Shown in pieces: positions 1 to 53,189 of a DNA stretch of 53,189 nt. The stretch spans positions 1 through 53,189 of the forward strand of contig VGHJ01000017.1 in assembly GCA_016868295.1 (NCBI GenBank), read 5' to 3'. This stretch comes from Betaproteobacteria bacterium (GTDB lineage Bacteria > Pseudomonadota > Gammaproteobacteria > Burkholderiales > Rhodocyclaceae). Every line of letters begins with the position of its first letter. The first letter of the stretch is position 1. A program made the translations under genes and the position numbers. The notes beneath the pieces were generated by a model. It was not told the DNA's origin. It saw only the letters and a list, made by a program, of their open reading frames with translations, and did not search any database.

Positions 1-235
1 GCAGCGGCTTGTCTTGATGATCCACTGCCCGGGCCGGGGAGCCGAAATCGATCCATCCGGCAGGCAACCGAGTCGTCCAGCCCTTCAGACGTACGTTCTG
101 GAGCAGGCATGACAGGCAGGTCATGGCAGCCGAAAGCGGCGGATTTACATCCGGTTACAACCAGTCGATCCCGGGAAAAACCTCGCTTACATCTTGGGCG
201 GATAGTGGCAGCCGTCCCATATCGAGGAGGTTGCC
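1..235. other. Intergenic region, no gene recognised
   Basis: No convincing coding region is seen. It contains one small inverted repeat (CATGAC at 108-113, GTCATG at 120-125, 6-nt spacer) that could be a protein-binding site. A good ribosome-binding site (GAGGAGG) sits just before the gene at 236. Short open frames here overlap one another and resemble no family I know. Confidence 0.5.
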
Positions 236-559
236 ATGAAGTCCATTCTAGCGTTGATCACTTTGCTGGCGCTGTCCGCCCAGGCTGCTTTCGCCGACGG
301 CGGCTTCGAGGATGTACGCGCGCGGCTCTTCAACGAGTTCAGGAACATCGAGTCCGTCTCGCACCGGGAGCGGATCGCGATCCTGCAGGAAGCCGAAGCC
401 TGCATCCAGGCGGCGACGAACCGCGAGCAATACCGCATCTGCGAGGAGCGTGAGAACGCCGCCCGGGAGCGGAGCAACGACAAGGCGAAAGCCAGCCGTC
501 AGGCGCTCAAGGCCCGGGTGGAGCAGATGCGCCAGTCGTTCGCAATGAACCGACCCTGA
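236..559 (+). CDS. Small secreted helical protein, unknown function
   Basis: A 107-residue protein with a clear signal peptide: basic start (MKS), hydrophobic core at residues 4-19 and a probable AFA|D cleavage after residue 20. The mature part is charged, rich in Glu, Arg, Gln and Ala, and predicted helical by eye. It has two cysteines (C56 and C69), which could form a disulfide in the periplasm. A strong GAGGAGG site stands a few bases before the ATG, which fixes the start. It is a single gene ahead of the phosphate locus; nothing in the sequence links the two. I do not recognise a named family. Reading as a real gene rests on the signal peptide, RBS and composition. Confidence 0.75.
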   Translation: MKSILALITLLALSAQAAFADGGFEDVRARLFNEFRNIESVSHRERIAILQEAEACIQAATNREQYRICEERENAARERSNDKAKASRQALKARVEQMRQSFAMNRP

Positions 560-636
560 GGTTTCGCCCTCCGGCCGGCGCCGGACGGGCCGGAGAAAAG
601 TCAGTCGCCACGACACGGCGATAGCGCCGCCCATGC

Positions 637-663
637 CGTAACAATCCCGTCACATTGCGTAAA
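637..663 (+). promoter_or_regulatory. Candidate PhoB box upstream of pstS
   Basis: Hexamers CGTAAC (637-642), CGTCAC (648-653) and CGTAAA (658-663) recur at 10-11 bp, the helical spacing of PhoB direct repeats (TGTCA-like units 11 bp apart). The site lies about 40-65 bp before the pstS start, where a Pho box is expected. The match is moderate, so this rests on position plus repeat spacing. It precedes a broken pstS. Confidence 0.5.
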
Positions 664-701
664 TAAACTTCGCTCCGCATACACGGAAAAGGAGCGAAGA
701 G

Positions 702-998
702 ATGAAGCAGCACATCGGGCGCGCGGTGCCGGCGCTGGTCCTCGGCCTGGTGGCCGCGGGGGTGGTCCAGGCCCAGTCGAACGTCGTCAGGATCGACGGT
801 TCTTCCACGGTTTACCCGATCACCGAGGCGGTGGCGGAGGAGTTCCAGAAGGCGGAGAAGAACGCCATCAAGGTCACCGTCGGCATCTCCGGCACGGGCG
901 GCGGCTTCAAGAAGTTCTGCCGCGGCGAGATCGACATCGCCGGCGCCTCGCGCCCCATCCTGAAGAAGGAGATGGAGGCCTGCGCCGCCGCCGGCCGA
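702..998 (+). pseudogene. pstS: PstS phosphate-binding protein, 5' fragment only
   Basis: The first ~98 residues match the start of a periplasmic phosphate-binding protein of the ABC transporter PstSCAB: signal peptide (residues 1-24, ending VQA|Q), then the conserved [21 protein letters not shown] block, a [16 protein letters not shown] stretch and DIAGASRP. These residues form the first phosphate-binding loops. A normal protein has about 320-350 residues. Similarity stops at about 990-998 in a GCC-rich stretch, where the sequence becomes phoR in another reading frame. The open frame continues to 2141 only as an out-of-frame read through phoR and would give a junk tail. pstC, pstA, pstB, phoU and phoB, usual neighbours, are absent at the junction. 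Either a genomic deletion or an assembly join. Confidence 0.85.
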
Positions 999-2124
999 AC
1001 GCGAGATTTCCGATGCCGGCGGCGCCTGGGGCAGGGCCTTCGTCGATCTCCACCGCCTGCTGCGCGAGCAGCAGAAGGCGCGCGCGCGCATCGAGGCCGA
1101 CCTCGAGGTGTTCAGCCGGGCGGCCGAAGCCTCGCCCGACGGTCTGGTGTTCCTCGACGCCGAGGACCGCATCGCCTGGCGCAACCGCGTCGCCGAGCAG
1201 CACCTCGGCCTGCATGGCGAGCGCGATGCCGGCCTGCCGGTGGCCAACCTGATCCGCCTGCCCGGCTTCGCCGACTTCCTCGCCCGGGCCAGGGCGGGGG
1301 AATCGCTCGCCTATCGGCCGCAGGAGAGGAAGGGCAAGGCGTATTCCGTCGAGGCCATCCGCTTCGGCACGGACCGCAAGCTGCTGATCAGCACGGACGT
1401 CTCGCACATCGAGCGGGCGGAGAACATGCGGCGCGATTTCGTCGCCAACGTCTCGCACGAGCTGCGCACGCCGCTGACGGTGATTTCCGGCTACATCGAG
1501 CACATGCACGACGATGCCGCGCCGGATCCGGCCGAATGGAAGCGGCAGATGGAGATGGTGAACGATCAGGCCGGGCGCATGCTGCGCCTGGTGGACGATT
1601 TGCTCACGCTTTCGAGGCTGGAGGACGACACGCAGCCGCCGGGCGAGGAGGAATTCGACGTGCGCGACCTCATCTACGACATTTCCGCGGAGGGCCGGCG
1701 GCTCTCCGGCGGGCGCCACTCGATCACCTGCGAGGTGGCGCCGACGCTGCTCAAGGGCAGCCGCGAGGAACTGCGCAGCGCCTTCTCCAACCTGGTCAGC
1801 AATGCCGTGCGCTACACGCCCGAGGGCGGCCGCATCGTGCTGCACTGGGCCCTGCGCGAGGGCAAGGGCGTCTTCAGCGTCGAGGACAGCGGCATCGGCA
1901 TCCCCGAGGAGCACATCCCGCGCCTGACCGAGCGCTTCTACCGCGTCGACCGCGGCCGCTCGCGCGCTTCCGGCGGCACGGGGCTGGGGCTGGCCATCGT
2001 CAAGCACATCCTGCTGCGCCACCAGGCCGCGCTGGAAATCGGTTCGGTGGCCGGGGCGGGCAGCACGTTCGCCGCGGTCTTTCCGGCCTGGCGCCTGCGC
2101 CCCCTCGGCGAAGCCCGTTCCTGA
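997..2124 (+). pseudogene. phoR: PhoR sensor histidine kinase lacking its N-terminus
   Basis: Cytoplasmic part of the phosphate-regulon sensor kinase. In order: a linker helix, a PAS domain (from about 1108, with [14 protein letters not shown]), the HisKA dimerisation helix with the phospho-acceptor His in [10 protein letters not shown] (His codon 1456-1458), and a HATPase domain with N ([11 protein letters not shown]), G1 (DSGIGIP) and G2 ([12 protein letters not shown]) boxes. The membrane segments that normally occupy the first ~70-90 residues are missing. The frame is closed by a TGA at 961-963, and the first usable start is a GTG at 1108 without an evident RBS. If made, the product would be a soluble kinase core. 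It is not in frame with the pstS fragment. The partner phoB is not here. Confidence 0.85.
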
Positions 2125-2148
2125 TTCATCCGCCTCTCTGAAACACCT

Positions 2149-2190
2149 TTGACTTGTATCAAGGGCCAAACGCCCTGCGCCAAGTAGCTT
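2149..2190 (+). promoter_or_regulatory. FNR/ANR-type box and promoter for iorAB
   Basis: TTGACTTGTATCAA (2149-2162) matches the FNR consensus TTGAT-N4-ATCAA at all but one base. A weak -10 (TAGCTT, 2185-2190) sits where a class II FNR site centred at -41.5 would place it. Anaerobic activation fits an oxygen-sensitive ferredoxin oxidoreductase. The box is seen; the regulation is inferred. Confidence 0.6.
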
Positions 2191-2231
2191 CATCCTTCTT
2201 TTTTTCGCAATTTCTCAGTGGGGTAAGGCAA

Positions 2232-4115
2232 ATGGCAGCAGTCATGCCGGCGCCGGCGTCGAGCCGGCTCCTGATGTCGGGCAACGAGGCCGTGGCGCGC
2301 GCGGTGTGGGAGGCGGGGACGAAGGTCTGCGCCGGCTATCCGGGCACGCCGGCCACCGAGATGCTGGAGCAGCTCTCGACCTATCCCGACATGTACACCG
2401 AGTGGTCGGTGAACGAGAAGGTGTCGCTGGAAGTGGCCATCGGCGCCTCGATGATGGGCTCGCGCGCCTTCAGCGCCATGAAGCACGTCGGCCTCAACGT
2501 CGCTTCCGACGCGCTCATGACCGTCACCCTGACAGGTGCCGAGGGTGGCCTCGTCATTGCCGTGGCCGACGACGTCGGCATGTCCTCCTCGCAGAACGAG
2601 CAGGACTCGCGCTTCTGGGGCCGCTTCGCCCACGTGCCCATGCTCGAGCCGGCCGACTCGCAGGAGGCCTACGACATGGCGCGCTACGCCTTCGAGCTCT
2701 CCGAGGAATACCAGGTGCCGGTGATTCTGCGCCTGACTTCGCGCATCTGCCACGTCAAGGGACTGGTGAAGGTCGGCAGCCGCGTCGAGCACAAGGCCAA
2801 GGGCTTCAGCAAGAACGCCGAGCGCTGGGTCATGGTGCCCGGCCATGCCAAGCGCCGCATCCCGCTGATGCTTGCCCGCGAACAGGAGCTGAAGCGCCTC
2901 TCCGACCAGACGCCGCTCAACGTGTTGGAGCCGGGCAGCGACCGCCGCGTCGCCTTCGTCACCAGCGGCCCGGCCTACATGCACGTGCGCGAGTCCTTCC
3001 CCGACGCGCCGGTGCTGAAACTCGGCCTCTCCTACCCCTGGCCGCTGGAGAAGGTGGCGAAACTCGCGGAAATGGCCGACACCGTGGTAGTGGTGGAGGA
3101 AGTCGAGCCGATTCTGGAGACCGAACTCAAGGCCGCCGGATTCAGCGTGCACGGCAAGGATTTCCTGCCGCGCATCGGCGAGCTCGCCCCCGAGGTACTC
3201 CAGCCTGCCGTCGAGCGCCTGCTGCGCAAGGAAGCCGCGCCCGCGCCGGCCGGCACTGCCGGAGTGCTGGCAAATGCGCCGCCGCTGTTCCCGCGCCCGC
3301 CCACCCTGTGCGCCTCCTGCCCGCACATGGGCATCTACTACACGCTGTCGCAGCTGAAGAACCTGACCATCTCGGGCGACATCGGCTGCTACACGCTGGG
3401 CGCCGGCCACCCGTGGAACTCGCTCGACTCGACCATCTGCATGGGCGCCTCGATGGGCGTGGCGCTGGGCATGGACAAGGGCCGCGGCGAGGCGGACAGG
3501 AACAAGCGCATCCTCGCCGTCATTGGCGACTCGACCTTCATGCACATGGGCATGCAGGGACTGCTCGACATAACCTACAACCGCGGCAACGTCACCGTGC
3601 TGCTGCTCGACAACGGCACGGTGGGCATGACCGGCGGCCAGAACACGCCGGCCAATGGCCGCGACATCCACGGCCAGCAGGCGCCGCGCGTCGATTTCCC
3701 GAAGCTGATCGAGGCGCTCGGCGTCAAGCCCGAGCGCATCAAGGTGGTTGACCCCTACGAGCTGCCGGTGCTGTTCAAGACGGTGCGCGACGAAACCAAG
3801 ATCGACGACGTTTCGGTCATCATCGCCAACCGCCCCTGCGTGCTGACCGAGGACTTCAAGCCCTTCCGGCCCTACATGGTCGAGGAGGACAAGTGCACCG
3901 GCTGCGGCAACTGCGTCGAGGTCGGCTGCCCGGCCATCCACGTCACGCGACGCGAGAAGGCGGTGAAGCCTTCCGGCAAGGAAGTCGACCTTGCCTTCAC
4001 CCGCATCGACAGCATCGCCTGCACCGGCTGCGGCCTGTGCGTGCAGCCCTGCGCGCCCGAGGCCATCGTGCATTTCGAGCCGGTGCGCCCGCTCATCAAC
4101 ATCCAGCCCGCCTGA
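2232..4115 (+). CDS. iorA: Indolepyruvate:ferredoxin oxidoreductase, alpha subunit
   Basis: A 627-residue thiamine-diphosphate enzyme that oxidatively decarboxylates aryl-pyruvates (from aromatic amino acids) to aryl-acetyl-CoA, passing electrons to ferredoxin. It has an N-terminal pyrimidine-binding domain (CAGYPGTPATEMLE near residue 35), a middle domain, and a diphosphate-binding domain with IGDSTFMHMG and DNGTVGMTGGQ. The C-terminus carries two 4Fe-4S motifs: CTGCGNC from residue 555 and CTGCGLC from about 597. The ATG at 2232 is chosen because the frame upstream runs through the promoter; the family begins close to SRLLMSGNEAVARA. It is followed 7 nt later by iorB. In anaerobic aromatic degraders this enzyme serves phenylalanine and phenylacetate routes; that role is inferred. 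Confidence 0.93.
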   Translation: MAAVMPAPASSRLLMSGNEAVARAVWEAGTKVCAGYPGTPATEMLEQLSTYPDMYTEWSVNEKVSLEVAIGASMMGSRAFSAMKHVGLNVASDALMTVTLTGAEGGLVIAVADDVGMSSSQNEQDSRFWGRFAHVPMLEPADSQEAYDMARYAFELSEEYQVPVILRLTSRICHVKGLVKVGSRVEHKAKGFSKNAERWVMVPGHAKRRIPLMLAREQELKRLSDQTPLNVLEPGSDRRVAFVTSGPAYMHVRESFPDAPVLKLGLSYPWPLEKVAKLAEMADTVVVVEEVEPILETELKAAGFSVHGKDFLPRIGELAPEVLQPAVERLLRKEAAPAPAGTAGVLANAPPLFPRPPTLCASCPHMGIYYTLSQLKNLTISGDIGCYTLGAGHPWNSLDSTICMGASMGVALGMDKGRGEADRNKRILAVIGDSTFMHMGMQGLLDITYNRGNVTVLLLDNGTVGMTGGQNTPANGRDIHGQQAPRVDFPKLIEALGVKPERIKVVDPYELPVLFKTVRDETKIDDVSVIIANRPCVLTEDFKPFRPYMVEEDKCTGCGNCVEVGCPAIHVTRREKAVKPSGKEVDLAFTRIDSIACTGCGLCVQPCAPEAIVHFEPVRPLINIQPA

Positions 4116-4122
4116 GGACGCC

Positions 4123-4737
4123 ATGCCGAACACGACGAACATTCTGGTTTGCGGCATCGGCGGCCAGGGCGTCATGACCGCCACCGAGATCCTCTCCGAG
4201 GCGGCCATCGCCGAGGGCCACGACGTGAAGAAGACCGAGGTTGCCGGCATGTCTCAACGCGGCGGCGTCGTCACCTCGCACCTGCGCTTCGGGCCGAAGG
4301 TGCTCTCGCCGCAGATCGCGCCGGGCACCGCCGACGTGCTGCTCGGCTTCGAGGCGGCCGAGGCGCTGCGCTGGGCGCACTATCTCAAGCCCGGCGCCCT
4401 GGCGCTGGTGAACGACGCGCGCCTGGTGCCGCCCATCGTCGAACTGGGCCTGTTCAAGTACCCGGACGACCCGATCGGCGAGATGCGCGCCCGCGGCGTG
4501 CGCACGGTTTCCTTCGACGCCGCCAGCATCGCCCGCGACCTCGGCGACCTGCGCCTCGGCAACACCGTCATGCTGGGAGCCATCGCCGACCAGCTGCCCT
4601 TCTCGGCCGAGGTGCTGCTCGACTGCATCGTCAAGCGCTTCGCGCGCAAGGGCGAGCAGGTGGTGGAAGCAAACCGCAAGGCCTTCGCCGCCGGCCGCGC
4701 CGCCGCCGCGCAGGCCACCGCCCCGGCCACGGCTTAA
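4123..4737 (+). CDS. iorB: Indolepyruvate:ferredoxin oxidoreductase, beta subunit
   Basis: A 204-residue gamma-type subunit of the 2-oxoacid:ferredoxin oxidoreductase family. It opens with the nucleotide-binding-like motif ILVCGIGGQGVMTAT and carries the family signature KKTEVAGMSQRGG near residue 40. It pairs with the alpha subunit just upstream, separated by 7 nt and sharing a ribosome-binding site region (GAGGACGCC). The start at 4123 matches the family N-terminus. The C-terminal Ala-rich tail (about 15 residues) is extra and low-complexity. The stop codon is followed 4 nt later by an inverted-repeat element of family A. Confidence 0.93.
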   Translation: MPNTTNILVCGIGGQGVMTATEILSEAAIAEGHDVKKTEVAGMSQRGGVVTSHLRFGPKVLSPQIAPGTADVLLGFEAAEALRWAHYLKPGALALVNDARLVPPIVELGLFKYPDDPIGEMRARGVRTVSFDAASIARDLGDLRLGNTVMLGAIADQLPFSAEVLLDCIVKRFARKGEQVVEANRKAFAAGRAAAAQATAPATA

Positions 4738-4741
4738 GGTC

Positions 4742-4856
4742 AACCGCATTTAGCACAGAGGACACAGAGGACACAGAGACACAGAGACACAGAGGGGAAA
4801 CAACTGTTTTTCTCTGTGCCCTCCGTGCCTCTGTGCTCTCTGTGTTGAAAGCGGTT
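4742..4856. repeat. Family A CACAGAG inverted-repeat element, empty copy 1
   Basis: A 115-bp palindromic element. The left arm (4742-4794) starts AACCGC and repeats ACACAGAG(G) units; the right arm (4812-4856) is its imperfect reverse complement and ends GAAAGCGGTT. The loop is only 17 nt. The left end lies 4 nt after the iorB stop. Two other copies lie at 49102 and 51538; the last carries a gene. No target-site duplication is evident. Confidence 0.9.
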
Positions 4857-4864
4857 TTCAGCGG

Positions 4865-4900
4865 TAAAATACGCGTGCTTGCGGAGCCCCTCGGCTCCGC
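4865..4900 (+). promoter_or_regulatory. folD promoter -10 and leader hairpin
   Basis: GGTAAAAT with TAAAAT at 4865-4870 looks like a -10, and the same sequence precedes lpxC and secA. No good -35 is seen. It is followed by a perfect hairpin (GCGGAGCC, loop CCTC, GGCTCCGC; about 4881-4900) in the leader, of unknown role. The -10 lies just outside the right end of the family A repeat. Confidence 0.4.
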
Positions 4901-4918
4901 GCTCATTTTCGCCTCACC

Positions 4919-5773
4919 ATGACCGCAAAGATCCTCGACGGCAACGCCCTCTCCGCCAAACTCCGCGAATCCCTCCGCCACCGCGCGGCCGAGCTGGCCG
5001 CCCAGGGGTTCAAGCCCGGACTGGCGGTGATCCTGGTCGGCGAGAACCCGGCTTCCCAGGTGTACGTCCGCAACAAGATCAAGGCCTGCGAGGCGGTCGG
5101 CGTGCACTCCGAGAAATACGAGTTCCCCGCCGACACGCCGCCGGAAAAGGTGCTGAAGAAGATCGCCGCGCTGAATGCCGACCCGAAGATCCACGGCATC
5201 CTGGTGCAGTTGCCCCTGCCGCCGCAGTTCGACGAGGACGAAGTGCTCGAGGCCGTATCCGCCGAGAAGGACGTCGACGGCTTCCATGCCGAGAACGTCG
5301 GCCTGCTGGCGCAGGGCAACCCGCGCTTCATCTCGTGCACGCCCTACGGCGTCATGGAAATGCTGAGTTCGGAAGGCATCTCGCTCCGCGGCAAGGAGGC
5401 GGTGGTGGTCGGCCGCAGCAATATCGTCGGCAAGCCGATGACCCTGCTGCTCATCGGCGCCAGCGCCACCGTCACGGTCTGCCACTCGCAGACGAAGGAC
5501 CTCGCCTTCCACACCCGCCGCGCCGACGTGCTCGTCGCCGCGGTGGGCAAGGCGAAGATGATCACCGGCGACATGGTCAAGCCGGGCGCGGTGGTCATCG
5601 ACGTCGGCATCAACCGTTTGCCGGACGGTAAATTGTGCGGCGACGTGGATTTCGAAACGGCGAAGGAAGTCGCTTCGCTCATCACCCCGGTGCCGGGCGG
5701 CGTGGGTCCGATGACCATCACCATGCTGCTCGCCAACACCATCGAGAGCGCGGACCGCGCTGCTGGAAAATAG
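4919..5773 (+). CDS. folD: Methylenetetrahydrofolate dehydrogenase / methenyltetrahydrofolate cyclohydrolase
   Basis: A 284-residue bifunctional cytosolic enzyme of one-carbon metabolism. It interconverts 5,10-methylene-, 5,10-methenyl- and 10-formyl-tetrahydrofolate with NADP. Visible motifs: [13 protein letters not shown] with the catalytic Tyr and Lys near residues 45-55, the substrate loop QLPLPPQF, the NADP-binding GRSNIVGKP around 165, and the C-terminal [11 protein letters not shown] signature. Length is normal. The ATG at 4919 gives the standard N-terminus (MTAKILDG). purE follows 13 nt later. Folate one-carbon supply and purine synthesis are linked pathways, so co-transcription makes sense. 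Confidence 0.96.
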
Positions 5774-5786
5774 GAAAGGAAAGACA

Positions 5787-6281
5787 ATGACCAAGCATCC
5801 CCTCGTCGGCATCGTCATGGGCTCGGATTCCGACTGGCCCGTCATGAAGGCCTGCGCCGAGACGCTGAAGAGCTTCGGCGTGCCATACGAAGCGAAAGTC
5901 CTCTCGGCGCACCGCACGCCGGATGCGGCGCTCGACTACGCCAGCATGGCGGCCGGGCGCGGCATCAAGGTGCTGATCGGCGCGGCGGGCGGCGCGGCGC
6001 ACCTCGCCGGCGTGCTGGCGGCGAAGACCGAACTGCCGGTGCTCGCCGTGCCGATGCCCTCCAAGCACCTGCAGGGGCTGGATTCGCTGCTCTCCATGGT
6101 GCAGATGCCCGGCGGCATTCCCGTCGCCACCTTCGCCATCGGCGAGGCCGGCGCCACCAACGCGGCCCTGTTCGCCGTCGCCATGATGGCGCTCTCCGAC
6201 GCCGAGCTGGCGAAGAAGCTGTCCGATTTCCGCGTGCGTCAGACCGAGAAGGTGCTGGCGAAGAACCTGCCGGAAGTCTGA
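5787..6281 (+). CDS. purE: N5-carboxyaminoimidazole ribonucleotide mutase
   Basis: A 164-residue class I PurE that converts N5-CAIR to CAIR in de novo purine synthesis. The phosphate-binding GSDSDWPVMK loop (residues 12-21) and the catalytic SAHRTPD motif (about 44-50) are intact, as is GAAGGAAHLAG. Length is typical of bacterial class I enzymes. An AGGAAAGG site lies before the ATG. The usual partner purK is not next to it; a Sua5-type gene follows, an arrangement common in this bacterial group. Confidence 0.95.
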   Translation: MTKHPLVGIVMGSDSDWPVMKACAETLKSFGVPYEAKVLSAHRTPDAALDYASMAAGRGIKVLIGAAGGAAHLAGVLAAKTELPVLAVPMPSKHLQGLDSLLSMVQMPGGIPVATFAIGEAGATNAALFAVAMMALSDAELAKKLSDFRVRQTEKVLAKNLPEV

Positions 6282-6332
6282 TTCCGCCATCAGGCGCCGT
6301 GCTGCGCAGACTGACTTTTGCCGGCGCCCCCG

Positions 6333-7310
6333 ATGACACCTGATATCGAACGCGCCGTCGCGCTGCTCAGGCGCGGCGAGTTGGTCGCCTTCCCCACCGA
6401 AACCGTCTACGGCCTCGGCGCAGACGCCGCCAATGCGTCCGCCGTGGCGAAGATCTTCGCCGCCAAGGGCCGCCCGGCCGACCACCCACTCATCGTGCAC
6501 CTGCCCTCGGCGGCGCACCTCTCGCGCTGGGCGCGCGAAACTCCCGCCGAGACGGAAGCGCTCGCCGCCGCCTTCTGGCCCGGCCCGCTGACCCTGATCC
6601 TGAAGCGCCGCCCCGAGGTGTCCGATGCCGTCACCGGCGGCCAGGACACCGTCGGCCTGCGCGTGCCGGGCCACCCGCTGGCGCTGGAACTCCTGCAAGC
6701 CTTCGACGGCGGCATTGCCGCGCCCTCGGCCAACCGCTTCGGCCGCATCAGCCCGACCACCGCCGATCACGTGCGCGAGGAGTTCGGCGGCCGCGTGCCG
6801 CTGGTGCTCGACGGCGGTGCCTGCCCGGTCGGCATCGAGTCGACCATCCTCGACCTCTCGCGCGGCACGCCGGTGCTGCTGCGCCCCGGTTCGATCGGCC
6901 CGGCCGATCTCGCGCGCGTGCTCGGCCGCGTGCCGGAGACGGCGCCGCAGGCCGACGCGCCGCGCGTGTCGGGTTCGTTGGAAGCCCACTACGCGCCGCG
7001 CACGCCGCTCGCGCTGGTGTCCTCCGACGGCCTGCTCTTCGCCCTGAGGAATGCCCTGGTGGCGGGCGAGCGGGTGGCGGTGCTGGCGCCGACCGCCCAG
7101 GCCATCACGCACGACCTCGTCACCTGGAAGCAGGTGCCGGCCGAACCGGCCGGCTTCGCCCACGATCTGTACGCCAGCCTGCGCGCGCTGGATGCCCTCG
7201 GCTGCGCCCGCATCCTCGTCCAGCAGCCCCCCGCCGGCGAGGCCTGGCTGGCCGTCAACGACCGCCTGCGCCGCGCCGCGGCCGGCGCCGGCGAGGACGA
7301 CGAGACCTGA
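6333..7310 (+). CDS. Threonylcarbamoyl-AMP synthase, Sua5 type
   Basis: A 325-residue YrdC/Sua5-family enzyme. It makes L-threonylcarbamoyladenylate from threonine, bicarbonate and ATP, the first step of t6A modification at position 37 of ANN-decoding tRNAs. The N-terminal YrdC domain has PTETVYGLG and KGRP; PSANRFGRISPT and IESTILD follow. The C-terminal part, after GSLEAHYAPRTPL, is the Sua5 extension absent from short TsaC proteins. The open frame could begin at a TTG at 6318, but the ATG at 6333 is preferred because it gives the family start (MTPDIERAVALLRRGE). The RBS is poor. An exact GACTGACTTTTG copy sits in the gap before it. Confidence 0.9.
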   Translation: MTPDIERAVALLRRGELVAFPTETVYGLGADAANASAVAKIFAAKGRPADHPLIVHLPSAAHLSRWARETPAETEALAAAFWPGPLTLILKRRPEVSDAVTGGQDTVGLRVPGHPLALELLQAFDGGIAAPSANRFGRISPTTADHVREEFGGRVPLVLDGGACPVGIESTILDLSRGTPVLLRPGSIGPADLARVLGRVPETAPQADAPRVSGSLEAHYAPRTPLALVSSDGLLFALRNALVAGERVAVLAPTAQAITHDLVTWKQVPAEPAGFAHDLYASLRALDALGCARILVQQPPAGEAWLAVNDRLRRAAAGAGEDDET

Positions 7311-7317
7311 GGTTTCC

Positions 7318-7394
7318 TCCCTCTCCCCTCGGGGAGAGGGCCGCCCTCCATTCCCCCTCGCCCCGCTTGCGGGGAGAGGGTCGGGGAGAGGGGA
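7318..7394. repeat. Family D REP-like hairpins (CCCTCTCCCC)
   Basis: Two adjacent palindromes: CCCTCTCCCCTCGGGGAGAGGG, then CCCCGCTTGCGGGGAGAGGG with the trailer TCGGGGAGAGGGG. Related units lie at 49881-49919 and, more diverged, at 31127-31164 within murD. They lie 3' of the Sua5-type gene and before the tRNA promoter, and could also act in termination. Confidence 0.8.
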
Positions 7395-7397
7395 AAT

Positions 7398-7428
7398 CTG
7401 GCAGCCTCTCCTCAAAACCGGCTATAAT
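7398..7428 (+). promoter_or_regulatory. Promoter of tRNA-Ala
   Basis: A consensus -10 (TATAAT, 7423-7428) lies 13 nt before the mature tRNA. The best -35 is CTGGCA at 7398-7403 with a 19-bp spacer, so the -10 is firm and the -35 tentative. Confidence 0.65.
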
Positions 7429-7441
7429 CCGCCCCTCTTTC

Positions 7442-7517
<76 letters not shown>

Positions 7518-7524
7518 GAATACC

Positions 7525-7549
7525 AAAGCCAGCTTCACGCTGGCTTTTT
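7525..7549 (+). terminator. Rho-independent terminator of tRNA-Ala
   Basis: AAAGCCAGC (7525-7533), loop TTCAC, GCTGGCTTT (7539-7547), continuing into a T run to 7549. A classic intrinsic terminator starting 8 nt after the tRNA CCA end. Confidence 0.9.
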
Positions 7550-7584
7550 CACGTCCACCGCCGACCTGCGCGGACTGACTATTC

Positions 7585-8016
7585 CTACTGGTTTTCTTCC
7601 GGCAGCAGCGCCACGAGCATGGCGACCATGTCCGGATCGAGGTCGAAGCCGGGTTCCTGGTCGGGGTTGATGGAGATCGACAGGCCGGCGCCCATGCGCC
7701 GCAGGATCCAGGACAGCTCGACCAGCATGCCGCCGCCGTAGTCGGGGAAGTGGGCGAGGAAATCCCGCGCGCGGGAGGGATCGGAGAACAACACCAGCAC
7801 GCGTTCGCCTTCCTCGACGCTGACCACCAGCGGGTCGGCCAGCGTCGAGGACTGGAAGCCGGCGATCTGCCGCTTGTCGTCCCTGACGGGCAGGAACACA
7901 TGCTCGTCGATGAGGCGGCGCGCGAACTGTTCCGCCTCGAGGGCGCCGGCGTGGAATTCCAGCAGCAGCGCCTCGAGGGCGTTGCGCGCGCCGTCCTGTG
8001 CAGACTGACTTTTCAC
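7585..8016 (-). CDS. SseB-like domain protein
   Basis: A 143-residue cytosolic protein that resembles the N-terminal domain of the SseB family: EHVFLPV near residue 40, then PLVVSVEEGERVLVLFSDPSRARDF and a segment on Met/Leu-rich acceptance of a fixed fold. No catalytic motif is visible and the biochemical role of such proteins is not established. It is last in the uvrA–tesA–mlaF–this gene operon. The GTG start overlaps the stop of the ATPase gene (GTGA), implying coupled translation. The first codons contain an exact copy (reverse strand, 8003-8013) of the recurrent GACTGACTTTT motif. It converges with the tRNA-Ala gene. Confidence 0.65.
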   Translation of the reverse strand: MKSQSAQDGARNALEALLLEFHAGALEAEQFARRLIDEHVFLPVRDDKRQIAGFQSSTLADPLVVSVEEGERVLVLFSDPSRARDFLAHFPDYGGGMLVELSWILRRMGAGLSISINPDQEPGFDLDPDMVAMLVALLPEENQ

Positions 8017-8822
8017 GGCGTCAGGGCGAAATCGTCGGCGAGCGGCCTTGCCGGCATGTGGTAGGCGACCGGCCCGTCGGGCAGGCCGTCGACGAACTGG
8101 CGCACGAAGGGGTCGGTCGAGCTGCGGATCTCGTCGGGCGTGCCCTGCGCGACGATCCTCCCGTCCGAGATGAAGCAGGCGTAGTCGACCACCTTGAGCG
8201 ACTCGGCGACGTCGTAGGTGACGACGATGGAGGTGACGCCGAGCGCGTCGTTGAGGCCGCGGATCAGGTTGCCGATCTGGGTGAGCGAGATCGGGTCGAG
8301 GCCTGAGAAGGGCTCGTCGTACATGATCAGCAGCGGGTCCATGGCGATGGCGCGCGAGAGGGCGACGCGTCGCGCCATGCCGCCGGAGAGTTCGCTCGGC
8401 ATGAGCGGATGGGCGCCGCGCAGGCCGACCGAGTGCAGCTTCATCAGCACCATGTCGTGGATCAGTTCGTCGGGCAGGTCGGTGCGCTCGCGCATCGGGA
8501 AGGCGATGTTCTCGAAGGTCGACAGGTCGGTAAACAGCCCGCCCTGCTGGAACATCATGCCCATCTTGCGCCGCATCTCGTAGAGGGCGTCGGTGTTCAG
8601 CTCGTGGATCACTTGGCCGTCCACCCTGACGTGGCCGGCCGCCGGGCGCAACTGGCCGCCGATGAGGCGCAGCAGCGTGGTCTTGCCGCAGCCGCTGGCG
8701 CCGAGGATGGCGACGACCTTGCCGCGCGGCACGGCGAGGTCGAGGCCCTTGAGCACTTCGAGGCTGCCATGGGAGAACTGCAGGCCGGAGATTTCGATCA
8801 GGGTGTCGGTCTGGGCGGTCAT
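8013..8822 (-). CDS. MlaF-like ABC transporter ATPase
   Basis: A 269-residue ATPase of the Mla/Ttg2A type (phospholipid trafficking between membranes). Walker A GASGCGKTT, Q-loop MMFQQGGLF, signature LSGGM and Walker B LLIMYDEPFSGLD are intact. FTDLSTFENIAFPMRE is characteristic of MlaF. At the H-loop the sequence reads VVTYDVAES with Tyr203 where most ABC ATPases have His. The usual mlaE, mlaD and mlaC genes do not follow, so the permease must be elsewhere or this is a separate ATPase. It lies 12 nt after tesA. I give the family but not a firm gene name. Confidence 0.8.
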   Translation of the reverse strand: MTAQTDTLIEISGLQFSHGSLEVLKGLDLAVPRGKVVAILGASGCGKTTLLRLIGGQLRPAAGHVRVDGQVIHELNTDALYEMRRKMGMMFQQGGLFTDLSTFENIAFPMRERTDLPDELIHDMVLMKLHSVGLRGAHPLMPSELSGGMARRVALSRAIAMDPLLIMYDEPFSGLDPISLTQIGNLIRGLNDALGVTSIVVTYDVAESLKVVDYACFISDGRIVAQGTPDEIRSSTDPFVRQFVDGLPDGPVAYHMPARPLADDFALTP

Positions 8823-8834
8823 TTCATTTCCTCT

Positions 8835-9457
8835 TCAACGAACGTACCCCAGCTTGCGCAGGGCGTCAAACACCTTGCCGGCCAGGACGCGCTGCCCCTC
8901 GGCGTTGGGGTGCAGCGGGTCGAGCTTCAGTGCCGGATCGGAGAGGACGTCGGGCACGGCGTCGGCGATCAGCGGCACCTGCCGTTCCCTGGCCACCTCG
9001 GCGTAGAAAGGCGGGGCGGATAGATTCTGGAACACGGCGCCGGCCACGCTCGGCTTCGGCGTGGCGAGCAGCACGGGCGGCGCGTGGCGGTCCTTGGCCA
9101 GTTCGAGGATGCGGAAGAGGTCCTGGCGCGTCTGCGCCTCGGGCAGCTTGCGCAGCATGTCGTTGCCGCCCAGCGTCACCAGCGTCAGCCGCGGCGCGTG
9201 CTCGTCGAGCAGCGCCGGCAGGCGCGCCAGCGCGTCGCCGGCCGTGTTGCCGCTGACGCCGCCGTTCACGATCTTCCATCCCGTTCTATCGGCCAGGTGC
9301 GCCGGCCAGGCCTGTTCCGGCGTCAGGCTGTAGCCGGCGGTGATGCTGTCGCCCAGCGCCAGCACCACGGTGCCGGGCGGCAGCGGTTCGGCCTTCCGGG
9401 TGGAACAGCCGGCGCCGACGACGACGAGGAGGGCCAGCAGCAGCCAGCGCAGCAGGC

Positions 9458-9461
<4 letters not shown>
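8835..9461 (-). CDS. tesA: TesA-like arylesterase / lysophospholipase (SGNH hydrolase)
   Basis: A 208-residue periplasmic or membrane-tethered hydrolase. It shows SGNH blocks: [11 protein letters not shown] (nucleophile Ser), the Gly in [18 protein letters not shown] (Asn), and the C-terminal DPLHPNAEG (Asp, His). It begins with a hydrophobic signal (residues 3-18) followed by Cys19; the lipobox is imperfect (GAGC), so lipoprotein status is uncertain. The ATG overlaps the uvrA stop (ATGA). In many proteobacteria tesA sits beside an ABC ATPase gene, as here, although that ATPase is usually LolD/YbbA-like. Likely substrates are acyl esters or lysophospholipids (family knowledge). Confidence 0.88.
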
Positions 9462-12304
<2,843 letters not shown>

Positions 12305-12333
12305 GGGACGGCAGGGCGAAAAGGGCAATCTGC

Positions 12334-12340
12334 TAATATA
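12334..12340. promoter_or_regulatory. Shared -10 region, uvrA and MFS gene
   Basis: TAATATA reads as a -10 on both strands (TAATAT forward, TATATT reverse) in the 69-bp divergent gap. No convincing -35 on either side; tentative. Confidence 0.3.
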
Positions 12341-12373
12341 CGCAATTCCCGCGCCTCAAGCCAAGCTCGTTCG

Positions 12374-13744
12374 ATGTCCATCGCAAACCCAGACCGCATG
12401 ACCCGGCAGGAGCTTCGCGCCGGTCTGTCGCTGGCGTCGATTTTCGCCCTGCGCATGCTCGGGCTGTTCCTCATCCTGCCGGTGTTCGCCGTCGCCGCGG
12501 CGCGGATGCCGGGCGGGGACAACCTGACCCTCGTCGGCATCGCCCTCGGCGTCTACGGCCTGACCCAGGCCGCGCTGCAGATCCCGTTCGGCATGGCCTC
12601 GGACCGCTACGGGCGCAAGCGCGTCATCGTCTTCGGGCTGCTGATTTTCGCCACGGGCAGCTTCGTCGCCGCCGTCGCGCCGGACATCTGGTGGACCATC
12701 GCCGGCCGCGCCCTGCAGGGCGCCGGCGCCATCTCGGCGGCGGTCACGGCGCTCGCCGCGGACCTCACGCGGGAGCAGCACCGCACCAAGGTGATGGCGC
12801 TGATCGGCTCCTCGATCGGGCTGATGTTCGCGCTGTCCCTGGTGGCGGCGCCGGCGCTGGACGCGCTCGTCGGCCTGGCCGGCATCTTCGTCCTTACCGG
12901 CCTGCTGGCGCTGGCGGCGATCTGGCTGGTGGCGAAGGTGGTGCCCGATCCGCCCGCGGCCGAGCACCACGAGCATGACCCGGTCGGCTTCACGGACGTC
13001 CTGATGAATCCGCAGCTGGCACGCCTGAATTTCGGCATCTTCGCCCTGCATTTCATCCAGATGGCGATGTTCGTCGTCGTGCCGGGAGCGCTCATCGCCA
13101 CGGGCGGCATCCCGGTGGCCGGGCACTGGAAAATCTATCTGCCGGTGGTGTTGGCGAGCTTCGTGCTGATGCTGCCGCCGATCTTCTACGCCGAGCGGCG
13201 CGCGCGCATCAAGCCGGTGTTCGTCGGCTCGGTGCTCGTGCTGGTGCTGGCCCAGGGCGGCTTCCTCTACGGCAGCGGCATGTTCAACGCCCTCGTCGCC
13301 AACCTCGTCGTCTTCTTCGTCGTCTTCAACATCCTCGAGGCGAGCCTGCCTTCGCTCGTCTCGCGCATCGCCCCGCCGCAGGCCAAGGGCACGGCGCTCG
13401 GCATCTACAACACGACCCAGGCCTTCGGGCTGTTTGCCGGCGGCGCCGTCGGCGGCTGGCTGGCGCAGTACTGGGGCGCGGCCGGCGTCTTCGGCGTCGG
13501 CATCGCATTGGCATTGCTGTGGCTGGCGATCGCGGTTACGATGCAGGCGCCGGCCGTGGTCGCGCTGCGCGAGTACCTCATCCAGCCGCAGGTCGATCTC
13601 GACAGGCTGCGCGCGGAGCTCGTTCTGCTGCCCGGCGTGCGCGAGGCGGTGGTGGAGCCGGAGAAGCGCATCGCCTACCTGAAGGTGAATCTGGAACGTT
13701 GGGACGAACGGCGCGTGCGCCGGTTAATCGGAGGAGAGATATAG
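12374..13744 (+). CDS. YajR-like MFS transporter
   Basis: A 456-residue inner-membrane transporter of the major facilitator superfamily with about 12 hydrophobic segments. The loop 2-3 motif [13 protein letters not shown] is intact. Length and a soluble C-terminal domain of about 70 residues (from [13 protein letters not shown] to [12 protein letters not shown]) match E. coli YajR, whose C-terminal domain has a ferredoxin-like fold. The substrate is unknown. The ATG at 12374 is chosen because the frame upstream only shadows uvrA. It ends 2 nt before ssb; the uvrA/MFS/ssb order is common in betaproteobacteria. Confidence 0.85.
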
Positions 13745-13746
13745 AT

Positions 13747-14193
13747 ATGGCATCGGTCAACAAAGTGATCCTGGTCGGCAATCTGGGCGCGGACCCGGAG
13801 ATGCGCTACCTGCCCAGCGGCGAGGCGGTGGCGAACCTGCGCCTGGCCACCACCGACACGTGGAAGGACAAGGACGGCAACAAGCAGGAATCCACCGAGT
13901 GGCACCGCGTCTCCTTCTTCGGCCGCCAGGCCGAGGTATGCGGCCAGTACCTGAAGAAGGGCAGCCAGGTGTACATCGAGGGATCGATCCGCACCCGCAA
14001 GTGGCAGGACAAGGACGGCCAGGACCGCTACTCGACAGAAATCCGCGGCGACCGCATGCAGATACTCGGCCGCCGCGAGGGCATGGGCGACGCGCCGCCG
14101 CGCGAGCGCGAGGCCGCGCCCGCACCCGCCGGCGGCGGCAAGAAGGCGCCGGCGACGGGCTTTGGCGACATGGACGACGACATCCCGTTCTAA
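13747..14193 (+). CDS. ssb: Single-stranded DNA-binding protein
   Basis: A 148-residue SSB. It has an N-terminal OB fold ([20 protein letters not shown], with WHRVSFFG and [11 protein letters not shown]), a Gly/Pro/Ala-rich linker from about residue 112, and the acidic tip MDDDIPF that docks repair and replication partners. The protein coats single strands at forks and in repair. An AGGAGAG site precedes the ATG. Its position next to uvrA is conserved across many proteobacteria. Confidence 0.97.
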
Positions 14194-14212
14194 CGCGAAC
14201 CCGGGGCGTCAG

Positions 14213-14692
14213 GTGTCGGAACGGCTGCGCAAGCTCAAGCTGAAGCCCCTGCGCGAATTCTCGCTGCGCGATCTGCTGGTGGTCGGCGTTCCGGCGCTGG
14301 CGATCCTCTTCGGCGGCTTCTGGCTGGCGGCGCAGGAGGTGCATCGGGAGCCGGGCATCTTCCAGCGCCCGGGCGAATCTCCCCGTGCCGGCGACGCTGA
14401 TTTTCCGCTTGCGCCGCAGACCGAACGCTTCTACAAGTCGGGCAAGCCCTTCCTGCAGCGCTACGGCGAGCTGAAGTTTCTCGAAGCGCAGTTGGAAACG
14501 AACCCGGCGCTGCACAGCCGGGCGGAATGGCTGGAGAAGCTCGATCGCATCGACGAGGACGTGCAGCACATTCCGACGCCGCTGGCCTTCGCCGACATGC
14601 TGTACACCCTGCGCAGCCACGTCGGGCTGGTGCGCGCCACCATCCTGCGGCGCGCGCCCCTGACGGTGCCGGCGGAAACTAAAGCGACCTGA
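14213..14692 (+). CDS. Small single-pass membrane protein, unknown function
   Basis: A 159-residue protein with a basic N-terminus and one membrane segment at about residues 19-38 ([20 protein letters not shown]). A periplasmic or cytoplasmic region of 115 residues follows, with no motif I recognise. The GTG at 14213 is chosen because the in-frame ATG further upstream lies inside ssb. It follows ssb by 19 nt and its 3' end overlaps the convergent rfaE2 by 14 nt. Coding is supported by normal composition and a typical inner-membrane topology (basic residues before the segment). Confidence 0.65.
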
Positions 14693-15163
14693 TCTTCGCC
14701 AGCAGGGCGCTGGTCGAGCGGTCGTGGCGGAAGGGGATCGAATGCACGCTGCCGCCGCGCGCGCGCACCAGCTCGGCGCCGACGATGTTCTCCGGCGCCC
14801 AGTCGCCGCCCTTCGCCAGCACGTCCGGTTGCACGATCCGGATGAGATCGAGCGGCGTGTCCTCGTCGAACCAGGTCACCAGCGACACGCTTTCCAGCGC
14901 CGCCAGCACGGCCATGCGGTCTTCGAGGGCATTGACGGGCCGGTCGCCGCCCTTGCCGAGGCGCCTGACCGAGGCGTCGGTGTTCACGCCGACGACGAGG
15001 CAGGCGCCGAGCGCGCGCGCCTGCGCCAGGTAGGTGACATGGCCGCGGTGCAGGATGTCGAAGCAGCCGTTGGTGAACACGAGCGGGCGGGGCAGGGAGG
15101 CCAGGCGCGCCGCCAGCGCGGAGGGCGCGCAGAGCCTGGATTCGAAGCCGGGCGCCGCCGGGC

Positions 15164-15167
<4 letters not shown>
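14679..15167 (-). CDS. rfaE2: D-glycero-beta-D-manno-heptose 1-phosphate adenylyltransferase
   Basis: A 162-residue nucleotidyltransferase that makes ADP-heptose for the LPS inner core. It corresponds to the C-terminal half of E. coli HldE as a stand-alone protein. Motifs: [16 protein letters not shown] (the HxGH nucleotide-binding site) and the C-terminal [10 protein letters not shown] that matches the family's STT/S-type phosphate loop. The GTG start overlaps the stop of the BON lipoprotein gene (GTGA). The SIS-domain gene two steps upstream could supply the heptose-7-phosphate isomerase of the same pathway. Confidence 0.93.
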
Positions 15168-16413
<1,246 letters not shown>

Positions 16414-16444
16414 CTAGCATGGAGGACAAGGTTCCCCGCTGTCG

Positions 16445-16822
16445 CTACAACACGACATACACCTCGATCCGGATGCGCTGCCAGGGGTCGCGATGACGGT
16501 TCAACTGCGCGATGCGCGCCTCCACCTTGCCGCCTCGATCCATCTCGGCGGCGACGGCGCGGTTCTCCTTGCGCGGGAGGTAACCCAGACTGCGCCCGCG
16601 CCACTCGATGCGCACGGCGTGGGTGTCATGCCGGTTGTCCGGTTCGCGCACCAGCGCCAGCGCATCGCCCACCTTCATCTCGTCCCACAATTCGCGGCCG
16701 GCATAGAACTGGAAGCCGGCCAGGGGCGAGCTTTGCACCATCACCTTGACCGATTCGGCGCGGGCGGGGACCGCCAGGCACAGCGTCAGGGCGAGAAGCA
16801 GGCTAGCTCGTTTCGAAGGCAT
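16445..16822 (-). CDS. Secreted HIRAN-domain protein
   Basis: A 125-residue protein with a signal peptide (residues 1-22, cleavage after ARA) followed by a HIRAN domain: VQSSPLAGFQFYAGRELWDEMKVGD, then LVREPDNRHDTHAVRIEW and GYLPRKENRAVA. HIRAN domains bind DNA ends in helicases such as HLTF, but small exported versions are found in proteobacteria and their role is unknown. The ATG at 16822 starts the signal peptide and lies 20 nt inside the end of yraN, so an operon is likely. Confidence 0.8.
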   Translation of the reverse strand: MPSKRASLLLALTLCLAVPARAESVKVMVQSSPLAGFQFYAGRELWDEMKVGDALALVREPDNRHDTHAVRIEWRGRSLGYLPRKENRAVAAEMDRGGKVEARIAQLNRHRDPWQRIRIEVYVVL

Positions 16823-17138
16823 TGCGGATCCAGTCGATGTTCTCGCCGTCCAAGAGCACGGCGTCGAAGCGGCAGGCGGGCATCGCCTTGCCGGCAAGAT
16901 AGTGGCGCGCGGCGAGCGCGATGCGGCGCTGCTTGGCCGGCGTGATGCTGTCCGCGGCGCCGCCGAAGCCGCGGTTCGTGCGCAGGCGCACCTCGACGAA
17001 GACCAGCGTCGCGCCGTCGCGGCAGACGAGGTCGATCTCGCCGCCGCGGCAGCGGTAATTGCGCGCCAGAATCCTCAGGCCGTGCCGGACGAGAAAGTCG
17101 GCGGCCTGCGCTTCCGCCGCATCGCCGCGCCTGTTCAT
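16803..17138 (-). CDS. yraN: UPF0102 family protein YraN
   Basis: A 111-residue protein with a nuclease-like fold of the PD-(D/E)XK class: GDAAEAQAADFL, NYRCRGGEIDLV, FVEVRLRTN. Family members are conserved but of uncertain function. The E-I-D and E-V-R positions fit the PD-(D/E)XK core, with Arg in place of the usual Lys in the E-x-K motif (VEVRLR). It leads the minus-strand operon that continues with the HIRAN gene, and is divergent from rsmI, as in the yra locus of other bacteria. Confidence 0.88.
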   Translation of the reverse strand: MNRRGDAAEAQAADFLVRHGLRILARNYRCRGGEIDLVCRDGATLVFVEVRLRTNRGFGGAADSITPAKQRRIALAARHYLAGKAMPACRFDAVLLDGENIDWIRNAFETS

Positions 17139-17200
17139 GGCTTGCGCGCGGACGCATGCCGCCCGACAATGCCGGCAGTCGAATCGAACAGGGCGGCGCG

Positions 17201-18067
17201 ATGAGGCATCGGGATACGGGAGCCGGGCTCAAGACAGCGGCATTATATGTGGTGGCCACGCCGCTGGGGAACCTCGGCGACATCGGCGCGCGCGCGCTCG
17301 AGGTGCTGCGCGGCGCCGACGCCGTCGCCTGCGAGGACACGCGCCACACGCGCCGGCTGCTCGACCACTTCGGCATCCGCGCCGAGACCTTCTCCCTGCA
17401 CGAGCACAACGAGGCCGCCGCCGCCGAGCGCCTGATCCGCCTGCTGCGCGAGGGGCGCAGCGTGGCGCTGGTGTCGGACGCCGGCACGCCGGCGGTGTCC
17501 GACCCCGGCGCGCGCGCCGTGGCGGCAGTGCGCGCGGCCGGCTTCGCGGTGATCCCGGTGCCGGGGCCGAACGCCGCCGTCGCCGCGCTCTCCGCCTCCG
17601 GCCTGACCGATCCGCACTTCCTCTTCTACGGCTTCCTGCCGGCGAAGCAGGCGGCGCGGCGCACGGCCCTCGCCGCGCTGAAGGGCCTGCCCTGCGCGCT
17701 GGTCTTCCACGAGGCGCCGCACCGCATCGAGGAGACCGTCGCCGACCTCGCCGCGGTGCTGGAGCCGGGCCGCACGCTGGTCATCGCGCGCGAGCTGACC
17801 AAGCTGTTCGAGTCCATCGTCAGCCTGCCGCTGGAGGACGCTACCGCCTGGCTGGCGGCGGACGAGGACCGCCGCCGCGGCGAATTCGTCCTCGCCGTCT
17901 CTTCGCCGCCGCCCGACGAGGGCGTGCCGGCCGGGGCCGAGCGCGTGCTCGACGCGTTGCTCGCCGAACTGCCGCTCAAGCAGGCGGTGAAGCTCGCCGC
18001 CGAGATCAGCGGCGCCTCGAAGAACGCCCTCTACGAGCGGGCGCTCGAGAAGAAGGGCCGCGTATAA
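17201..18067 (+). CDS. rsmI: 16S rRNA 2'-O-ribose C1402 methyltransferase
   Basis: A 288-residue SAM-dependent methyltransferase that modifies C1402 in the decoding centre of 16S rRNA. Motifs: [14 protein letters not shown], the [11 protein letters not shown] stretch, [31 protein letters not shown] and the C-terminal [14 protein letters not shown]. The frame opens at 17156, but the ATG at 17201 lies close to the conserved start and leaves a normal divergent gap to yraN. pyrC begins 7 nt after its stop. Confidence 0.92.
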
Positions 18068-18074
18068 TTCGCGC

Positions 18075-19109
18075 ATGCAGACGCTCACCCTGACCCGTCC
18101 CGACGACTGGCACCTCCATCTGCGCGACGGCGCCGCGCTGGCGACCGTGGTGCCGCACACGGCGCGGCAGTTCGCCCGCGCCATCGTCATGCCGAACCTC
18201 AAGCCGCCGGTGACCACCGTGGCGCAGGCGGCCGCCTACCGCGAGCGCATCCTCGGCGCCGTGCCGCAGGGACTGACTTTTGCCCCGCTGATGACGCTAT
18301 ACCTGACGGACAACACGCCGGCGGCGGAGATCGACCGGGCGAAGGCCTCCGGCATCGTGCACGCCGTGAAGTACTACCCGGCGGGCGCCACCACCCATTC
18401 CGATGCCGGCGTCACCGCCGTCGAGAACTGCTTCGCCACCCTGGCGCGCATGGAGGAAACCGGCCTGCCGCTGCTGGTGCACGGCGAGGTGACCGACGCC
18501 GAGGTGGATATCTTCGACCGCGAGCGCGTCTTCATCGAGCGCGTGCTGGCGCCGCTGCTGCAGCGCTTCCCGCGCCTGCGCCTGGTGCTGGAGCACATCA
18601 CCACCCTCGAGGGCGTGCAGTTCGTCGAGGCCATGGGGCCGAACGTCGGTGGCACGCTCACGGCGCACCACCTGCTGTTGAACCGCAACGCGCTGCTCGC
18701 CGGCGGCGTGCGCCCGCACCATTACTGCCTGCCGGTGCTCAAGCGCGAGACGCACCGCCGCGCGCTGGTGAAGGCCGCCGTTTCCGGCAATCCGAAATTC
18801 TTTCTCGGCACCGATTCGGCGCCGCACGCGCGCGGCACGAAAGAGACGGCCTGCGGCTGCGCCGGCTGCTACACCGCGCTCGCCGCACTGGAACTCTATG
18901 CCGAGGCCTTCGAGGCCGCCGGCGCGCTCGACCGGCTGGAAGCCTTCGCCAGCTTCCACGGCGCCGACTTCTACGGCCTGCCGCGCAACACGTCGACCGT
19001 CACGCTGGAACGGACGGCGTGGCGCGTGCCGGAGACCCTGCCTTTCGGCGACGACGTGCTGGTGCCCCTGCGCGCCGGCGAGAGCATGACCTGGAGACTG
19101 AAGGCATGA
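18075..19109 (+). CDS. pyrC: Dihydroorotase
   Basis: A 344-residue type II (homodimeric) dihydroorotase of pyrimidine synthesis. It cyclises carbamoyl-aspartate to dihydroorotate at a binuclear zinc centre. Visible metal ligands: [10 protein letters not shown] (HxH), the carbamylated Lys in [27 protein letters not shown] and the Asp in FLGTDSAPH. Length is typical. It carries one exact copy of the recurrent GACTGACTTTTG motif at 18271-18282, encoding GLTF. Its stop overlaps the next start (ATGA). Confidence 0.96.
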
Positions 19110-19549
19110 GAGCTTACTATCTGCTGCCGGCGGCGCTGCTGCTCGGCGGCTGCTTCGACGACACCGCATCCCTGCGCCTCGGCGGCAACGACCATGCCTT
19201 GACCCTGCAGGCGCGCCAGCCGTATTTCTGGAGCCAGACGGTCGAGTTGGAAGCCGTCATGTCGCGCCAGCCGGACTGCCATCGCCGCAGCCGGCTCGAT
19301 GCGGTCACGCTGAACGAGGTGAGTGTCGATGTCTATCGCCCCGAGGCGGGCGAGCACGCCGAGCCGATCCTGCTTCTCAAGCAGGGCGCGAATTTCTATG
19401 CCGTCAGCACGGCGAACTGCGAACTGCAGAAGTTCAAGGCGGCGCCGGCCAAGCCCGGCACGCGCCTCGGCACGTTCCGGCGCGAGGGCGAGAAAAAGCT
19501 GAAGTACGCCCCTGCGCCGGCTACCCCGGCACCCGCCCAGCCGCAGTAA
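19106..19549 (+). CDS. Small lipoprotein, unknown function
   Basis: A 147-residue protein with a short signal peptide and lipobox LGGC (Cys16). The mature part contains two more cysteines that may pair, a beta-rich middle and a Pro/Ala-rich end. No family recognised. The ATG overlaps the pyrC stop. Its 3' end overlaps the convergent MFS gene by 29 nt. Confidence 0.72.
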
Positions 19550-20858
19550 GCCTCTCCTCCCGGTCGGATCGCAGCGCGGCGCGCCGCCCGCGTGCCATGT
19601 CGATGCCGGAGAGCAGGATCAGGCCGACGACGAAATAGGCGCCGGTGAAGAGGATCGCCGTGCGATGGTCGCCGCCGGAGAGCCAGTTGGCCAGGCCGTA
19701 GGTGAGGGGGCCGAAGATCGAGGCGAGCTTGACGGCGAAGCCCCACAGGCCGAAGAACTCCGCCAGCCGCGAAGGCGGCGCGAGAAAACCCACCATGGCG
19801 CGCCCGGCCGACTGCGAGGCGCCCATGCACAGACCGGCGATGTTGGCCGCCACCCAGAACAGCGTCGCCCCCTCGGCCAGCCAGGCCAGCACGATCATGA
19901 CGATCCAGCCGCATAGGGTGAGCGCGATGGCGCGCACGTGGCCGATGCGGTCCTGCAGATAGCCGAAGCAGAAGGCGCCGACCGCCGCGGTGAGGTTGAC
20001 CACCAGGATCAGCACCAGCGTCTGCTCCGTCGTGAAGCGCATCGCCTCCTGCGCGTAGATGGCGGCCAGGGCGATGACGGCCTGGATGCCGGCCTGGTAG
20101 AACAGCATGCAGATCAGGAATCGCGACAGGTCGCGGAAGCGCCGCGCATGGCGCAGCGTGCCGGCGAGGCGCGACCAGGCGGTGTGCGCGATGCCGCCCG
20201 CCGGCGCCTGCGGCACGGCGCGCTCGCGCAGGAAGAGAAAGGTCGGCAGGCTGGCCAGGGCGAAGAGGGCGGCGGTGATGAGCATGGTCTCCGGCACGGC
20301 TTCCGCCGTGCCACGCCCGGCGGCCTTGGCCTGCGAGAGCCAGGCGAGGCACAAGCCGAGCGAGAGCAGGCCGCCGAGGTAACCGAGGCTCCAGCCCCAG
20401 CCCGAGACGCGGCCCATGGCGCGGCTCTTCGCCAGCTCGGGCAGGAAGGCGGCGATGAGGTTCTCCCCCGTGCCGAAGAAGTAATTCGACAGGATGACGA
20501 ACGCCACGGCGACGACGAGCGTGCCGGGACCGGTGAAGTGGAGCGCGGCGGTGAACAGCACGCAGCCGACGGTGGTGATGGCGAGCAGGCGCTTCTTGGC
20601 GGCGCGCGCATCGGCCCAGGCGCCGATCAGCGGCGCGGTGAGCACGATCAGTGCGTAGGAGACGGCCAGCGTCGCCGTCCACGCCAGCGTCGCCCAGGGC
20701 GCGCGTTCCGCCACGACGGCGACGAAGTAGGCGCTGAAGACGGCGGTGATCACCACCGTGGTGTAGCCGGAGTTGGCGAAGTCGTACATGGCCCAGGCCC
20801 AGGCCTCGCGCCGGGTCACGTCCTGGGTCAGGGTGCGGGAGGATTTCGTCTCGGCCAT
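19521..20858 (-). CDS. MFS transporter of the UMF1 (Atg22-like) family
   Basis: A 445-residue membrane protein with about 12 hydrophobic segments. The N-terminal EAWAWAMYDFANSGYTTVVITAVFSAYF motif is diagnostic of the UMF1 family, whose bacterial members have unknown substrates (eukaryotic Atg22 exports amino acids from vacuoles). Also visible: NYFFGTGENLIAAFLPELA and GWGWSLGYLGGL. The frame runs 58 codons further upstream over the divergent DUF3025 gene; the ATG at 20858 is chosen from the family start. It is a single-gene unit convergent with the pyrC operon. Confidence 0.85.
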   Translation of the reverse strand: MAETKSSRTLTQDVTRREAWAWAMYDFANSGYTTVVITAVFSAYFVAVVAERAPWATLAWTATLAVSYALIVLTAPLIGAWADARAAKKRLLAITTVGCVLFTAALHFTGPGTLVVAVAFVILSNYFFGTGENLIAAFLPELAKSRAMGRVSGWGWSLGYLGGLLSLGLCLAWLSQAKAAGRGTAEAVPETMLITAALFALASLPTFLFLRERAVPQAPAGGIAHTAWSRLAGTLRHARRFRDLSRFLICMLFYQAGIQAVIALAAIYAQEAMRFTTEQTLVLILVVNLTAAVGAFCFGYLQDRIGHVRAIALTLCGWIVMIVLAWLAEGATLFWVAANIAGLCMGASQSAGRAMVGFLAPPSRLAEFFGLWGFAVKLASIFGPLTYGLANWLSGGDHRTAILFTGAYFVVGLILLSGIDMARGRRAALRSDREERLTAAGRVPG

Positions 20859-20871
20859 AATGGCGTGGATT

Positions 20872-21690
20872 ATGGCCCAGATTGAGGATCTTTGTTCACT
20901 TGCGCGGCAACCGCTGTTCGAGCCGATCGCGGAATGGTTGGGCCGCTTCGGCGGCGCTTCGCTGCCCGCACTGGCCGCGCTCAACGCTTTGATCGAAGGC
21001 TGTGCCGTGCCGCCACGGGCCGCCGGCGGCACGCCGATCCGCTTCGTGCCGCCGGGCGGCTTCGACGGCGGCTACGAGGAGCGCGTCTTCGCGCGGAGCG
21101 AGGTCGAGACTCGGCCGGACAACTGGCACGACTGCTTCAACGCGCTGGCCTGGCTCGCCTACCCGCGCACCAAGCGCGTGCTCAACGGCCGCCACCATGC
21201 GGCGCTCGTGGCGCAGCGCGCGGCGGGCCGGCGCGAGCGCGGCGCCGTGCGCGACGCTGTCACGCAGTTCGACGAGTGCGGCATCGTCGTCGCCGGCGCC
21301 GATCCGATTTTGCTCGATCTGTTGCGCGGCCACGCCTGGAAGGAACTGTTCTGGCAGCGCCGCGCGCAGGTGGCGCGCGACCTGCGCTTCTTCGTCTTCG
21401 GCCACGCCACCTGGGACCAGTTGCGCGCGCCCTTCTTCGGCCTGACGGCGAAGGCGGTGCTGCTCGAGGTGCCGGCGGACTGGCCGGCGCAGCCGCTCTC
21501 GCAACAGATCGCGGCGGTGGACGCACGCCTGGCGGAAATCTTCTCGCGCCACGAGGCCTATTCCCGGCCGCGCGACTTCCAGCCGCTGCCGCTGCTCGGC
21601 ATTCCCGGCGTGGTGCCGCACAACGCTGAGCGCGATTACTACGACGACACACGCCAGTTCCGCCCGCCCAGAAAAAAAAGCCCCGCATGA
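20872..21690 (+). CDS. DUF3025 family protein
   Basis: A 272-residue cytosolic protein that I match to DUF3025 from PPGGFDGGYEERVF, RPDNWHDCFNALAWLAYPRTK and LNGRHHAAL, with conserved Asn, His and Asp residues typical of the family; no biochemical role is known. The start is either ATG at 20872 or 20860 in the same frame; 20872 is preferred. The last codons (KKSPA) overlap an intrinsic terminator hairpin on the opposite strand, so the end of the protein is shaped by the terminator sequence. Confidence 0.8.
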   Translation: MAQIEDLCSLARQPLFEPIAEWLGRFGGASLPALAALNALIEGCAVPPRAAGGTPIRFVPPGGFDGGYEERVFARSEVETRPDNWHDCFNALAWLAYPRTKRVLNGRHHAALVAQRAAGRRERGAVRDAVTQFDECGIVVAGADPILLDLLRGHAWKELFWQRRAQVARDLRFFVFGHATWDQLRAPFFGLTAKAVLLEVPADWPAQPLSQQIAAVDARLAEIFSRHEAYSRPRDFQPLPLLGIPGVVPHNAERDYYDDTRQFRPPRKKSPA

Positions 21691-21699
21691 GCGGGGCTT
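21672..21699 (-). terminator. Intrinsic terminator, minus-strand orientation
   Basis: AAGCCCCGC (21678-21686), loop ATGA, GCGGGGCTT (21691-21699), with eight A residues on the left. On the minus strand this is a hairpin followed by a T run. The TGA of the DUF3025 gene forms part of the loop. It would stop transcription entering from the rnpB side. The plus-strand side has no T run. Confidence 0.8.
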
Positions 21700-21720
21700 G
21701 AATGGAAGCGGAGGTTTGAG

Positions 21721-21837
21721 ATGGCTACTGCTAAGAAGCCCAATCCGTTCCCCCTATATTTTCCGGCGAGCCGGGGGGCAGATCAAGCTCGAAGCGAAAA
21801 TATTTTCCAAGCTATTGAAAAACAAGGATGTTGTTTC
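21721..21837 (+). pseudogene. Possible remnant of a histone-H1-like gene start
   Basis: A well-formed GGAGG RBS precedes ATG at 21721, and the first codons (MATAKKP) are those with which many betaproteobacterial H1-like, Lys/Ala-rich DNA-binding proteins begin. They use AT-richer codons than neighbouring genes. After seven residues the similarity ends and the frame runs into the rnpB promoter and RNA. It may be a truncated copy or chance. Confidence 0.3.
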
Positions 21838-21845
21838 GATATAAT
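21815..21845 (+). promoter_or_regulatory. rnpB promoter
   Basis: TTGAAA (21815-21820) and a perfect -10 TATAAT (21840-21845), 19-bp spacer, ending about 6 nt before the RNase P RNA start. Confidence 0.75.
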
Positions 21846-21851
21846 GGGCTC

Positions 21852-22214
21852 GGAAGTCCGCCAGGCAGCCGCTGTGCGCTTCGCGCGCATGGAGGAAAGT
21901 CCGGGCCCCATAGAGCAGGATGCCGGCTAACGGCCGGACGCCGCGAGGCGATGGAAAGTGGCACAGAGAACAGACCGCCTAAGTCCGCAAGGGCCGGCAA
22001 GGGTGAAACGGCGAGGTAAGAGCTCACCGCAGACCGTGGCAACACGGCTGGCACGCTAAACCCCATCCGGGGCAAGGCCAAATAGGGAAGCCATGGCGCT
22101 GCTCGCGCCGCTTCCGGGTAGGCTGCTAGAGCGCCGCGGCAACGCGTCGCCCAGAGGAATGGCTGCCGGGCAGCTTCGGCTGCCTTACAGAACCCGGCTT
22201 ACCGGCGGACTTCC
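21852..22214 (+). ncRNA. rnpB: RNase P RNA, class A
   Basis: The catalytic RNA that trims tRNA 5' leaders. Outer helix P1 pairs GGAAGTCCGCC (21852-21862) with GGCGGACTTCC (22204-22214) perfectly. Conserved core blocks are visible: GAGGAAAGTCCGGGC with the 'AGAGCAGGATGCCGG' region (CR-I), GGGTGAAACGG and GGTAAGAGCTCACCG, GGCAAGGCCAAATAGGG, and CAGAGGAATGGCTG with CAGAACCCGGCTTA (CR-IV/V). Size (~363 nt) is normal. It lies just before the dcw cluster, a frequent arrangement in betaproteobacteria. Open frames inside it are not genes. Confidence 0.97.
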
Positions 22215-22371
22215 AATCCCCCTCCGGGTGGCGAGCAGCCACTTATCTTCAGAGTCTACTTTCACTTCGTTTTCTATACACATTGTTTTTTAAGGATAAT
22301 TTTTTCAAGATTTTCTCTCGGCACGCTCTCTTAAGTCTTTGTTGCGACTGGAAAAAATCGCAATTTCCAGC

Positions 22372-22400
22372 TTGACCCTGAAATAAAACTCCTCTAAAGT
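22372..22400 (+). promoter_or_regulatory. mraZ (dcw cluster) promoter
   Basis: -35 TTGACC (22372-22377), 17-bp spacer, -10 TAAAGT (22395-22400). The spacing is ideal, and the MraZ repeats overlap and follow the -10, as expected for autoregulation. Confidence 0.75.
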
Positions 22401-22428
22401 GGGAAATAGTGGAAAAAAGTGGGAAACC
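22399..22428 (+). promoter_or_regulatory. MraZ-binding repeats
   Basis: Three direct repeats at exactly 10-bp spacing: GTGGGAAATA (22399), GTGGAAAAAA (22409), GTGGGAAACC (22419). This is the known MraZ operator pattern (TGGGN units 10 bp apart) upstream of dcw clusters. The middle unit is degenerate. Binding would block transcription start. Confidence 0.85.
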
Positions 22429-22464
22429 GATGATTTGAGTTTCCTGCGCAAGGAGGGGGGTTGG

Positions 22465-22911
22465 ATGTTCCAGGGGGCTGCAGCGCTGTATCTCGACGCG
22501 AAAGGGCGCTTGGCGGTGCCGTCACGGCATCGCGAGCGACTTGCTTCCCTCGCCAATGGCACGCTGGTGCTCACGGCGCATCCCCATCGCTGTCTTCTGA
22601 TCTATCCCCTGCCGGCCTGGGAGCCCATTCGCGACAAGGTGCTCCAGGCGCCCAGCCTCGAACAGCAATCCGCCCTGTTGAAGCGTCTGCTCATCGGCTT
22701 CGCGCGCGAGGAGGAAATGGATGGCGCCGGCCGCGTGCTCATCGCGCCCGAATTGCGCCAGTACGCCGGCCTGGAGAAGGAAGTCTGGCTGGTGGGGCAG
22801 GGCAATCATTTCGAACTCTGGTCGGAGGCCGGCTGGAAGCAGCAGCAGGAAGCGATCTTCGCGCTGGGCGACAAGCTGCTGCCGCCGGGACTGGAGACGC
22901 TCACGCTGTGA
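22465..22911 (+). CDS. mraZ: Transcriptional regulator MraZ
   Basis: A 148-residue protein with two AbrB-like halves, each with the DxKGR-type signature: [15 protein letters not shown] near residue 10 and [14 protein letters not shown] near 85. MraZ forms ring-shaped oligomers that bind the repeats in its own promoter and repress the division cluster. The ATG at 22465 has a strong AAGGAGGGG site and starts MFQGAAAL as in the family; a GTG at 22399 in frame is part of the operator and rejected. The stop overlaps the rsmH start. Confidence 0.96.
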
Positions 22912-23942
22912 GTGAAGCAGTGCAGCACAGGACAGTGCTGCTGGAGGAGGCGGTCGACGCCCTGGCGCTGAAGCCGGGCGGGGTGTACGTGGATGCGACC
23001 TTCGGGCGCGGCGGACACAGCCGGCTGATCCTCGAGCGGCTGAACGAAACGGGGCGGCTGATCGCGCTGGACCGGGATCCGGCGGCGGTCGCGGCGGGCG
23101 GGAAGATCGCCGATGCGCGCCTGAAAGTGATCCATGCCGCCTTCGGCAGCCTGGAGGGGGTGCTGAAGGCGGAAGGCGTGGAGGGGGTGGATGGCGTGCT
23201 GCTCGATCTGGGCGTGTCGTCCCCGCAGCTGGAGGAGGCGGAGCGCGGCTTCAGCTTTCGCCTCGATGCGCCCCTCGACATGCGCATGGATACGAGCCGC
23301 GGGCAGACCGCCGCGGAATGGCTGGCGCAGGCAAGCCGGCGGGAACTGGCGGAGGTGATAAAAAATTATGGCGAAGAACGGTTTGCTGATGCGGTTGCAA
23401 AGGCGATTGTTGCTGCTCGGGCAGGGGGGGCTATCGCAACCACACGACAACTTGCCGAGATCGTGGCATCGGCCGTCCGCACGCGCGAGCAAGGCCAGCA
23501 TCCGGCGACGCGCAGCTTTCAGGCTATACGGATTCACGTCAATCAGGAGCTTGCGCAATTGTCGCTAGTCCTGCCGCAAGCCGTGGCAGCGCTGCGCTGC
23601 GGCGGCCGCCTCGCCGTCATCAGCTTCCATTCCCTCGAGGACCGCATCGTCAAGCGCTTCCTGCGCGACGAGGCGCGCCCGCCGCAGCTCCCCGCACGGT
23701 TGCCGCTGCGCGCCGCCGAGCTGCCGCCGCCGCGCCTCCGGCTGGTCGGCAAGCCGACGACGCCCGGCGAGGCGGAGATCGCCGTCAACCCGCGCGCCCG
23801 CAGCGCCGTCCTGCGCGTGGCGGAAAGGACCGGCCCCGTCGTCGGGCCGCCCCGAGACGGGGCCAGCCATGTGCGGAGCGGGCGCAGCCCGCGATCCGCC
23901 GTCACCCCCTTCCCTGGGAAGGGGGAGGGGAGGAAGGTTTAA
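22908..23942 (+). CDS. rsmH: 16S rRNA N4-methylcytidine-1402 methyltransferase
   Basis: A 344-residue SAM methyltransferase that modifies C1402 of 16S rRNA (RsmI, at 17201, adds the 2'-O-methyl to the same base). Motifs: [24 protein letters not shown] (SAM loop), [25 protein letters not shown] and [12 protein letters not shown]. The GTG overlaps the mraZ stop. The family ends soon after [15 protein letters not shown] (about residue 310). Here some 30 further residues are encoded by a family B repeat, which also supplies the ftsL RBS. The tail is likely disordered and non-essential (inference). Confidence 0.95.
23851..23938. repeat. Family B repeat, copy 1 (inside the rsmH 3' end)
   Basis: GC-rich element with two palindromes: GCGGGCGCAGCCCGC, then a CACCCCCTTCC / GGGAAGGGGG hairpin (about 23901-23924), ending GGGGAGGAAGG. 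It resembles 37738-37833 base for base over long stretches and 42942-42999 in reverse. It codes the last ~30 residues of RsmH. Confidence 0.85.
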
Positions 23943-23943
23943 C

Positions 23944-24210
23944 GTGCTCCGGCTGAACCTCGCCCTCATCGCGATCGTCCTGGTCAGCGCGCTGGGGGCG
24001 GTGGCCTCCCAGCACAAGGCACGCAAGCTGTTCACCGAGATGGAGCGCGAGCAGGAGCGCATGCGCAGCCTCGAGGTGGAGTGGGGCCAGCTGCAGCTCG
24101 AGCAGAGCACCTGGGCGACGCACAGCCGCGTCGAGAAGGTTGCGCGCGAACGCCTGCACATGAAGCCGCCGGCGGCGGGGCAGGTGCTGGCGGTGGAGGC
24201 GGTCAAGTGA
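23944..24210 (+). CDS. ftsL: Cell division protein FtsL
   Basis: An 88-residue bitopic membrane protein of the divisome: a short cytoplasmic end, one membrane segment (about residues 4-22) and a periplasmic coiled coil rich in Glu, Gln and Leu that pairs with FtsB and recruits FtsQ and FtsWI. The GTG at 23944 follows GGAGGAAGG, which is the right end of the family B repeat. Its stop overlaps the ftsI start (GTGA). Length is normal for betaproteobacteria. Confidence 0.9.
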   Translation: MLRLNLALIAIVLVSALGAVASQHKARKLFTEMEREQERMRSLEVEWGQLQLEQSTWATHSRVEKVARERLHMKPPAAGQVLAVEAVK

Positions 24211-25930
24211 AATTCGCCAACAGCCCGCTCCTCTCGCAGCTGCTGCCGGCCTGGCGTGCGCGCTTCGTCGCCGCTCTCATCCTGCTCGCCTTCGGCGTGC
24301 TGGCGGCGCGCTCGGTCTGGCTGCAGGTGGTGAAGAACGATTTCCTGCAGCAGAAGGGCGAGTCGCGCTACTCGCGCGTGATCGAGCTCTCCGCCACGCG
24401 CGGCCGCATCACCGACCGCGCCGGCGACATGCTGGCGGTGTCCACGCCGGTGAAGTCGATCTGGGCGATTCCGGAGGACGCGCGGCTGACCCCGGCGCAG
24501 GCGCGCGAACTGGCGGCGCTGCTCGAGATGGACGTGCGCGAGCTCAATCGCCGCCTCGCCGCCGAGAAGGATTTCGTCTTCATCAAGCGCCAGATCCCGC
24601 CCGACACCGCTTCGATGATCGCCGCGCTCAACCTGCCCGGCATCCACCAGCAGCGCGAGTACCGCCGCTATTACCCCGCCGGCGAGGTGACCGCGCACAT
24701 GCTCGGCTTCACCGGCGTCGAGGACAAGGGGCAGGAGGGCATCGAGCTCGCCTTCGAGGAGCAGCTCGCCGGCAAGCCGGGCAGCCGCCGCGTCATCAAG
24801 GACCGCCTCGGCCGCATCGTCGAGGACGTCGAGAGCATCCGGCCGCCGCAGGAGGGCAGGGACATCACGCTGTCCCTCGATGCCAAGGTGCAGTACCTCG
24901 CCTATACGCATCTCAAGCAGGCGCTCGCCGATCACAAGGCCAAGGCCGGCGGCGTCGTCGTGCTCGATGCCAAGACGGGCGAGGTGCTGGCGCTGGCCAA
25001 CCTGCCCACCTACAACCCGAACAACCGCCTCAAGCTGACCGGCGCGCAGCTGAGGAACCGGGCGCTGACCGACGTCTTCGAGCCAGGCTCGACCATGAAG
25101 CCGTTCACCGCCGCGCTGGCGCTGGAGAAGGGACGCTACCGTTTCGACTCGCAGATCCAGACGGCGCCGGGGCGGCTCACCATCGGCAACGCCACCATCT
25201 CCGATGCCCATCCGCACGGCATGCTCACCGTGGCGCAGGTGATCCAGAAATCCAGCAACGTCGGCGCGGCGAAGATCGCCGGCACGTTCGCACCCGAGGA
25301 GATGTGGCAGATGTTCGACGCGCTCGGCTTCGGCCAGCCGATGAAGCTCGGTTTCCCGGGCGAGGTCGGCGGCCGGCTGCGTCCGCACAAGACCTGGCGG
25401 CCGATCGAGCAGGCCACCATGGCTTACGGCCACGGCATCTCGGCGACGCTGATGCAGCTGGCCCGCGCTTACCTGGTATTTGCCCGCGACGGCGACATGA
25501 TCCCGTTGACTCTGACCCGGCTGGATTCGGCGCCGGTCGCGGGCAAATCCATTTTTTCCGCGCAGACGGCGCGGGAGGTGAGAGTCATGCTGGAGATGGC
25601 CGTGCAGCCCGGCGGCACCGCGCCCAGGGCGCAGATTCCGGGCTATCGCGTCGCCGGCAAGACCGGCACGGCGCACAAGCTGGAGGGCGGCCAGTACGCC
25701 AATCGCTATGTCGCGGCCTTCGTCGGCCTCGCGCCCGTATCGGATCCGCGGCTGGTGGTGGCGGTGATGGTCGACGAGCCTTCCGCCGGCAAGTATTACG
25801 GCGGCGAGGTGGCGGCGCCGGTGTTCGCCCAGGTGATGGCGGGCAGCCTGCGCACGTTGGGCGTGGCGCCGGACGCGCCGCTCAAGCCCGTCCAGGTGGC
25901 GCGCGATGCCGCGCTGGTGCCGGAGAGTCT

Positions 25931-25934
<4 letters not shown>
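24207..25934 (+). CDS. ftsI: Peptidoglycan D,D-transpeptidase FtsI (PBP3)
   Basis: A 575-residue class B penicillin-binding protein for septal cross-linking. It has a membrane anchor (residues 22-40), a pedestal domain (RGRITDRAG, RRYYPAGEVTAHMLGF) and the transpeptidase domain with all three active-site motifs: STMK with nucleophile Ser295, SSN at 349-351 and KTGT from Lys485. The GTG overlaps ftsL. It works with FtsW (31529). No missing residues seen. Confidence 0.97.
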
Positions 25935-27411
<1,477 letters not shown>

Positions 27412-27415
<4 letters not shown>

Positions 27416-28818
27416 TGAGCCTCATGGAAACCGCGCTCGCCACCGGCGGCACCGCGCTCAACGGCAACCCGCGCATCGAGGGCGTGTCGACCGACTCGCG
27501 CACCCTCGCCAGCGGCGAGCTGTTCATCGCCCTGCGCGGCGAGCGCTTCGACGGCCATGCCTTCGTCGAGGCGGCCGCCGAGCGCGGCGCCGCCGCCGTG
27601 ATGGTCGACGCGGCCTGGGCCGAGGGCCGGCTGCCGGTCATGCCGACGCTGGTGGTGGCCGATACGCGCCTCGCCCTCGGCTATCTCGGCGCCTGGTGGC
27701 GCGCGCGTTTCGAGCTGCCGCTCATCGGCATCACCGGCAGCAACGGCAAGACGACGGTGAAGGAGATGACCGCCGCAATCCTCCGCGCGCAGGCGCTGCT
27801 CGACGGCTACGACCCGGCGCTCGCCGTGCTGGCGACGACAGGCAACCTGAACAACGACATCGGCCTGCCGCAGATGCTGCTCCGTTTGCACGGCACGCAC
27901 CGCGCCGCCGTGATCGAGATGGGCATGAACCATCCAGGCGAGATCGCCTATCTGACGCGCCTGGCGCAGCCGACCGTGGCGCTGGTGAACAACGCCCAGC
28001 GCGCCCACCTGGCCGGCCTCGGCGGCGTCGCCGAAGTGGCGCGCGCCAAGGGCGAGATCTTCGACGGCCTGCGTGCCGGCGGCACGGCGGTGGTCAATGC
28101 CGACGACCCTTTCTGCGCGCTCTGGCGCGGCATGAACGCCGGACGCCGCACGCTGACCTTCGGCCTCGAACAGGCAGCCGACGTGCATGGGCGCGCCGAA
28201 CTCGGCGCACACGGCAGACTTGGCAGCGTGATCGCGATCGGCACGCCGCAGGGCGCGCTGGAGGTGGCGCTGGCGGTGCCCGGCCTGCACAACGCGCGGA
28301 ACGCCCTGGCCGCCACGGCGGCGGCGCTGGCGGCGGGCGCGACGCTCGACGCCGTGGCGCGGGGACTGACTTCCTTCGCCGGGGTCAAGGGCCGGCTGCA
28401 GGTGCGCCGAGCCGCCGGCGGCGCGCTGCTCATCGACGACAGCTACAACGCCAACCCCGACTCGGCGCGCGCGGCCATCGACGTGCTGGCCGCCACGCCG
28501 GGGAAAAAGATCCTCGTGCTGGGCGACATGGGCGAGATCGGCGGACAGGCCGGGCAGTTTCACGACGAGATCGGCGGCTATGCCAAGAGCCAGGGCGTCG
28601 ACCTCCTCTTCGCGCTGGGCGAGCACAGCGAGCTGGCGGCGCGCAATTTCGGCGCCGGCGGGCGGCACTTCGGCGGCGTCGACGCGCTGGTGGCGGCGCT
28701 GCCGCCGGAACTGGGCGCCGACACGGTGGTGCTGGTGAAGGGGTCGCGCTTCATGCGCATGGAGCGCGTGGCCGATGCCGTCGCCGACGACGGGGCGGCC
28801 GGAAGCGGGGCGCATTGA
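27412..28818 (+). CDS. murF: UDP-MurNAc-tripeptide:D-Ala-D-Ala ligase MurF
   Basis: A 468-residue Mur ligase that adds D-Ala-D-Ala to the UDP-MurNAc-tripeptide. Motifs: STDSRTLASGELFIAL at the N-terminus, ITGSNGKTTVKEM (ATP loop, near residue 108), EMGMNHPGEI, VNNAQRAHL and the C-terminal DDSYNANPDS. ATG overlaps the murE stop. After its stop, 150 bp with an inverted repeat separate it from mraY, the largest gap up to that point in the cluster. Confidence 0.96.
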
Positions 28819-28828
28819 GCGTGGGGAG

Positions 28829-28938
28829 CGCGGAAGACATGGGGGACATGACGGTGGAGAGACAAGCCAGCATTGATGCTGAGGCCCGGAGGGGGCTGCT
28901 TGGCGCGACCATGCTAAACACACCCCATGTCTTCCGCG
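28829..28938. repeat. Small inverted-repeat element between murF and mraY
   Basis: A perfect 16-bp inverted repeat, CGCGGAAGACATGGGG (28829-28844) and its reverse complement (28923-28938), bounds 78 bp. The similarity extends imperfectly outward (GGAG/CTCC). No open frame of note inside. The layout is that of a small non-autonomous element or a long-range hairpin. The mraY RBS (AGGAAGGAGG) lies 15 nt after the right end. Confidence 0.8.
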
Positions 28939-28968
28939 GTCTCCATGCGCGCAGGAAGGAGGCCGACC

Positions 28969-30057
28969 GTGCTGCTTGAACTGGCGCAATGGCTGGCGAA
29001 GGACCTGCGCGTCTTCAACGTCTTCAACTACATCACGCTGCGCACCGTGCTGGCGGCGATGACGGCGCTGGTGATCTCCTTCCTCTTCGGCCCGGCGGTG
29101 ATCCGCTGGCTGGCGGAGAAGAAGATCGGCCAGGCGGTGCGCGACGACGGTCCGCAGAGCCACCTCGCCAAGACCGGCACGCCGACCATGGGCGGCGCGC
29201 TGATCCTCATCGCCATCGGCGTCACCACGCTGCTCTGGGGCGACCTGTCCAACCGCTTCGTCTGGGTCGTGCTGATCGTGACGCTGGGTTTCGGCGCGGT
29301 GGGCTGGGTGGACGACTGGCGCAAGGTGGTGCATCGCAACCCGAAGGGCCTCTCGGCGAAGGCGAAGTTCTTCTGGCAGTCGCTGCTCGGCGCCGGCGCG
29401 GCAGTGTTTCTGGCGACGAGCGCGACGCTGCCGGCGCAGACCGAGCTGATCGTGCCCTTCTTCAAGACCGTCGCCTATCCGCTCGGCATCGTCGGCTTCG
29501 TCATCCTCAGCTACTTCGTCATCGTCGGCACCAGCAACGCGGTGAACCTCACCGACGGCCTCGACGGCCTGGCCATCATGCCGACGGTGATGGTGGCCGG
29601 CGCGCTGGCCATCTTCGCCTACGTCGCCGGCCACGTCGGCTTCTCGAAATACCTCGGCCTGCCCTACATCCCCGGCGCCGGCGAACTGGCGGTGTTCCTC
29701 GGCGCGCTGTGCGGCGCGGGGCTGGGCTTCCTCTGGTTCAACGCTTATCCGGCGGAAGTGTTCATGGGCGACGTCGGCGCGCTGGCGCTGGGCGCGGCGC
29801 TCGGCACGGTGGCGGTGATCGTGCGCCAGGAGATCGTGCTCTTCATCATGGGCGGCGTCTTCGTCGTCGAGACGCTCTCGGTGATGATCCAGGTCGCCTA
29901 CTTCAAGGCCAGCGGCGGCAAGCGCATCTTCCTCATGGCGCCGCTGCACCACCATTACGAGCTGAAGGGCTGGAAGGAAACGCAGGTCGTGGTGCGATTC
30001 TGGATCATCACGATCATGCTCGTGCTGTTCGGATTGTCGACCCTGAAACTGAGATGA
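28969..30057 (+). CDS. mraY: Phospho-MurNAc-pentapeptide transferase MraY
   Basis: A 362-residue inner-membrane enzyme with ten membrane segments that transfers phospho-MurNAc-pentapeptide to undecaprenyl phosphate, forming lipid I. Motifs: [27 protein letters not shown]-type [23 protein letters not shown], and the HHHYELKGW cytoplasmic loop near the end. The GTG at 28969 gives the family N-terminus ([12 protein letters not shown]) and has a strong RBS. An upstream in-frame ATG lies inside the repeat and is rejected. Stop overlaps murD. Confidence 0.96.
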
Positions 30058-31532
30058 GCTGGCAAGGCAAAACGGTTCTGGTGCTGGGGCTCGGCGAGTC
30101 GGGCCTGGCCATGGCGCAATGGCTCGCCCGCCAGGGCGCCCGCGTGCGCGTGGCCGATTCGCGCAGCGAGCCGCCCTTCGCCGCCGAGCTCAAGCGCAGC
30201 GCGCCGGGCGCCGTACTGCTGGCCGGCTCCTTCAACGACGATCTGATCGACGGCGCCGAGCTGATCGGGCTCTCGCCCGGGCTCTCGCTCAACGAGCCGG
30301 TGGTGGCGGAGGCGGCCCGGCGCGGCATTCCCGTCGTCGGCGAGATCGAGCTCTTCGCTGGCGCGCTGCGCGGCCTGGGCGTGCGCGAGGCCTGCAAGGT
30401 GATCGCCATCACCGGCACCAACGGCAAGACCACCGTCACGGCGCTCACCGGCGCCCTCTGCCGCGCCGCGGGCAAGGTGACGGCCGTGGCCGGCAACATC
30501 AGCCCGGCGGCGCTCTCCGCCCTGATGACCTGCCTCGACGCCGGCAGGCTGCCCGAGGTGTGGGTGCTGGAACTGTCCAGCTTCCAGCTCGAGACGACGG
30601 TGAGCCTGGCGGCGGATGCCGCCACCGTGCTCAACGTCAGCGACGACCACATGGACCGCTATGCCGGCCTCGACGACTACGCCGTCGCCAAGGCGCGCGT
30701 TTTCGAAGGCGGCGGCGCGCAGGTGCTCAACCGCCAGGACGCGCGCGTCATGGCCATGGCGAACGCCGTGTCACGCAGGCTGACTTTCGGCCTGGATGCG
30801 CCGCGCGGCCCGGACGACTTCGGTCTCGCCGAGGGCTGGCTGATGCAGGGCAACGATCGCCTGCTGCGCACCGACGAGCTGGCGCTGGCGGGCCTGCACA
30901 ACGCCGCCAATGCGCTGGCCGCGCTGGCCCTGTGCCGCGCCATCGGCCTGCCGCTGGCGCCGCTCGTGCCGGCGCTGCGCGACTTCAAGGGGCTGCCGCA
31001 CCGCGTCGAGCGCATCGCCGAGATAGACAATGTTGCCTGGTACGACGACTCCAAGGGCACCAATGTCGGCGCCACCGTTGCCGCCCTTGAAGGTCTTGGC
31101 GGCCAGATGGCCGCCCAAGCCGGTCGCCTCCCTCCCCCGGGGAGGGAGGTCGGGAGGGAGGGCGCACCTTCGGCGAACGCCGGCTATCAGAGCAATCGCA
31201 AGATTGTTCTGATAGCCGGCGGCGACGGCAAGGGGCAGGATTTTTCCCCGCTCGGAGCGGCGCTCGCCGCACATGGCCGCGCCCTGGTGCTGATCGGCCG
31301 CGACGCCATGAAGATCGAGGCCGCCGCGGGCGAGTGCGGCATCCCGCTCATCCACGCCCAGGACATGGAGCAGGCGGTGCGCAAGGCGGCGGTGGCGGCG
31401 CGCGGCGGCGACGCCGTGCTGCTCTCGCCGGCCTGCGCCAGCTTCGACATGTTTCGCAACTACGTGCATCGCGCCGAGGTCTTCGCGCAGGCGGTGCGCG
31501 AACTGGCCGCGCTGCGCAGGGAGGCGTCGTGA
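30054..31532 (+). CDS. murD: UDP-MurNAc-L-Ala:D-Glu ligase MurD, with in-frame insertion
   Basis: A 492-residue Mur ligase that adds D-Glu. Motifs: [27 protein letters not shown] (ATP loop near residue 120), [26 protein letters not shown] and the C-terminal [10 protein letters not shown]. Family length is about 440-460. Roughly residues 348-379 (between VAALEGLG and [13 protein letters not shown]) are an insertion of about 32 residues coded by hairpin sequence, including Pro/Gly/Arg-rich low-complexity. It falls in the C-terminal domain in a loop before a core strand, so function is probably kept (inference). ATG overlaps mraY. Confidence 0.94.
31095..31220. repeat. Stacked hairpins inserted within murD
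   Basis: Three palindromes in a row: CTTGGCGGCC-agat-GGCCGCCCAAG (about 31095-31119); a REP-like CCTCCC-CCGG-GGGAGG with trailer GGGAGGGAGG (31127-31164); and a 19-bp near-perfect inverted repeat starting GCCGGCTATCAGA (31179-31197) with 31202-31220, loop 4 nt. The last right arm is native murD code (IVLIAGG), so the left arm looks like a templated inverted copy. Confidence 0.85.
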
Positions 31533-32704
31533 GCGCGCACGCCATGCACGGCTACCGCACCGGCGGCCCGGCTCGGCCGCAGGAGCTGGACGCCATGCTG
31601 CTGTGGCCGGCCGTGGCGCTGCTGCTGCTCGGCCTGGTCATGGTGTATTCCGCCTCGATCGCCACGGCCGAAGGCAGCCGCTTCACCGGCCACCAGCCGG
31701 CCTATTTCCTCATGCGCCACGGCGTCTTCCTCGCCGTCGGCCTGATTGCCGCCGTGGTGGCCTTTCAGGTGCCGCTGCGCGTCTGGCAGCAGGGCGCGCC
31801 CTGGCTGTTCCTGCTCGGCGTGGCGCTGCTGGTGCTGGTGCTCGTTCCCTTCATCGGGCGCGAGGTGAACGGCGCGCGGCGCTGGCTGCCGCTCGGCCTG
31901 GTGAACCTGCAGCCTTCCGAACTGATGAAGCTCTTCGCCGTGCTCTACGCCGCCGACTACACGGTGAGGAAGCTGGCCGACATGGGCAGTTTCCGCCGCG
32001 GCTTCGTGCCGATGGCGCTGGTGATGGCGCTGGTCGGCGGCCTGCTGCTGCGCGAACCCGACTTCGGCGCCTTCGTCGTCATCATCTGCATCGCCATGGG
32101 CATCCTCTTCCTCGGCGGCATCAATGCGCGGCTGTTCGCGCTGCTCTTCGTCGTCCTTGCCGCGGCCTTCGTCGTGCTGATCTGGACCTCGCCCTACCGG
32201 CGCGAGCGCATCTTCGGCTTCATGGACCCGTGGGCCGACGCCTTCGGCAAGGGCTACCAGCTCTCGCACGCGCTGATCGCCTTCGGCCGCGGCGAGTGGC
32301 TCGGCGTCGGCCTCGGCGCCAGCATCGAGAAGCTGTTCTACCTGCCCGAGGCGCACACCGACTTCCTGCTCGCGGTGATTGCCGAGGAGCTCGGCCTGGC
32401 GGGCGTGCTGACGGTGATCGTCCTCTTCGGCCTCATCGTGCAGCGCGCCTTCGCCATCGGCCGCCAGGCGCTGCTGCTCGAGCGCGTCTATGCCGGGCTG
32501 GTGGCGCAGGGCGTTGGCATCTGGATCGGCGTGCAGGCCTTCATCAACATGGGCGTCAACATGGGCCTGCTGCCGACCAAGGGCCTGACCCTGCCGCTGA
32601 TGAGCTTCGGCGGCTCGGGCATCCTCGCCAACTGCGTGGCGCTGGCGATCCTGCTGCGCGTGGATTACGAGAACCGGGCGCTGATGCGGGGGCAACCCGT
32701 ATGA
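31529..32704 (+). CDS. ftsW: Septal peptidoglycan polymerase FtsW
   Basis: A 391-residue SEDS-family glycosyltransferase with about ten membrane segments that polymerises lipid II at the septum together with FtsI. Conserved sites: [12 protein letters not shown] in the first segment, [29 protein letters not shown] and the signature [16 protein letters not shown] with the catalytic Asp in the external loop, then [21 protein letters not shown]. The GTG overlaps the murD stop and leaves a 25-residue cytoplasmic N-terminus. Confidence 0.95.
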
Positions 32705-33755
32705 AAACGATTCTGGTCATGGCCGGCGGCACCGGCGGGCATGTGTTTCCGGGCCTCGCGGTGGCCGACTTTCTGCATGCGCGCGGCTGGCGCATCGTCT
32801 GGATGGGCAACCCCGAGGGCATGGAGGCGAAGCTGGTGCCGGCGCGCGGCTACGAGATGGCCTGGGTGCGCTTCGCCGCGCTGCGCGGCAAGGGCTTCCT
32901 GCGCGCGCTGCTGCTGCCGGTGAATCTGCTGCGCGCCTTCCGCCAGGCGCTGTGCGAACTGTCGCGCGTCAAGCCGAATGTCGTGCTCGGCATGGGCGGC
33001 TACGTCACCTTCCCCGGCGGCATGATGGCGGCGCTCACCGGGCGGCCGCTGGTGGTGCATGAACAGAACTCCGTGGCGGGTCTGGCCAACCGGGTGCTGG
33101 CCGGCGTCGCCGATCGCATCCTCACCGGCTTTCCCGGCGTGGTGAGGAAGGGGGAGTGGACCGGCAACCCGGTGCGCGCGGAGATTGCCGGCCTGCCCGC
33201 GCCGGCGCAGCGCTATGCCGCCCGCAGCGGCCGGCTCGACGTGCTGGTGGTGGGCGGCAGCCTGGGCGCCCAGGCACTCAACGACGCCGTGCCGCGGGCG
33301 CTGACTTTGATCCCCGAGGCGGAGCGGCCGCGCGTGACGCACCAGTCCGGCGCGAAGCAGATCGACGCCCTGCGCGCCGCCTACGCCGTGGCTGGCGTGG
33401 AGGCGGAACTGCTGCCCTTCATCGACGACATGGCGGCGCGCTATGCCGCGGCCGACCTGGTGGTCTGCCGCGCCGGCGCGCTCACCGTCGCCGAGTTGGC
33501 GGCGGCGGGCGTCGCCAGCGTGCTGGTGCCCTTCCCGCACGCGGTGGACGACCACCAGACCGGCAATGCGCGCTTCCTCTCCGACGCCGGCGCGGCCATC
33601 CTGCTGCCGCAGTCCGAACTCGCGCCGGAGAGGCTCGCCGCCCTGCTGCGCGAACAAACGCGCGCGAAGCTGGCGGCCATGGCGCAGAAGGCGCGCGCGC
33701 TGGCCAAGCCCGAGGCGACGCGCTACGTGGCGGAAATCTGCATGGAGATTGCCCG

Positions 33756-33759
<4 letters not shown>
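32701..33759 (+). CDS. murG: Undecaprenyl-PP-MurNAc-pentapeptide GlcNAc transferase MurG
   Basis: A 352-residue peripheral GT28 glycosyltransferase that converts lipid I to lipid II on the inner face of the membrane. Motifs: [16 protein letters not shown] (G-loop 1), [34 protein letters not shown] (G-loop 3) and the C-terminal [14 protein letters not shown] with [17 protein letters not shown] overlaps ftsW; stop overlaps murC. Normal length. Confidence 0.96.
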
Positions 33760-35133
<1,374 letters not shown>

Positions 35134-35147
<14 letters not shown>

Positions 35148-36048
35148 GATGACCCGCATCGAGCACGCGCTGCGCGGCGAACTGCGGTTCAACGAGCCGA
35201 TGGCGCGGCACGTCACCTGGCGCGCCGGCGGCGCGGCGGCGCGCGCCTACGTGCCGGCCGACCTCGACGACCTCGCCGCCTTCCTGCGCGCCACGCGCAT
35301 CGACGAGCCGCTGCTCTTCGTCGGCCTCGGCAGCAACCTGCTGGTGCGCGACGGCGGCTTCGACGGCACCGCGGTGTTCCTCCACGCCGTGCTGGGGAGA
35401 CTGACTTTTGCCGACGGCCTGGTGTATGCGGAAGCCGGCGTCGCCAGCCCGAAGGTGGCGCGCTTCGCCGCCAACCACGGTCTCGCCGGCGCGGAGTTCC
35501 TCGCCGGCATTCCCGGTACGGTCGGCGGGGCGCTGGCCATGAACGCCGGCTGCTACGGCGACGAGACCTGGGGCATCGTCGAGCGCGTGCTGACGCTCGA
35601 CCGGCGCGGCAATCTGCGCAGCCGCACGGCGGAGGACTTCGAGATCGGCTACCGCCATGTCGGCCTGGCCGAGGCGAGCGACGAAGTGTTCGCCGCCGCC
35701 TGGTTCCGCCTGCCGACGGGGGAAGGCGCGGCCTCGCGCGCGCGCATCCGCGAGTTGCTGGAGAAGCGCATCGCCAGCCAGCCGCTGCAATTGCCCAACG
35801 CCGGCTCGGTGTTCCGCAACCCGCCGGACGACCACGCCGCGCGGCTGATCGAGGCGGCCGGGCTGAAGGGGCTGCAGGTGGGCGGCGCGCGGGTGTCGGA
35901 GAAGCACGCCAATTTCATCGTGAACGCCGAGCGGCGGGCAAGCGCGGCGGACATCGAGGCGCTGATCGAGCGGGTGCAGGAGACTGTGCGCGAGAAGTTC
36001 GGCGTCGAGCTGGTGCGGGAAGTCAGGATCGTAGGAGATAAACCGTGA
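35134..36048 (+). CDS. murB: UDP-N-acetylenolpyruvoylglucosamine reductase MurB
   Basis: A 304-residue FAD enzyme that reduces enolpyruvyl-UDP-GlcNAc to UDP-MurNAc. FAD-binding [13 protein letters not shown] and [23 protein letters not shown], and catalytic-region NAGSVFRNP (the Ser proton donor) and [10 protein letters not shown] are visible; it is a type II MurB by length and loop pattern. ATG overlaps murC by 14 nt; ddl overlaps its stop by 4 nt. Contains an exact GACTGACTTTTG motif (35399-35410) coding RLTF. Confidence 0.95.
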
Positions 36049-36959
36049 GCAGGGAATTCGGAAAGGTGGCGGTGCTGCTGGGCGGATCGTCGGCGGAGCG
36101 CGAGATCTCGCTGATGTCGGGCAACGCGGTGCTGGCGGCGCTGAAGAAAGGCGGGGTCGACGCCCACGCCTTCGATCCGGCCGAGCGGCCGCTGTGGGCG
36201 CTGAAGGAGGAAGGCTTCGCGCGCGCCTTCATCGCCCTGCACGGCCGCGGCGGCGAGGACGGCACGCTGCAGGGCGCGCTCGAGGTGCTCGGCATTCCCT
36301 ACACCGGCAGCGGCGTCATGGCCTCGGCGCTCTCCATGGACAAGTGGCGCACCAAGATGGTCTGGCACGCCAACCAGCTGCCGACGCCGGCCTGGCACAT
36401 CCTCAGGGCCGACAGCGACTGGAATGCCGTCGCCGACGAGCTCGGCCTGCCGGTCTTCGTCAAGCCGGCGCGCGAGGGCTCCAGCGTCGGCGCCGCCAAG
36501 GTGACGCGCGCCGCCGACCTGCGCGCGGCGTACGAGGCGGCAGTGAAGCACGACCCGCTGGTGATCGCCGAGCAGTTCATCGCCGGCGAGGAACTGACCG
36601 CCGCCTTCCTCGGCGAGCAGGCCCTGCCGCTGGTGCGCATCGTCGCGCCCGGAGGCAACTACGACTGGCAGAACAAGTACTTCAGTGACGAGACGCAGTA
36701 TTTCTGCCCGAGCGGACTGCCCGAGACGGCGGAGGAGACGATCCAGGACCTGGTGATGGAGGCGGCGCGGCTGCTCGACTGCCGCGGCTGGGGCCGCGCC
36801 GACCTGATGCTGGATGCGGCGGGCAAGCCCTGGCTGCTGGAGATGAACACCTCGCCGGGCATGACCGGGCATTCGCTGGTGCCGATGGCGGCGCGCGCCG
36901 TCGGCATCGATTTCGGGGAACTGTGCCTGGGGATTCTGGAGCGGGCGACGCTTGGCTAA
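36045..36959 (+). CDS. ddlB: D-alanine–D-alanine ligase
   Basis: A 304-residue ATP-grasp enzyme that joins two D-Ala for the pentapeptide end. Motifs: [64 protein letters not shown] (ATP Lys), [15 protein letters not shown] (Mg ligands). GTG overlaps the murB stop. The short DdlB type is typical of dcw clusters. Confidence 0.96.
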
Positions 36960-37725
36960 GAGAAAGGCAAACGACAGTGCGGGATTCTGGGACAGGCCGC
37001 CGCTGATGAACCTGATCGCCGATCTGCTGTTCTTCGCGTCCGCGCTGGCGCTCGGCTATGCCGCCACGCTGGCCGTGGCGTTCCTGCCGTTCTTTCCGCT
37101 GCGCGAGGTGGTGGTGGGCGGCACGCTGAGCGAAGTGACGCCGACGCAGATCGAGTACGCCGCACGCAATGCCATGACCGGCAACTTCCTCACGGTGAAC
37201 CTCGACGCCGTGCGCGCCGCCTTCGAGAAGCTGCCCTGGGTGCGCAAGGCCGAGGTGCGGCGGCGCTGGCCGAACGCGATCGAGCTGGAGATCGAGGAGC
37301 ACGTCGCCGCCGCGCGCTGGAAACAGGCCGACGGCGCCGAGGCGCGCCTGGTCAACCGAGAGGGCGAGGTGTTCGCCGCGGCGAGCAACGCCGAGCTGCC
37401 GTTCTTCGTCGGGCCGGAAGGGTCCGCGCCGCTGATGCTCGAGCGCTACCGCGAGCTCGGCCCGCTGCTCGAGCCGATCGGACGGCAGCCGAGAGCCGTG
37501 GCGCTCAGCGCGCGCCAGGCCTGGCAGGTGCGGCTCGACGACGGCGTGCTGCTCGACCTCGGGCGCGACCAGGCCAAGTCGCGGGTGAACGAGCGGCTGC
37601 AGCGCTTCACGGCGGCCTACCGCCAGGCGACGGAGCGGCTCAAGGCGCGCGCCGATGTCATCGATTTGCGCTATCCGAACGGCTTCGCCATGCGCGTGGC
37701 GCGGGCAGGGGAAGGGAAGCGATGA
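36952..37725 (+). CDS. ftsQ: Cell division protein FtsQ
   Basis: A 257-residue bitopic divisome protein. It has a short cytoplasmic end, a membrane segment at about residues 19-43, and a periplasmic POTRA domain beginning [17 protein letters not shown], then the FtsQ beta domain ([24 protein letters not shown]). It bridges FtsBL to the other division proteins. The start is a TTG at 36952, 8 nt inside ddlB; a later ATG at 37006 would remove the conserved FWDRPPLM stretch, so TTG is preferred. The gene is followed by a family B repeat instead of the usual tight join to ftsA. Confidence 0.9.
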
Positions 37726-37737
37726 GCGCCGTACGCC

Positions 37738-37833
37738 GGGCCGCCCCAAGTGCGGCGCAGCCAACAACATGGAGCGAGCGCAGCTCGCGAACAAACGTCA
37801 CCCCCTTCCGTGGGAAGGGGCATGGGGGGAAGG
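37738..37833. repeat. Family B repeat, copy 2 (ftsQ–ftsA gap)
   Basis: Matches copy 1 (23851-23938): GGGCCGCCCC, then GGAGCGAGCGCAGCTCGC palindrome, CGTCACCCCCTTCC / GGGAAGGGG hairpin and a GGGGGGAAGG end that is the ftsA RBS. It fills almost the whole 114-bp gap. Confidence 0.88.
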
Positions 37834-37839
37834 TGGTTC

Positions 37840-39072
37840 ATGTCTAAGGAAGTCAAGAATCTCATCGTCGGTCTGGACATCGGCACCTCGAAGATCGTCG
37901 CCATCGTCGCCGAGCTGACGCCCGAGGGCCGGCTCGAGATCCTCGGCCTAGGCACGCATCAGGAGTCGCGCGGCCTGAAGAAGGGCGTGGTGGTGAACAT
38001 CGAGGCGACGGTGAACGCCATCTCGCGCGTCGTCCAGGAAGTCGAGCTGATGGCCGACTGCAAGGTGAAGGAGGTCTACACCGGCATCGCCGGCAGCCAC
38101 ATCAGGAGCTTCAACTCGAACGGCATGGTGGCGATCAAGGACAAGGAGGTCGCGCCGATGGACGTCGAGCGCGTCATCGAGACGGCGCGCGCCATGCCGA
38201 TCCCCTCTGACCAGCAGATCCTGCACATCCTGACGCAGGAGTTCATCGTCGACGGCCAGGACGGCGTGCGCGAGCCGATCGGCATGAGCGGCGTGCGGCT
38301 GGAAGTGAAGACGCACATCGTCACCGGCGCCGTCTCGGCGGCGCAGAACATCGTCAAGTGCGTGCGCCGCTGCGGTCTCGAGGTGGTGGACCTCGTGCTG
38401 CAGCCGCTCGCCTCCAGCTACGCCGTGCTGACCGAGGACGAGAAGGAGCTCGGCGTCTGCCTCGTCGACATCGGCGGCGGCACCACCGACATAGCGGTGT
38501 TCACCCAGGGCGCCATCCGCCACACGGCGGTGATCCCGATCGCCGGCGACCAGATCACCAACGACATCGCCCACGCCCTGCGCACGCCGACGCCGGAAGC
38601 GGAGGAGATCAAGGTGCACTACGGCGTCGCCCTGCAGCAACTGGCCGACGAGGGCGAACTGTTCGAGGTGCCCGGCATCGGCGAGCGCGGGCCGCGCCGG
38701 CTGTCGCGCCAGGCGCTGGCCGACGTCATCGAGCCGCGCGTCACCGAGCTCTACGAACTGATCCAGGCCGAGCTCAGGCGCAGCGGCTACCAGGACCTGC
38801 TCTCCTCGGGCATCGTCATCAGCGGCGGCAGCTCGGTGATGCTCGGCATGGTCGAGCTGGGCGAGGAGATCTTCCACATGCCGGTGCGCCTGGGCATCCC
38901 GAAGTACGGCGGCAGCCTGGCTGAGGTGGTGCAGCACCCGCGCTACGCCACGGCGATGGGCCTGCTCATGGAGGGCATGGCGCAGAAGAAGCGCGGCATC
39001 CAGGCGCACCGGACGCGCACCTTCAAGCAGGTGCTGGGCAGCATGAAATCGTGGTTCGAGAAGAATTTTTGA
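37840..39072 (+). CDS. ftsA: Cell division protein FtsA
   Basis: A 410-residue actin-like protein that anchors FtsZ to the membrane. ATPase motifs: VGLDIGTSKIVAIV (phosphate 1), VDIGGGTTDIAVF (phosphate 2) and SGIVISGGSSVMLG (adenosine). A 1C domain lies between, and the C-terminal MKSWFEKNF is the amphipathic membrane-targeting helix. ATG at 37840 gives the family start; the frame upstream runs through the repeat. The RBS is the repeat end GGGGGGAAGG. Confidence 0.97.
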   Translation: MSKEVKNLIVGLDIGTSKIVAIVAELTPEGRLEILGLGTHQESRGLKKGVVVNIEATVNAISRVVQEVELMADCKVKEVYTGIAGSHIRSFNSNGMVAIKDKEVAPMDVERVIETARAMPIPSDQQILHILTQEFIVDGQDGVREPIGMSGVRLEVKTHIVTGAVSAAQNIVKCVRRCGLEVVDLVLQPLASSYAVLTEDEKELGVCLVDIGGGTTDIAVFTQGAIRHTAVIPIAGDQITNDIAHALRTPTPEAEEIKVHYGVALQQLADEGELFEVPGIGERGPRRLSRQALADVIEPRVTELYELIQAELRRSGYQDLLSSGIVISGGSSVMLGMVELGEEIFHMPVRLGIPKYGGSLAEVVQHPRYATAMGLLMEGMAQKKRGIQAHRTRTFKQVLGSMKSWFEKNF

Positions 39073-39077
39073 GCAGA

Positions 39078-39157
39078 TGCCGGTTGCCGGTTGCCAGTTG
39101 CCGGCAGTCAGAGCGCACAGGTTTCAACTGGCAACCGGAAACTGGCAACAGGCAACT
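39078..39157. repeat. Family C GTTGCC inverted repeat (ftsA–ftsZ gap)
   Basis: Left arm (39078-39104) has CCGGTTGCCGGTTGCCAGTT-like units; the right arm (39125-39157) is its imperfect reverse complement (CAACTGGCAACC, ACTGGCAACAGGCAACTG). Loop about 20 nt. The build, short tandem units facing each other, resembles family A but with a different unit. It starts 6 nt after the ftsA stop; the ftsZ RBS (AAGGAGG, 39169-39175) lies just outside. Confidence 0.82.
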
Positions 39158-39180
39158 GAACTTTTGACAAGGAGGCGAGC

Positions 39181-40338
39181 ATGTTTGAAATCATCGACAA
39201 GGAACCGAGCGGCACGGTCATCAAGGTGGTGGGCGTGGGGGGCGCCGGCGGCAACGCCGTCGACCACATGATCCGCGAGGGCGTGCAGGGCGTGGAATTC
39301 ATCTGCGCCAACACCGACGCCCAGGCGCTCAACCGCAGCGACGCGCACCGGAAGCTGCAGTTCGGCCCCGGTCTGGGCGCCGGCGGCAAGCCGGAGAAGG
39401 CGCGCGCCCTGGCCGAGGTGGAGCGCGAGCGCATCGCCGAAGCCCTGCAGGGCGCGCACATGGCCTTCATCACCGCCGGCATGGGCGGCGGCACCGGCAC
39501 CGGCGCCGCGCCGATCGTCGCCGAGGTGGCGCGCGAGCTGGGCATCCTCACCGTCGCCGTGGTGACCAAGCCCTTCGAGTTCGAGAACGCCAAGCGCATG
39601 GCGGTGGCCGAGCAGGGCCTGGCCGAACTGGCGCGCCACGTCGATTCCCTCATCGTCATCCTCAACGAGCGCCTGATCGACGTGCTGGGCGATGACATCA
39701 GCATGATGGCCGCCTTCAAGACGGCGGACAACGTGCTGAGGAACGCGGTGGGCGGCATCGCCGAGATCATCAACGTGCCGGGGCTGGTGAACGTCGACTT
39801 CGAGGACGTCCGCACGGTGATGGGCGAGATGGGCAAGGCCATGATGGGTTCTGCCATGGCTTCCGGCATGGACCGCGCACGGCTCGCTGCCGAGCAGGCC
39901 GTCGCCAGCCCGCTGCTCGAGGGCATCGAGCTCTCCGGCGCGCGCGGCGTGCTGGTGAACATCTCCGCCAACAGCGCGCTCGGCATGAAGGAGGTGCGCG
40001 AGGTGATGAACACCATCCGCGCCTACGCCGCCGAGGACGCCCACATCATCTTCGGCACGGTGTTCGACGACGCCATGGAGGACGGCCTGCGCGTGACGGT
40101 GGTGGCCACCGGCCTCGGCGCGGCCACGGCGGCGCAGCAGTTCCGCCCGCGCATGGAGGTGGTGGCGCAGAAGACCGGCACGGACAACGCGCCGATCGTC
40201 GAGACCATCAATTACGGCGAACTTGAGACGCCGGTGGTGTTCCGCAGCGGTCGGCGCCATGCCCAAGTCGAGGCGATGGCCGCCAGCGGGGTGGACAAGT
40301 ACGACATCCCCGCCTTCCTGCGCAAGCAGGCCGACTGA
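39181..40338 (+). CDS. ftsZ: Cell division protein FtsZ
   Basis: A 385-residue tubulin-like GTPase forming the Z-ring. Motifs: VGVGGAGGNAVDHM, the tubulin signature GMGGGTGTGAAP, NVDFEDVRTVM and the T7 loop region; the variable linker and the conserved C-terminal peptide YDIPAFLRKQAD (binding FtsA and ZipA-like partners) are present. Strong AAGGAGG site. Preceded by a family C repeat that may change transcript folding between ftsA and ftsZ. Confidence 0.98.
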   Translation: MFEIIDKEPSGTVIKVVGVGGAGGNAVDHMIREGVQGVEFICANTDAQALNRSDAHRKLQFGPGLGAGGKPEKARALAEVERERIAEALQGAHMAFITAGMGGGTGTGAAPIVAEVARELGILTVAVVTKPFEFENAKRMAVAEQGLAELARHVDSLIVILNERLIDVLGDDISMMAAFKTADNVLRNAVGGIAEIINVPGLVNVDFEDVRTVMGEMGKAMMGSAMASGMDRARLAAEQAVASPLLEGIELSGARGVLVNISANSALGMKEVREVMNTIRAYAAEDAHIIFGTVFDDAMEDGLRVTVVATGLGAATAAQQFRPRMEVVAQKTGTDNAPIVETINYGELETPVVFRSGRRHAQVEAMAASGVDKYDIPAFLRKQAD

Positions 40339-40393
40339 TGGCGCGCGGGTCGGCGCAACGGCGTGCGCAGGGCAGCGCGGGGCCCTGCTATGG

Positions 40394-40399
40394 TAAAAT
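40394..40399 (+). promoter_or_regulatory. lpxC -10 element
   Basis: TATGGTAAAATTC: an extended -10 type element (TG-G-TAAAAT), 28 nt before the ATG. Almost the same string (ATGGTAAAATTC) precedes secA. No clear -35. Confidence 0.5.
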
Positions 40400-40426
40400 T
40401 CGCCTCTTTGTCATGGCGTCGTCGTC

Positions 40427-41341
40427 ATGCTGCAGCAGCGCACGTTGAAATCGCTGATCCGCGCCACCGGCGTCGGGCTCCATTCCGGGGTCAAGGTCAC
40501 CATGACCTTGCGCCCGGCGGCGCCCGCCACCGGCATCGTCTTTCGCCGCGTCGACCTCGACCCGCCGGTCGATCTGCGCGCCGAGCCCTTCGCCGTCGGC
40601 GACACGCGCCTCGCCTCCTGCCTGGAGAAGGACGGCGCCAAGATCGCCACCGTAGAGCACCTCATGTCCGCCCTCTCCGGGCTCGGCATCGACAACGTGT
40701 ACGTGGACGTCGACGCGCCCGAACTGCCCATCATGGACGGCAGCGCGGCGCCCTTCGTCTTCCTCATCCAGTCGGCCGGCATCGAGGAGCAGAACGCGCC
40801 CAAGCGCTTCCTGCGCGTGAAGAAGACGGTGCGCGTCGAGGACGGCGACAAATGGGCCGAACTGTCGCCCTACGACGGCTTCCGGCTCACCTTCTCCATC
40901 GTCTTCGACCACCCGGTGTTCGACAAGTCGCGGCCGAGCGTGACGGTGGATTTCGCCGAGCAGTCCTACATCCGCGAGGTGGCGCGCGCGCGCACCTTCG
41001 GCTTCATGCAGGACGTCGAGGCGATGCGCTCGCAGGGCCTGGCCCTCGGCGGCAGCCTGGAGAACGCCATCGTGATGGACGAATACCGCGTGCTCAATGC
41101 CGACGGCCTGCGCTACGGCGACGAATTCGTCAAGCACAAGGTGCTCGACGCGGTGGGCGATCTCTATCTCCTCGGCCATCCCCTGCTGGGCGCCTTTGCC
41201 GCGCACAAGTCCGGGCACGCCCTCAACAACAAGCTGCTGCGCGCCCTGCTGTCCGACCGGACGGCCTGGCAGATGGTCAGCTTCGACAGGATCGAGGACG
41301 CCCCGCCGTCCGTGGCGCGGCTGTTCGCCGAGCCGGCCTGA
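40427..41341 (+). CDS. lpxC: UDP-3-O-acyl-GlcNAc deacetylase LpxC
   Basis: A 304-residue zinc hydrolase, the committed step of lipid A synthesis. Zinc ligands sit in [15 protein letters not shown] (His) and [17 protein letters not shown] (His and Asp); the catalytic His lies in [19 protein letters not shown]. Starts [21 protein letters not shown] as in the family. Its own promoter-like -10 precedes it. The stop overlaps the next start (TGATG). Confidence 0.97.
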
Positions 41342-41523
41342 TGCTCCTCCTCAGAATCGTCGGCGTCCTGGTGGCCATCACCGTCGGCGCCGGCATCGTC
41401 GCTTTCCTGTTTACCCGCGACCGACGCTACCTCCGGCTGTCCTGGCAGGTGGCCAAGTACGCCGGCCTGTTTGCCCTGCTGGTGCTGGCGCTGATGTTCT
41501 TCGAGCGCTTGATCGTGTTGTAG
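41341..41523 (+). CDS. Small two-span membrane protein
   Basis: A 60-residue protein with two hydrophobic segments (about residues 3-24 and 41-58) joined by a basic loop (TRDRRYLRLSWQ). The ATG shares a base with the lpxC stop, so translation is likely coupled. No function known to me. Coding is supported by the overlap and the clean two-helix pattern. Confidence 0.7.
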   Translation: MLLLRIVGVLVAITVGAGIVAFLFTRDRRYLRLSWQVAKYAGLFALLVLALMFFERLIVL

Positions 41524-41530
41524 CGCAGCA

Positions 41531-41968
41531 TTATTCTCGGCTGCGCTTGACGAGTCGGGCAAGCGGTTCCTTTAGTGGTGAATCTTCAGGCAAATCAGCT
41601 TCAAGTTGCGTCAGCGCAGCCTTGGCGTGAGCGCTTACTGCGGGCGTAGGCCGCCCCCGCTTTTGTTGCAATGCAATATGGCTGGGTTGCACTTTGACCT
41701 GTATTTCGGTAACCTCTGACCCCTTCGAAGAAAATTCGTCGATCAGGCTCGGCAGCATCTGCCTCAGCTTGGTGGCGACCGCGCCGGAATCGGCGTGGAT
41801 AACAACCACCCCCGACTTGAAATTGGCCACGCGGCTCGCCGCGGCCAGATAGGACGGCGCGATCCGCTCGAAAACGCGCTGCAGTTTAACCAGCCGCCCG
41901 GCATGCGCGGAGAGCCGCGCCAGACCGCCGGTGGTGTTCAGGTAAGCGTCGAGAGAACGCGCTGACAT
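41531..41968 (-). CDS. DciA-like (DUF721) protein
   Basis: A 145-residue protein with the DUF721/DciA core: LARLSAHAGRLVKLQRVFERIAP, YLAAASRVANFKSGVVVIHADSGAVATKLRQMLPSLIDEF. DciA loads or handles the replicative helicase in bacteria that lack DnaC. Its place between lpxC and an M23 peptidase–secA pair on the opposite strand is common in betaproteobacteria. It is somewhat less GC-rich than its neighbours. Confidence 0.8.
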   Translation of the reverse strand: MSARSLDAYLNTTGGLARLSAHAGRLVKLQRVFERIAPSYLAAASRVANFKSGVVVIHADSGAVATKLRQMLPSLIDEFSSKGSEVTEIQVKVQPSHIALQQKRGRPTPAVSAHAKAALTQLEADLPEDSPLKEPLARLVKRSRE

Positions 41969-41991
41969 GTGGATTAGATAGGAGGGACGGC

Positions 41992-42933
41992 GTGCATATT
42001 ATTCTCGTCTCCGACCGACTGGCAACCGCCAAGACCATCACCCTCACCGCCCGCCACCTGGCGCTGGCGACCGTCGGCCTCGTGCTGGCGGTGATCGTGC
42101 TGTCCTCGCTGTTTTCCTACTTCACCGTGCGCCATGCCGCCGAGGTGCGCCTGCCCTTCCTGCAGAGCCTGCTGGTGAGCGTGCGCGAGCAGGAAACCCA
42201 GAAGACGCAGGAATTCCTGCGCGAGAACCTGAACGCCATGGCCGTGCGGCTGGGGCAGCTCCAGGCCCAGCTCATGCGCCTCGATTCGCTCGGCGAGCGA
42301 CTCGGCCAGATCTCCGGCATCAAGCCTTCGGACAAGGCGGCCGACAAGCCGGGCCAGGGCGGCCCCTTCATCGCGCCGGCCAGGCCGCTCACGCCCGACG
42401 ACCTGCAGCGCCAGATCGACCAGTTGTCCCGCCAGATCGACACGAAGGGCGACTACCTCGGCCTGATCGAGACCGAAATGATGGACGAGCGGGTGAAGAA
42501 GAACCAGTTGCCCACGGCCCTGCCCGTCGAGGCGCAGTGGAACGCATCCGGCTTCGGCTGGCGCATCGACCCGTTCACGGGCGAGCAGGCCATGCACGAG
42601 GGCATCGACTTCATCGCCGAAACCGGCACGCCGATCCATGCCGCCGCCGCCGGCATCGTCGTCACCGTCGAGCGCCATCCCCAGTACGGCAACCTGGTCG
42701 AAATCGACCATGGCAACGAGCTGATCACGCGCTATGCCCACGCCTCGAAGGTGCTGGTGAAACAGGGCGCGCTGGTCAAGCGCGGCCAGAAGATAGCCGA
42801 GGTCGGCTCCACCGGCCGCTCCACCGGTCCGCACCTGCATTTCGAGGTGCGCTTCAAGGGCATCGCCCAGAACCCCAACCGCTTCCTGCAGAACGCCCGG
42901 CCGCAGAAGCTGGCGGCTTACCGCCGCAAGTAA
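41992..42933 (+). CDS. M23 family metallopeptidase (LytM type), membrane-anchored
   Basis: A 313-residue protein with a membrane anchor at residues 24-47, a coiled-coil periplasmic stalk (about 60-180) and a C-terminal M23 domain with all zinc residues: H202-x3-D206 (HEGID) and H281-x-H283 (HLHFEV), plus GFGWRIDPF. An active peptidoglycan endopeptidase or an amidase activator is likely; since the ligands are complete, an active enzyme is favoured. GTG start with AGGAGG before it. Ends before a family B repeat and secA. Confidence 0.88.
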   Translation: MHIILVSDRLATAKTITLTARHLALATVGLVLAVIVLSSLFSYFTVRHAAEVRLPFLQSLLVSVREQETQKTQEFLRENLNAMAVRLGQLQAQLMRLDSLGERLGQISGIKPSDKAADKPGQGGPFIAPARPLTPDDLQRQIDQLSRQIDTKGDYLGLIETEMMDERVKKNQLPTALPVEAQWNASGFGWRIDPFTGEQAMHEGIDFIAETGTPIHAAAAGIVVTVERHPQYGNLVEIDHGNELITRYAHASKVLVKQGALVKRGQKIAEVGSTGRSTGPHLHFEVRFKGIAQNPNRFLQNARPQKLAAYRRK

Positions 42934-42941
42934 AAATTCAG

Positions 42942-42999
42942 CCTTCCCCCGGCCCGCTTCCCGCGGAAGGGGGTGACGGCTGTGCGCTTCGCTCCCCCC
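42942..42999. repeat. Family B repeat, copy 3 (reverse orientation)
   Basis: Reverse complement of the other copies: CCTTCCCCCGG, then GCTTCCCGCGGAAGGGGGTGACGG and GCGCTTCGCTCCCCCC. Starts 8 nt after the M23 gene stop. In this orientation it does not supply an RBS. Confidence 0.8.
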
Positions 43000-43032
43000 T
43001 GTCGATGCCGCGGTCAAAGAGGGGCGGCATGG

Positions 43033-43038
43033 TAAAAT
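43033..43038 (+). promoter_or_regulatory. secA -10 element
   Basis: ATGGTAAAATTC (TAAAAT at 43033-43038), the same extended -10-like string as before lpxC, 35 nt upstream of the secA ATG. The -35 region is not obvious. Confidence 0.5.
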
Positions 43039-43072
43039 TCCCCTTTTTTCCAGCCGCCTACCGCGTTTCCGC

Positions 43073-45787
<2,715 letters not shown>

Positions 45788-45811
45788 CGCTCGCTCGCGG
45801 CGCGCAAGACC

Positions 45812-46684
45812 ATGCAGAAAAAACAGGGGGCGCTCGGACTGGAGGCCTGGCTTGGCCGCATCCGCGACCAGGAGCTGCCCATCTTCGGTCGCACCGCCGA
45901 GGAGATCCGCGCGCTCACCGACAGCGAGAGGTCGGCGGTGTCCGAACTGGCCGACGCCATCCTGCGCGACGCCGGCATGACGGCCAAGCTGCTGCGCATC
46001 GCCAACAGCGTGATCTTCAACACCAGCGGCGTGCAGATCACCACCGTGAGCCGGGCCGTCGTCATGCTCGGCTTCGACATGGTGCGGCAGATCGCCCTCT
46101 CGGTCGCCTTCGTCGACACCTTCCTCAAGGGGCATGTGCGCGAGCATGTGCTGCGCGAGATGGGCCGCTCCTTCCACGCCGCGGTACAGGCGCACTGGCT
46201 GGCCGCCAGGCGGCACGACGCCCAGCCCGAGGGAATCATCATCGCCGCGCTGCTCTGCCGCTTCGGCGAGCTGGCCTTCTGGTGCTTTTCCGGCAAGGAG
46301 GGCGAGCGGCTCGACGCGGCCCTGCGCCTCAACCCGGAATACCCCGGCGACACGGAGCAGGCGCTCCTCGGCTTCCGCCTCAGCCAGATGACGGCGGCGC
46401 TGACGCGGGTCTGGCGCGTCAGCCCCCTGCTGCAGAGCGTCCTCAAGGGCGGCTACCCGAAGCGCTCGCGCGAGCATGCCGTGGTGCTGGCCTACCGCCT
46501 GGCCGAGGCGGCGGAGACGGGCTGGCGCTCCGAGCAGGGCCGCGCGCGCCTGAAGGAAGCGGCGGATTACCTGCAACTGCCGATCGAGGACGTGGTCGAA
46601 TCGGTCAGGCAGAATGCCGCCGAGGCCGCCACGCTTGCCGAGTGCTACGGCGCCGGCGAGGCCGCGCGCTTCATCCCGCAATAA
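45812..46684 (+). CDS. HDOD-domain protein
   Basis: A 290-residue cytosolic protein with an HDOD domain: [45 protein letters not shown] domains are HD relatives lacking metal ligands and act in signalling; no GGDEF, EAL or receiver domain is attached here. Partners unknown. It follows secA by 24 nt and precedes argJ by 17 nt, but a functional link to either is not evident. Confidence 0.85.
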
Positions 46685-46701
46685 CCGCCCGGAGACCTGT
46701 C

Positions 46702-47928
46702 ATGCCCGTGAACCTGAAACCGCCGGCCGCCGAGCGCCTTCTGCCCGTCAAAGGCGTCGCGCTGGGCATCGCCCAGGCCGGCATCCGCAAGGCCAACCGC
46801 CGCGACCTGCTGCTCATCCGCCTCGACGAACGTGCCGCCGTCGCCGGCGTGTTCACGCAGAACCGCTTTTGCGCCGCGCCGGTGCTGGTCTGCCGCGAAC
46901 ACCTGCGCTCCGGCGCCATCCGCGCCCTGGTGGTCAATACCGGCATCGCCAACGCCGGCACCGGCGAGGCGGGACTGGCCGCCTCGCGCGCTTCATGCGA
47001 CGCGGTGGCGCGGCAGCTCGGCTGCGACCCGGCCCAGGTGCTGCCGTTCTCGACCGGGGTCATCATGGAGCCGCTGCCGGTCGAGCGCGTCGTGGCCGGG
47101 CTGCCCGCCTGCGCGGCCGACCTGCGGGAGGACAACTGGGCGGCCGCTGCCGAAGCGATCATGACCACCGACACCCTGCCGAAGGCGGCGTCGAGAAAAG
47201 TCAGTCTCGGCGGCACGGCGGTCACCGTCACCGGCATCGCCAAGGGCGCCGGCATGATCCGCCCGAACATGGCCACCATGCTCGGCTTCGTCGCCACCGA
47301 CGCCGCCGTGGCGCAGGCAATCCTGCAGCGCCTGGTGCGCGAGGCGGCCGACGCCTCCTTCAACTGCGTCACCGTCGACGGCGACACCTCCACCAACGAT
47401 TCCTTCGTCCTGATCGCCTCGGGCAAGGCCGGCAACGCGCCCGTCGCGGACGCCGGCTCGGCCGAGTACGCGGCGCTGAAGAAAGCCGTCACGGCCGTGG
47501 CGGCGGAGTTGGCGCAGGCCATCGTGCGCGACGGCGAGGGCGCCACCAAGTTCATCGCCATCGAGGTGAGCGGCGGGCGCGACGCCGCCGAGTGCAAGGC
47601 CGTCGGCTACGCCATCGCCCACTCGCCGCTGGTGAAGACCGCCTTTTTCGCCTCCGATCCCAACCTGGGCCGCATCCTCGCCGCCATCGGCAACGCCGGC
47701 ATCCACGACCTCGACGTTGCGCGCGTGAAATTGCGGCTCGACGAGGTGCTGGTGTCGGAAAACGGGGGCAGGGCGGGGAGCTACCGCGAGGAGGACGGCG
47801 CCCGCGTCATGGCGCAGGCCGAGATCGCCGTGCGCGTCGACCTCGCCCGCGGCGAAGCGCGGGCGACGGTGTGGACCTGCGATTTTTCCTACGACTACGT
47901 GAAGATCAACGCCGACTACCGCAGCTAG
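46702..47928 (+). CDS. argJ: Glutamate N-acetyltransferase / amino-acid acetyltransferase ArgJ
   Basis: A 408-residue ornithine acetyltransferase of the cyclic arginine pathway. It self-cleaves at [14 protein letters not shown], where Thr192 becomes the nucleophile of the beta chain. Other motifs: [20 protein letters not shown]-like block replaced by [20 protein letters not shown] and [19 protein letters not shown] at 46702 with a GGAG site. It contains a reverse copy of the GACTGACTTTT motif (47197-47207). Converges with apaG, 1 nt apart. Confidence 0.95.
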
Positions 47929-47929
47929 G

Positions 47930-48313
47930 TCAGTGCAGCACGCGCGGCATGGCCAGCGCGAATTCGGCGATCGGCGCCTCGAACTGCGTGCCGTCCTCCG
48001 CCGCCATCCGGTAGCTGCCGCTCATGGTGCCCACGGGCGTGGTGAGGATGCAGCCGCTGGAGTACTCGAAGCTCTCGCCCGGCTGGAGCAGGGGCTGGTG
48101 GCCGACGACGCCCAGGCCGCGCACCTCCTGCACGTGCGCGTCCGCGTCCTTGATGATCCAGTGGCGTGAAATCAGCTGGGCGGGGACGCTGCCCGTGTTG
48201 CGGATGGTGATGTGATAGGCGAAGACATAGCGGTCGTCATCCGGCTTGGACTGGTCGGCCAGGTACTGCGATTCGGCCGCCACCGTGATCTCGTATTTCC
48301 TGCTTTCCGCCAT
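47930..48313 (-). CDS. apaG: ApaG protein (DUF525)
   Basis: A 127-residue protein with an FN3-like fold: [52 protein letters not shown] and [10 protein letters not shown], all typical of ApaG (the family is linked to Co/Mg tolerance but its role is unclear). The ATG at 48313 gives the family start; the upstream extension is rejected. A TATAAT (reverse strand, 48321-48326) lies just upstream and may be its -10, giving a very short leader. Confidence 0.92.
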
Positions 48314-48384
48314 GGGGGCCATTATAGGGGGGCGTCTTATGGTTGCCATAATTTCTTTTAGCCGGGCGTCGCGACAAATCCGTT

Positions 48385-48390
48385 TAGAAT
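48385..48390 (+). promoter_or_regulatory. Candidate rpe/trp operon promoter -10
   Basis: TAGAAT at 48385-48390, 24 nt before the rpe ATG. No well-placed -35 is seen, so this is tentative. Confidence 0.35.
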
Positions 48391-48413
48391 CATGGCGTCA
48401 ACCGGGAGACGCC

Positions 48414-49097
48414 ATGAACTACCGCATTGCACCGAGCATCCTGTCCGCCAACTTCGCCAAGCTGGGCGAGGAGGTGGACAACGTCCTCAAGTCGGGCGCC
48501 GACATCGTGCACTTCGATGTCATGGACAACCACTATGTGCCCAACCTCACCATCGGCCCGCTGGTGTGCGAGGCGCTGAGAAAGCACGGCGTCACCGCGC
48601 CCATCGACGTGCACCTGATGGTCAAGCCGGTCGATCGGATCGTGCCCGACTTCGCCAAGGCCGGCGCCAGCTACATCACCTTCCACCCCGAGGCCTCCGA
48701 GCACATCGACCGCACCATCGCGCTGATCCGCGAAACGGGCTGCAAGCCGGGCCTGGTGTTCAATCCGGCGACGCCGCTCGACGTGCTGGAGTGGACGCTC
48801 GACAAGATCGACATGGTGCTGCTGATGAGCGTGAACCCGGGCTTCGGCGGGCAGAAGTTCATCCCGCACGTGCTGGACAAGGCGCGCCAGGTGCGCAAGA
48901 TGATCGACGCGCGCAAGCTCGACGTCAGCCTGGAGATCGACGGCGGCGTCGGCCCGGCCAACATCCGCGAGGTGGCCCAGGCCGGCGTCGACACCTTCGT
49001 CGCCGGCTCGGCCGTCTTCGGCGCCGGCAGGGAGAGCGACCCCAACCGCTACGACAGCATCATCGCCGCCCTGCGCGCCGAGCTGGCAAAAGTCTGA
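48414..49097 (+). CDS. rpe: Ribulose-phosphate 3-epimerase
   Basis: A 227-residue TIM-barrel metalloenzyme that interconverts ribulose-5-phosphate and xylulose-5-phosphate. Motifs: [35 protein letters not shown] (metal His and Asp), [28 protein letters not shown] and LEIDGGV. ATG at 48414 follows CGGGAG. First gene of the rpe–gph–trpEG set. A family A repeat begins 4 nt after its stop. Confidence 0.96.
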
Positions 49098-49101
49098 AGG
49101 C

Positions 49102-49217
49102 AACCGCCTTCGACACAGAGGACACAGAGGCACAGAGTGCACAGAGAGAGCTTCTCTCTTGTTCCTGCCTTTCTCTGTGTCCTCCGTGTCTCTGTGCCCT
49201 CTGTGTTAGAAGTGGTT
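49102..49217. repeat. Family A CACAGAG inverted-repeat element, empty copy 2
   Basis: A 116-bp element between rpe and gph. Left arm starts AACCGCCTTC then ACACAGAGG units to about 49150; the right arm (about 49172-49217) is complementary and ends GAAGTGGTT. The right end is 5 nt before the gph ATG and is the only RBS candidate (GAAGTGG). Inner sequence about 20 nt, no gene. Confidence 0.9.
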
Positions 49218-49222
49218 TCCCC

Positions 49223-49909
49223 ATGCCCATCAAAGCCGTACTCATCGACCTCGACGGCACGCTGCTCGACACCGTTCCCGACCTCGCCGAGGCGGCCAAC
49301 GCCATGCTCGCCGAGCTGGGGCGGCTGACTTTGCCCGTCGAGTCCATCCGGGATTTCGTCGGCAAGGGCATTCCCAACCTCGTCGGCCGCTGCCTCGGCT
49401 ACCCGGGCGAGTCGGATGCTCCTGAGGCGAGGGAGGCGCTGGCGGTCTTCAAGCGCCACTATGCCGCTGTGAACGGCCGCAACACCCGCATCTATCCCGG
49501 CGTGCTGGAAGGCCTGCAGGCCATGCGCGCGGCGGGACTGAAGACCGCCTGCGTCACCAACAAGGCCGGCGCCTTCACCGGGCCGCTGCTCGTCGCCACC
49601 GGTTTGTCGCCGCTGATCGACCTGACGGTGAGCGGCGACACCCTGGCCGAGAAGAAGCCGCATCCGCTGCCCTTCCTGCACCTCTGCGAGCGTTTCGGCA
49701 TCGCGCCGGCCGAGGCGCTGGTGGTGGGCGATTCGCGCAACGACGTCGCCGGCGCGCGCGCGGCCGGCTGCCCGGTGTTCTGCGTGCCCTACGGCTACAG
49801 CGAGGGCGAGGACGTGCGCGATCTCGGCGCCGATGCTATAGTGGCAACCCTCGAGGAGGCGGTTCATCGCCTCGCGAATTTGCCCTCTCCCCCGCGGGGA
49901 GAGGGCTAG
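49223..49909 (+). CDS. gph: Phosphoglycolate phosphatase
   Basis: A 228-residue HAD-family phosphatase that removes phosphate from 2-phosphoglycolate. Motif I IDLDGTLLDT, motif II TNKAGA-type CVTNK, motif III Lys in EKKPHPLPF, motif IV GDSRNDVAGARAAG. ATG at 49223, right after the family A repeat. The last residues (SPPRGEG) and the stop codon are coded by a family D REP-like hairpin. Contains CTGACTTTG at 49326, a near copy of the recurrent motif. Confidence 0.93.
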   Translation: MPIKAVLIDLDGTLLDTVPDLAEAANAMLAELGRLTLPVESIRDFVGKGIPNLVGRCLGYPGESDAPEAREALAVFKRHYAAVNGRNTRIYPGVLEGLQAMRAAGLKTACVTNKAGAFTGPLLVATGLSPLIDLTVSGDTLAEKKPHPLPFLHLCERFGIAPAEALVVGDSRNDVAGARAAGCPVFCVPYGYSEGEDVRDLGADAIVATLEEAVHRLANLPSPPRGEG

Positions 49910-49919
49910 GGTGAGGGGA
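49881..49919. repeat. Family D REP-like hairpin at the gph end
   Basis: CCCTCTCCCCC-GC-GGGGAGAGGG followed by the trailer CTAGGGTGAGGGG. It contains the gph stop and the RBS-like GGTGAGGGG before the leader ORF at 49922. Confidence 0.82.
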
Positions 49920-49921
49920 TC

Positions 49922-50002
49922 GTGCTCCATCTGGACTTGAAACGCGTGAGGAAATACGCCGTCGGCGGGGAGGCCTGGCCCTGGCGTCGCTTGCCTGACT
50001 GA
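49922..50002 (+). CDS. trp leader peptide (candidate trpL)
   Basis: A 26-codon open frame (GTG at 49922; second GTG at 49946) preceded by GTGAGGGG. Codons 19-21 are Trp-Pro-Trp (TGG at 49976 and 49982) and the peptide ends RRLPD. Two Trp codons in such a short peptide, just before trpE and followed by a terminator-like hairpin, is the pattern of a trp attenuator. When Trp-tRNA is scarce a ribosome would stall here and favour read-through into trpE. Function inferred from layout. Confidence 0.7.
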   Translation: MLHLDLKRVRKYAVGGEAWPWRRLPD

Positions 50003-50036
50003 GTCGCGCAAGCAGCAGGCGCACGCCTGCTTTGTT
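49989..50036 (+). promoter_or_regulatory. trp attenuator hairpins
   Basis: Terminator: AGCAGGC (50014-50020), loop GCAC, GCCTGCT (50025-50031), then TTTGTT; the T run is imperfect. Competing antiterminator: GCTTGC (49989-49994) with GCAAGC (50008-50013), abutting the terminator stem. It lies 26 nt before the trpE ATG. Confidence 0.65.
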
Positions 50037-50062
50037 CCCGCAGTTCAAGTTGTGGAGTCAAG

Positions 50063-51537
<1,475 letters not shown>

Positions 51538-51538
<1 letters not shown>

Positions 51539-52011
51539 ACCGCTTTCAACACAGAGAACACAGAGAACACAGAGACACAGAGAACACAGAGATGGAAGAC
51601 AATGTTCTTTCCGGTCAGGTGATCGGCGCCGCCATCGAGGTGCATCGGGTGCTCGGGCCGGGACTGCTTGAATCGGCCTATGAATTGGCGTTGGAGCGGG
51701 AGCTTCTGCTGCTCGGGCTCGACATTCGGCGCCAGATACCGGTCCCGCTTCAGTACAAGGGGGCGAGCCTGGGCGACGGTTTCCGCATAGACATTCTCGT
51801 GAACGAATTGTTGCTGGTCGAGATCAAGGCGGTCGAGCAGCTTGTGCCGCTGCACGAAGCCCAGCTTTTGACTTATTTGCGCCTGACCGGCAAACGACAT
51901 GGGCTGCTCGTCAATTTCAATGTCGCGGCACTCAAGAACGGCGTCAAACGGGTGACGAATGGTTATTAGATTTCCCTCTGTGTCTCTGTGTCCTCTGTGT
52001 TGAAAGAGGTT
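51538..52011. mobile_element. Family A CACAGAG element carrying a GxxExxY gene
   Basis: A 474-bp element between trpE and trpG. Left arm 51538-51591 starts AACCGCTTTC and repeats ACACAGAGA units; right arm 51974-52011 is complementary (CTCTGTGTCTCTGTG...) and ends TTGAAAGAGGTT. The arms match the two empty copies (4742, 49102). Between them is a single gene, its ATG directly joined to the left arm. It starts on the last base of the trpE stop and ends 6 nt before the trpG ATG. No transposase. Mobility is inferred from copy number and placement. Confidence 0.85.
51592..51969 (+). CDS. GxxExxY family protein (PD-(D/E)XK nuclease-like)
   Basis: A 125-residue protein with the family signature G24-L-L-E27-S-A-Y30, after IGAAIEVHRVLGP. 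The second half fits a PD-(D/E)XK core: D67 in FRIDILV, then E77-I-K79, followed by LVPLHEAQLLTYLRLTG and GLLVNFN. Members are often multicopy in environmental bacteria; their role is not established. The fold suggests nucleic-acid cleavage, but the substrate is unknown. The ATG directly follows the CACAGAG left arm and the gene fills the element. Codon use is less GC-rich than trpE and trpG, which fits acquisition. Confidence 0.88.
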   Translation: MEDNVLSGQVIGAAIEVHRVLGPGLLESAYELALERELLLLGLDIRRQIPVPLQYKGASLGDGFRIDILVNELLLVEIKAVEQLVPLHEAQLLTYLRLTGKRHGLLVNFNVAALKNGVKRVTNGY

Positions 52012-52017
52012 CCTTCG

Positions 52018-52581
52018 ATGCTTCTGGTGATCGACAATTACGACTCCTTCACCTGGAACCTCGTGCAGTACTTCGGCGAGCTGGGCGAGGACGTCCGCGT
52101 CTTCCGCAACGACGAGATCACCGTCGAGCAGATCGCCGCGCTGAAGCCAGACCGCCTCGTCGTCTCGCCCGGTCCGTGTTCCCCGGCCGAGGCCGGCATC
52201 TCGGTGGCGGCGATCCGGACCTTCGCCGGCAAGGTGCCGCTGCTCGGCGTCTGCCTCGGCCACCAGAGCATCGGCGCGGCCTTCGGCGGCAGGATCGTGC
52301 ACGCCCGCCAGCTCATGCACGGCAAGACCTCGCCGGTGCGCCACGCTGACAAGGGCGTCTTCCGCGGCCTGCCGAATCCCTTCACCGCCACGCGCTACCA
52401 CTCGCTCGCCATAGAGCGCGAGACGCTGCCGGCCTGCCTGGAAGTGACGGCGTGGACCGACGACGGCGAGATCATGGGCGTGCGCCACAAGGATTTCCAG
52501 CTCGAAGGCGTGCAGTTCCACCCCGAGTCCATCCGCAGCGAGCACGGCCACCGCCTGCTGCAGAATTTCTTGCGGGGCTGA
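52018..52581 (+). CDS. trpG: Anthranilate synthase component II (glutamine amidotransferase)
   Basis: A 187-residue class I amidotransferase that feeds ammonia to TrpE (and often to PabB). Catalytic triad: Cys79 in GVCLGHQS, His168 and Glu170 in [24 protein letters not shown] is the normal start. The only RBS candidate is AAAGAGG at the right end of the family A element. The next expected gene, trpD, does not follow; a toxin–antitoxin pair does. Confidence 0.96.
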
Positions 52582-52593
52582 ACGAAGCATCGG

Positions 52594-52620
52594 ATAATAT
52601 AGCCATCTAGATAGCCATCT
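52594..52620 (+). promoter_or_regulatory. Toxin–antitoxin promoter/operator
   Basis: ATAATAT-type -10 at about 52594-52600, followed by two direct repeats ATAGCCATCT (52599-52608 and 52611-52620, 12-bp period) with ATCTAGAT palindromic between them. The repeats overlap the promoter, as expected for autorepression by an antitoxin. Inferred. Confidence 0.5.
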
Positions 52621-52631
52621 GGAGTTTTGCC

Positions 52632-52904
52632 ATGGACAAGATTTACTCGATCGCGGAAGCCCGCAACGATCTCTCGGGCGTGGTGCGCGAGGCCGAGGCC
52701 GGCCGGCCGGTCACCTTGTCGCGTCGCGGCCGCCCGGTGGCCGTCGTCGTGTCGGCCAGCGAGTTTGCCCGACTGGCGCCGCAGCGCCGTGCGGTGGCGG
52801 CGGCCATCGATGCTTTTCGGCGCGATCACGGCGCCAGTCTCGAAGATGCCGATTGGCTACCCGAGCGCGACGCCTCATCGGGCAGGAGCGCGTGGCGGCC
52901 GTGA
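52632..52904 (+). CDS. Phd/YefM-type antitoxin
   Basis: A 90-residue antitoxin: IYSIAEARNDLSGVVREAEAGRPVTLSRRGRPVAVVVSASEF is the Phd/YefM DNA-binding half; the C-terminal 40 residues (RRDHGASLEDADWLPERD) would wrap the toxin. It lies 50 nt after trpG with its own promoter-like repeats. The stop overlaps the toxin start (GTGA). Confidence 0.88.
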   Translation: MDKIYSIAEARNDLSGVVREAEAGRPVTLSRRGRPVAVVVSASEFARLAPQRRAVAAAIDAFRRDHGASLEDADWLPERDASSGRSAWRP

Positions 52905-53189
52905 GTCTTCGCTACCTGCTGGACACCAATGTCCTTTCCGAAGCGACGCGCGCCACGCCCGATGCCAGGGTGATGTCGCACCTGCTTCGCCATGGCGACC
53001 GGATCGCCACCTCGGCGGTGTCCTGGCATGAACTGCATCATGGCCTGGCGCTGATGCCTTCCTCTCGGAAGAAGACGGCCATCGCCGCCTACCTCGAGTC
53101 GCTGGCCCGGGCCGAGCTCCCGGTGCTGCCCTATGCGGCCGAAGCCGCGGAATGGCATGCCCGCGAGCGCGCGCGCCTGGCCGCCGCAG
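52901..53189 (+). CDS. PIN-domain toxin, VapC/FitB-like (cut by window end)
   Basis: The first 96 residues of a PIN ribonuclease toxin, with the remainder beyond the window. It starts SLRYLLDTNVLSEATR with acidic Asp8, and SAVSWHELHHGLAL holds Glu44, the second acidic ligand; further acidic residues should follow. It cleaves RNA when not bound by the antitoxin (family knowledge). GTG overlaps the antitoxin stop. A longer frame at 52627 in another register is a shadow. Confidence 0.85.
   Translation, partial: MSLRYLLDTNVLSEATRATPDARVMSHLLRHGDRIATSAVSWHELHHGLALMPSSRKKTAIAAYLESLARAELPVLPYAAEAAEWHARERARLAAA

Follow-up and report, generated by a model that had tools for sequence, protein, structure and literature searches.

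Facing arrays of spaced heptamers around GxxExxY nuclease genes: a probable family of small REPIN-like elements in bacteria

The window, a stretch of 53,189 nucleotides considered here at its full length, contains three elements in which copies of the heptamer CACAGAG form two facing arrays. One element encloses a gene and the other two enclose a short core. The question raised by this locus is whether the gene and the arrays belong to a single family of elements and whether the encoded protein is the enzyme that acts on the arrays. In the following, G000 designates the genome of the window, the other G-numbers designate other genomes and the L-numbers designate loci or elements.

An earlier note on this DNA placed three elements with AACCGC...GCGGTT-like termini in the window, and all three are present (Table 1). 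They are bounded by AACCGC..GCGGTT (4742-4856), AACCGC..GTGGTT (49102-49217) and AACCGC..GAGGTT (51538-52011), and show the same order of parts: AACCGC, CACAGAG copies, core, facing copies and a GxGGTT-like end. The window contains 17 copies of ACACAGAG; 100 shuffles give a mean of 0.82 and a largest value of 3. A core of 17-20 nt had been described for the two empty elements, which is correct for the first (17 nt) and too short for the second (26 nt). The gene that follows the first is presumably folD, judging from its translated start, with a start codon near 4919. As single-stranded DNA the two empty elements fold with z-scores of -7.34 and -6.74, and a comparison with Rfam gives no family match for them at the gathering threshold. 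The window also contains a Bacterial RNase P class A RNA at 21853-22217 (Rfam RF00010, 308 bits) and a tRNA at 7442-7514.

Table 1. Positions of the array elements of the window and of their parts
Feature	Position	Strand	Description
Gene-bearing element	51538..52011	+	trpE-trpG junction; AACCGCTTTCAA ... TTGAAAGAGGTT
Left array of gene-bearing element	51549..51591	+	five CACAGAG units, spacings 9,9,8,9
GxxExxY / PDDEXK_3 gene	51592..51969	+	125 aa; ATG directly after left array
Right array of gene-bearing element	51976..52000	-	three facing CACAGAG units; 9,8 from outer end
Empty element, rpe-gph junction	49102..49217	.	arms 9-8-9, core 26 nt
Empty element upstream of folD	4742..4856	.	left arm five units 9,9,8,8; right 9-8-9; core 17 nt

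The third element had been described as carrying exactly one gene, for a GxxExxY nuclease-like protein, and no transposase. Both statements hold: the sole gene inside is a PDDEXK_3 gene, whose product is a full member of TIGR04256 (136.9 bits, cut-off 35) and of PF13366 (134.3 bits, cut-off 22). The protein contains an E..D..ExK..QxxxY pattern, in which D67, E77 and K79 form the D..ExK core of the PD-(D/E)XK nucleases. The active site is intact across the family: E77, K79 and Q91 are each conserved in 86/86 sequences, and E27, D67 and Y95 each in 85/86. The best of five AlphaFold2 models has a pLDDT of 87, and two of the five are poor. The top PDB matches of the model in Foldseek, 4ic1 (SSO0001), 3syy (LHK-Exo) and 6m9k (lambda exonuclease), are nucleases of the PD-(D/E)XK superfamily, but weak matches (E 0.018 to 0.2), none of them at E <= 0.001. 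SSO0001 is taken here to be a Cas4 protein, and Cas4 profiles match the window protein weakly (E 0.015). The window protein has no cysteine and therefore no Cas4-type iron-sulphur cluster. When PDB chains were compared with the family profile by sequence, none matched at E <= 10. The resemblance to Cas4, lambda exonuclease and RecB-type nucleases is thus found in the best folds, in the Cas4 profile and in the residue pattern, whereas the matches are only weak and the protein has only 125 residues. The conservation of the active site, together with these weak fold matches, makes it likely that GxxExxY is an active nuclease of the Cas4/lambda-exonuclease type.

The genome of the window (G000, 2.67 Mb in 118 contigs) has 13 places marked by two-unit arrays. 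Twelve of them are empty elements (L061-L072, with L062 and L066 partly degenerate) and one is the gene-bearing element, which contains the only GxxExxY match found by profile search in the whole genome. The proposal that one gene-bearing copy shares its ends and arrays with many empty copies is hence borne out genome-wide. The empty copies had been regarded as deletion derivatives of the autonomous one, and the entry of the gene into an empty element could equally explain the two forms. Core lengths were taken from the parse of the elements into units; none exceeds 141 nt among 51 parsed empty elements, so that no other cargo is seen there. The orientation of the genes adjoining 51 elements is unclear in 34 cases, because spurious long ORFs swamp the GC-rich sequence, and for the same reason the count of elements that fall inside long ORFs (19/51) is not relied on.

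The association of the gene with facing arrays extends well beyond this genome. The gene is present in 31/150 genomes of a family sample and in 65/398 genomes of a phylum sample. From both samples, a genome-contig scan and fetched regions, 97 loci were read, and the exclusion of seven duplicate or partial ones left 90. Arrays of at least two units flank the gene on both sides in 72 of these 90 loci, an arrangement that the earlier note had proposed to look for in other genomes, and in 0/385 control windows from the same loci. On at least one side they are found in 82/90 loci and 28/385 controls. A pattern-free measure, the best match score between the upstream and the reverse-complemented downstream sequence, has a median of 26.5 (n=96), compared with a median of 11 and a largest value of 24 in 231 control windows. 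Arrays of at least two units are found on neither side of the gene in eight of the 90 loci (L145, L150, L158, L159, L160, L168, L175 and L176). Among these, L159 has strong arms made of another sequence (inverted-match score 43), L145 and L175 look degenerate, and at L160, L168 and L176 the presence of arms is doubtful. In L158 (G527, from another family) the gene lies between trpE and trpG, as in the window, and has no arms at all; it may have been domesticated there or have decayed. L034, L037 and L293 are composite: the gene stands next to complete empty elements where other loci have single arms.

The gene not only lies inside arrays but also occurs together with empty arrays across genomes. 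Hits of three array patterns were counted in a set of 51 genomes of the family, made up of every gene-carrying one (31) and 20 of the 119 gene-less ones. Summed over the three patterns, at least 10 array hits are present in 26/31 gene-carrying genomes and in 1/20 gene-less genomes (Fisher p 2.6e-8). The gene-carrying genomes below this number are G018, G131 and G148, whose units fall outside the three patterns; G132, with a gene fragment in a genome that is 81% complete; and G135, which by these patterns has no arrays beyond the arms of the gene itself. The gene-less exception is G002, with 28 hits in a genome that is 83% complete. A gene without arrays (L158) and arrays without a gene (G002) therefore both occur, and both are rare instead of being found everywhere. 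The non-autonomous forms number from 10 to about 100 per genome, and the highest count of three-unit array hits, up to 202, is that of G121. Since gene-carrying genomes usually hold many gene-less arrays, the gene and the arrays look like one element family. The best explanation, to which a probability of roughly 60% is given, is a family of small selfish elements that resemble REPINs but have a Cas4/lambda-exonuclease-like nuclease, not a RAYT, as their cognate enzyme.

The arrays are characterized by both the letters and the spacing of their units. The units vary by lineage (CACAGAG, CGCAGAG, CACGGAG, CACCAAG, CACGAAG, CGCAAAG, CRCAGAT and a few others). The spacing is fixed within a lineage, often unequal, and varies between lineages: 9-8-9 in G000, G004, G032 and G077, 9-9 in G020, 8-8 in G040, and 9-10, 10-10, 8-9 or 9-11 elsewhere. 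The left and right arms have the same spacing, counted from the outer end, in 43/47 loci. A tree of 86 proteins, 72 of them labelled, was built from few alignment columns and contains many weak forks. The spacing class changes on it 12 times, against a shuffled mean of 44.5 and a least value of 39 in 300 shuffles; in ten rows the class was read from the printed arms and set manually. For the unit letters the same tree requires 22 changes (shuffled 44.3). The spacing thus follows the protein phylogeny, which would also be expected from vertical inheritance alone.

These features leave hardly any probability to simple-sequence slippage, by which the arrays would be functionless local tandem repeats only incidentally associated with the gene. 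The units are indeed short and of low complexity, and some arms hold five of them. On the other hand, the arrays face each other, share their ends, have a fixed non-uniform spacing such as 9-8-9 and co-occur with the gene, and the spacing and co-occurrence results already contradict slippage.

The spacing code is shared by the gene and the empty copies of the same genome. The class of the gene is also the commonest array class of its genome in 17/21 cases (shuffled mean 7.1; mismatches in G040, G065, G075 and G141), in a test that omits ten of the 31 gene-carrying genomes for having other spacings, two classes or a gene fragment, and in which genome classes and hit counts were entered by hand from the pattern counts. 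G032 has two genes, one in 9-8 CACAGAG arrays and the other in 9-9 CACCAAG arrays, and holds empty elements of both classes. A later test covered genomes of other families: at least 10 hits of 9-10 arrays are present in 6/10 genomes with a 9-10 gene, 1/18 with a gene of another class and 0/8 without the gene. When only the family containing all ten 9-10-gene genomes is considered, the difference is slight (p 0.043). G361 has 31 hits of 9-10 arrays although its known gene is 9-9. Arrays of the 8-9 class number 13, 77 and 74 in the three Chloroflexi/Chlorobiota genomes of L084-L086, whose gene arms are 8-9, with controls of 0. The 8-8 pattern of fixed spacing is not independent of its reversed control: long runs of 8-nt units match both, which gives control counts such as 94 (G050).

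An association of this kind could also arise if another enzyme moved the arrays and GxxExxY were a homing-type gene that uses the array elements as a safe harbour, cutting empty copies so that repair copies the gene in. Such a gene would fit the excess of empty over gene-bearing copies (12 to 1 in G000), the intact active site and the composite loci, which look as if the gene had entered among complete empty elements. Nevertheless, a host element moved independently of the gene should persist without it, whereas arrays are rare in gene-less genomes (1/20), and the finding of one spacing class per gene clade implies that the arrays depend tightly on the gene. The homing explanation is consequently regarded as unlikely.

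The arms do not behave as perfect hairpins, and a reading of them as such is rejected. Among 50 elements whose arms are both 9-8-9, the complementarity of the spacers is 0.344 (shuffled 0.397), or 0.552 when G-U pairs are included (shuffled 0.574); the spacer letters between the units pair no better than shuffled ones. Any facing array would allow the unit stems to pair. Units opposite each other in such a pairing are identical slightly more often than after shuffling (132 against 124.4 +/- 3.3, p 0.016). As the spacers are not complementary, what is kept is the 7-mer unit and its spacing, not the pairing. The arms thus resemble phased rows of binding sites more closely than a hairpin maintained by selection.

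The pairing also bears on an RNA-level alternative, in which the inverted repeats would be transcribed and excised by RNase III with the ORF as a passenger, as in the IVS of 23S rRNA. Common to both are long inverted arms around a single small ORF, inside transcripts. The IVS are located in rRNA helices and reportedly carry the S23 protein. In contrast, the present elements encode a nuclease, of a different fold, and occupy intergenic sites at operon junctions, and their spacers are unpaired, with no sign that the arms are selected for pairing. An IVS-like origin is therefore considered very improbable.

The joined flanks of the 13 G000 elements were searched in three congeners and the sites were aligned. 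G010 has an element at 12/13 sites and G121 at 11 of the 12 sites found. The gene-less G073 has none at the 13 sites, 11 of which are closed, the other two being occupied by other sequence without arrays. The sister-genome comparison proposed earlier thus indicates that the elements are not fixed in the genus. The placement of G073 gives a split of 78/51/37, with a tree that nests it weakly and an AU p of 0.056 for a basal place. G073 may have lost its elements, and as it is not clearly basal, gain and loss are indistinguishable at sites other than rpe-gph.

At the rpe-gph junction the element is present in G000, G010 and G121. Eight readable relatives have a short junction without array, in several of them an overlapping TGATG, and seven of the eight carry the gene elsewhere or at trpE-trpG. 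In G055 the junction contains other sequence, CACC-rich and facing. In these alignments the insertion is polarised as the gain of an empty element. No target-site duplication is recognised at this gain, where a divergence of about 9% blurs the edges. The gene copy at trpE-trpG is common to several genera; in 30 further genomes of the family, the 350 nt upstream of trpG contain no array.

Resident elements also change their type. At seven shared sites both arms consist of CGCAAAG units in G121 and of CACAGAG units in G000 and G010, except that at one of them G010 has CGCAGAG. The unit type is hence replaced in all units of both arms together. The units of G121 are 96% alike within an element and 85% between elements. 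Where the type has switched, the outer ends retain their similarity (0.73, shuffled 0.56) and the cores are near the shuffled level (0.52 against 0.45), compared with 0.67 against 0.51 for the same-type cores of G000 and G010. The switch looks like a replacement of the inside of a resident element, although the numbers are small. The L062 site, at a thiolase-SDR junction, has three different element types in G000, G010 and G121.

A further pair of genomes, G020 and G081, keeps about 20-25 elements despite a degenerate gene. In six elements shared by the two, 247/252 unit letters are identical, against 979/1080 in the flanks (p 2e-5), and 469/638 core letters; a seventh, L184, was omitted, having only 24/42 unit letters aligned, and its inclusion gives 271/294. 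At three of ten G020 elements there is no array at the corresponding place in G081. The sole GxxExxY gene of each genome (L059 in G081, L060 in G020) is degenerate, apparently by different deletions.

The conservation of units above the coding flanks even with a degenerate gene, the strong folding of the arrays and their sites between genes of operons such as trp would suit arrays recruited by the host, either as operon RNA hairpins (terminators, processing, stability) or as host protein-binding sites, with GxxExxY as their processing or regulatory nuclease. Against recruitment stand the spacers, which are not complementary even with G-U pairs, the orthologous junctions that work without elements in congeners and 30 further genomes of the family, and the wholesale switch of unit type at the same site. 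A host function of this kind is thus judged to be somewhat less likely still than a homing gene.

For the preferred reading, that of REPIN-like elements with their own nuclease, the following working mode is proposed. The autonomous form would consist of a minimal PD-(D/E)XK nuclease gene (GxxExxY) between two facing arrays of 7-nt units, and the non-autonomous form of the same arrays around a short core. The protein is presumed to bind, cut or move the arrays. Probably as an oligomer, it would recognise the spaced units in cis and in trans and cut or trim the DNA there. Host repair would then copy an element from elsewhere into the cut, or convert the resident one. As a result, element families would expand, displace each other at long-occupied sites and remain uniform, with insertions surviving mainly in intergenic gaps. 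The whole would work like REPINs with RAYT by means of an unrelated nuclease. A more specific version is put forward tentatively, as a possibility short of an even chance: a nuclease-only mobile DNA of several phyla, in which one Cas4/lambda-exonuclease-like protein, about 125 residues long, takes the base count between heptamers as an address and cuts elements of its own spacing class, and host repair copies the element into new gaps and over older families, rewriting whole sets of sites.

REPINs are short extragenic inverted repeats with many copies per genome that depend on the RAYT nuclease, with lineage-specific sequence classes and co-evolution of enzyme and repeat (PMC3116915, PMC8266576). 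The present elements resemble REPINs and RAYTs (TnpA_REP) in being many extragenic inverted-repeat elements with a cognate nuclease gene and lineage-specific classes, and in the co-evolution of repeat and enzyme. They differ in that the enzyme is a PD-(D/E)XK protein instead of a HUH/tyrosine one, that its gene lies inside the element as the only gene, that each arm is built from 7-nt units repeated at a fixed spacing, and that there is no palindromic stem whose pairing matters. A parental IS and its MITEs likewise comprise an autonomous copy and internally empty copies with shared ends; unlike them, the present elements have no transposase fold and their ends are unit arrays. At the blurred edges of the rpe-gph gain no target-site duplication is recognised. 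The accessible literature on GxxExxY (TIGR04256/PF13366) describes neither a function nor flanking arrays. The array strings were found in the literature for animals and in none for bacteria, and no such system was found in the literature on REP, MITE and nucleases, in a search outside of which lie preprints and most subscription papers.

GxxExxY proteins are common and so far without function; if they drive the arrays, a large family gains a role. Intergenic repeats of Pseudomonadota, Chloroflexota, Chlorobiota and others would then get an owner, and bacteria would have arrived at the REPIN/RAYT way of life a second time, by an independent route. From the spacing classes it is predicted that a protein of one class acts on arrays of its own spacing and not on others.

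Several other arrangements accompany these elements. In L129, L136 and L153 the GxxExxY reading frame starts inside the left array, and the predicted N-terminus is translated repeat, such as PQRTQGTQR. Six relatives are found on plasmids. By eye, three of them (L290, L292 and L293) show arrays and L291 shows a left array only; at L294 and L295 no clear arrays are discernible. One relative is found among viral contigs, with arms visible by eye. In L285 (G547, Chlorobiota), at about 1440-1530, the arrangement is reversed: a CTCTGTG array is followed by a CACAGAG array and their outer ends meet, as if single arms could be arranged either way, like REPs in BIMEs.
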